In this document: positions 1 to 36,847 of the stretch, piece by piece
How positions within the stretch are numbered: the stretch's first letter is position 1
Layout of the letters: the number at the start of each line of letters is the position of its first letter
IMG/VR virus record: IMGVR_UViG_3300035703_000228
Span: 1 to 36,847 of that record
Reading direction: 5' to 3' (one strand)
Origin: a virus
Length of the DNA stretch: 36,847 nt
The notes under the pieces: generated by a model
Database searches by the model: none
What the model was told of the DNA's origin: nothing
What the model saw: the letters and a program-made list of their open reading frames with translations, nothing else
Translations under genes and position numbers: made by a program

Positions 1-1449
1 TGCGAGAGCGACCATTCCGTCAATGCGGCCGGTCGCCTTTGCTTTGTCGAGTTTGCGATTCCCGGCGGCGTCTCGAGTTGCGACTGCGTTCGCAGCGCAC
101 CAGGTCAAGACGGGGTGTCCGCCGTGACAGATGCGCTCGGCCATCAGTTCGCCCTCGAGCGCGTCAAGCGCCGGAGCCATGTCGCGGTAGCCTTGGCCGA
201 ACTCCACCAGGGGGAGCTCGCGACCGAGCCGCGACAGCTCGGTCTTGAAGACATCCATCCGCCACCGATCGAAGGCGATCGCGGCGACGTCGTAGTCGTC
301 GCAGAGTTGGCAGAGCTGCTCGGCGACGACCGCGTAGTCGACGGACGCGCCCGGCGTCGCGACCAGGTATCCGCGATCTCGCCATACGTCATACGGTGCC
401 CGGTCCCTCGAGGCCCGGTCCGTCAGTCCCAGGCTCGGCGCGAAGAAGATCGGCTTCGTATGCCAGTAGCCGCGGCCGTCCCTGGTAACAGCGACAAGCG
501 CCGTCAGGTCGTTTCGCGCCGAAAGGTCGAGCCCGATATAGACCGGGTTCTCGTAGAACGCGGCCTCGTCCGGCTCGGCGCCGTTGCGTAACCAGACCGC
601 TCGAGGGACGAACGGCGAGGTCTGGTCGACGCGCTGATTCAAGACCAGGTTCCGATAGGAGCTCTCGCGCGACGGCATTCGCTTCGCCGCTGCGGCCTGC
701 TCTCGGACCTCCGTCGGATTTAGAAAATCACCGAAGGCGGGATTCGCCGCCCTCATCGCTTCGTCGGAGAACGGGTCCATCGACTCGCCCGCCGAAAACA
801 TGAAGAGCTTTGTCTTCGGATCGGCGCCGGTCTTCGCGTCGTCGATCAGTACCGACAGAAGGTCTGCGTCCGTCGGTGCCTGCGTCGAGATCACAATCGA
901 GAGCGGCTCGGCCTGGGCGCCGCTCGCCGTCTCGAGCGCTTCGTATAACTCGCTCCGCGGCCCTTTCACCTGGCCGAGCTCGTCGTGTACGGTGAACACC
1001 GGCGAGAGGCCGTAGGCGGTCGAGGCTTCGGCAGAGAGCGCCCTGTAGAGCGTCCCGAGTTCCTGGCAGTAGAGCTGCTTCGCGGTGTCTCGTACCGCGA
1101 CGACCGCGTTCAGATCCGGCGACATCCGGACAATCTTCGCGGCGAGCGCGAATAGGATCGCCGCCTGGTCGCGACTCTGCGCTGCCGAGAAGAGCTGCGA
1201 GTTCGCTCGAGCTTCCGGTCCGCAGAGGTGCAGAAGTAGCAGGAACGCGGAGAGCGAGGTCTTCCCGTTTTTTCTCCCATACGAAACGATCGCTCGTCTC
1301 GTTGGCGAGTCGTAGATCCCGCGGATGATCTCCTTCTGAAATTCCCGCAGCGCGACAGGTCGCCCGACATGGGCGCCTTCCGGCACCCGACAGGTCGCCT
1401 CGATCCAGGCGATGTTCCGATCGCCTCGAGCTAGGCTCCAAACTCCCAC
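1..1449 (-). CDS. terL: Terminase large subunit (partial at window edge)
   Basis: DNA-packaging motor: an ATPase that pumps DNA into the prohead and a nuclease that cuts the concatemer. The frame is open from a GTG at 1449 to base 1 (483 codons, no stop), so it is cut by the window edge. The Walker A segment SYGRKNGKT lies near residues 56-64 and the Walker B HDE near 157-158. The RNase-H-like nuclease acidic residues are visible as GLD (D308), FDRW (D394) and GRIDG (D477). This motif order is that of HK97-type (Terminase_1) large subunits. The end of the third motif is reached, so only the extreme C terminus is missing. The GTG start overlaps the terS stop by 19 bp and has an AAGAAG purine stretch just upstream. 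If the window is circular, the frame runs 14 more codons into the portal start region. Confidence 0.93.
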   Translation of the reverse strand, partial: MGVWSLARGDRNIAWIEATCRVPEGAHVGRPVALREFQKEIIRGIYDSPTRRAIVSYGRKNGKTSLSAFLLLLHLCGPEARANSQLFSAAQSRDQAAILFALAAKIVRMSPDLNAVVAVRDTAKQLYCQELGTLYRALSAEASTAYGLSPVFTVHDELGQVKGPRSELYEALETASGAQAEPLSIVISTQAPTDADLLSVLIDDAKTGADPKTKLFMFSAGESMDPFSDEAMRAANPAFGDFLNPTEVREQAAAAKRMPSRESSYRNLVLNQRVDQTSPFVPRAVWLRNGAEPDEAAFYENPVYIGLDLSARNDLTALVAVTRDGRGYWHTKPIFFAPSLGLTDRASRDRAPYDVWRDRGYLVATPGASVDYAVVAEQLCQLCDDYDVAAIAFDRWRMDVFKTELSRLGRELPLVEFGQGYRDMAPALDALEGELMAERICHGGHPVLTWCAANAVATRDAAGNRKLDKAKATGRIDGMVALA

Positions 1450-1841
1450 GGCTTCTTCGGCGCCGCGCGATCGCTTGCGGTTGCCGCGGCTCGAGCGCCG
1501 TATCGGCTCTGCTGCGTGAGCCGCATCTTCGTCGCCAGGCTCGCCAGTTGTCCGCCGATCTTCGTCTGTAGGTTGATCAGGCGGTCGTAGTCCTCGAGGC
1601 ATTCCGGGCTCACCTCGCGCAGTTTGCGCGCGACGCGCCGGGATTCCGCGGCCATCGAGCAGTAGTGCTCGAAGAGCGGGAGGTTGTCGGGACCGAACCA
1701 GTCCGCAGGCTTCGACGCAACGATCTCGCGCCAGATCGCGCTCTCCTCGTCTCCCAGGCGATCAGGAGGCGCGACCCTCTCATGGGGTGCGACCCGTACC
1801 ACCGAGAGCCCCTCGGAGCTCTTCCGGCCTCGCTGTAGCAT
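1431..1841 (-). CDS. terS: Terminase small subunit, P27-like
   Basis: 136 residues. It would recognise the packaging site and recruit the large subunit. The sequence fits P27-family small terminases: a basic N terminus, then a helical middle with the SAIWREIV and LFEHYCSMAAESRRVARKL stretches, and a C-terminal KPWEF-type ending close to the stop, which is common in this family. The ATG at 1841 has AAGGA 8 bases upstream. It lies between an HNH gene and terL, the standard order in HK97-like cos phages. Identification rests on context plus family resemblance. Confidence 0.85.
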   Translation of the reverse strand: MLQRGRKSSEGLSVVRVAPHERVAPPDRLGDEESAIWREIVASKPADWFGPDNLPLFEHYCSMAAESRRVARKLREVSPECLEDYDRLINLQTKIGGQLASLATKMRLTQQSRYGARAAATASDRAAPKKPWEFGA

Positions 1842-1866
1842 TTCAGGAATCCTTGCCGATTAGCAC

Positions 1867-1902
1867 AAAACAGGCTCGCGCTCGGTGTCCGAGCCTCGAG
1901 CC
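1867..1902 (-). terminator. Hairpin between HNH and terS: terminator-like or part of cos
   Basis: The 85-bp gap 1842-1926 holds a strong hairpin. The inner arms GCTCGG/CCGAGC (1880-1894, 3-base loop) are enclosed by GGCTC/GAGCC (1873-1877 and 1898-1902). On the minus strand it is followed by TGTTTTGTG. A G/A-rich run (GAGGGAGGGGAGGG in transcript sense) precedes it. The gap lies directly upstream of terS and downstream of HNH, which is where cos sites are found in several HK97-like phages. It could therefore be packaging DNA, a weak terminator, or both. Confidence 0.4.
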
Positions 1903-1926
1903 GTAGAGATTCGACCCTCCCCTCCC

Positions 1927-2268
1927 TCATCGAAAAAAATTCCAGGGATGACCAGGGTCTAGGGGTGTGCCCGAGGTGTCGCATCCCCGGAGCGTTCCGG
2001 TCTGCTCGAGCTCGGCCTTCGCGCCGTTGTGGCAAGCCTCGCAGAGGGGTTGCCAGTTCGTCGCGTCCCAGAAGAGCTTCTCGTCGCCTCGATGTGGCGT
2101 GATGTGATCGACGACCGATGCCGCCGTCACCCTGCCGAGTTGCTCGCAGTACACACAGAGCGGATGCGCTGCCAGGTAGGCCTGGCGGGCTGCTTTCCAC
2201 TTGCGACCGTAGAGACGATCGCGATGTGCTTCCCTCGACCACAGTCGAGGTTTCGATAGTTTCGTCAT
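1927..2268 (-). CDS. HNH endonuclease next to terminase
   Basis: About 113 residues from the ATG at 2268; an in-frame GTG at 2280 is an alternative, and neither start has a clear ribosome site. The HNH fold is visible as CxxC (HPLCVYCEQ), then the core VVDHITPHRGDE, WQPLCEACHNGAK with the second zinc CxxC, and the final H/N residues. Residues WDATNWQPLC are typical of phage HNH proteins. HNH proteins beside terS/terL stimulate terminase cleavage at cos in HK97-like phages (established for HK97 gp74), and the position here suggests the same role. It follows the Q-like gene by a few bases. Confidence 0.88.
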   Translation of the reverse strand: MTKLSKPRLWSREAHRDRLYGRKWKAARQAYLAAHPLCVYCEQLGRVTAASVVDHITPHRGDEKLFWDATNWQPLCEACHNGAKAELEQTGTLRGCDTSGTPLDPGHPWNFFR

Positions 2269-2281
2269 GCAAATGTGCACA

Positions 2282-2731
2282 TCAAGCAATTTTCGCTGAC
2301 CAGGTATCCGCGACCGATAGCGCGCCGTACATCGCTGTCCGGAAGCGACGCAGCAGCGTCTGGTATTGAGCCGGGCTCATTCGCAGGCGCCGCGCTCGTG
2401 CCTCGTTCGGTTCGTCCCTTGGCGTGAGGTAGGTGACCTCGACGAGCTGCGCCCAGGAGTGACGTCCCCGGCATAAGTTGGTCACGCACCGCTCGACGAT
2501 GACGACCTCGTTCGGCCAGGTCTCGTCCGGCGTATATCCGCCAGGTGAGTTGATCCCGAGCACGATCTCGCGCAGGAGCTTTGTGCTGATTGATTCCCTC
2601 GGGTAGCCGAGCTCGCCCAGGCGATCTCGAGCGAATCTCGCCCATTGATACATTCGCCAATCGACGAACGCGGTCACGTCGGTCGCGTTCCTGGGTTTTC
2701 TCTCGTAGGCGTCGGCTGCGGCGGTGCTCAC
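2282..2731 (-). CDS. Q-like late regulator (probable antiterminator)
   Basis: 149 residues, GTG start at 2731 overlapping the rusA stop (GTGA). The middle is basic and helical. The C-terminal third (ARARRLRMSPAQYQTLLRRF) looks like a helix-turn-helix or sigma-region-4-like DNA-binding element, as in ArpU/RinA or Q-type late regulators. I see no metal-binding motif. The main argument is position: it is last in the early operon, right after rusA and before HNH-terS, the place of lambda Q. If it is an antiterminator it would explain how late transcription passes the terminators at 23825-23884 and 33651-33670. Function is inferred, not shown. Confidence 0.55.
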   Translation of the reverse strand: MSTAAADAYERKPRNATDVTAFVDWRMYQWARFARDRLGELGYPRESISTKLLREIVLGINSPGGYTPDETWPNEVVIVERCVTNLCRGRHSWAQLVEVTYLTPRDEPNEARARRLRMSPAQYQTLLRRFRTAMYGALSVADTWSAKIA

Positions 2732-3126
2732 GGTTCAGATCCCCTGCGTGTCGTGAAGGTGGTCTCCGAGGTGTAAGGTCGAATGACGACCTGGACCTTC
2801 CCGTTTGGGAAGACCGGACCGCGGATCACGCGGAGGTCGTCGATATTGCTGTCGTCCTCGATCACGCCTGCGGCGACGACGGCATCGAGGAGCGCCTTCT
2901 GTAGGTTGTCGAGGTCTCGCCTGCGTCGATCCGGCGGATACGCCAGGAGCTCGACCTTGAGCGGTCCGCCGATCTGCTCGACCGGGACGCCCTGGTCGCT
3001 GATAGCCTCGATCGCGGCCTTCCGATACGCGCGACCTCGAGCACCGATCACCATGCGCCCGCGGAAGTTGCGCCAGTAGTGATTCACCGAAGGTGGGAAA
3101 GGTAGCGTGAACTCCAAGGGGATCAC
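2728..3126 (-). CDS. rusA: RusA-type Holliday junction resolvase
   Basis: 132 residues from a GTG at 3126 that overlaps the upstream stop as GTGA; the longer open frame upstream is a shadow of the nuclease gene. The start LPFPPSVNHYWR and the motif DRRRRDLDNLQKALLDA are hallmark RusA sequences: the Asp residues bind Mg2+ and the Lys helps cleavage. DDSNIDDLRVIRG follows, as in the family. It resolves branched recombination and replication intermediates before packaging. It sits in a lambda-nin-like region between replication genes and the late regulator. Confidence 0.92.
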   Translation of the reverse strand: MIPLEFTLPFPPSVNHYWRNFRGRMVIGARGRAYRKAAIEAISDQGVPVEQIGGPLKVELLAYPPDRRRRDLDNLQKALLDAVVAAGVIEDDSNIDDLRVIRGPVFPNGKVQVVIRPYTSETTFTTRRGSEP

Positions 3127-3710
3127 CTCGTTCCCGTCCTGCGCGTTAATTGTCGGAATTGCGCGTAGGTTGAAATTTGGACAAACAGCTCCGGCCACGA
3201 GCTCGCCGTGCTGTAGAGCTCCGAGTTCGGGATCTCGAAGGTGTCGGTCTTCATCTCGAACGATGTCCCGTCGTTCCGATGCCTGGTCTGCCCTGCCTGG
3301 TAGAGCTGCGCTCGAGCGAGGAACTCGTCCTTCGGTAGCCAGCCGCAAACGGTGATCCGGTTGGTCGTTCGGTTGAACGACAGGAAAAGGTAGGCGTCGA
3401 CCTGGAACGCGACCTGGCTCGCGACGAGGTTGTTGACGTACTCGAGCCGCGGATCGACCGCGCGTGTCATCGTCTTGACGTCGAACGTCAGGCCGAAGAG
3501 CTCGAAATCCACGCCTCCGTCGTGTCGGCTGCTCGGCCGCATGAACTTCCGACCGATCGCGAAGTTGATCACGTTTTGACCGAGAATCCCGACGAGCTGC
3601 TGCTCGGGTGTTCCGTCGCTTCCGTCTCCGCGACGTCCGAGGTTCACGCTCGACGCTAACGTCTGCGACTCCTCGATCACCCGCGGATGTACGTCGACGG
3701 TGAATGCCAT
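3123..3710 (-). CDS. PD-(D/E)XK-like phage nuclease
   Basis: 195 residues, ATG at 3710. The pattern LVGILGQNVINFAIG, then HDGGVDFELFG, then TFDVKTM looks like a restriction-endonuclease fold: an acidic residue in GGVDF and the D-x-K core (FDVK), with an upstream GxxGQ helix where many members have GxxGE. The C-terminal half (YLFLSFNRTTNRITVCGW) resembles the beta strands that follow the active site in this superfamily. It is coupled to rusA by a GTGA overlap, so a role in DNA processing or repair is likely. Substrate unknown. The Gln in place of the usual Glu makes activity uncertain. Confidence 0.55.
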   Translation of the reverse strand: MAFTVDVHPRVIEESQTLASSVNLGRRGDGSDGTPEQQLVGILGQNVINFAIGRKFMRPSSRHDGGVDFELFGLTFDVKTMTRAVDPRLEYVNNLVASQVAFQVDAYLFLSFNRTTNRITVCGWLPKDEFLARAQLYQAGQTRHRNDGTSFEMKTDTFEIPNSELYSTASSWPELFVQISTYAQFRQLTRRTGTR

Positions 3711-3713
3711 GCG

Positions 3714-3836
3714 TCAAGTCAGCGCTCTCACGATCCAGATCGCGACGACGGCGAGCGCGCCCGCGCCGATCCCCAAGATCGCCCCAACGGTCGCGACCGC
3801 GACCAGTCCGTCGAAGACTGTTTTCGTTTTATTCAT
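3714..3836 (-). CDS. Small single-pass membrane protein (40 aa)
   Basis: The frame begins MNKTKTVFDGLVAVATVG and ends IWIVRALT. It has a short basic N terminus, a Gly/Ala-rich hydrophobic segment of about 24 residues and a stop 4 bp before the nuclease ATG. The ATG at 3836 overlaps the stop of the upstream 45-residue gene (ATGA), a sign of translational coupling. Function unknown; an early-expressed small membrane protein could act on host membrane targets or superinfection. It is short, but coupling and a clean membrane segment support it as a real gene. Confidence 0.6.
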   Translation of the reverse strand: MNKTKTVFDGLVAVATVGAILGIGAGALAVVAIWIVRALT

Positions 3837-3970
3837 GCGTTTGCATTACCGAGTCGGGTTGCAATCAATCGCGCCAGGCGTTCGAGCTGCTCGAGCGTCA
3901 GCGTGTACTCGTCATCGACCTCGAGCGCGCCGACCCATCGAGCGAGCGCCGCGATCTCGTTCGTTGTCAT
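3833..3970 (-). CDS. Small acidic helical protein (45 aa)
   Basis: Frame MTTNEIAALARWVGALEVDD continuing to ATRLGNANA. GGAGG lies 7 bases upstream of the ATG at 3970, a very strong ribosome site. Start and stop overlap the neighbours by 4 bp on both sides. Predicted helical and leucine-rich (LTLEQLERLARLIATRL). Not recognised. Confidence 0.65.
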   Translation of the reverse strand: MTTNEIAALARWVGALEVDDEYTLTLEQLERLARLIATRLGNANA

Positions 3971-4245
3971 ACTTCGACCTCCGTGCTCTCGTAGCCGGTC
4001 AGCGTCACGGATCGCTCGGAGATGAGAACGTCAGCAAGAAGGCGCGCGGCCTCTTCGGTCCTCTCGCGTCGATACGTTCGCCAGTTCCACCACCACCGCG
4101 ACTTCCCGGCCGGGAGGTACTCGACGTGCCAGCCGTTGTTCGTTCGGTTCACTCGATCGAGGTGCTGAACGATCCGAACGCGCGAGATCGGAACGACGGT
4201 CGTCGTCACGCGCGAGAACGGCGTCTTTCGGTGTTTAAGGTTCAT
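3967..4245 (-). CDS. Unknown early protein (92 aa), Trp/Arg-rich
   Basis: The protein is basic and tryptophan-rich (NNGWHVEYL, KSRWWWNWRTYRRER) and ends in a more acidic helix. The ATG at 4245 overlaps the upstream stop (ATGA), and its own stop overlaps the next ATG. The basic aromatic middle would suit nucleic acid binding, but no family is recognised. Confidence 0.65.
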   Translation of the reverse strand: MNLKHRKTPFSRVTTTVVPISRVRIVQHLDRVNRTNNGWHVEYLPAGKSRWWWNWRTYRRERTEEAARLLADVLISERSVTLTGYESTEVEV

Positions 4246-4454
4246 GCCTTCTCCGAGCTGTAGTAACGGCGCACAAGCTCGAAGGCCTCGATGTGTCGCT
4301 TGATCTCTGCGCGATCTGCTTGTGCGTTGTTGTGGAAGATGCGATTCCCTTCGCGAAGATCCTGTCGGAACATCGCGATTATTCGCTTCGCCTCCGTTGC
4401 GACAATCTTGTCGACGAGCTCGCCGTCGACGTGCATGACGAGCGGCGGCGCCAT
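4242..4454 (-). CDS. Unknown early protein (70 aa)
   Basis: Start chosen at the ATG at 4454 (MAPPLVMHVDGELVDKIV), directly after the stop of the SSB-like gene; the upstream extension to 4484 would overlap that gene in another frame. Mostly helical and charged, with LVRRYYSSEKA at the C terminus. Its stop overlaps the next ATG by 4 bp. No family recognised. Confidence 0.6.
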   Translation of the reverse strand: MAPPLVMHVDGELVDKIVATEAKRIIAMFRQDLREGNRIFHNNAQADRAEIKRHIEAFELVRRYYSSEKA

Positions 4455-4455
4455 A

Positions 4456-4725
4456 TCAAAACGGGATGTCGTCGTTGAACTCATCGCGCGGCGGCGGAGT
4501 CGGTGCGGGAGCCGGTGCGCGCTGCTCGTCCTTCGGTCGAACGGAGAGCGAGAAGAACTTCTCGCCTGCGAGCTTTGTCCCCTCTTTGCCAGTCTTGAGC
4601 CATCCCGAGAGCCAATACTCGACGCCGCCGACGTTGATCGAGCCGGAATAGTCCGGATGAGTGTCTTTCTCCTTGCGTTTGTTTTTCGCGAGGAGTCCGC
4701 TGTTCGTGTTGTCGTATTGAGGCAT
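4456..4725 (-). CDS. Small protein with SSB-type acidic tail
   Basis: 89 residues. The first part (GGVEYWLSGWLKTGKEG, EKFFSLSVRPK) reads like a short beta-strand domain. This is followed by a proline-rich linker (APAPAPTPPP) and a C-terminal DEFNDDIPF. A disordered linker plus D-D-I-P-F tail is the hallmark of bacterial and phage SSB proteins, where the tail recruits repair and replication partners. The folded part is only about 65 residues, shorter than a usual SSB OB-fold (about 110), so it may be a reduced SSB or an SSB-tail mimic. GGAGA lies upstream of the ATG. Confidence 0.6.
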   Translation of the reverse strand: MPQYDNTNSGLLAKNKRKEKDTHPDYSGSINVGGVEYWLSGWLKTGKEGTKLAGEKFFSLSVRPKDEQRAPAPAPTPPPRDEFNDDIPF

Positions 4726-4728
4726 CGT

Positions 4729-4965
4729 CTAGGTCTCCGGTTGGTTTAACGGTGTGCGATACAGACGCTCGAATAGCGCCTGCCAGGTTTCGGCGGGTTT
4801 GCCTTTGCGCTTGCCTGCAATCGAGAGCGCGCGCTGCTGCTCGAGGATGGCGCTGCGGATCTTTTCGCGGCGCTGATCGCCGGTCGTGATGCCCGCGTCC
4901 CAGTTGAGCGGGAGCCCGAGGCGTCGCGCCATCCAGGCCTCGTTCATCGCGTCCGCGAGTCTCAC
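4729..4965 (-). CDS. Unknown early protein (78 aa)
   Basis: Start chosen at a GTG (4965) that overlaps the stop of the loader-like gene as GTGA; the first residues are MRLADAMNEAWMARRLGLP. The C-terminal half is basic and helical (RREKIRSAILEQQRALSIAGKRKGK). It lies between the helicase-loader candidate and the SSB-like protein, so a replication role is plausible. Not recognised as a family. Confidence 0.6.
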   Translation of the reverse strand: MRLADAMNEAWMARRLGLPLNWDAGITTGDQRREKIRSAILEQQRALSIAGKRKGKPAETWQALFERLYRTPLNQPET

Positions 4966-5456
4966 TTCCCGATGTCTCCGATCAGTCCGCGGACCGGGTT
5001 GTCGTGCGCGAGCTGTGGGAGTTCCTGGCGCGTCTCCGCGACGTCGGCCAGTTGGTCGTAGTGCGACGCGAATCGCTTCTCGAGAAACGGGAGCGCATCG
5101 ACGCTCGACCAGGCGATGATCTTCCATCCGCCGAGCGCCTGGACGGCGCGCTCGACTTCTGGGATCGCCGGGCCTGCGTGATAGCTGCCCGATCTGACGT
5201 GCTGCAAAGCAATCGCCCAGGCTTCGCCCGAGGTCATCCGTTGCGCCTTGCGGAGCTGCTGAAAATGCCACGGATTCGGGAAGTACTCCTCGTGTAGCAT
5301 CAGGTGTTGAGCTGCCGCGCGAAACTCCTCGATCGACCAGGCGCTCATCGCCGAGTACCAAAGCTCGAGCGACTCCGGCGTGATCTTTCCGCCGGGTTTC
5401 ATCTCGGCGAGCGAGACCAGGATGCGCGCCATCTCGGCGCGATCACCCGGCTGCAT
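4962..5456 (-). CDS. Helicase-loader-like replication protein
   Basis: 164 residues, ATG at 5456, overlapping the end of the initiator gene by 14 bp. The first half (ESLELWYSAMSAWSIEEFRAAAQHLM, EYFPNPWHFQQLRK) resembles the short helical N-terminal domains of phage proteins that bind the host replicative helicase (G39P or lambda-P-like). It sits immediately downstream of an O-like initiator, the lambda O-P arrangement. No Walker motif, so not a DnaC-type ATPase loader. Function inferred from neighbours and resemblance. Confidence 0.55.
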   Translation of the reverse strand: MQPGDRAEMARILVSLAEMKPGGKITPESLELWYSAMSAWSIEEFRAAAQHLMLHEEYFPNPWHFQQLRKAQRMTSGEAWAIALQHVRSGSYHAGPAIPEVERAVQALGGWKIIAWSSVDALPFLEKRFASHYDQLADVAETRQELPQLAHDNPVRGLIGDIGK

Positions 5457-6276
5457 TTGCTCTCTCGAGCCACGCCTGGGCCGCGGCGACGTTGGTGTCC
5501 TGCGCCTTCTGTGCCTTCGACGGCGGGATCGGCCAGGGTTGCGACCAGGGACGATCGGGATCGCCGAAGAACCGCGCCGGGTTCAAGACCATCCGGTTTG
5601 TCGCCTTGACGTGAGCGGCGTATCGCTCGACGCCTGCGCGGATGTCCTCCCAGCTCGCACCCTGCTCGAGGTGCCTGCGGATGTGATGCTCTGCGGTGAT
5701 CCAGTCCGTCCGCCCTGCGTGCGGCGGGTAGGTCGACTTGATCGCCTCGATGTGTGCGCGATCGTCCCCTTCCGCGCGTGACAACTTTTTTGCAGCGTCA
5801 AACGAAGAGATTACACATGAGGTATCTCTAGGGTTGGTAGATATAGTCTGGTGTCTGGAGTCTGGAGTCTGGATAGGTTGATCGTTCGTTGAACGATTCG
5901 TTGAACGACTCGTTGAACGATTCGTTCCCTCCTCGTCCGACGGAGCGTTCGCCTTTCGTCGTGCCTCTCGTTGAACGGTGACGCGACGATTCGTCTCACG
6001 CTGCTCGTTAGCCGCCGCGATCTCTCGCTGTGCTCGAGCGTTGATCCAGCCGCCGTCAGTCAGCTCCCAGAATTGCTTGAGCACCGATGCAACGGCGGCG
6101 CGCTCCTCGGGATTGATGGCCCCGACTAGGCGACATAGTTGCGTGTCATCGGTGGGTAGTGGCCGCTCCGTGGCGTAGTGGTGATCTAACAGCGAACGAT
6201 AGGCGCCCCGCTCCGTCAGAGAGAGGTGACCTGTGTCACGCTGGAAGTCTCCGATGTAGTGCTTGTAGAAGTTCAC
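5443..6276 (-). CDS. Replication initiator, YdaU/DUF1376 N-terminal domain (lambda O-like)
   Basis: 277 residues, GTG start at 6276 overlapping the cro-like stop (GTGA). The opening MNFYKHYIGDFQRDTGHLSL and SLLDHHYATERPLP are characteristic of the DUF1376/YdaU family, phage proteins that replace lambda O. A low-complexity linker (Asn/Arg/Ser/Thr, residues about 115-145) is encoded by the 12-bp iterons. The C-terminal part (WITAEHHIRRHLEQGASWEDI, NRMVLNPARFFGDP) resembles the C-terminal domain of such initiators. It would bind the repeats inside its own gene and open the origin, with the downstream protein bringing the helicase. Confidence 0.8.
   Translation of the reverse strand: MNFYKHYIGDFQRDTGHLSLTERGAYRSLLDHHYATERPLPTDDTQLCRLVGAINPEERAAVASVLKQFWELTDGGWINARAQREIAAANEQRETNRRVTVQREARRKANAPSDEEGTNRSTSRSTNRSTNDQPIQTPDSRHQTISTNPRDTSCVISSFDAAKKLSRAEGDDRAHIEAIKSTYPPHAGRTDWITAEHHIRRHLEQGASWEDIRAGVERYAAHVKATNRMVLNPARFFGDPDRPWSQPWPIPPSKAQKAQDTNVAAAQAWLERANAAG
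5846..5873. repeat. Four tandem 7-bp repeats, part of probable origin
   Basis: GTCTGGT followed by three exact copies of GTCTGGA, head to tail, inside the initiator gene. They lie between an AT-richer stretch (about 5785-5845, with runs such as CTTTTTTG and GATATAG) and the 12-bp iterons. Tandem short repeats beside an AT-rich stretch are typical of DNA-unwinding elements. Confidence 0.7.
5886..5979. repeat. 12-bp iterons inside the initiator gene (probable origin)
   Basis: Three exact-phase tandem copies of TCGTTGAACGAT/C at 5886-5897, 5898-5909 and 5910-5921, with partial copies on both sides and one separate copy at 5968-5979. Each unit contains the odd palindrome TCGTT-G-AACGA, so each could bind a dimer. 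Lambda ori likewise consists of repeats inside gene O. Together with the 7-bp repeats and the AT-richer stretch this is the best origin candidate in the window. Confidence 0.75.
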
Positions 6277-6524
6277 GCGACGTTTGCCTCCCGGATCTGT
6301 ACGCGAGGCCTGCCACGCAGGACCGACCAGTCAACATCCGGACGCAGCTCCTCACAGGTGACGGAGCCGCAGCTCTCGCGCTCGAGCGCAATCGCAAGCG
6401 ACTCGCCGCAGGATCGGTACCCGTAGGAGATGTTCCGGAGGTGTCCGGCGCTCGTGCCGCAACGATCTGCGAGCGCGTCGCGTTCTTTGAGGGTTAGGGT
6501 TGAAAGGTAGGTTTTTAGATCCAT
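6273..6524 (-). CDS. Cro-like repressor (YdaS-type HTH)
   Basis: 83 residues. It would bind the operators between it and cI and favour lytic growth. Helix-turn-helix visible in LKERDALADRCGTSAGHLRNISYG, typical of YdaS/Cro-type phage regulators, followed by a C-terminal tail ending in REANVA. First gene of the minus-strand early operon and divergent from the S24 repressor, the position of cro. No Shine-Dalgarno sequence precedes the ATG. The predicted promoter puts the mRNA 5' end almost at the start codon. The stop overlaps the initiator start as GTGA. Confidence 0.85.
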   Translation of the reverse strand: MDLKTYLSTLTLKERDALADRCGTSAGHLRNISYGYRSCGESLAIALERESCGSVTCEELRPDVDWSVLRGRPRVQIREANVA

Positions 6525-6560
6525 TTCGGGAGTATCACCGAAAGGTTATGTACGATTCAA
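6525..6560 (-). promoter_or_regulatory. Predicted PR-like promoter of cro operon
   Basis: Minus-strand -35 TTGAAT (6555-6560), 17-bp spacer, -10 TGATAC (6532-6537). Seven bases separate the -10 from the cro ATG, so the transcript would be leaderless or nearly so, which agrees with the missing ribosome site. An operator copy (6534-6549) covers the -10. Prediction by eye. Confidence 0.45.
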
Positions 6561-6589
6561 CACCCTTCGGTGATTCACCAATTGGTGAA
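6534..6589. promoter_or_regulatory. OR-like operator cluster
   Basis: Site 1 is a perfect 16-bp palindrome TTCACCAATTGGTGAA (6574-6589). Site 2 is ATCACCGAAAGGTTAT (6534-6549), an imperfect version. An extra half-site TTCGGTGA lies at 6566-6573. The same pattern, TCACC-4N-GGTGA-like, recurs at 7328-7388. Site 1 overlaps the predicted -35 of cI and site 2 the predicted -10 of cro, as expected for CI/Cro binding sites. Confidence 0.75.
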
Positions 6590-6602
6590 ATCGGGGTAAA
6601 GT
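6574..6602 (+). promoter_or_regulatory. Predicted PRM-like promoter of cI
   Basis: -35 TTCACC (6574-6579), 17-bp spacer, -10 TAAAGT (6597-6602). The ATG of cI at 6612 is 9 bases after the -10, so the mRNA would begin at or just before the start codon, like leaderless lambda cI. No Shine-Dalgarno sequence is seen. The -35 lies inside operator site 1. Confidence 0.45.
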
Positions 6603-6611
6603 GACCGCGCT

Positions 6612-7271
6612 ATGGACGTCCAAACAAATCGAAGAGAAAGACTGCGACAGTTCGTCGAGGAGCAGTTCGCGGGAAACGTCTCCCGCTTCGCAGCCTCGGT
6701 CGGAAAGTCGCAGCCGCAGATCGCCGATATGCTGAACGGACGCAAGTCGTTCGGAGAGCGTGTCGCTCGAGCCCTCGAAGAATCGCTCGGATTGCCGAGC
6801 GGTTATTTCGACAGCGCATCCAGTTCCGGCACCGACGTCGAAGCCGCTCCGGAGGGTTTCGTCGCGATTCGGAGGGTGCGGATCAAAATGTCAGGGGGAG
6901 TGATCGGCTGGGCCGTGGAATGCCACGAGGAACAAGCCCCGCCGATATTTTTTCGGAAGGAATGGTTCGATCGTCGCGGGTTCAAACCGGAGAACCTGGT
7001 CGCGGTGAAGGTCACCGGCTCCTCGATGGAGCCTGGCCTTTATGACGGCGACACGATCGTTTTAAATCGCGCGGATACGCAGCTCGTCGACGGCGAGGTC
7101 TTCGCCGTGAGTTACGAAGGCGAGCTTGTAATCAAGCGAATGCGACGCGATGCCGGGGAATGGTTGCTGGCATCCGATAACCAGGACAAACGTCGCTACG
7201 GCGACAAGCGATGCACCGAGAACGTCGTGATCCTGGGTCGCGTTGTCTACAAAAACTCCGAGCGGATCTAA
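6612..7271 (+). CDS. cI: CI-like repressor, HTH plus S24 (LexA-type) peptidase domain
   Basis: 219 residues. It maintains lysogeny by binding operators on both sides of its gene, and is probably inactivated by RecA-stimulated self-cleavage. HTH at residues about 20-50 (NVSRFAASVGKSQPQIADML); C-terminal S24 domain with catalytic Ser138 in TGSSMEPG and Lys175 in ELVIKRM. The usual Ala-Gly or Cys-Gly cleavage pair is not seen in the linker; Ser-Gly-Gly at 94-96 (IKMSGGV) is at the expected place. It is divergent from cro, with predicted near-leaderless expression. Full length for the family. Confidence 0.92.
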   Translation: MDVQTNRRERLRQFVEEQFAGNVSRFAASVGKSQPQIADMLNGRKSFGERVARALEESLGLPSGYFDSASSSGTDVEAAPEGFVAIRRVRIKMSGGVIGWAVECHEEQAPPIFFRKEWFDRRGFKPENLVAVKVTGSSMEPGLYDGDTIVLNRADTQLVDGEVFAVSYEGELVIKRMRRDAGEWLLASDNQDKRRYGDKRCTENVVILGRVVYKNSERI

Positions 7272-7288
7272 TCGCCTACTTGGCTTGG

Positions 7289-7305
7289 GGCTCACTAGGT
7301 GAGCC
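7289..7305 (+). terminator. Hairpin after cI (weak terminator or operator-like)
   Basis: GGCTCAC-TAG-GTGAGCC, a 7-bp perfect stem with a 3-base loop, 17 bp after the cI stop. No clear T-run follows (CCATTTTGG lies about 12 bases on), so termination would be weak. The TCAC...GTGA core also resembles the operators nearby. Confidence 0.3.
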
Positions 7306-7327
7306 AGAGATTGATCCATTTTGGTTG

Positions 7328-7388
7328 TTCACCAGGCGGATATGAATATCACCGTCTGGTGTTGACGTGATCATCACCTTCTGGTGTA
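7328..7388. promoter_or_regulatory. OL-like operator cluster
   Basis: Two near-identical sites, ATCACCGTCTGGTGTT (7348-7363) and ATCACCTTCTGGTGTA (7373-7388), 25 bp apart, and a weaker site TTCACCAGGCGGATAT (7328-7343). They match the OR-like sites 0.8 kb away. The second covers the spacer and -10 of the promoter at 7362-7390. This is the lambda OL position, between cI and the recombination/integration operon. Confidence 0.75.
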
Positions 7389-7390
7389 GT
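7362..7390 (+). promoter_or_regulatory. Predicted PL-like promoter
   Basis: -35 TTGACG (7362-7367), exactly 17 bp, -10 TGTAGT (7385-7390): five and four of six matches to sigma70 consensus. Start would be near 7397, giving a leader of about 30 nt with GAGGGAGAA before the ATG at 7428. Overlapped by operators, so repressed in lysogens. Confidence 0.65.
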
Positions 7391-7427
7391 TCTCCTGCCG
7401 CAAGGGAGCGGCGAGGGAGAACGAACC

Positions 7428-7892
7428 ATGACCAGACTGCTGATTCTTGCGTGCTCTGCGACGAAGAGCTCCGCGCCTGGAGTGATCGCGGCGCGCGATC
7501 GCTACACCGGGCCGGTGTGGCAGACATATCGAGCTGTTGATCCTCGAGGTGAGCTTGCGCTGCTCACGGTGCTCTCTGCGAAGTTCGGCTGGATCTCCGG
7601 CGACGAACTGATCCCGAACTATGACCAGAAGCTCGACGAGCTCCGCGCTCTCGAGCTCGCGACGTCAGTCGACGATTCGCGCACCCGCAAGCTCGCGCGA
7701 TTCCAGGACATCACCGAGATCTGCGTCGTCGGCGGAAAGCTCTACCAGTACGTCGCCCAGGAAGAGCTGCGCCAGATCCTCGATCTCAATCCCTCGGTCC
7801 GCATCACTTGCATCTGCGACCAGATCGGATTCATGCGCCAGAAGCTCCGCGCCTGGCTGCTTGCACCTGTTCACACCCTGGAGGCTGCATGA
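7428..7892 (+). CDS. DUF6884-like protein, first gene of the PL-like operon
   Basis: 154 residues. The pattern LLILACSATKS near the N terminus, then RYTGPVWQTYRAV and LTVLSAKFGWISGDELIPNYD, matches what I recall of the DUF6884 family found in phages, bacteria and archaea: a C-S-x-x-K start, a YxGP motif and LSAKxG followed by YD. Biochemical function is not established to my knowledge. It has a strong ribosome site (GGGAGAA, 9 bases from ATG) and is the first protein made from the early promoter, so a host-takeover or counter-defence role is possible. Soluble, with no signal peptide. Confidence 0.55.
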   Translation: MTRLLILACSATKSSAPGVIAARDRYTGPVWQTYRAVDPRGELALLTVLSAKFGWISGDELIPNYDQKLDELRALELATSVDDSRTRKLARFQDITEICVVGGKLYQYVAQEELRQILDLNPSVRITCICDQIGFMRQKLRAWLLAPVHTLEAA

Positions 7893-8089
7893 CTACAGCG
7901 ATTGAAGGCGTCGTGATTTTCTCGGCGCTGCTTGTTGCGTTTGGCGTTCTTGCCGTGTTCGGCGGAATCGTCGAGTTTTGTCTCAATCTGATCGAGCTGC
8001 GCCGACGTAACCGTCGCCGTCGCGAAATCCTCCCCGACCCAAACACTCGCGCGGTCGTTCGCCGCCGCGGCTGGAACGTGCCGCTATGA
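7889..8089 (+). CDS. Small membrane protein (66 aa)
   Basis: ATG at 7889 overlaps the upstream stop (ATGA). A long hydrophobic segment (VVIFSALLVAFGVLAVFGGIV, one or two passes) is followed by a very basic tail (RRRNRRRREIL), giving an inside-positive C terminus. Early expression of a small membrane protein recalls superinfection-exclusion or kil-type proteins, but there is no recognised family. Confidence 0.65.
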   Translation: MTTAIEGVVIFSALLVAFGVLAVFGGIVEFCLNLIELRRRNRRRREILPDPNTRAVVRRRGWNVPL

Positions 8090-8271
8090 GCGCGCGCGAT
8101 CTCGACGCAGATCCGGCGCCGGTGCGTCGCCCCTCTCGTGCAGAGCTCACCTCTCGCGTCACCGCTGACGAACTCGCCGCGGCTCTTCGCTTCTCCGGTC
8201 TGACCGTCTGCATCGACTTCGATCGCGACGTCTTGGTGATTGACCGATTGCCGCGACCGGAGGCCGCATGA
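8086..8271 (+). CDS. Unknown early protein (61 aa)
   Basis: Four-bp ATGA overlaps at both ends. Basic/proline N terminus, then a helix (TADELAAALRFSGL) and two short strands (TVCIDFDRDVLVIDRLP). No family recognised. Its place just before the exonuclease suggests a recombination accessory, but nothing in the sequence proves it. Confidence 0.6.
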   Translation: MSARDLDADPAPVRRPSRAELTSRVTADELAAALRFSGLTVCIDFDRDVLVIDRLPRPEAA

Positions 8272-8879
8272 TGGAGCAAAGATCTGCGGAATGGTTTGCC
8301 GCGCGCCTCGGTTGCGCGACCGCGTCCAAGTTTCGCGCGGTCGTCTCGAAGCTCAAGTCCGGCAAGCCCGCCCAGGCTCGCATCGACTATGCGATCGAGC
8401 TCGTGACCGAGCGATTGAGCGGTCAGCCGACGCCTCACTTCACCACCGCTGCGATGCAATGGGGAATCGACCAGGAGCCCGGTGCGCGCATCGAGTACGA
8501 ATTCAAGAGCGGCGTCGAGGTGCTCGAGACCGGGTTCGTGCGTCATCCGTCGCTGCTTACCGGCGCCTCGCCCGACGGTCTCGTCGGCGACGAAGGTCTC
8601 ATCGAGATCAAGTGCCCCTCGAGCGTCACTCACGTCGAGACCTGGTTGAACGGGATGCCCGACGACCATATCGCCCAGGTGCAAGGTCAGCTCTGGATCA
8701 CCGGCCGCGCCTGGTGCGACTTCGTGTCGTTCGATCCTCGTATGCCGAAAGAGCTTCAGCTCTACGTTCAGCGCGTCGAGCGCGACGACGTCTTCATCGC
8801 GAACCTTGACCTCGAGGTCCGCCAGTTTCTCGCCGAGGTCGACGACCTCGAGCGTCAATTAAGGGAGAAAGCTGCATGA
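8268..8879 (+). CDS. Lambda-Exo/YqaJ-type 5'-3' exonuclease
   Basis: 203 residues. It degrades one strand of dsDNA ends to make 3' overhangs for the RecT partner. Opening QRSAEWFAARLGCATASKF is diagnostic of the YqaJ/lambda exonuclease family. The catalytic core is visible as GASPDGLVGD followed by IEIKCPSS (D-x-n-E-x-K), with VQGQLWITGRAWCDFV downstream. Coupled to recT by a 4-bp overlap, so the two act together. Start codons at 8268 and 8271 are both possible. Confidence 0.92.
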   Translation: MMEQRSAEWFAARLGCATASKFRAVVSKLKSGKPAQARIDYAIELVTERLSGQPTPHFTTAAMQWGIDQEPGARIEYEFKSGVEVLETGFVRHPSLLTGASPDGLVGDEGLIEIKCPSSVTHVETWLNGMPDDHIAQVQGQLWITGRAWCDFVSFDPRMPKELQLYVQRVERDDVFIANLDLEVRQFLAEVDDLERQLREKAA

Positions 8880-9592
8880 CGACGACAGCGATTCAATCCG
8901 TCAGCGTGACGGATATCGAGAAGATGGCGACTGCGGTCGCAAAGTCCGGGCTCTTCGGAGTTCGTACACCCGACCAGGCGATGAGCTTGATGTTGATCGC
9001 CCAGGCGGAAGGTCTGCACCCGGCGATCGCCGCGCGCGACTATCACATCATCCAGGGTCGGCCCTCGCTGAAGAGCGACGCCCTGCTCGCTCGCTTCCAA
9101 GCGAACGGCGGGAAGGTTGAATGGATCGAGTACACCGACCAGGCGGTCACCGCGAAGGTGTCGCACCCGCAAGGCGGGACCGTCGAGATCCGATGGTCGT
9201 ATCAAATGGCCGAGCGCGCCGGGCTCACTAAAAACCCGACGTGGCGCCAGTACCCTCGACAGATGCTTCGCGCTCGCGTGATCTCGGAAGGCGTTCGCGC
9301 CGTGTTCCCTGGCGTCGCCGTTGGCGTCTACACCTCCGAGGAGGTCCAAGACATGACGATCTCGAGCTCGAGCGCGACGGTTGTCGCCGCCGAGCCGCAG
9401 CTCGCCGATCCCGTCTCCCTGGTACGCGAGGCGCCGGACATGGAGACGCTCAAGACTCGATTCCGCGATGCCGTCGTGCTCGCTAGGAAATCGAAGGATC
9501 GCGAGCTCGAGGAGTCGCTGAACTTTGCGAAGGATTCCCGGAAGGCGGAGCTCGAGGCGATCGTCGTCGAGTCGCAGGAGGTCGCAGCATGA
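8876..9592 (+). CDS. recT: RecT-family single-strand annealing protein
   Basis: 238 residues. Anneals complementary single strands after exonuclease resection, supporting phage recombination and concatemer formation. The core LMLIAQAEGLHPAIAARDYHIIQGRPSLKSDALL, split around residues 35-75, and NPTWRQYPRQMLRARVISEGVR are typical of the RecT/Bet group. ATGA-coupled to the exonuclease. The C terminus after about residue 160 is a charged, less conserved tail. Confidence 0.92.
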   Translation: MTTTAIQSVSVTDIEKMATAVAKSGLFGVRTPDQAMSLMLIAQAEGLHPAIAARDYHIIQGRPSLKSDALLARFQANGGKVEWIEYTDQAVTAKVSHPQGGTVEIRWSYQMAERAGLTKNPTWRQYPRQMLRARVISEGVRAVFPGVAVGVYTSEEVQDMTISSSSATVVAAEPQLADPVSLVREAPDMETLKTRFRDAVVLARKSKDRELEESLNFAKDSRKAELEAIVVESQEVAA

Positions 9593-9774
9593 GCGCCGAA
9601 GCATTGGAGAACCTGATCTCGCTCGCCGATAAGTCGACCTCGCGCAAGCTCGTGATCGAGGTGATTCGCACCGCATACGCGCTCGGCAAGTTCGACGCGG
9701 TCATCGAGCGAACACTTGCGGAGATTAGCGAGCGACGCCAGGAGCTCGACAGCCGACGGGAGGTGTTGTCGTGA
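9589..9774 (+). CDS. Unknown helical protein (61 aa)
   Basis: Four-bp overlaps with recT and the next gene. All-helical appearance (LENLISLADKSTSRKLVIEV, ending ERRQELDSRREVLS with coiled-coil character). No family recognised. Possible recombination accessory by position. Confidence 0.6.
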   Translation: MSAEALENLISLADKSTSRKLVIEVIRTAYALGKFDAVIERTLAEISERRQELDSRREVLS

Positions 9775-10001
9775 GCCGCTCCCAGACTGATCAGATCCGC
9801 TCCGCGCTTCTCTCTGGACGCGAGCTGACACCGCTCGTTGCGCTCGATGAGTTCGGATGCTTCCGTCTCGCCGCTCGAGTTGCAGAGCTGCGCGCCGAAG
9901 GCCTCGACATCGAGACCGTTACCGAGACCAGGGCCGGGAAAAAGTTTGCGCGGTATCGCGTTGCACAGCCTGTCCTGCCTGGATTCGAGCTCGTCATGTA
10001 G
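9771..10001 (+). CDS. Small HTH-domain protein
   Basis: 76 residues. The layout TPLVALDEFGCFRLAARVAELRAEGLDIET plus ARYRVAQ matches the small helix-turn-helix proteins annotated in phages (HTH_39-like): helix, ALxxFG, RLAARIxxLRxxG, then a beta wing. Likely DNA binding; could be a regulator or the integrase directionality factor. ATGA/GTGA-type overlap with the gene before. Confidence 0.65.
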   Translation: MSRSQTDQIRSALLSGRELTPLVALDEFGCFRLAARVAELRAEGLDIETVTETRAGKKFARYRVAQPVLPGFELVM

Positions 10002-10068
10002 TCATCGACGATGCGCGCGTCCCTCCCTACGGAGTCCGGCCCCGTCGCGCAAGCCGGAGAGGTTTGGA

Positions 10069-10254
10069 ATGAGCATCGAACTCGATGAATGGGACAAAGA
10101 ATGGGATCGCACACCCCACACCGTGAATGAGTATCAGCGGGAAATTCGCGAAATGCGGGAGCGGTTGATCTGGTACGTCTCACGGATAGAAACGCTCGAG
10201 GCCGAGGTGCGCGAGCTGCGATCGAACGACGCGCGATGGGTGCAGGAACCATGA
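10069..10254 (+). CDS. Small coiled-coil protein (61 aa)
   Basis: ATG at 10069 with GGAGAGG six bases upstream; the longer frame from 9838 is a shadow of the HTH gene. Sequence MSIELDEWDKEWDRTP, then a heptad-like helix (EIREMRERLIWYVSRIETLEAEVREL). A 67-bp gap with no gene precedes it (10002-10068), holding only a weak CCGGC/GCCGG stem. Unknown function; candidate recombination directionality factor because it lies in the group before int. Confidence 0.6.
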   Translation: MSIELDEWDKEWDRTPHTVNEYQREIREMRERLIWYVSRIETLEAEVRELRSNDARWVQEP

Positions 10255-10502
10255 CCGGCCAAGTCGCGAGCACGTTCTATGGCTCGATGTCTGATCTCGA
10301 GATCATTCGGCACGTCATCAGCATCCCCGACGCGAGCGAACTCTCCTCGGAACTTGCGGTTCGGGTATGTCGGCTCGTTGAAGAGCGCGACAAGATGCAA
10401 AAGACCGCCGCCGACCTCGAGCGAAAGCTCCTTTCGTTGCAGCTCGGGATCAGCGAAGACAAGCTCGCCGCCTATGTCGAGATCGTGGAGCGCGCGGCAT
10501 GA
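10251..10502 (+). CDS. Unknown coiled-coil protein (83 aa)
   Basis: Start chosen at ATG 10251, which overlaps the upstream stop (ATGA); a frame from 10236 would add five residues. The middle (SELAVRVCRLVEERDKMQKT, ADLERKLLSLQLGI) is leucine-rich coiled coil. Stop overlaps the following ATG. No family recognised. Confidence 0.6.
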   Translation: MTGQVASTFYGSMSDLEIIRHVISIPDASELSSELAVRVCRLVEERDKMQKTAADLERKLLSLQLGISEDKLAAYVEIVERAA

Positions 10503-10621
10503 ATCCGGCCCTTCGAGAGCTTGTCGAGCTGCTTGCTCGAGCCGCCTACCAGGAGCTCCGGGACGCGCCGCCTCCGCCCCCGGACGCGCAAAAGTTGATC
10601 GAGAGCTGCCTGTCATCATAA
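10499..10621 (+). CDS. Tiny protein before integrase (40 aa)
   Basis: Frame MNPALRELVELLARAAYQEL, then a proline run (APPPPPDAQ) and KLIESCLSS. ATGA overlap at the start and only 9 bp to int. The length suits a directionality factor, but so does that of its neighbours. Supported by coupling only. Confidence 0.5.
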   Translation: MNPALRELVELLARAAYQELRDAPPPPPDAQKLIESCLSS

Positions 10622-10630
10622 GGTGACGCG

Positions 10631-12226
10631 ATGCGCGCCATTATCTACGCCCGGTATTCGACCGAACATCAGACGGAATCGACGATCCTCGATCAGCTCC
10701 GTCGATGCCGCGACTACGCGAAAAATCACGGATTAAAGATCGCCGCCGAGTACACCGACGAGGGTATCTCCGGCGCTGCGATAGGGAATCGACCAGGCGT
10801 GCAGAGGGCGCTCGCGGAGCTTGAGCGAGGGGATGTTCTCCTGGTCGTGGACACTACCAGGCTCTCCAGGTCGCAGGATCTCGCGCCGTTGCTCACCAGG
10901 CTACGGCATCGAGGCATCCGCGTCGTCGGCGTCCTGGACGGTTTCGATTCCGACAGCCGGACCGCGCGAATGCAGGCGGGTCTCTCGGGAATTATGAGCG
11001 AAGAATTTCGCGCGCAGATTGCCTCGAGAACACACTCGGCGCTCGACATGAGAGCGCGCCAGGGAAAGGCGACCGGCGGGAAGTGTTACGGGTACTCGAA
11101 GGCGGGAGAGATCATCGAGGCGGAGGCCGCGATCGTGCGCGAAGTGTTCGAGCGCGCCGCTCGAGGTGAGGCGATGAAGGCGATCGCGTCGGATCTGAAT
11201 CGACGCGGAGTGCCATCACCGGGCTCGACCTGGGAGCGAAAGGCTCGACGATCGGACGGGATGTGGCTCGTCTCGGGGATTCACTCGATGCTCGGGAACG
11301 ATCGCTACATCGGCCGGGTTGTGTGGAATCGCTCGGTCTGGAAGCGAGACCCGGACACCGGCAAGCGTCAGCGCGTCGAGCGCCCGCAGTCGGAATGGGT
11401 TGTCAGCGAAGGCCCGGCGATCATCGAGCTCGAGGCCTGGGACAAGGTGCGCGCCCTGGCGAAGCCGCGACAGTTTCACGGCGGAACAAAAGGTCGAGGT
11501 CCGAAGTACATCCTCTCGGGGATTCTGGTCTGCGGAGAGTGTGGCGGGAAGTTGGTCGCGACCGGCGCGAACGGCTCCTGGTACTACTGCGGCACCCGGC
11601 ACCAGGGAGGCGACTCGGCCTGCTCGATGGCGATCGGCGCCAGGCGGGACGTTGCCGAGGAGAAACTGCTCGAGCCGATCTCTTCGCAGCTCCTCTCGAA
11701 CGAGGCGGTCGAGTTGGCCGTCCAAATGATCCGCCAATGGCGACGGGATGAGCGCACCGAGTCGACGCGCCCGGCGGAGCTCGAGGAGCTCGATCACCGG
11801 ATCGCCAGGCTCGAGGCGCAAGTATCCCAGGGGATACTCGATCGGGAAGACATCGCGCCCTCGGTAGCCGCGCTCCTAGAGCGCCGTCAAGCGCTGCTGT
11901 CGAAGTCTTGGCGGAAGGCGAACTCGAGGTCGAACGTCGACCAGGCGGTCGCCGAGGAGGCCTATCGGCAGGCGGTCGCGAATATGCGGGAGGCTTTGCA
12001 GGGACCGGCGGCTCGAGCTCGAGCTGCGGTTCACGAGCTGCTCGGGGACGTAGTGTGCCGTCCCGAGGATGGAGCCCTGGTCGCTGTCGTGCGTGTAAAA
12101 ACCGCGCCGCTCCTGCGAGCGGCGGGTGTTTCACAAAATGGTAGCGGGGGCTCGCTTCCTTATTATGAAATGGTACCACTAGTGCGAGACGGTCCGCCCC
12201 TATTTTCCAAGCTGCTGGCGGCCTAG
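10631..12226 (+). CDS. int: Large serine recombinase (phage integrase)
   Basis: 531 residues. Catalyses attP x attB integration by double-strand cleavage through a Ser-DNA bond. Resolvase domain at residues 1-150: catalytic Ser10 in YARYST, arginines in DTTRLSRS (Arg77, Arg80). Recombinase domain about 165-300 (KGYGYS-like KCYGYSKAGEI, GNDRYIGRVVWN). Zinc ribbon with CGECGGK, YYCG and CSM, then coiled coil to about 470. AAGGTGA ribosome site. Last gene of the PL-like operon, convergent with Rz1 (27-bp overlap). The last about 35 residues (QNGSGGSLPYYEMVPLV) look like read-through of att DNA rather than conserved protein. Confidence 0.95.
   Translation: MRAIIYARYSTEHQTESTILDQLRRCRDYAKNHGLKIAAEYTDEGISGAAIGNRPGVQRALAELERGDVLLVVDTTRLSRSQDLAPLLTRLRHRGIRVVGVLDGFDSDSRTARMQAGLSGIMSEEFRAQIASRTHSALDMRARQGKATGGKCYGYSKAGEIIEAEAAIVREVFERAARGEAMKAIASDLNRRGVPSPGSTWERKARRSDGMWLVSGIHSMLGNDRYIGRVVWNRSVWKRDPDTGKRQRVERPQSEWVVSEGPAIIELEAWDKVRALAKPRQFHGGTKGRGPKYILSGILVCGECGGKLVATGANGSWYYCGTRHQGGDSACSMAIGARRDVAEEKLLEPISSQLLSNEAVELAVQMIRQWRRDERTESTRPAELEELDHRIARLEAQVSQGILDREDIAPSVAALLERRQALLSKSWRKANSRSNVDQAVAEEAYRQAVANMREALQGPAARARAAVHELLGDVVCRPEDGALVAVVRVKTAPLLRAAGVSQNGSGGSLPYYEMVPLVRDGPPLFSKLLAA
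12096..12124 (-). terminator. Intrinsic terminator for the late transcript, inside int 3' end
   Basis: Perfect 8-bp stem CGCCGCTC (12105-12112)/GAGCGGCG (12117-12124) with loop CTGC. On the minus strand the stem is followed by CGGTTTTTACAC, so late transcription would stop about 80-100 bases after the Rz1 stop. On the plus strand the T-run is poor (GGGTGTTTC). Confidence 0.6.
12136..12178. other. Candidate attP segment
   Basis: TGGTAGCGGGGGC (12139-12151) is the reverse complement of GCCCCCGCTACCA, which looks like the 3' end of a bacterial initiator tRNA (acceptor strand plus CCA, from memory). AAATGGTA occurs at 12136-12143 and again at 12168-12175. The segment lies at the end of int, where attP is often found for large serine integrases, and is more AT-rich than its surroundings. 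Crossover site not determinable from this sequence alone. Confidence 0.35.
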
Positions 12227-12475
12227 CCGACAGCTCGCTAGGGAGCGCACAGAGCGGAGCTTGAGGTTTGCCTCCCCGAGGCATTCGGTCGCGTCGAGAT
12301 ACGCCCTGGCGAGGTCTCCGTTCGTCTGAAGCGATCGTTCCGGGACGACACACTCCGCCGTCAGCGAGTCAGGGATCGGAGGACAGGTCTCGACGATCAC
12401 CGAGCGCCCAGCGCACCCGGTCAGGAATAGGACCGAGAGCCCAATCGCGGCTCGCGGGATCGGTTGTCGTCGCAT
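12200..12475 (-). CDS. Rz1-like outer-membrane lipoprotein (o-spanin)
   Basis: 91 residues with signal peptide and lipobox: basic start MRRQPIPRAAIG, hydrophobic SVLFL, then LTGC with Cys21 as lipidation site. Overlaps the 3' part of the Rz-like gene out of frame by 107 bp, the classic Rz/Rz1 arrangement. With Rz it would fuse inner and outer membranes at the end of lysis. It implies a Gram-negative host. Longer and less proline-rich than lambda Rz1. Confidence 0.8.
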   Translation of the reverse strand: MRRQPIPRAAIGLSVLFLTGCAGRSVIVETCPPIPDSLTAECVVPERSLQTNGDLARAYLDATECLGEANLKLRSVRSLASCRLGRQQLGK

Positions 12476-12734
12476 TGGCTAGATCCTCTCGTTTGCGGTT
12501 GGCCTGGCGCCGAGCTGCTACCAGGTCGCGCTCGAGGCCGGTCAGGACGATCTGCTGCTCGGCGAGCGCCTCGGCGAAGCGTTCGCCCGCCTCCGCCGTC
12601 GCGGCCTCCCACCTCGCCCGCTCCGCCTCGACTCCGTTGCCGTAGGCCCACCGATAGGCGCCGACCAGGAGCCCGACGGTCGCCAGGACGGCGACCAGAG
12701 TCGGGAGGTATCGCAGAAGGACCGGCGGGATCAC
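12369..12734 (-). CDS. Rz-like inner-membrane spanin
   Basis: 121 residues. N-terminal membrane anchor (LLRYLPTLVAVLATVGLLVG, residues 6-25) and then a periplasmic coiled coil (EAERARWEAATAEAGERFAE through RDLVAARRQANRKRED), the i-spanin layout. GTG start overlaps the DUF3310 gene stop (GTGA). Partner of the lipoprotein encoded in the overlapping frame. Confidence 0.82.
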   Translation of the reverse strand: MIPPVLLRYLPTLVAVLATVGLLVGAYRWAYGNGVEAERARWEAATAEAGERFAEALAEQQIVLTGLERDLVAARRQANRKREDLANATTTDPASRDWALGPIPDRVRWALGDRRDLSSDP

Positions 12735-12949
12735 GGCGAGGCCTTCGCTTGCTCGAGCTCGATCAATAGGTCGATCGTGTGCTTTGCTTTCTCGAGATCG
12801 GCGATGCCGCCCTTATCGCGGAACCTGGTGACGTACTTGATGATCGTGTGCTGACAGGGGTCGAGCCCGTTCGCCATCGAGTATTCCATCGGCTGAATCT
12901 TGAGCTTGCGGTAATGGTCTCCGCCGATCTGCTTGTCCAGCGCGCTCAT
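12731..12949 (-). CDS. DUF3310 (SaV-like) protein
   Basis: 72 residues from the ATG at 12949, overlapping the phosphoesterase stop (ATGA). Sequence GGDHYRKLKIQPMEYSMANG, CQHTIIKYVTRFRDKGG and DLEKAKHTIDLLIELE matches the DUF3310 family, common in phages. Function is not firmly known; it is suspected to bind nucleotides. Unusual here because it sits among lysis genes rather than in the replication region. Confidence 0.85.
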   Translation of the reverse strand: MSALDKQIGGDHYRKLKIQPMEYSMANGLDPCQHTIIKYVTRFRDKGGIADLEKAKHTIDLLIELEQAKASP

Positions 12950-14142
12950 GCTGCCCTCGGGATGCTGATCCATTCTGTCTTCGATGCCGTCGTACCGCGT
13001 TGCACATAGACCGGCATCCGGAACGTGATGCCGTGCTGCGGATGCGTGATCCAGAGAGCTTGTTGCGCCGGTTCGACGTCGAAGTTGTTCGCGTCGGCGT
13101 ACTCGTCGTAGCCCTTCAGCGTCCCGTTCACGATGAAGCGATTCATGTGAATGTACTGATGCCAATGTCCGAGGAGCATGACGTCGAAGCTCTTGTCGGT
13201 CTGCACGTTGCGCGCGCGTTTCTTTTTGTCGCCTCGAGCGATCGGACCGAGAGCGCCGATCATGCCATCGCCACCCCTAAACTGATCGCCGTGCGTGAGG
13301 AGGTATCGCGTCCCGAAGATCTTGTAGTAGGCGTCCGGCCCTTCTGGGATCAGGAACGTCACGCGGCGATCGGCCTCGAAGACTTTCGCGAGCATCTGAT
13401 ACAGAAGCCAGTCGAAGTTCGTGTGGTTGCGACGCTTTGCTCGAGGCTTGCGGCTCGTGCGGCCGTGGTTGCCGGTGACGCAGGGAACGAACACCGCACC
13501 GAACTCGTCCGCCAGGGTGCGGATGCACCAGGACAAGACACCGACGAGCTCGATCAGCGCGGGCATCGTCGGCATCTCGTTCGTCTCGGATAGCTCCTCG
13601 TGAATGTCGCCGGAGAGCATATCGCCGCCCAGGATCAAGACGACGCCTGGATACTTGCCGCCCTGGATATGCTTTCGCAGGAGCTCGATCGCGACCGTGA
13701 TGAAGGTGCGCGCTCGATCCTTGGCGATCTCGACGCTGTACTCGTTCACGCCTCCAATCTCTGCGGGACGAACGACCTCGCCAAAGTGCCAGTCGGACGC
13801 GAACAGCGTCGGAACGCCCGCGAACTCCGAGACCGCCCTCGAGGGTTTGGTCATCCAGGACGGCGGGTCGACGGTTGCGCGCGAGAGCTTGAAGATCTCA
13901 TCGCGAACGACCGCGTCGTTGAGCATCTTTCCCTCGAGCTCCTTGATGTGAGCTCGAGCTGCGCGAAGCTGCTCCTCGAGGGTGTGCGGACGTTGCTCCG
14001 CGCCCTCGATGCGATCGACGTGTAGACGGATCGTCCCGGAATTGACTCCGAGCGCGAGCGCCGTCTGCCGCAGATTGCGACCGTGTTTAATCCAGGCTGC
14101 GTGAACAGCCGCCGAGTCGAGGTTTTTCTTTGCGGTTGTCAT
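12946..14142 (-). CDS. Metallophosphoesterase with N-terminal HTH
   Basis: 398 residues. N-terminal helix-turn-helix (LRQTALALGVNSGTIRLHVD, about 24-43) plus coiled coil (about 53-75), then a calcineurin-like domain with all motifs: SDWHFGE (D117, H119), GGDML (D174), GNHGR, LTHGDQ and LGHWHQY. The residue set for two metals is complete, so it should be an active phosphodiesterase or nuclease. Found in many phages, usually without known substrate. ATGA-coupled to the HExxH gene and to DUF3310. The HTH suggests action on DNA. Confidence 0.85.
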   Translation of the reverse strand: MTTAKKNLDSAAVHAAWIKHGRNLRQTALALGVNSGTIRLHVDRIEGAEQRPHTLEEQLRAARAHIKELEGKMLNDAVVRDEIFKLSRATVDPPSWMTKPSRAVSEFAGVPTLFASDWHFGEVVRPAEIGGVNEYSVEIAKDRARTFITVAIELLRKHIQGGKYPGVVLILGGDMLSGDIHEELSETNEMPTMPALIELVGVLSWCIRTLADEFGAVFVPCVTGNHGRTSRKPRAKRRNHTNFDWLLYQMLAKVFEADRRVTFLIPEGPDAYYKIFGTRYLLTHGDQFRGGDGMIGALGPIARGDKKKRARNVQTDKSFDVMLLGHWHQYIHMNRFIVNGTLKGYDEYADANNFDVEPAQQALWITHPQHGITFRMPVYVQRGTTASKTEWISIPRAA

Positions 14143-14435
14143 TCGGTTTTAAACGTTGTCAGCGCTTGTTGTAAAAGCGCGCCGAGGTTGTCGACGAACA
14201 CCTCATCGTGCGAGAGGTCGTGATTCATCATGTCCAGGAGTGCGTGACAGAGCTCGTGGCAGAAAGTCGCCTGGAGCTGTGTCTCGATCGGATCTGCCAA
14301 TAGGTCGATCCGGAGCTTGTCGGGAATCCAGACTCCGACGACGCTTTTTCCGTGGCGCCATTTTGAGCGCGGGATGACGCGGACCTTGATCGTGTGTCCT
14401 AGGAGTTGAAACTCCGTCGGGATGCCGGTCGCCAC
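14139..14435 (-). CDS. Small HExxH zinc metallopeptidase-like protein
   Basis: 98 residues, GTG start at 14435. The helix TQLQATFCHELCHALLDMMN carries HELCH (HExxH zinc motif), with an acidic HDEVFVDNLGALL downstream that could supply the third ligand. Resembles minimal ImmA/IrrE or SprT-like phage peptidases. No signal sequence, so it acts in the cytoplasm. It might cleave a repressor or host protein. Coupled by ATGA to the phosphoesterase. Confidence 0.75.
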   Translation of the reverse strand: MATGIPTEFQLLGHTIKVRVIPRSKWRHGKSVVGVWIPDKLRIDLLADPIETQLQATFCHELCHALLDMMNHDLSHDEVFVDNLGALLQQALTTFKTE

Positions 14436-14439
14436 CCGG

Positions 14440-14667
14440 TCACCGATGCGGGAGTGGCGTCGTCGTGATCGCCCGCAAGATCAGATTCGCGAGCGAGCCG
14501 ATCAAGAGTATTCCTGCGGCGACTTCCGCACCGAACAGCGTCGTCAGGTGCGCGCCCGAGAGCTCGAGCCCTCCCAGGACAGCGAGCGCCATGTTGATCC
14601 ATACCGTCCGCGAGCGAATCGCCCCACGGAACCAGTCACGCGACGTTATCTGCGACTCTTCGGTCAT
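14440..14667 (-). CDS. Holin candidate (DUF7940-like)
   Basis: 75 residues from ATG 14667 with GGAGG seven bases upstream; the frame upstream of this ATG is inside the endolysin gene. Layout: short polar N terminus, RSRTVWINMALAVLGGLEL as membrane segment 1, LFGAEVAAGILLIGSLANLI as segment 2, short polar tail. Directly follows the endolysin and is the best two-pass holin candidate. Similar small proteins are annotated as DUF7940. Confidence 0.65.
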   Translation of the reverse strand: MTEESQITSRDWFRGAIRSRTVWINMALAVLGGLELSGAHLTTLFGAEVAAGILLIGSLANLILRAITTTPLPHR

Positions 14668-15178
14668 TGGCGAACCTCCGTAGTACATTGGAAAGAGCGA
14701 CACAGCACGTCGGACGCAGGGTCCGGATGTGGTCGGCGTGATAGATGAATTCCGGCTCGAGGATCAGCGACGCGCAGCGCGTCGCCTTTAGGAAGTAGAG
14801 CGGCCCCTTCGACTTGTCTGCCTGGTAGAACCCAGGCTTGAGGCCTCGATCCGGCGTGAAGTGTTTGGCGAGCACCGCCTGGATCTCGCGCCCGAGCAGG
14901 AGCCCGCTCGAGCTGCCCGGCATATAGAGCGTCTCGCTGCCCTGCCCGGCGTTTTTCGGGCTCGCGTTGAAGTGGATCTCGATCGCCAGGTCGCTCGAGC
15001 TCGCCCTGGCATTGATCCATCGGACCTTCGCGCCGAGCTCGCCAGGCGGGACGATGATCGCGTCCGGCATGAGCAGCGCGAGCTCCGTCACCCAGGCCTG
15101 CGCCTCGGTGTGTTCGACGAAGCCGCGCCAGGCCGCGCCAGGTGCGCGCGGATGGTGTCCGGCCGATAGGAAAAGCAT
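14636..15178 (-). CDS. Endolysin, N-acetylmuramoyl-L-alanine amidase (Amidase_3)
   Basis: 180 residues. Cuts the amide bond between MurNAc and the stem peptide. Zinc-binding and catalytic residues: His in LSAGHHP near the N terminus, Glu in VEHTEAQ, His in AIEIHFNAS, and catalytic Glu in LILEPEFI. No signal peptide, so a holin must release it. Single domain with no wall-binding module, common for Gram-negative hosts. ATG overlaps the upstream stop as TGATG. Confidence 0.88.
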   Translation of the reverse strand: MLFLSAGHHPRAPGAAWRGFVEHTEAQAWVTELALLMPDAIIVPPGELGAKVRWINARASSSDLAIEIHFNASPKNAGQGSETLYMPGSSSGLLLGREIQAVLAKHFTPDRGLKPGFYQADKSKGPLYFLKATRCASLILEPEFIYHADHIRTLRPTCCVALSNVLRRFANDRRVADNVA

Positions 15179-15438
15179 CAGCGACGAACGAGAACTCGGT
15201 CGAGCTTGTCTTCGATCGACTTCAGACGCTCTGTCTGGTTCGCGAGTTGCGCCTCAATGACCGCGATCCGCCGATCGGCCTCCGGCTGGATCTTCACTTG
15301 CTCGACGACGTCGATGCGTTTCGAGATGTTCTCCAGACGCTCCGTCATCTGTCCGCCCCAGTACACGAGCGCGATCACGAGGGAAATATCGACCAGGAGA
15401 GATCCTGGCGGCACCTTGAGCTTTGCTGCATCAAACAT
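15178..15438 (-). CDS. Membrane-anchored coiled-coil protein, holin or antiholin candidate
   Basis: 86 residues from ATG 15438 (GAGGAA upstream). Layout: cytoplasmic start, one membrane segment (GSLLVDISLVIALVYWGG), then coiled coil (MTERLENISKRIDVVEQV, AQLANQTERLKSIEDKLDRVL). This shape resembles XhlA-type lysis accessory proteins. Overlaps the amidase by TGATG coupling, so it is co-translated with it. Confidence 0.6.
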   Translation of the reverse strand: MFDAAKLKVPPGSLLVDISLVIALVYWGGQMTERLENISKRIDVVEQVKIQPEADRRIAVIEAQLANQTERLKSIEDKLDRVLVRR

Positions 15439-15442
15439 TGAA

Positions 15443-18400
15443 CTATTCCTCGACACTCACAATGGACACCCTCTGGCTGTTGTTGCCAGTACCGAAAGCA
15501 AGGGAGCGCGCGGTAACCGCGGCGCGATAGGTTCGATCCGAGAGGCTCGCGTCGCTGTCGGTGTAACTCGCCGAGCCGCTCATGTTTTGAGTCCAGATTC
15601 GCGCGTAGAGATTGTTCGGATAAGGCTCCGCATCCGTCTCGTATGACCAGCTCCCGCTGACGTTAAGAGTTGCGACCTCGGTCTCTGCCCCGCTACCGAT
15701 CTTCCGGTAGAGCTTGACCGTGGCCGAGATCGAGCCGCTGTCAGTACCCGTCGATGAGCCCTGCATTTGCGTCCAGTTCCCGCTGTACGCATAGCTGACC
15801 GTGACGACTTTCGGGTCGCCGTTGGTGCCGAACGGACCGACGGTGATCTGTGCGGTCGCCGAGAGGTCGCTCGTCTCGCCGCGGTTTGTAAGCGTTCCCG
15901 CCGAAAGCGTTCCGCCGAAATACGCGGAGCCGTTGGTCTTGAGGTAATAGACCGCGTTCGCCTCGGTGCAGCTTGAGAGGCTTGCAAAGTAAGGCCCGTA
16001 CCATTCGATGAACTGCGAGGTGCTGCCGAACGGAGCCCCGGTGACCTTCATGTAGGAGCCGGTCGTCGTGATCGTGCGACCGTTGGTGACGTCGACGCGG
16101 AAGCTGTCCGCGGAGTTGCGGATCGTTCCGGCGGTGAGCGTTCCGATGTTTGCCGTGATGCTCGAGAGGTCGGTGACCGAGATCTTTGCGGCCGTGATCG
16201 AGCCCGCGGAAATCTTGTCGGCGGTGACAGCATTCGCAGCGATATTCGTCGCCGTGATTGCGTTCGCGGCGATCTTGTCGCCGGTAATTGTCGACGCGGT
16301 GATCTTGTCCGCTGTGACCGCTCCGGCGGCGAGCTTTGCCGTCTCGACCGCTCCAGCGGAAATCTTCGCGGCGGTGATAGCGTTGGCCGCAATCGTGTCG
16401 GCTGTGACCGCCCCGGCTGCGATCTTTGCGGTCTCAATCGCTCCGGCGGAGATCTTTACTGCTGTGATCGCGTTCGCACCGATCTCGTTCGCTGTTACCG
16501 CGCCAGCGGCGATCTTCGCTGTCGTGACGGAACCTGCCGACAGCTCGGTTGCGGTGACCGCTCCGGCTGCGATGTTGCCCGCTGTAATCGTATCGGCCGC
16601 GATCTCGTTCGCGGTGATGGCGCCCGCGGAGATCTTGGCGGTGCTGATAGCGCCGTCCGTGATCTGCGTTCCGACGATCTGCCCGGTCAGCTTTGCCGCC
16701 GTGATGGATTCGATCTGCGCGTTGGTGAGTTGGCCGGTGATCTTTGTCGCGGCGATTGCCTCGAGCTGCGCGTTCGTTAATTGCCCGCTGATCTTTGTGG
16801 CCGCAACCGCTTCGATCTGCGCGTTTGTGAGCTGTCCTGTGATCTTGGAGGCGGCAAGCGCGGAAACTTGCGCGTCCTGGAGCTGCCCGGAAATATCGAC
16901 CGACGGGACCGCAGTCGTCCACCCGGAGGCGGTGTAGCGGTAGAGCTTCGAGTCCGTCGTCAAGAATGCCATCCGGCCGACGAAGAGGTTCGTCGATGGA
17001 AGCGAGCTGACGATCTCGTAGCCGATTTTATTCTTCGAGACAGCGAAGGTCGCGGTGTAGGTGACGCCGCTATAAATCGCCGACAGAGTCAGAGTCCCGA
17101 CGTCGACCGAGAGCGCCGTGATGCGATAGTAGCCCTTCGGTTGACCGCTGACCGGCGAGTTCGTTGCAGTATTAATCGAGCCGGTGACACCCGAGCCCGC
17201 GGTCGCGGAAAGCGTCGCCGAGGCTGTGACGTCGGTCGCTCCCTGGTAGACCTTCAGCGTACCGTCAGCGCCCGAGAAGTCTGGAACGGTGCCGTCGGCG
17301 TAGGCGTTGAGCTGGAAGGAGCTCTTCGAGAGCTGAATGTTGACGGCATCGACACCGTTCGTCCCGTTCGTCCCGTTGATGCCGTTTGTGCCGTTGTTGC
17401 CCTGGCGCGCTTTTGTGACGGAGAACACCTTGTCGATCGAGTAGCTCCCGGCGTAAGTCGCGCGGAAGGCGACCGAGCCGGTATCGGCGGACATCGCGCT
17501 CACCGAGTACGCGCCGGTCGAGGCGTTGATCGAGGCGGTGACGTTGGTCTGTCCCAGGATCGAGAACGTGCAGACGTTGGTGACGTCCGTCGTGCCGACA
17601 AAAACCTTAAAGTCGCCGACCGCAGTCGCGAATGAGCTAACGGTCCCGGCGGAGTCTGCCGGTACGGTGACCGCTTCGTTCGTGAGGTAACCGACCAGGG
17701 TCGGCGGTTTCGCGGCGATCGTCACCGAGCTCGAGGTCGTGTTCGGATACCAGTCCGAGCGAACTCGAGCGCGGCGAGTCCTGATCCAGTAGTAGCGGGC
17801 GGAGGTGTCGTTCGTGACGTGCTGAAAGTCGGACGCGCGACCGTCGAAGATCTTCGTCGCGGTTCCGCGATCGTTTGCGGTTGAGGCGTAGAGCTCGACC
17901 GAGTCATAGGAGGCGGGATCGTTCGGGAGCGTCCAGGCGATGAGCGCGAAGCCGTCCTGGGCGCTTGCGGTGAGCGAGCTGATCGCAGGAGGCTTGCTGT
18001 CCTGGTCGGCCGTTGCGGTCTCCGGCGCCGGGACAAATTGGATGCGAAGGCACGAGCCCGCGAGAGATCGCTCGGAGATAACGGCAGGGTCCGCGTAGCC
18101 CGCCCACGGGTCGTAGTTGTCGTCGTATCTTTTGAGCCCCTCGTTATCGAGGAACGTCAGGAAGCCGAGATAGGGCTGCGCGATCGGGACCGCGCCGGTA
18201 TTTGCGACGAATCGGTTCGTTAGATCCGGCGCAGAAACGGCCGAGCCATCGAGGAGCAGGAGCATCGAACCCGGACCGCCCGCGCCACCGGCGCCGGGAT
18301 AGTATTTGTTCGGGTTGGCGTTGTGCATCGGCGGCATGACCGACGAGTTGCCGGACAAGTTAATCGTCGCCGACGCGCCGGTAGAGAATCCGCGCGAGAC

Positions 18401-20557
18401 TGTGCAAAGGCCAGCGCCTCCTGCTGCGCCGGTTCCACCGGCTGCGCGAAAGTCGACCCTGTTGCCGCTGACAATGCTCCCGCCAGGCCCGCCGCCGGTT
18501 CCGCGTAGATCGGTCGGGATTCCGGTCAGAGTGTTTCCGGATACTTGAAGCTGAAGGTACGGAAAGCTCGCGTGCTTCCCTTTCGTCACCGGGACAGGGA
18601 GCGTGATCAGCTTCGGATTACCGTCTCTATAGGCCGCGTGTGCGTCGATGCCGTCCCATCCGCGCGAGTTGCCGACCCAGCCAGGATTCCCGAGCGTCGA
18701 GGTCAGCGGGTTGGTGTCGTCCGCCACGCCTGGCAAACCGCCGCCGGTGCCGTTGATGGTTCCGTTGATCGTCAGGTAGCCCTTCACGCGGAGCTGCACG
18801 TTGCCGCTGATATTGATCGTGCATCCCTGCGGGATCGTGAGGTCGCCGTTGTGGTACCAGATCGAGGCCGCGGCAGTCATGTCCGCGCCGCCTGCGAGCG
18901 TATAGGTGCCCGTTGCCATGACGCCCGCGGTGATCGTGGCGACGCTCGAGAGCGCCGTTCCGGTTGCGGTGTAGAAGGCATCCGGGAGCGCGGTCGTCGC
19001 CGTCGTCGGCGAGAGCGCGGAGGCCGGAGAGGTCGAGCCGAAGAGCTCGAGCTGCACCTGGCCGGTGCGGTGATTGACGGAGATATTCTGGATCTCGAAC
19101 GCGCGGTCGATGCTCGAGCCCGTTCCGGCAAAGTCGCGGACGCTTGCGTACTTCACGCGAACGACATCACCGACCTCGAGCTTGTTCAGCGAATGGACGA
19201 CGGTGACGGACATCCGCTCCGGCGGTGAGGCGTAGCGGTCACGCAGGGAGTCGACGAGCTGAAAGAGAAGCGAGTCTGTCGCGCGTCCGCCGTAGAGCCC
19301 CTTGAACTTGAGATCGAGCGGATCTGCGCGGCCGTGAATCGAGACGGATGTCGCGTCGATCAGCGAGGTCGTGCGCGAGTAGTCGGAGCCGGTCCAGTTC
19401 CAGGAGATGCGGAAGACATTGTGGACGTCTTCCATGTCGTGCGTGAGCTCGCCGACCTGGATCGAGTTCGACTCATCGAGGGTTGCGACGGTTCCGGCGT
19501 CGGAGAGAACGCGCGCGGCTCGCTTGAGGCCGAGAGCCCCGTCTGCGTAGACCGGCATGAACATTCCGAGGAGACGACAGATCTCCTCCTCGAGGAACTT
19601 CTTGCCGTCTGTTTTCTTTAGCCCCTCGAATCGAATGATGACGCCACCGTTTGCGCCGTCCCATACATCCGCGCCGATGCCGGTGAAGTCGGCGAGACGG
19701 ATCAAAGACGAACTGATCCCGAGGTGCCAGGTCGACGGGAGGGTTGCGTTGTCGCCGTAGAGGGTGCCGGTGAGGATGGCGTAGGCGAGCTTGACGGCCG
19801 GGAGCTCGAGGTAGACGTACTCCGTCACCTTTTCGCGACGCGCGGCGGGTGTTGCAGCGTCGACGTCGTACTTGCTCGCGATCGTTCCCAGGACGCCACG
19901 AGTGCATCCGGTAAAGGTTGTCGCAGTCTTGCCGGTGTAGCGGATGACCTCGTCGCGGATCTTGATGTAGCCGACGGTCGAGTTCGCTGCGTCCGAGTAG
20001 CTCGAGCCGTGATAGACGGTCGAGAAACCGCTCGTCGAGGTGACGTAGACGGTCGTGTCCGTCGCGCTCAAAGACTGCGCGAGGTTTGTCTCGGCAATAT
20101 CGAAGATGTCTTTCTTCGCGGAGCGCTGAACGTCCGCGCAGGCGATTGAGTAGCGCCCGCGATCGTAGGTCGCCTGCGTGACCTGTTGCGTCCCGACCAT
20201 GACGAAGTCATTGAACGAGAGCCCGTCGTAGCCCAGGTAGAAGCGCACCTGGCGCTGACGGAGCCCGACGTCGTCGTTCAGTCGCTCGCGGATCTCGGCC
20301 GTGAACTCCGCACCGACGTCGACAACAGAGAAGGATGCGGAGCCGATCTCGCTGCGGCCCTCGATCGGGTTCAATCGCTGGGAGACGATGGACGGTTCCT
20401 GGAGCGCGCCTTGCAGGACGGTCCCTGGCACGTCGGCAATACCGGTGTGCGAGGTGATGAAGATCGAGTCGACCGGGTACTCAATTTTGACGACGAACCT
20501 CGGCTCCTTGACCGAGGAGGTATTGAGTACGTTGAAGACTTCGCCGTCGGTACGCAT
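15443..20557 (-). CDS. Tail tip/hub protein with fibre-like C terminus (1704 aa)
   Basis: Last structural tail gene, after the single distal protein, as expected for a gpJ-like central tail protein that binds the receptor. Residues about 1-530 are the hub-like part (start RFVVKIEYPVDSI; LNKLEVGDVVRVKYAS near 465). About 560-830 is Gly-rich. A fibronectin-III-like segment follows (AISSLTASAQDGFALIAWTL) with two Ig-like repeats (VTNVCTFSILGQ, VTASATLSATAG), a short collagen-like NGTNGINGTNGTNG, four 17-residue and about 16 ten-residue repeats. The C terminus has a DUF1983-like FIEWYGPYFASL region. Overlaps the upstream stop region. Confidence 0.85.
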   Translation of the reverse strand: MRTDGEVFNVLNTSSVKEPRFVVKIEYPVDSIFITSHTGIADVPGTVLQGALQEPSIVSQRLNPIEGRSEIGSASFSVVDVGAEFTAEIRERLNDDVGLRQRQVRFYLGYDGLSFNDFVMVGTQQVTQATYDRGRYSIACADVQRSAKKDIFDIAETNLAQSLSATDTTVYVTSTSGFSTVYHGSSYSDAANSTVGYIKIRDEVIRYTGKTATTFTGCTRGVLGTIASKYDVDAATPAARREKVTEYVYLELPAVKLAYAILTGTLYGDNATLPSTWHLGISSSLIRLADFTGIGADVWDGANGGVIIRFEGLKKTDGKKFLEEEICRLLGMFMPVYADGALGLKRAARVLSDAGTVATLDESNSIQVGELTHDMEDVHNVFRISWNWTGSDYSRTTSLIDATSVSIHGRADPLDLKFKGLYGGRATDSLLFQLVDSLRDRYASPPERMSVTVVHSLNKLEVGDVVRVKYASVRDFAGTGSSIDRAFEIQNISVNHRTGQVQLELFGSTSPASALSPTTATTALPDAFYTATGTALSSVATITAGVMATGTYTLAGGADMTAAASIWYHNGDLTIPQGCTINISGNVQLRVKGYLTINGTINGTGGGLPGVADDTNPLTSTLGNPGWVGNSRGWDGIDAHAAYRDGNPKLITLPVPVTKGKHASFPYLQLQVSGNTLTGIPTDLRGTGGGPGGSIVSGNRVDFRAAGGTGAAGGAGLCTVSRGFSTGASATINLSGNSSVMPPMHNANPNKYYPGAGGAGGPGSMLLLLDGSAVSAPDLTNRFVANTGAVPIAQPYLGFLTFLDNEGLKRYDDNYDPWAGYADPAVISERSLAGSCLRIQFVPAPETATADQDSKPPAISSLTASAQDGFALIAWTLPNDPASYDSVELYASTANDRGTATKIFDGRASDFQHVTNDTSARYYWIRTRRARVRSDWYPNTTSSSVTIAAKPPTLVGYLTNEAVTVPADSAGTVSSFATAVGDFKVFVGTTDVTNVCTFSILGQTNVTASINASTGAYSVSAMSADTGSVAFRATYAGSYSIDKVFSVTKARQGNNGTNGINGTNGTNGVDAVNIQLSKSSFQLNAYADGTVPDFSGADGTLKVYQGATDVTASATLSATAGSGVTGSINTATNSPVSGQPKGYYRITALSVDVGTLTLSAIYSGVTYTATFAVSKNKIGYEIVSSLPSTNLFVGRMAFLTTDSKLYRYTASGWTTAVPSVDISGQLQDAQVSALAASKITGQLTNAQIEAVAATKISGQLTNAQLEAIAATKITGQLTNAQIESITAAKLTGQIVGTQITDGAISTAKISAGAITANEIAADTITAGNIAAGAVTATELSAGSVTTAKIAAGAVTANEIGANAITAVKISAGAIETAKIAAGAVTADTIAANAITAAKISAGAVETAKLAAGAVTADKITASTITGDKIAANAITATNIAANAVTADKISAGSITAAKISVTDLSSITANIGTLTAGTIRNSADSFRVDVTNGRTITTTGSYMKVTGAPFGSTSQFIEWYGPYFASLSSCTEANAVYYLKTNGSAYFGGTLSAGTLTNRGETSDLSATAQITVGPFGTNGDPKVVTVSYAYSGNWTQMQGSSTGTDSGSISATVKLYRKIGSGAETEVATLNVSGSWSYETDAEPYPNNLYARIWTQNMSGSASYTDSDASLSDRTYRAAVTARSLAFGTGNNSQRVSIVSVEE
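16182..16660 (-). repeat. Decapeptide-coding repeats in the tail tip gene
   Basis: About 16 tandem 30-bp units coding AGAVTADKIx-type decapeptides (A-G/N-x-I/V-T-A-x-x-I-x). Such repeats form long beta-helix or coiled shafts in tail fibres. High identity between units makes length change by recombination likely. Boundaries approximate. Confidence 0.85.
16685..16890 (-). repeat. 17-residue repeats in the tail tip gene
   Basis: Four tandem 51-bp units coding GQLTNAQIEAVAATKIS and variants (first unit GQLQDAQVSALAASKIT). They sit directly before the decapeptide repeats and probably form the first part of the same shaft. Boundaries approximate. Confidence 0.85.
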
Positions 20558-20979
20558 CAGGCCTCCTCGAGGTCAAAGGTGACGCGCATCGCATCCTCGC
20601 TCGGCGAGGTGCCGGTTCCGTCCAGGCGCTCGAGGGAGTACGTCGGCTGCACCCGGCGCACGCTGTAGGTCGTTCCCAGGGACGCGACGGTTCCATAGGG
20701 TGAGAACGTGAAGCTCTCCTGGGCCTCGCATGAATGCAGGAACTCGAGGATCGCGGAGAGTTCGCTCGAGCCCTTGACCAGGGCGGACACCGACCAGGTT
20801 GTCTTCCCGAAAAAGTAGAGCGTCTCGGTCTTGTCGGAGAGCGTCCGCTGCACCTCGGAGCCGACCTTGCGACCGATCGTGAGACCGGCCTCGACGACGC
20901 GGAGGTTCAGCGAATACTGCGACCCGGACGTATGCCCGGCGATGACGGAACGCTTTGCGGTGTAGACGACTGCGGTCAT
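20557..20979 (-). CDS. Distal tail protein
   Basis: 140 residues. Starts with a tyrosine/basic beta-strand (VVYTAKRSVIAGHTSGSQYSLNL) and has TETLYFFGKTTWSVSALVKG and ESFTFSPYGT strands, like compact distal tail proteins (Dit or gpM-like position). The only gene between tape measure and tip, whereas lambda-like phages have several. TAATG overlap with the tape measure gene. Assigned mainly by position. Confidence 0.6.
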   Translation of the reverse strand: MTAVVYTAKRSVIAGHTSGSQYSLNLRVVEAGLTIGRKVGSEVQRTLSDKTETLYFFGKTTWSVSALVKGSSELSAILEFLHSCEAQESFTFSPYGTVASLGTTYSVRRVQPTYSLERLDGTGTSPSEDAMRVTFDLEEA

Positions 20980-22739
20980 TAGGTGCCCCCGATGAGTCCG
21001 GCTTGTCTGCTGTTGCCGTTGATGAAGACGACGTCGCGGTCATTGATCGCCTCGGAGAGCTGACCGATCAGCCAGTCCGCGGTCTCTCGGCTCGAGAAGA
21101 CGCTGCCCTGGATGACGACCTGGGCGACCTTCGCCTGCGGCTCCTGCGCCTGCTGCGCGTTGCCTGCGGGAGCGCCGCGATTCGCGAGAGCCGACGAGCC
21201 ACCGGAGAGGCCGCTCTGCGTGACGTTTGCCGCGCCGCCAGGGTTCGTCGCTTTGATCTTGGCGATCTGAATCGCGCCCGCGACGGCGACCTTTGCCGCG
21301 GCGGCGAGGTTGGCCGGGAACGGGAGAGTCAGCGCGCGAGTGACGCCCTCGGCGGTGTTGATGACAGCGTTCGCGATTGCGAAGGCCTGTTGAACTTTGA
21401 AGAGCGTCGAATTCTGCGAGGCGAGTGTGGTGAAGAGCTCACCGGCGAGCGAGATCATCGACTGGTTTTTAATCTGCTCAAAGTCGAGGAGCTGTAGGCC
21501 GAAGGCCTGCGCGACATCCATGCGGAAATACTCGAGATCGCTCGCGACCTGGATGCGTTGCGCCGCGGACGACATATCCAATTTCAGCAAGTTGTCGTAG
21601 TGCTGCTGCTGCAACATCTCGACCATTTGAATATGCGACATCTCATGCTGTAGCTCTCGCGCTCGCGCTTCGTTCGATACTTTTTCTCGTCGCTCGGCGG
21701 GTGTCAGCTCCGGTTTTTTTGAAAGATCCGGAACCATAGGCTGCGGGATGTCGATCGGGACATCGACCATCACCGGCTCGAACTGCGACCTCGTCTTGAG
21801 GAGGTCGATCTCGCGGCCGACGTTCGCGATCGCTTGCTCAAGCGCGCGCGGCCCCATGATCACTTTTCCGTTTTCGATGTAGCCCAGGTTCAGAAAAAAC
21901 GGGAGCATCGACTCGCGCGATTCGCGCAGGATTTCGAGCTTGCGCTCGAGTCGCTCGAGCTCACCGCCTCCGCCGACCAGGATGCGGAGCGAGCTGATCC
22001 AAGAGTTCGTCGCCTGGAGCACCGGACCGAGAACGACCGAGGCGAGCGCTGCGAGCTCGATCGCGGTGTTTTTCCCGGCGGTCTTCAGAATGTCGAGCTG
22101 ATCGCCCAGGGTGTCGACCTTTGCGATCGCGTCCTGGGAGACCGGCCCGCCGATCGCGGAGAGCTGCTCGTTGATGTCTTCGGCGTTCGTCCCAATCGCG
22201 ACCAGGGTCGGCACAAGCTCGGCGCCCGACTTGCCGAACAGATCCATCGCTGCGGTCGTGCGAGCGGCCGGATCTTGGATCGAGGCAATGGCGACCGCAA
22301 CGGCCTCGAATTGCTTGTCCGGCGAGAGCGCGAGGATCTGATTCGCGGACAGACCGAGACGATCGAGCGCCTCCCTCGCCTGCTTCGAGCCCTCGCCCGC
22401 CTCGACCAGCGCCTTCTGCATACGGCCGACGGCGCCCGAGACATTCTCGAGCGAGCCGCCAGAGAGCCCGGCTGCGAACTGAAGCCGCTGTAGCGCGTCG
22501 ATCGAGATCCCGGTCTTGACGGCGGTATCGTTCAGAGCGCTCGCGGCCTGGAGCGCCTGGTTGATTACCGCGCCGAACGAGATCCCCGCCGCGACACCTC
22601 CGAGGAGCTTGAAGTTGCTCGTGAGGTTCGAGAGGACGCTGTCTGTCCCCTTGACGTCCTTCTTTACTCGCTCGAGCTCCGAGCGCATCTGCGCGGAGTC
22701 CGCCGCCATTTTGACGACTAGGGTGCCTATGTCAGCCAT
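20979..22739 (-). CDS. Tail tape measure protein (586 aa)
   Basis: Determines tail length and is ejected with DNA. Start MADIGTLVVKMAADSAQMRSEL followed by helical N terminus, a hydrophobic domain (NFKLLGGVAAGISFGAVINQAL), a TP901-type region (DLFGKSGAELVPTL), coiled coils (GGGELERLERKLEILRES) and a hydrophobic region about 440-500 (NLAAAAKVAVAGAIQIAKI). At about 0.15 nm per residue it predicts a tail of about 85-90 nm, short for a siphovirus. Starts 8 bp before the end of the chaperone frame. Confidence 0.93.
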   Translation of the reverse strand: MADIGTLVVKMAADSAQMRSELERVKKDVKGTDSVLSNLTSNFKLLGGVAAGISFGAVINQALQAASALNDTAVKTGISIDALQRLQFAAGLSGGSLENVSGAVGRMQKALVEAGEGSKQAREALDRLGLSANQILALSPDKQFEAVAVAIASIQDPAARTTAAMDLFGKSGAELVPTLVAIGTNAEDINEQLSAIGGPVSQDAIAKVDTLGDQLDILKTAGKNTAIELAALASVVLGPVLQATNSWISSLRILVGGGGELERLERKLEILRESRESMLPFFLNLGYIENGKVIMGPRALEQAIANVGREIDLLKTRSQFEPVMVDVPIDIPQPMVPDLSKKPELTPAERREKVSNEARARELQHEMSHIQMVEMLQQQHYDNLLKLDMSSAAQRIQVASDLEYFRMDVAQAFGLQLLDFEQIKNQSMISLAGELFTTLASQNSTLFKVQQAFAIANAVINTAEGVTRALTLPFPANLAAAAKVAVAGAIQIAKIKATNPGGAANVTQSGLSGGSSALANRGAPAGNAQQAQEPQAKVAQVVIQGSVFSSRETADWLIGQLSEAINDRDVVFINGNSRQAGLIGGT

Positions 22740-23390
22740 GCTTCACCATTGCTTGCAGAATCGCTCGCTGTTCGGCGACCGATTGCGACTTGGGAGTCGT
22801 GTCTTTTTTCGGGATGAAGTCGTCCGGGTTCCAGGCCTTGCCGCCCTTCTTCGGCCCTGCGGCGTTCGCCGTCGTGGATGCGAGCATTCCCATGCGCCAC
22901 ATCTCGACGTCGTAGCCGAAAGGCTCGAGCCCGTAGAACGCGATCCAGTAGGTGAACTCTGCGGAGCTCATTCGCTCCTGGAGCTCGCCCACCGTCGCGC
23001 CGAGTTGCGCTGCGAGGCGGAACCACATCAGTAGCTCCGGCTCGCCCGCTATTTTTTTTCAGCGTCTCCGACCGCGTTATCGGTGAGGAGCGACGCCTCG
23101 AGGATCGCCTTCGACAGTTGCGATAGGACCGCGCCGTCGAGCTTCGCGACCTCGAGAGGATCGTCGAAGAGACGGACGCCTTCCGCATCGCAGAGACCGA
23201 GCGAGACGACCTTGTAATCGGCGAGCGGTTCGCCCCCTTTCGAGGCCTCCGCTGCCCATTGCTGCAAGGTCACGCGCTCCCCGCCCGAGAGCCCGCGGAT
23301 GTAGAGCTTGACGCCCTGCACCTCGAGCTCACGGACGGAGGCCTTCGAGAACGCGCTGCTGATCGTTGCCTTGAGCAGCTCGCGGCTCAT
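22732..23390 (-). CDS. Tail chaperone fusion made by -1 frameshift (gpGT-like)
   Basis: Joined product of about 219 residues: the 113-residue gpG-like frame slips by -1 at the A8 run (23052-23059), reads ATA GCG GGC and enters the downstream frame containing MWFRLAAQLGATVGELQERM and ending AILQAMVKHG. The downstream frame is open up to the slip site, just as in lambda gpG/gpGT. The T-like part would bind the tape measure while the G part binds the tail tube protein. Independent initiation at the ATG at 23028 is possible but has no clear ribosome site. Confidence 0.85.
23049..23390 (-). CDS. Tail assembly chaperone, gpG-like (113 aa)
   Basis: Lies between tail tube and tape measure genes. Start MSRELLKATISSAFSKASVREL, core VKLYIRGLSGGERVTLQQW and YKVVSLGLCDAEGVRLFDD as in phage tail chaperones. 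It ends GAA AAA AAA TAG, with the stop directly after the slippery A run. The abundant short form should exceed the fusion form. Confidence 0.88.
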   Translation of the reverse strand: MSRELLKATISSAFSKASVRELEVQGVKLYIRGLSGGERVTLQQWAAEASKGGEPLADYKVVSLGLCDAEGVRLFDDPLEVAKLDGAVLSQLSKAILEASLLTDNAVGDAEKK

Positions 23391-23812
23391 TACGGAGTCA
23401 CCGTCGGGAGCGCGGTGATCTCGATCGTCACGTTCGCGACGACCTCGGCACCTTCAGCCGTGAAGGCGTCCAGGTCGAACTTCGTCACCAGGCCGGGGAA
23501 CTGCACCTGGTAGGCGCCGCCATCCGACAGGATGATCTGATAGTTGCCTGCGGTGCCCGCGACGAGCTTCGTCCGCATTGCTTCGTGAGCGGCGACGCTG
23601 CCGTCAAAGAGCAGCTTCAGCTCGACGTTCATCGGATCGTGCGATCCGATCATGCGCGTCGGGTAGCTCGAGTCCATCGTGTAGACGTCGACGGTCTTGC
23701 GGTTGTAGCCGCTCCACTTGATTTCCTGCACCTGGGCCAGGGTTGAGAACACCTCCGGGGAGGCGGCGTTGCCGACCTTAAAGAGGGTGCCGGTCGAAAT
23801 ACTTGCAGCCAT
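23390..23812 (-). CDS. Major tail tube protein
   Basis: 140 residues from ATG 23812 (GGAG eight bases upstream). Forms the stacked rings of the tail tube. Sequence STGTLFKVGNAASPEVFSTL, QVQEIKWSGYNRKTVDVYTM and the C-terminal VTIEITALPTV are typical of lambda gpV/HK97-like tube proteins of this size. Preceded by two intrinsic terminators with no spacing to its ribosome site. Stop overlaps the chaperone region at 23390. Confidence 0.88.
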   Translation of the reverse strand: MAASISTGTLFKVGNAASPEVFSTLAQVQEIKWSGYNRKTVDVYTMDSSYPTRMIGSHDPMNVELKLLFDGSVAAHEAMRTKLVAGTAGNYQIILSDGGAYQVQFPGLVTKFDLDAFTAEGAEVVANVTIEITALPTVTP

Positions 23813-23824
23813 TGTGATCACTCC

Positions 23825-23848
23825 AAAAAAAAGACCGCCGAGGCGGTC
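23825..23848 (-). terminator. Intrinsic terminator 2 upstream of tail tube
   Basis: Transcript sense: GACCGCC-TC-GGCGGTC (arms 23833-23839 and 23842-23848; loop effectively CTCG) followed by eight T (23825-23832). The T-run is immediately followed by the GGAG ribosome site of the tail tube gene. Confidence 0.85.
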
Positions 23849-23860
23849 GTTGTTGAAAGG

Positions 23861-23884
23861 AAAAAAAAGGCGCCCGAAGGCGCC
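23861..23884 (-). terminator. Intrinsic terminator 1 after tail terminator gene
   Basis: Transcript sense: GGCGCC-TTCG-GGCGCC (23884-23869) with an exceptionally stable UUCG loop, then eight T (23861-23868). Located 25 bp after the stop of the tail-terminator gene. Confidence 0.88.
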
Positions 23885-23908
23885 GAGGGATATGGAAGCT
23901 CTAACCCA

Positions 23909-24295
23909 TCACCGATAAACGAATTCAAAGTCCTGCTGAACGATTCGCATCGTTCGATCGCCGAGCGCGTCGGCTTGCTCCTGCTGTTGCGACAAGCGCG
24001 ACATCAGGACCGTCACTCCGCTCTGCGTTCCAGACCATCCGTCGAGACCGACGCGAATCGCCTCGACGACCGGCGCTACCTGGGACATCGTTTCGCCAAC
24101 CGTCTCGATGCGTAGCACCGCGCGAAAGAGGAGCGGGTTGTTCCCCAGGGTGCGCGCCATGCCTTGCCCGCTTGTGCGGCTTACGGCGACCGCCGGGAGC
24201 GTCGGCTCCTGGACGATGATCTCGCGGTAAACCCGAGACCCGGCGCCGGTGTTCAGCGCGGAGACCTTTGCGATGATTGCGTTCTCGATGCTCAC
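23909..24295 (-). CDS. Tail terminator/completion protein (DUF3168-like)
   Basis: 128 residues. The pattern IENAIIAKVSAL at the start, REIIVQEPTLPAVAVSRTSG, then RIETVGETMSQVAPVVEAIR and a C-terminal beta strand IVQQDFEFVYR fits the DUF3168/lambda gpU-like group that caps the tail. Position between the gp10-like protein and tail tube agrees. Last gene before the tandem terminators. Confidence 0.8.
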   Translation of the reverse strand: MSIENAIIAKVSALNTGAGSRVYREIIVQEPTLPAVAVSRTSGQGMARTLGNNPLLFRAVLRIETVGETMSQVAPVVEAIRVGLDGWSGTQSGVTVLMSRLSQQQEQADALGDRTMRIVQQDFEFVYR

Positions 24296-24813
24296 GGATC
24301 GACGAGCCCCTCTGTGTCGGCTGCGCGCTCGCGCAGTCTCTTCTCGATTCGGGTGATGCCCTGGCGCAAGATGCGCTGAAACTCTGGAAGGATGCCGCTG
24401 CGTGTTGCGTCCCAGGCAGGACCGAACCAGGGTTTCGCGTTGACGCGACGCCCGCTCGGACCGCGGACGCGGTGACCGAACTCGACGAGGTGTCCGTAGA
24501 AAATCCCGCGACGCTTCCGGTTGTAGTAGACGTTTTGCAGCGCGACAGCGCGTCGGTCCTTCTTCTTCGGCCCGACCTGGACGGCGACGGTCTCGCTGCC
24601 CTTCGGTCGCACCGTGACAATCCGCACCGACTCTGCGAGAGCTCCCGATCGAGCGAAGCTCTCCGCGTTCGAGGTCGCCTGGCGCTCTAGCTTGATCAGC
24701 GAGCGACGACTTGCCCGAGTGAGGAGCCGCTTCGCCGCTATAGCATCGAGCTCGAGCAGTCGCGCCTCGAGCTCCTTCAGTCCCTCGACCTTAATGTCGG
24801 TGACGATCGGCAC
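24292..24813 (-). CDS. HK97 gp10-like head-tail joining protein
   Basis: 173 residues from GTG 24813 (GAGAGG eight bases upstream; overlaps the previous stop as TAGTG). Start PIVTDIKVEGLKELEARLLEL, then basic region and RRGIFYGHLVEFGHR, with PAWDATR further on: the HK97 gp10 pattern (YxxxVExG-like, PxxxxA). Connects the head completion proteins to the tail. Stop overlaps the next ATG by 4 bp. Confidence 0.85.
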   Translation of the reverse strand: MPIVTDIKVEGLKELEARLLELDAIAAKRLLTRASRRSLIKLERQATSNAESFARSGALAESVRIVTVRPKGSETVAVQVGPKKKDRRAVALQNVYYNRKRRGIFYGHLVEFGHRVRGPSGRRVNAKPWFGPAWDATRSGILPEFQRILRQGITRIEKRLRERAADTEGLVDP

Positions 24814-25139
24814 TAGACGAACCTCTCGACGCAAAGGAGCTGGAGCTCGCGGTTGCGCTCGTCGCGGTTTATCACCGACTGAATGTCAAAATAGCGCGAG
24901 CCGAACTTGACGCGATCCTTCGGCGTGAGCGTAACGCCCGAGATCGGACGGATGACGATCCGCGTTGAGACCTCGCTCTGCATCTGCGCCGCGGCGAAAT
25001 ACTCGCGGCCGTTGAGCGGTTCGACGGACGCCCAGACCGTACCGAGCGACGCCCAGGTCGGCGTCTGGTCTCCGTACTGGTCGATCGCGTCGGTCGCCCG
25101 CTGAACGGTGACCCGATGTCGAAGGCGCCCGGCCTGCAT
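24813..25139 (-). CDS. Head-tail adaptor (SPP1 gp16 / HK97 gp9-like)
   Basis: 108 residues. Start MQAGRLRHRVTVQRATDAID, then TWASLGTVWASVEPLNGREY and a small beta-barrel sequence (RIVIRPISGVTLTPKDRV, FDIQSVINRDERNREL). These are textbook features of the phage head-tail joining family (PF05521 type). TGATG coupled to the connector gene. Confidence 0.92.
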   Translation of the reverse strand: MQAGRLRHRVTVQRATDAIDQYGDQTPTWASLGTVWASVEPLNGREYFAAAQMQSEVSTRIVIRPISGVTLTPKDRVKFGSRYFDIQSVINRDERNRELQLLCVERFV

Positions 25140-25714
25140 CAGAACACCTTGAACGGTGACAGGAGCGCGGTGAATCCGAGCGGAAACTCGGTGACGATCG
25201 TTCCGGTAAGCGTCGCTTCGCGGTTCTCGTAGAGGTGCGCGATCATCAGCTTGATCGCCGCCTTGATTGCAGGCGGTACGTCAGTCGGCGCACCGTAGCC
25301 CGCGACGTAGCGGATGCGGACGTCGTTGATGTGACCGCGCGAGCTCGGCCAGGTCTGGTTATAGGCCTGGAAGATCTTCCCAGGTTGCGCGAACGGGCCC
25401 GCGTCGTTGACGACCTGGTAGGTGTTCGCCGCGAGCGTCTGCGTGTTGCCCTCGATGTCGATGTAGGTGATCGCGGTGACACTTGCGAGCGGCGCCTTCG
25501 GGAGCTGAAAGTAGAGCGGGAACTGGTCGACCTTGAGCTCCCAGGTCGTATTCACGAACGAGCGCCCGGTGTAGGCCTCGGCGTATTCGCGCGCGGCCTT
25601 CGTGAGCGCGAAGAGGATCTCGTCGTCCTGGTTGCCGTCGATGCGGCAATGCGAGCGCGCCTCTTCGACCGTTACCGGCTCACCCGCCGGAGCTGTGATC
25701 AGGGTGTGATTCAT
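25139..25714 (-). CDS. Head-tail connector (gp6 / phiE125 gp8-like)
   Basis: 191 residues. Start ITAPAGEPVTVEEARSHCRI and DDEILFALTKAAREYAEAYTGR are typical of phiE125 gp8/HK97 gp6-like connectors that form a ring under the portal. C-terminal helices (VPPAIKAAIKLMIAHLYENRE) are also typical. ATGA overlap with the gene before. Confidence 0.92.
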   Translation of the reverse strand: MNHTLITAPAGEPVTVEEARSHCRIDGNQDDEILFALTKAAREYAEAYTGRSFVNTTWELKVDQFPLYFQLPKAPLASVTAITYIDIEGNTQTLAANTYQVVNDAGPFAQPGKIFQAYNQTWPSSRGHINDVRIRYVAGYGAPTDVPPAIKAAIKLMIAHLYENREATLTGTIVTEFPLGFTALLSPFKVF

Positions 25715-25986
25715 AACTGCCGCACCTGTACCAGGACCGAGCGGTCCTCAATGCGTCCGCCCGGAGTCGTGACGCGGTTCGTGATGAGGTAGTCCGTCCC
25801 GGCGACTCCGCCGGAGAGGAAGGCGCGCGTCACGTTCGCCGTCACACCTTCCGAGACGATCGAGAGCGCTGCGGGAATTTCCCAGGCCGAGGTCGTGACC
25901 GCGTCCCCGTTCAGCCAGGGATTCCAGTCGACCTCGAAGTCGATCGTCGAGTTCGGATCTTTTGTGAATGCCGCGATGATCGTCAT
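25711..25986 (-). CDS. Small virion protein, fibre/tail-adaptor type
   Basis: 91 residues. Pattern FTKDPNSTIDFEVDWNPWL, a middle with beta strands and the C-terminal TDYLITNRVTTPGGRIEDRS, ending in a basic strand. Similar small proteins beside head-tail connectors are annotated as phage fibre-tail adaptor proteins; probably an Ig-like fold. Coupled by ATGA on both sides. Confidence 0.6.
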   Translation of the reverse strand: MTIIAAFTKDPNSTIDFEVDWNPWLNGDAVTTSAWEIPAALSIVSEGVTANVTRAFLSGGVAGTDYLITNRVTTPGGRIEDRSVLVQVRQL

Positions 25987-27524
25987 GCAGCGATTCTCCT
26001 GTTATTGCGTGAGACCTTGATCGTGCGGCCTTCCGCTTCGACCTCGATCGAACTGTCAGCGCCGACCTTGAGCGTCGAGCGCTGCGGAATAATTTCGCGG
26101 CGATCCTGGAACGGAACCTTCAGCTCTCGAGAGTCCGGCGTGAAGGTGCGATTCCGTAGCCGTCCGCTGACGGTCGCATCGCCCTCCGCGTCGCCATCGA
26201 CGGAGCCGCGTCCGATTGCCTGTCCGCTGATCTCGGCGGCGCCGTAGACCAGGCCCAGGATCGGACCGCGTCCGTAGATCGTGACGATCGAGCTCGCCTC
26301 GCCCGCCGCGTCGCCGACCTGGCGCCCGTAGGCGAGGATCGAAGCGCTCGCGCTTGAGGTGCCGCTCTCGTTGCCGTCGACCGCGCCGCGCCCGTAGGCC
26401 GGAACATCCTCGACGGTGCTCTCGCCCGAGATGGCGCCCTGGACGATTGAGCGCCCGTCGATCGAGGCCTCGACCGTGGCGTCGCCCGCGATCGAGCCGG
26501 AGCCCATCCCGAAGGCGCGCGCCTCGGCGCTGACCGTCGCCTCTCCTGCGATCGAGCCGTCCGTCCGGCCGAATGCCAGGATGACCGCGCTCGAGCTCGA
26601 GGAGCCGATCGCCGCGCCAGGTGCGGAGATCTTCCGCTGCCCGGAGCCCTCGACCGTTGCCAAGCCTTCGGCGGAGCCGGAGCCCTGGGCGGTTGCCAGG
26701 ATGTCGCCGGACACCGAGCTCGAGGAGCTCGAGAAGCCCTCGGCCGTAGCGGTCGCCAGGATTTCGCCGCTCGCCGCCGCAGAGCCCGCAGAGGCGGCAT
26801 CTGCCCGACCGTAGGCGAGGACATCCCCCGCGATCGTGCTCGCCCCCTGCGCCGCCCCATTAGCCGGGAAGACGCCCTGGATTGAGCCGTCGACCGTCGA
26901 GGTGCCGGACGTTTCGCCGCGGCTCGAGAACCTTGCGGTCCCCGAGGCGGTTGCAGTCGCCGAGCCCTCGGCCTGGCCGGATGCCTGTCCGGTTGCGAAC
27001 GCATCGCCCGAGACCGACGAGCTGCCCGAGCTCGAAGCGTCGAGCCCGGTGCGCGCCTGGACGTCGGCCGCGACCGTTGCCGTGCCCGCCGCAGCGCCCT
27101 CGCCCTCGATGCGCCCGGAGCCGTCGGCGGTTGCCGTGGAGCTCGAGCTCGAGGAGGCAGAGATCGGCCCCGACGCGATGACCGTGCCGTCGACCGTTGC
27201 AGATCCCGTCGAGCTTGCGCTCGAGGAGCCCTGCGCGCTGATTGACGCGGAGGTCGCGCCGGTTCCATCAGCGGAGCCGGTTGCCCTGGCGAATGCTCGA
27301 GAGGTTGCCGACGTCGTCGACGAACCCGCGGAGCTTGCGATCGGACGACCGATCGCGTCGATGTCACCTTCGACCGTTGCCGAACCGACACTCGCGCCCG
27401 GCGAGTAGATCTTCGGAACGAGCGCGCCGGTGACGGTCGCCGACCCTGCGGCCGTACCGTAGAGGGTGTCCCCTACGGCATAGCCGAAAAGCCAGTAGTC
27501 GCTCTGGACGTATAGGCCGCTCAT
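25983..27524 (-). CDS. Repetitive Ala/Gly/Ser-rich virion protein (513 aa)
   Basis: Residues about 20-450 consist of imprecise repeats of roughly 22-26 residues of the type GSATVSGDILAxGRAxGxAxG, with Ser-rich stretches (SSSSSSTATADGS). The C-terminal 55 residues are different, charged and strand-rich (SRELKVPFQDRREIIPQ, RTIKVSRNNRRIAA), and probably form the attachment domain. N terminus YVQSDYWLFGYAVGDTLYG is aromatic. Probably an extended beta-structured decoration or fibre. GGAGG ribosome site. Long open frames on the opposite strand here are by-products of the repeats. Function unknown. Confidence 0.75.
   Translation of the reverse strand: MSGLYVQSDYWLFGYAVGDTLYGTAAGSATVTGALVPKIYSPGASVGSATVEGDIDAIGRPIASSAGSSTTSATSRAFARATGSADGTGATSASISAQGSSSASSTGSATVDGTVIASGPISASSSSSSTATADGSGRIEGEGAAAGTATVAADVQARTGLDASSSGSSSVSGDAFATGQASGQAEGSATATASGTARFSSRGETSGTSTVDGSIQGVFPANGAAQGASTIAGDVLAYGRADAASAGSAAASGEILATATAEGFSSSSSSVSGDILATAQGSGSAEGLATVEGSGQRKISAPGAAIGSSSSSAVILAFGRTDGSIAGEATVSAEARAFGMGSGSIAGDATVEASIDGRSIVQGAISGESTVEDVPAYGRGAVDGNESGTSSASASILAYGRQVGDAAGEASSIVTIYGRGPILGLVYGAAEISGQAIGRGSVDGDAEGDATVSGRLRNRTFTPDSRELKVPFQDRREIIPQRSTLKVGADSSIEVEAEGRTIKVSRNNRRIAA
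26150..27480. repeat. Degenerate coding repeats, about 70 bp period
   Basis: Recurring GAG-CTC-GAG, CCG-TCG and GCG-ACC-GT blocks in the repetitive protein gene. Periodicity is seen at protein level (G-x-A-T-V-x-G-x-I); DNA units are diverged. Not CRISPR: no constant repeat-spacer alternation. Confidence 0.6.
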
Positions 27525-27567
27525 TTAACCTCCGAGCCGGTCTCGAAGTCGGACGCGGCCAGTTTCA

Positions 27568-27735
27568 TCACGGAGCCGGATCAGCTCCTTCTGCCTTCGG
27601 TGCGAGCTGCGGTTGCGCCTGGCGTTGCAGCTTGTCGATCAATCCGGCGACAACCTCGAAGGGTTGCTTTGCGAGTGATGCCAGGACGACATTCGCCTCT
27701 TCGGCGGTGAGTTCAAACTTCAAGACGTTATTCAC
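27568..27735 (-). CDS. Small helical phage protein (55 aa)
   Basis: GTG start at 27735 chosen because GGAG lies five bases upstream; the longer frame lacks such a site. Sequence MNNVLKFELTAEEANVVLAS continues with KQPFEVVAGLIDKLQRQAQ. Small proteins of this kind (ELT-xEE-xxVL-xLxxQPF) accompany fibre genes in many phages. Unknown function. Confidence 0.65.
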   Translation of the reverse strand: MNNVLKFELTAEEANVVLASLAKQPFEVVAGLIDKLQRQAQPQLAPKAEGADPAP

Positions 27736-27766
27736 AAGATCTCCGAGTTGTGGCTCAAGAAAAACA

Positions 27767-28330
27767 TCACGGCGCGCTGTCAACACTAAAGTCGATCGTC
27801 GCGGTGTCTAGTACAGACCCGCTAGACGCAAGCCGAATCTCTATCGAAAGTGACCGCTCGACAAAGTTGTTCGTCGCGCTCAACGTCCAGTCGCGAGTCG
27901 TCGACAAGCTGATCCAAGATCCCGTCGTTCCGCCGACCGACCCGCCCGAGCCGGACCAGGTTGCATAGACCTCGAACTGCGAAGCGGTCCCCGCGACGAG
28001 CCACTCGCCGCTGATCGACACGAGCGTTCCGGAATTGTTTGTTCGAGACGCTTGCCCGTTACTCGAGAGACGGTAAGTGGCGGTTGCAGTTCCGCCGATA
28101 CCGGCCTTCGAGAAGTTGAATGCCGACTGGTTAGAGATGGCGACGCTCGCGTTCGACTTCCCGTAAAAGTTTGAGAGCGAAATCGCGCCGCTCGCGACGC
28201 CCGCTAGGGTTCGCAGCGCCGTCTCGTTGAGACTGCTCGTCGCGGTTGCAGACCGACCGAGCTCGAGGTTGATAGATTGTCCGGAAGTCGATCCGCCGAT
28301 GCTGATCGCTCCGGAGCTATTGAGAGGCAT
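27767..28330 (-). CDS. Putative virion/fibre-associated protein (187 aa)
   Basis: Start MPLNSSGAISIGGSTSGQSI, then NLELGRSATATSSLNETALR and ISLSNFYGKS: a recurrent N-terminal motif in phage structural proteins. The rest is Ser/Thr/Gly-rich beta structure (TWSGSGGSVGGTTG, RSLSIEIRLASSGS). Likely a virion or tail-fibre accessory. Start overlaps the previous stop as TAATG. Confidence 0.65.
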   Translation of the reverse strand: MPLNSSGAISIGGSTSGQSINLELGRSATATSSLNETALRTLAGVASGAISLSNFYGKSNASVAISNQSAFNFSKAGIGGTATATYRLSSNGQASRTNNSGTLVSISGEWLVAGTASQFEVYATWSGSGGSVGGTTGSWISLSTTRDWTLSATNNFVERSLSIEIRLASSGSVLDTATIDFSVDSAP

Positions 28331-28692
28331 TAGGCCGCGACGTCAGCCGGTGCTGCGGGAGCTTCCGGCTCCGGCGCCCAGGGGAGCGGCTTCTGCTCGA
28401 GCGCGGCCTTCTCGACCTCCTTCGCGACGACGTAGCCGATGTGCGCCTGGTACGGTGCGAGCTGATCTTCCTGCGACCACACCCAGGCCTCGACCTCCGC
28501 GGGAGTGAGCTGCGAAAAGTCGACGAAATTCTCGGGAGCCGGATCGCCAACGTTGACCGAGATCGGAAGCTCAAAGCTGCACCCGCTGTCGATGCCCTTT
28601 AGCGTGACGTCGACCTCCTTCACTACGTTTTGCAATTCGCCGACGTTGTGAACTCGGACCGCGTTAATCTTCAGCGTGTATTCGATAGCCAT
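28330..28692 (-). CDS. Small fibre-region protein (120 aa)
   Basis: N terminus MAIEYTLKINAVRVHNVGEL and VVKEVDVTLKGID form a strand-rich domain; the middle (DFSQLTPAEVEAWVWSQED) is conserved-looking among small phage proteins found next to fibre genes (DUF7936-like). C terminus is Pro/Ala-rich. Could be a fibre assembly accessory. Function unknown. Confidence 0.6.
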   Translation of the reverse strand: MAIEYTLKINAVRVHNVGELQNVVKEVDVTLKGIDSGCSFELPISVNVGDPAPENFVDFSQLTPAEVEAWVWSQEDQLAPYQAHIGYVVAKEVEKAALEQKPLPWAPEPEAPAAPADVAA

Positions 28693-28703
28693 TCTGAATG
28701 CTC

Positions 28704-31700
28704 CTAGTGAACCCGAGCGCGCAGCTCGGCGACTTCTTTCTTTAGCGCGACGAGCTCCTTCGCGAGCTCGATCGCCGACACCATCGCGGCGTTGCCGTAT
28801 GCGACCGAGAGGTCGCCGTCGTGCGACTCGATGACCGCCTCGGGTAACACCTCGCGGAGTGACTGCGCCGAGACGCCCGCCTGGGTGATCTCGACGTCGG
28901 TTCGGTCATAGATGCCGCTCTTCACATTCGCGAGATTGACGACAAAGCCGTCGTCGAGGCTGCGCCAGTTGGCCTTTACTCGTTCGTCCGAGTAGGCGGT
29001 GACGTTGCCAGTCGCGGTGACATTCCCGCCGCTGCTGAATGTGACTTTAATGTTCGCATCGGCGATGCTACTCGAAGTGCTGTATTCAAAAACGAGCTCG
29101 CCGCCGCCGCCGTTATCTCGCGATTTCCAGTAACCAAACGCACCGTGATAAAACGCTGTCGTCGCTTTAATTGTTGTCCCCGACAAATTCCCACTTAATG
29201 TGCCACCAGAGAGCGGGAGCGCGTAGCTGCTGTAGTTGCTGCTATGTAAGACGTCGACGTAGCTTGAGTAGGCAGAGCTAGATCCGAAACTTTGCTGCCA
29301 TATTCTCATGCCAATCGCGTCTTTCCTGAACATGACGAGATTGTCGGCGCCGCCAGACCCGTCGGTGTATGACCGAAGGTGCAGGTAGTCCGCCCACGGC
29401 GCGGTGTTATTGTTTGCCCACGATGTAAAGCCAAATACTGCTCGCCCTGCTGCATCAGAGTTTGGCGATTTTATCCGATGGTCATAAGTTCTTAATCGAT
29501 CTGCATCTGTGGCGAGCGATGCACTTCCTGCGCTCCCTGTTACATTGATTGACCACGTCCCGCTTGCGCCGCTACCCGTTAAGGACGGCGAGTACGAGGT
29601 GTAGTTACCGCTGTGCAGGAATGGGCTGTATGCACCGCCGTTGTAAAAAACTGGGTTGTGTTCGTATACCCAAGCCCAGCTCCCGCTGCCGTTGTGTAGG
29701 AAGACTTTGCTTGAAACCCCGGCGTCGCTTCGTGTCAGCCCGAACCCCCAAGGGCTGCTGCTACTGGTCGTCAGGGTTAGCGGCTGCGATCCGCCTCCGC
29801 TGATGTTTAATGTGCCGGTGATTGTTCCGCCGCTTATTGGGAGCGCATAGCTGCTGTAGTTTGCGGCGTGGAGGACTTGATTTCCGCTTTGCTGTAACGC
29901 TACCGAGAAATTTGCTGCGGCTGTCGTAATCTGAAGCGGATACGACGTGCCCCCGGTTGCGTCATATATTGTAAGCCCGCCTCCCGAACTTGAGTAAATA
30001 GTCCACTTTTTGCCGGAGCCGCCAGTCGCGTGCAGATACAAAGCTGCGGCGTTGGAGTTTGCGATGTAGAGCGTTCGCTCTGTTCCGGAGATGGCGTTAA
30101 AGCCGTTAAAGCCGGAACCGATACCGACATCGCCGGTTATAGTTCCGCCGCTCAACGGCAAAGCGTAGCCGCTGTAGTTTGCGGCGTGGAGGACTTGGTT
30201 TCCGCTCTGCTGTAACGCCACAAGCGAGTTCACTGCCGATGCGTCAATGCGAAACTTCCGTGTAAGCCCCGTTAAGCCAACCGTGTTGTCATCGTGGACG
30301 AGGAACTCGAAGTATGTTCCCCAGTGCGATGCGGAGTTACTTCGACCAAACTCAATAGCGCTTCCGATCGAGTCTGACCCGCGAAGAACTACTGCCCCCT
30401 TGCCTGCGTTACTTGCTCTCTGAATTATTAGCGGAGACGAATAATTTGTTTGATCTGTAATAGACGCTGTTGTCGTGTCGCCTAGCCCAAGATAAATTTG
30501 TCCGCCTAAATCAGCGATCCTGACATCGCCATACACAACGGATGGTGATGTAGGCGACCCGCCACGAAGGAATAAATCGCCGCCAGCAAGTCCAGCGCCG
30601 TTGTCAGAGTCGCCCGCCTTAATGATTAGGTTTCTGCCACGCCCCGTGCCCTTCGTTGCGGGAGTGGCGCCACCCGACCCGATAACCGAAATTGTCCACG
30701 GCCCTGCTTCGTTAGTCGATGAACCAAAGTTGATGTTCGCGCCCTGCGCGAATGATGCGTTCCCCGTCATCGTCCCGCCGCTTAACGGGAGATAGCTTGA
30801 CAGAGCCGAGCTTGTGATATAGCCGCTGGGGTTTGTTGAGTTATACGGCGTGTATCCAAGGGCGGTCGTCACCTGGCCGCTTGATAACGCAAAAGAAGTA
30901 AAGTTTCCGCTATGAGCGACAGTCCGCCACGATCCCCAGGTGCTCTCGCTCGTCGCCTGGCGAATTGCGATTCCGTCGCCGATGCTTAACTGCGAAGGCC
31001 ACCCGCCGCTGCCGCCGTTGGTGTCCCATCCGGCGACGGTCAGGATGTGGGAGTAGAGCGCGCTCGCGGTAACCGGCGGACTACTTACGGATGAATTGCT
31101 TTTGAAATCGGCAGACAAGGCATAGCCGGTCTTGCCCTGCGGCTGATCGTTTGTCGATCGAGTATCAAGAAATGCGACGAATCGCGAGGAGCCCGTAATT
31201 GACGCGCTGCTTGTGATGTAGCTATTCGGATTCGTGCTGTTGTACGGCGTGAACCCGAGCGCGGTCGTGACGTTGCTCAAGGTAATCTCGCCGCGGATCG
31301 TCGCGGAGCTCTTGTTCTCGACGTTGCCCAGGCCGACGTCGCTCGAGGTGAGAGTGACCGCGCCCGTCCGACCGGCGACCGAGGTGACCGCGTCGGAGAA
31401 AGACATCACGCCCGTCGAGCTGTTGTAGCTCAACGAACCCGAGGCGGAGATTGAGGTGCGAGCTCGAGCCTGGGTGAAGTAGAGATTCGTCGATCCTTCG
31501 GCGAGCGAGTCGGTCGAACCAGGCGAGGCGCTGATCTCGATGTAGGTCGAGCCAGTCCATCGGTAGGTTTTATTCGTGTCGATCGTGACGTAGATCTTGC
31601 CCGTCTCGCCGGTACCAGGGAGCGACGCAAAGTTCGCGACCTCGACAACATCGTCCACATAGGACGGAAGCTGTGTGGACGGAACCTTCCCGGCGGCATC

Positions 31701-31844
31701 GAGTGAGGCGTAGCCATTTGCGACGCCCTTATTCGATGCGACCTCCTTCTGCCCGAGCTCGGTATTAAGCCCGGTGAAGTTGGCGTCGACTTCCTGGTGA
31801 GTAAGAGCGGCGCCCTTACCCGCGCGAGTGACGATCGTTGCCAC
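28704..31844 (-). CDS. Long tail fibre with S74 intramolecular chaperone (1046 aa)
   Basis: N terminus (ATIVTRAGKGAALTHQEVDANF) fits fibre attachment domains. The shaft contains ALPLSGGTITG-type repeats (four), two near-duplicate QQSGNQVLHAANYSSYALP blocks and FTPYNSTNPNSYITSS motifs. The C-terminal about 110 residues are a peptidase S74 domain: YSDERVKANWRSLDDG with catalytic Ser/Lys, DRTDVEITQAGVSAQSLREVLP and a final coiled coil (ELAKELVALKKEVAELRARV). S74 domains trimerise and are then cleaved off. Codon use and GC drop in about 29000-31300, a sign of exchange. Confidence 0.93.
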   Translation of the reverse strand: MATIVTRAGKGAALTHQEVDANFTGLNTELGQKEVASNKGVANGYASLDAAGKVPSTQLPSYVDDVVEVANFASLPGTGETGKIYVTIDTNKTYRWTGSTYIEISASPGSTDSLAEGSTNLYFTQARARTSISASGSLSYNSSTGVMSFSDAVTSVAGRTGAVTLTSSDVGLGNVENKSSATIRGEITLSNVTTALGFTPYNSTNPNSYITSSASITGSSRFVAFLDTRSTNDQPQGKTGYALSADFKSNSSVSSPPVTASALYSHILTVAGWDTNGGSGGWPSQLSIGDGIAIRQATSESTWGSWRTVAHSGNFTSFALSSGQVTTALGYTPYNSTNPSGYITSSALSSYLPLSGGTMTGNASFAQGANINFGSSTNEAGPWTISVIGSGGATPATKGTGRGRNLIIKAGDSDNGAGLAGGDLFLRGGSPTSPSVVYGDVRIADLGGQIYLGLGDTTTASITDQTNYSSPLIIQRASNAGKGAVVLRGSDSIGSAIEFGRSNSASHWGTYFEFLVHDDNTVGLTGLTRKFRIDASAVNSLVALQQSGNQVLHAANYSGYALPLSGGTITGDVGIGSGFNGFNAISGTERTLYIANSNAAALYLHATGGSGKKWTIYSSSGGGLTIYDATGGTSYPLQITTAAANFSVALQQSGNQVLHAANYSSYALPISGGTITGTLNISGGGSQPLTLTTSSSSPWGFGLTRSDAGVSSKVFLHNGSGSWAWVYEHNPVFYNGGAYSPFLHSGNYTSYSPSLTGSGASGTWSINVTGSAGSASLATDADRLRTYDHRIKSPNSDAAGRAVFGFTSWANNNTAPWADYLHLRSYTDGSGGADNLVMFRKDAIGMRIWQQSFGSSSAYSSYVDVLHSSNYSSYALPLSGGTLSGNLSGTTIKATTAFYHGAFGYWKSRDNGGGGELVFEYSTSSSIADANIKVTFSSGGNVTATGNVTAYSDERVKANWRSLDDGFVVNLANVKSGIYDRTDVEITQAGVSAQSLREVLPEAVIESHDGDLSVAYGNAAMVSAIELAKELVALKKEVAELRARVH

Positions 31845-31850
31845 GTTCGA

Positions 31851-32282
31851 TTATTCCTCGGAGATCGTCAGGGTGCTTGAGGCGAATTCCGGAATGATCA
31901 AGTTCGACACGGCGAGCGATGCGGTGAGCGCGCCCTTATAGAGGATCTTCCCTGCGCCGCTCGAGGCGGTGCCGACCGCAAAATGGGAGATCGTGTTCGA
32001 GCCCCCGGTGCATTGCGGGAAGGTGATCGCGGCGGCGTTCGTGACGGAGTTGTTCGTCACGGTCCAGCCGCCCGAGGTGCGCGCGACGGCGACTCGAGCG
32101 TAGCCGGTGTAGCTTGCCTCGCTCGTCGTCTGGTCGCCTGCCTCGCCAGGATCGGCGGTGTGCAGCGAGACGTAGAGGTTCGTGTTCGGCGAGCTCGCCG
32201 CGTTGTCTGCCAGGTTGGCAATCGCCGTACCCTGGAAAAACAGCTTCATCAAGTCATTCTCGAATGTGTTGCCCTTTGACAT
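31851..32282 (-). CDS. gp80-like phage structural protein (143 aa)
   Basis: Start MSKGNTFENDLMKLFFQGTA and TNLYVSLHTADPGEAGDQTT, then EASYTGYARVAVARTSGGW and ITFPQCTGGSNTISHF: a very common phage protein annotated as tail fibre (Gp80) family, found in many siphoviruses near fibre genes. Probably a small virion protein. Precedes the S74 fibre by 6 bp. Confidence 0.8.
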   Translation of the reverse strand: MSKGNTFENDLMKLFFQGTAIANLADNAASSPNTNLYVSLHTADPGEAGDQTTSEASYTGYARVAVARTSGGWTVTNNSVTNAAAITFPQCTGGSNTISHFAVGTASSGAGKILYKGALTASLAVSNLIIPEFASSTLTISEE

Positions 32283-32293
32283 TTGTCAATCTC

Positions 32294-32911
32294 CTAGACT
32301 GTCCAGTTGACATCCCGCGGCCTCGGGACACCGTGAAAACAAACCACGCGCTCTTCGCCAGGCCATCGAGCGCCAAACTTTCGCGAGACGATCTGTCTCG
32401 GGAATAACTCCTGGAGGCGGTCCGGCTCGAGGCCGACCGTCTCCGAGATCCAGGCCTGGTCGCCCCATCGGGTCGGTTCCAGGTAATCCGCAGCGCGCTC
32501 CTCGCTGAACTCGAGCGCGATGTTTGAGAAGTCTCCGCACCAGGCCATCACGCCCGACGCGCAGCTCGACGGCCGACCGAAGTCGGACAGCATCGAGAAC
32601 TGGTGCGGGTAATTGGCGATATCGTCGATCGAGCCGACGATCACGGTGTCCAGGTCGAAGTACAGCGTCGGCCCGGTGAACCATTCAAAGAGCTCGAGCT
32701 TCGACCACCATCCCGACCAGGACCGCAGGATCGGAACTCGGTCGCACGGAACCTCGACGTCCGAAAGACACACGAATCGGTGCGGGATCGAGAGATGCGC
32801 GGTGACGCCCTGGTGAAGGCGCTCGACGTAGTCGATCCCGTAGTCCCCGCCGGAGCGGAGAACACAGGCGACCGTCAGATCACCGCGCGCAGTTCTACTC
32901 TCGGATAACAC
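32294..32911 (-). CDS. GT-A-type glycosyltransferase-like protein
   Basis: About 205 residues from a GTG at 32911; start uncertain because no ATG lies near and the open frame upstream is a shadow of the neighbour. LTVACVLRSGGDYG, RFVCLSDVEVP, then WWSKLELFEWFTGPTLYFDLDTVIVG, divided by a DxD motif (DLD) that binds metal-nucleotide sugar in GT-A enzymes. C terminus CFHGVPRP fits phage homologues. Overlaps the previous gene by 37 bp. Sugar and acceptor unknown; possibly the virion or the fibre. Confidence 0.65.
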   Translation of the reverse strand: MLSESRTARGDLTVACVLRSGGDYGIDYVERLHQGVTAHLSIPHRFVCLSDVEVPCDRVPILRSWSGWWSKLELFEWFTGPTLYFDLDTVIVGSIDDIANYPHQFSMLSDFGRPSSCASGVMAWCGDFSNIALEFSEERAADYLEPTRWGDQAWISETVGLEPDRLQELFPRQIVSRKFGARWPGEERVVCFHGVPRPRDVNWTV

Positions 32912-33522
32912 TCGAGCGCCGTGTCGCGCGTTGCGTTGAAGATCTCGAGGTCCGGATGTCGCTGCGAGGCCTCGTTGAAGGCCGACGCGAACATCTGATA
33001 GGGCGACGCCTTGTTCAGCGCGCCCGGATGATCCCCGAACCAATGTCTCTTCGCCCCCATCTTCATATCGAAGCCGAGCAGCACGATCGGCGAGCAGCTC
33101 GCCAGGACGGCAAGGTTCACCGCCTGGAATCCCGAGTTGTCGCCGCGATGTATTCGACCAGGCTCGAGCGAAAAGCCCTGCCGGTCGACGCTCTCGATGT
33201 AATGCAGGCGCCACCGTCTAGCGGCTCCGGCGTCCTGCGTTACTCGTAAACCGTTGAAGCTCGCCGCGCCCTGGTGGAGATCCCACCATTCCGGGTCCGC
33301 GGCATAGAGCACGTCGGCCCAGGGTGCGAGCTTGTAGTTGTCGTTGACGACGATCACCGCCGCGCGTTCGCGACAGTAGTCGACGTCCTCTGCGGTAAGA
33401 CTAGGCCCGCTCGCGACGACGACGCAGGGACGGCCCCGCAGTCTCGCGAAAGGGTTCCGGCGCACCGCCGAGCGCCTGGGTTTCTGTAGGACCGGGAGCT
33501 CCGTCTCGAGCTGCCCATCCAT
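32875..33522 (-). CDS. DUF115/GT29-like putative glycosyltransferase
   Basis: 215 residues from ATG 33522 (AGGTGG upstream). Core motifs: CVVVASGPSLTAEDVDYC (nucleotide-binding loop), IVVNDNYKLAPWADVLYAADPEWW, RGDNSGFQAVNLAVL and IVLLGFDMKMG with HWFGDH. This pattern is seen in DUF115 or sialyltransferase-like phage proteins. C terminus ends in a basic strand overlapping the GT gene. The two genes probably form one sugar-transfer module. The upstream part of the open frame overlaps the small gene before it and is not used. Confidence 0.6.
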   Translation of the reverse strand: MDGQLETELPVLQKPRRSAVRRNPFARLRGRPCVVVASGPSLTAEDVDYCRERAAVIVVNDNYKLAPWADVLYAADPEWWDLHQGAASFNGLRVTQDAGAARRWRLHYIESVDRQGFSLEPGRIHRGDNSGFQAVNLAVLASCSPIVLLGFDMKMGAKRHWFGDHPGALNKASPYQMFASAFNEASQRHPDLEIFNATRDTALECYPRVELRAVI

Positions 33523-33637
33523 TGATGACCGCCACCTCGGCAAGCTCGCCCTCGAGCTCGTCGCCGACGTTGAACGATCGGACCTGGTGCGCCCCGTCGG
33601 GAACACCGCGGAAGGGAATCTTGCAGATTGCTTTCAT
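33401..33637 (-). CDS. Small conserved phage protein (78 aa)
   Basis: MKAICKIPFRGVPDGAHQVR and FNVGDELEGELAEVAVINGWA resemble the small proteins placed after capsid genes in many phages. The C terminus is Pro/Arg-rich. Overlaps the next gene by 122 bp. Function unknown. Confidence 0.65.
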   Translation of the reverse strand: MKAICKIPFRGVPDGAHQVRSFNVGDELEGELAEVAVINGWAARDGAPGPTETQALGGAPEPFRETAGPSLRRRRERA

Positions 33638-33650
33638 TGAAAGAAACGGA

Positions 33651-33670
33651 GCGGGAGGTTGCCCTCCCGC
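33651..33670 (-). terminator. Terminator-like hairpin after the major capsid gene
   Basis: Transcript sense GCGGGAGG-GCAA-CCTCCCGC (8-bp stem, GNRA loop) followed by TCCGTTTCTTTC, i.e. a broken T-run. Located 25 bp after the capsid stop. Partial termination could make capsid mRNA more abundant than downstream messages. Confidence 0.65.
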
Positions 33671-33694
33671 CCCGCTCTCCTGTCGTCAGTCAGA

Positions 33695-34933
33695 TCAAGT
33701 CGTCGCGCACTTGATGACCTTGACCGCCTGGTTGTCGGCGAGCTTGCCGCCGACGCGCTTGCGGAAGATCCACTTCACCTGTCCCGGAGTCGTCACTTCG
33801 TCGAGCGTTACACGGAGGCCGACGAGGTCGACGATCGTGTAGGCCGCGCGGAAGTCACCGAAGGCGATCGGGAAGGCGTTCGCGCCAATGTCCGCCATGT
33901 CCTCGTTCTCGACCACAGCGTAGCCGAGGAGGCTTGACGGCATCCCGGCGGCGATGCCCGGTTGCCAGAGGTAGTTCGCTTCCGAGTCCTTGAACTTGCG
34001 AACGACCGCCAGGGTCGCCTTGTTCATCATCCAGCGAGCATTCGCGCGGTAGCCCGCCTTCAGCTTGTGGACGAGGTCGACGAGCTTGTCAGCCGGGTAG
34101 GCCACAGGCGAGGTCAGCGACAGCGCCGGGAAGCCAGCCGCAGCGCCGGTCGCGACGTACTGCACCGAGCCGAACGCCAGGGAGGCGTCGTCCGAGGTGC
34201 TCTTCGTCGCGGCCATGATGCCGGTCGGCTTGTTGGTGCCGTTGCCCGTCGTGAAGGCAACGCCTTCGGCGGCGGCGAAAGCCACCGACACCGAGTTCGT
34301 CAGCCAGCCCTGGACATCGAAGAAGATGTCGTTGAGCGACTCTTCCGAGGCCTTCGGGTAGGCGTAGAGCGTGCCGAACGTCGGAGCCACTTCGCCGAGG
34401 CTCGGCGTGTTGCTCTCCGAGCGCGTGCCGTTCTCACCCGCCCAGGCGGTGCCGGTGCCGAGCACGTCGACCAGGATCTTGTAGTCCGGGCTCGACGCGG
34501 TCACCACGTTTGCCACCTGACGCATCGGCGAGATGTTGGTGAGCTGCGTGATGATCGAGCGAGACAGCTCCTCGGGGACAGCGTAGCCGCCCGCCGCCGA
34601 GCCGCCGCTGCCGGTCGTGTAGACCGCCTTGCGCTCGGCATCCTGGAGAGCCGCGATCGACTTCTGGTCGCGCGGGTTGCGGATGTAGTTCACGAAGGCT
34701 GACTTGTGCTCGTCGTCCTTCTTGCCCTCGCCAGCGCCCGCGACCGTGATGCGGCCGAGCTTGACGTTCACTTCCTCGAGCGACTTCTGAACCTTGGCGA
34801 ACTCTGCGTCGGCCTTGGCCTCGAACTCGCGGCGCTCGCTATCCGAACGCTTCTCGAACACCTCACGAGCGGAGCGCTCGTCGGTGACCACCTTGGCGAG
34901 CGCATCGACGGCGCTCTTCACTTCGATAGACAT
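33695..34933 (-). CDS. Major capsid protein, HK97 fold
   Basis: 412 residues. N-terminal about 75 residues are a charged coiled coil (ERSAREVFEKRSDSERREFE, ADAEFAKVQKSLEEVNVKLG), the delta/scaffolding domain usually removed by the prohead protease. The core AGGYAVPEELSRSIITQL, SPMRQVANVVTASSPDYKIL and NDIFFDVQGWLTNSVSVAFA is standard for HK97-fold capsid proteins. Downstream of portal and protease. Confidence 0.97.
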   Translation of the reverse strand: MSIEVKSAVDALAKVVTDERSAREVFEKRSDSERREFEAKADAEFAKVQKSLEEVNVKLGRITVAGAGEGKKDDEHKSAFVNYIRNPRDQKSIAALQDAERKAVYTTGSGGSAAGGYAVPEELSRSIITQLTNISPMRQVANVVTASSPDYKILVDVLGTGTAWAGENGTRSESNTPSLGEVAPTFGTLYAYPKASEESLNDIFFDVQGWLTNSVSVAFAAAEGVAFTTGNGTNKPTGIMAATKSTSDDASLAFGSVQYVATGAAAGFPALSLTSPVAYPADKLVDLVHKLKAGYRANARWMMNKATLAVVRKFKDSEANYLWQPGIAAGMPSSLLGYAVVENEDMADIGANAFPIAFGDFRAAYTIVDLVGLRVTLDEVTTPGQVKWIFRKRVGGKLADNQAVKVIKCATT

Positions 34934-34974
34934 TTTGATTACCTCAAAAAGAATTGATGACTAAATGGTTCCGC

Positions 34975-35631
34975 TCACTTTGCGATGAGCTCCTCGACCG
35001 TTCGCTTGATGTGATCGGCGAGGTCGTTCTCTGCTGTGTCCTCGATCTCTGCGTCACACAGAGCCGAGTCACCGAAGCCATGCGCCGTAATTTGCTTGGC
35101 CTCTTTGCGAGAGAATCCGGCGTCACGCAGGAACCTCTCGAAATCTTTGGGCGAGCTGATGTCGCTCGCTTTGACGCCCGTGATCCGGGCCTCGGAATTG
35201 GCCGGGAATGTCACCGGCGAAACTTCCCAGAGCTGAACGTCGGTCAGAATTCGCGAGTCCTGCTCGCGGTCGACCTGGTATGAGCGCGTCGTGTATCCGA
35301 TCGAGAGCCCGGTCAGCGCGCCGAGCTTGATCAGTTCGCGCGCCTCGTTTCCGCGCTGCGTGTCGGCGAGCTTGCCCTTCACGAAGAGCCCGCGATCGTC
35401 CTCGCGCATTTCCGTCCAGACACCGATCGGCTCTTCTGGGTTGTGCTGCCAAAGCATCGCAGGCATCCGGCCGGAGGCCTTCGCCTCCTCGAGCGACTTC
35501 GCGAACGCGCCAGGCGCGACGACGTCGCTGTAGCTGTCGAGGTTGCCGAAGACCGAGCCGTAGCCCTCGATCACTCCGGAGTCGTCGACCGCCTTGATCT
35601 CGGCGACGACCTTTAGTCGTTTCGTTTCCAT
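34975..35631 (-). CDS. Prohead protease (HK97-like, S78/U35)
   Basis: 218 residues from ATG 35631 (GAGGA eight bases upstream); the portal stop overlaps an upstream ATG at 35646 with no ribosome site. Motifs: GYGSVFGNLDSYSDVVAPGA, catalytic His63 in LWQHN, Ser110 in LTGLSIGY. Cleaves the capsid delta domain and itself during maturation. The C-terminal EIEDTAENDLADHIKR tail is acidic. Confidence 0.94.
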   Translation of the reverse strand: METKRLKVVAEIKAVDDSGVIEGYGSVFGNLDSYSDVVAPGAFAKSLEEAKASGRMPAMLWQHNPEEPIGVWTEMREDDRGLFVKGKLADTQRGNEARELIKLGALTGLSIGYTTRSYQVDREQDSRILTDVQLWEVSPVTFPANSEARITGVKASDISSPKDFERFLRDAGFSRKEAKQITAHGFGDSALCDAEIEDTAENDLADHIKRTVEELIAK

Positions 35632-35642
35632 TGTCGTTGTCC

Positions 35643-36845
35643 TCATGCCGCGCCGGTCGGCGCGACGTCTGAATTCGGCGGCATTCCTGCCGCGGTCATG
35701 TTGAGCGGTTGCAGATACACCTCGCCCTCGTCGATCGGGTTCATGTCCTCGAGACGACGGACGTCGTTCACAGAGAGCCATCCCCAGTTCCGGCCGATCG
35801 CGTAGGCGTCGTAGCGCGACTTCAGATCGCCGCGCAGGAGCGCCTCCGGTGAGAGCTTCGAGAAGTAAGTGTTCGGCGCCGTGATCAGATCGCGCGAAAT
35901 CGACTGCTCCCAGCGCGTCATCCAAGGGCCGATGCAATGTCCCAGGAAGTCGAGCGACTGGTGCTCGATGTTCGAGAACGTCGCGCGCGACAGATCGCCG
36001 ATCAGGTGCGGCGGAACGCGGAATAAGCCCGCGATCTCGGATCGTTGAAACTCGCGCGTCTGTAGGAACTGCGAGTCGTCGTTCGAGAGCGAGAGCCGCT
36101 CGATCGACATCCCCTCCTCGAGGAGCGCCGTCCGTCGAGCGTTACCGCTTCCGGCATAGGCGGAGTTCCAGGTCTCCTTCAATCGCCCGGCCGCTTCTGC
36201 GGAGAGCTTCTGCGGATGCTTCAAGACGACGCCAGGCGTCGCGTCGTTTCGGTAGAACCGGCCCGCGTACTCCTGGGTTGCGTAGGCAACACCGATCGAG
36301 TCGCGTCCGGATTCGATCACACCGACCGGCTGCACTCCGTCGCTCGTGCGGTAGCGGAGCGTGAACACCTCGTCGGCTTGCAGGATGATCGTGTCGCCCT
36401 GCTCTCTGCGTAACTCGTAGACGAGCTGCATATCCGGGAGCTGCTTGATAGTGATGCGATCCGGGTGAATCGGAATCAGCTCGTCTACGATGTTCGAGGC
36501 GCGCGAGCGCCAGTTGATATACGCGAACCCGGCCCCGCGTAGGAGCGCGTGTTCGGTCAACATTTCGCGGAACTCCTGCGAGGTCTGCCAGGAGTTCGGT
36601 CGGTCGTGGAGTAGGAGCTGTAGCGGATGCTCCGCGGCGCGCTCCCGACCGCCATCGGCCCGGCGCCGGTACATATTGAGCGGCATCGAGCCGATCGTCT
36701 CGGCGATCACGCGGACGCAAGCGTAGACCGCAGCGACGCGCATCGCGGTCTGTTCGTTTACATGGACACCCGAGGCGGAATTCGTGCCCTCGAGGCGCAT
36801 GATCAAACGGTCGAGCGCGGTCTGTCCTGCGCTCTTCCGTCGCAT
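35643..36845 (-). CDS. Portal protein (HK97 family)
   Basis: 400 residues. Twelve-fold ring at the capsid vertex through which DNA passes. Start MRRKSAGQTALDRLIMRLEG; motifs AVYACVRVIAETIGSMPLN, LLHDRPNSWQTSQEFREMLT and ATFSNIEHQSLDFLGHCIGPW are textbook HK97 portals. The ATG lies 2 bases from the right window edge, so the gene is complete while its upstream neighbour (terL expected) is at the other end of the window. Confidence 0.97.
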   Translation of the reverse strand: MRRKSAGQTALDRLIMRLEGTNSASGVHVNEQTAMRVAAVYACVRVIAETIGSMPLNMYRRRADGGRERAAEHPLQLLLHDRPNSWQTSQEFREMLTEHALLRGAGFAYINWRSRASNIVDELIPIHPDRITIKQLPDMQLVYELRREQGDTIILQADEVFTLRYRTSDGVQPVGVIESGRDSIGVAYATQEYAGRFYRNDATPGVVLKHPQKLSAEAAGRLKETWNSAYAGSGNARRTALLEEGMSIERLSLSNDDSQFLQTREFQRSEIAGLFRVPPHLIGDLSRATFSNIEHQSLDFLGHCIGPWMTRWEQSISRDLITAPNTYFSKLSPEALLRGDLKSRYDAYAIGRNWGWLSVNDVRRLEDMNPIDEGEVYLQPLNMTAAGMPPNSDVAPTGAA

Positions 36846-36847
36846 GA

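Follow-up and report, generated by a model that had tools for sequence, protein, structure and literature searches.

Predicted tandem intrinsic terminators adjoining the tail tube ribosome-binding site in the late operon of an HK97-like phage

Terminators inside the late operons of known phages

The closest described counterpart of the block studied here is found in phage HK97 (genome paper: Juhala et al. 2000). In the HK97 record (NC_002167) a putative terminator is annotated between the tail terminator and major tail genes, at positions 6692–6719, with the downstream gene starting at 6733; other putative terminators are annotated after the portal gene, after the capsid gene (5192–5213), and after the major tail gene, and further ones before the tape measure gene and before gene I. 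By our reading of their sequences, HK022 and Pseudomonas phage D3 each have an intrinsic terminator before the major tail gene, a single hairpin with a clear T-run, together with a hairpin after the capsid gene; their records do not annotate terminators. The lambda U-V junction was also read for a terminator and none was found there. In T7, the terminator T-phi lies inside the late operon near the capsid and tail genes. In LUZ100 there is a terminator after the capsid gene (PMC10134795), and the late clusters of SPP1 are bounded by potential terminators (PMC6316719). A literature search, made mostly outside subscription journals, found no study of terminators abutting the Shine-Dalgarno (SD) sequences of late genes.

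We analysed a 36.8-kb IMG/VR virus record (the window, that is, the whole stretch of DNA analysed, 36,847 nucleotides), in which the late genes lie on the minus strand. An internal terminator in the late direction occurs here at the junction of the tail terminator and major tail (tail tube) genes, the upstream gene being assigned by position, and as in HK97 the SD of the major tail gene lies within a few bases of the T-run. Unlike HK97, which has one hairpin with an interrupted T-run, the junction here carries two perfect hairpins, each followed by T8, and the second T-run touches the GGAG. The T-run to SD distance is a few bases longer in HK022 and many bases longer in D3, in contrast to the contact seen here. 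The companion hairpin after the capsid gene is present here, in HK97, in HK022, and in D3. The locus also shares with T7 T-phi and LUZ100 a late-operon terminator in the neighbourhood of capsid and tail genes; those two phages, however, have their own RNA polymerase and local promoters, and their terminator lies behind the capsid gene rather than against the tail tube SD. Judged by these likenesses, we regard the block as a doubled, cleaner example of an arrangement already recognised, not as a new one.

The tandem block and its genomic setting

Both terminators sit in the 96-nt gap 5′ of the tail tube gene, whose ATG is at position 23812, among late genes that are otherwise tightly packed. 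An earlier note on this DNA had described two perfect terminators directly before the tail tube ribosome site, and direct reading of the minus strand confirmed this. Hairpin 1 (GGCGCC-UUCG-GGCGCC; 23869–23884) is followed by a T8 run (23861–23868) about 45 nt 5′ of the tail tube ATG, then by a 12-nt AAC-rich linker, CCTTTCAACAAC (23849–23860), which separates the two terminators. Hairpin 2 (GACCGC-CUCG-GCGGTC; 23833–23848) and its T8 run (23825–23832), both also read in the relatives, follow the linker, and this T-run touches the GGAG SD of the tail tube gene (23821–23824), which all relatives keep. The spacing of about 12 bases given in the same note agrees with the linker at 23860–23849, and its further statement that the second T-run adjoins the GGAG with no room for a promoter is correct, the GGAG beginning at 23824 and the ATG at 23812. 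A promoter scan of the terminator-SD gap likewise found none, and there would be no room for one after the second T-run.

Both hairpins have the form of intrinsic (Rho-independent) terminators, a GC-rich hairpin and then a U-run. When the strict pattern of six perfect pairs and at least seven T was sought in the window, it occurred at two sites on the minus strand, at none on the plus strand, and in none of 200 shuffles that kept the strand's dinucleotides. When folded by itself, the 76-nt block gave −28.6 kcal/mol relative to a shuffle mean of −16.9 (z −4.05, 0/200). We take the hairpins for genuine terminator structures under selection, lying midway along the late operon and predicted from their sequence to stop transcription.

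The tail tube (major tail) protein gene (140 aa; 23390–23812, minus strand) matches phrog_158 (E 8e-11) and PF06199 (E 5e-8), and is followed by the tail assembly chaperone and then the tape measure gene. The gene directly upstream of the block (128 aa; 23909–24295, minus strand) had no phrog match; it is conserved in relatives and occupies the position of the HK97 tail terminator, an assignment made by position and not by family. The genes ahead of the block have their matches in the head-tail adaptor, head closure, and Neck1/tail completion families. The whole minus-strand order runs Q-like, HNH, TerS, TerL, portal, protease, capsid, a fibre-like insert, head-completion genes, tail tube, chaperone, tape measure, and tail tip genes. 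The phage is temperate, as the record also encodes a serine integrase, an S24 repressor, and RecT/YqaJ. Just 3′ of the major capsid gene, CGGGGCGGGAGGGCAACCTCCCGCTCCG followed by TTTCTTTC (33647–33674, minus strand) makes up the companion hairpin, with a weaker T-run, and a terminator-like site after the last late gene (12105–12124, minus strand) is the probable end of the late operon.

Conservation of the hairpins among relatives

Tail tube searches of IMG/VR yielded 46 usable loci that included the start region, with protein identities of 57–100% and 20 distinct 55-nt upstream sequences among them; searches of INPHARED and GTDB genomes for tail tube relatives found none. The earlier note held that absence of the hairpins from close relatives would speak against its description; hairpin 2 is present in all relatives. 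A GC hairpin with a U-run, starting 34–43 nt 5′ of the tail tube ATG, was found in 46/46, and the U-run lay 0–2 nt from the SD in nearly all of them, the exceptional loci L032–L034 having a 6-nt interruption between the two. The stems of hairpin 2 vary among relatives (GACCGC, GCCGCC, GGCCGC, and AGCCCGC), and in a count over the named structure 96.1% of cells were paired versus 29–70% in slid controls, showing that its pairing has been conserved despite sequence change. Six cells were changed on both sides, with AU, GC, and CG at one pair; as this one varying pair alone shows several compensated types, the compensatory changes appear to give moderate support for the stem.

Hairpin 1 with its T-run was found in every near-clade relative, L007 and L013 having a different stem. 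Hairpin 1 of the distant clade (L024, L030, L054, L069, and L072) lacks a T-run, leaving a single T-run terminator at this place. By this comparison, only the near clade has a predicted terminator in tandem. The AAC-rich linker is partly conserved in most relatives, and pairing between the linker and the U-run/SD is possible, weakly and in the near clade only. A nut site (boxA-boxB) was considered for the linker and rejected: the linker, as CTTTCAAC, is boxA-like in the near clade only, and distant relatives have a GTAACCAC-type sequence or no linker.

The tail tube family offers a clean comparative case, with one or two terminators, changing stems, and a fixed place, and it could serve to measure prophage insulation, transcript ratios, or leader shaping. 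Terminators internal to late operons are marked putative in phage records, and the family supplies a comparative case for why they adjoin the ribosome sites of virion genes. It also cautions annotators against reading a perfect terminator within a phage operon as the end of that operon.

Insulation with antitermination, and the alternatives

AlpA carries RNA polymerase (RNAP) past intrinsic terminators, including the tandem tR′ in reporters, and both AlpA and Q antiterminators act whatever the terminator sequence (PMC7969949). In Tn916, terminators insulate the integrated element and are accompanied by processive antitermination (PMC11658703), and a structural basis for phage antitermination at an intrinsic terminator is described in a further report (PMC6624301). 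The present locus is like the Q and AlpA systems in having intrinsic terminators shortly before genes, where antiterminated RNAP would pass them, and unlike those systems in that the factor here is a weak sequence match only. Taking together the perfect stems and their conservation, the terminators at the same junction of HK97, HK022, and D3, the temperate lifestyle, the candidate Q-like gene, and these precedents, we favour a combination of insulation and antitermination, and consider it on balance probable that the tandem intrinsic terminators stop unmodified RNAP and that antiterminated polymerase passes them during lytic growth.

This temperate HK97-like siphophage has a long late operon, and in the mechanism that we propose the block would act within it as tandem intrinsic terminators, placed at the tail-completion/tail tube junction. 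Stray unmodified host RNA polymerase, in a lysogen or early in infection, would be halted here and at the other internal terminators, whereas in lytic growth the late polymerase would read through with the help of a bound antiterminator, for which the 149-aa Q-like protein is the likeliest candidate, and the tail tube would be translated from the read-through message, with the SD beginning right after the U-run. That polymerase terminates here in vivo, that the Q-like protein brings about read-through, and that the block insulates are inferences. Read-through of some kind is expected because essential genes of the operon lie beyond the block. The proposal in the earlier note that the tail genes depend on read-through, antitermination, or processing is supported, since terminators in the middle of the late operon would make downstream expression need one of the three, and a candidate Q-like protein is present. 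Insulation alone leaves the regular contact between U-run and SD unexplained.

The candidate antiterminator is a 149-aa protein (2282–2731, minus strand) encoded between RusA and HNH/TerS/TerL. It matches phrog_79 (anti-termination protein Q-like) weakly (E 1e-4), over its residues 24–140 and residues 23–139 of 156 in the family, and had no match in Pfam and no sequence match in the PDB. Its AlphaFold model had a pLDDT of 57, and the Foldseek matches of this low-confidence model were meaningless. Homologues in relatives are 65–94% identical; the gene was found in 7/16 relative contigs tested, many of them fragments, and the HNH-TerS-TerL order after the Q-like gene is kept in relatives. In the distant clade, whose contigs may be fragments or may hold a different Q, no relative was found by sequence, and yet this clade keeps terminator 2, which speaks against the proposed mechanism. 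A phrog_79 family search of the relatives gave no match but did give matches in 12/14 controls, so that its outcome is uninformative. The gene occupies the lambdoid Q position beside RusA, and with its weak family match it is a candidate for Q.

An alternative is that hairpin, U-run, and SD act mainly as a 5′ leader, in which the message is processed upstream, the hairpin guards the new 5′ end, and the poly-U aids ribosome loading, raising tail tube output. The 0–2-nt contact of U-run and SD in nearly all relatives fits such a leader. For a broader view, two terminator sequences were scanned in IMG/VR irrespective of the downstream gene, and the results given here are those among the matches listed. 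With CCTTCGGGCGGC-T6, 85/122 of the matches listed had a same-strand gene with an SD within 300 nt, the distances clustering at 0–10 nt. When the SD was at most 10 nt from the T-run, capsid, tail tube, sheath, or scaffold genes made up 15/28, versus 5/48 at larger gaps among the matches listed (Fisher p 8e-5, a post hoc comparison; the group scans covered the 25 largest families, and the far-group counts may miss single matches). The capsid proteins of this near-SD set were at most 27% identical among the matches listed. A replicate with CCCGCTTCGGCGGG-T6, predicted beforehand, did not repeat the enrichment; 90/122 of the matches listed had a same-strand gene and SD within 300 nt, many at exactly 6–7 nt, but tape measure and minor tail genes dominated. 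Enrichment before the highest-copy genes, post hoc in the first survey and absent from its replicate, was therefore rejected. All that the two surveys have in common, among the matches listed, is that terminators abut the SDs of late virion genes. Sequestration or opening of the SD by the block was also rejected, since predicted accessibility differs between the clades, low in the near one and mostly high in the distant one, with no conserved effect and no conserved opening function. Near-clade hairpin 1 has kept its T-run although this lies well away from the SD, a point in favour of termination over a leader role alone. We consider the leader unlikely as the main function.

The copies found with CCCGCTTCGGCGGG-T6 share ATTGCC(C/T)GGAG before the start, and in loci L315–L433, from many phages, the cassette CCCGCTTCGGCGGG-TTTTTT-ATTGCC(C/T)GGAG-ATG precedes tape measure genes as well as other late genes. 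In INPHARED, 1812 records match a related composite sequence. In another locus, L160, a major tail-like gene (3247–3672, minus strand) is preceded by a tandem duplicated AAC-hairpin-T9-GGAG, with a GGAG in each copy. Formulaic cassettes of this kind (CCCGCTTCGGCGGG-T6-ATTGCCYGGAG and the L160 duplicate) recur before unrelated late genes. The wider proposal, that hairpin, U-run, and SD form a dual-purpose cassette across tailed phages, serving as a terminator for unmodified polymerase and as a 5′ leader in the read-through message, seems to us rather improbable.

The terminators might instead be leaky attenuators that fix transcript ratios along the operon without an antitermination factor. Single terminators are rarely complete, which counts in favour of this explanation, as do the internal late terminators annotated or reported in HK97, SPP1 (PMC6316719), and LUZ100 (PMC10134795). 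However, two perfect terminators in series would cut the message for the most abundant tail protein, contrary to the demands of stoichiometry, and a candidate Q is present; we consider attenuation quite unlikely.

The suggestion in the earlier note of a head/tail expression switch, a block opened at a set time so that tail genes come on after head genes, found no support. Although the block lies between head-completion and tail genes, the division it marks is between head-completion genes and the tail tube, rather than plainly between head and tail. Other late junctions also have similar hairpins or annotated terminators, after the capsid gene here and at several places in HK97, and distant relatives have one T-run hairpin. 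Besides the terminator and the SD there is no conserved regulatory element, since the AAC-rich linker, lacking in the distant clade, does not qualify as a conserved boxA, and nothing at the block points to regulated read-through. Such a switch is very improbable. The hairpins might also be mere leftovers, or mark recombination boundaries between genes, with no role in expression. To this idea we give hardly any credence, for although many unrelated phages have terminator-plus-SD cassettes at their gene junctions, and L160 has one in tandem duplicate, pairing and U-run have been maintained through strong sequence change.

Two other features of the record were observed. The capsid gene is separated from the head-tail adaptor gene by about 8 kb (25711–33640, minus strand), made up of fibre-like and low-complexity genes that include those for a 1046-aa protein (28704–31844) and a 513-aa Ser/Ala/Gly-rich protein (25983–27524); distant relatives have only about 2 kb there. 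At the HNH-TerS junction (1842–1926, minus strand), a highly conserved G-rich stretch, GAGGGAGGGGAGGGTCGAATCTCTACGG...GGACACCGAGCG, is kept in 11 relatives and is probably an HK97-type cos region.
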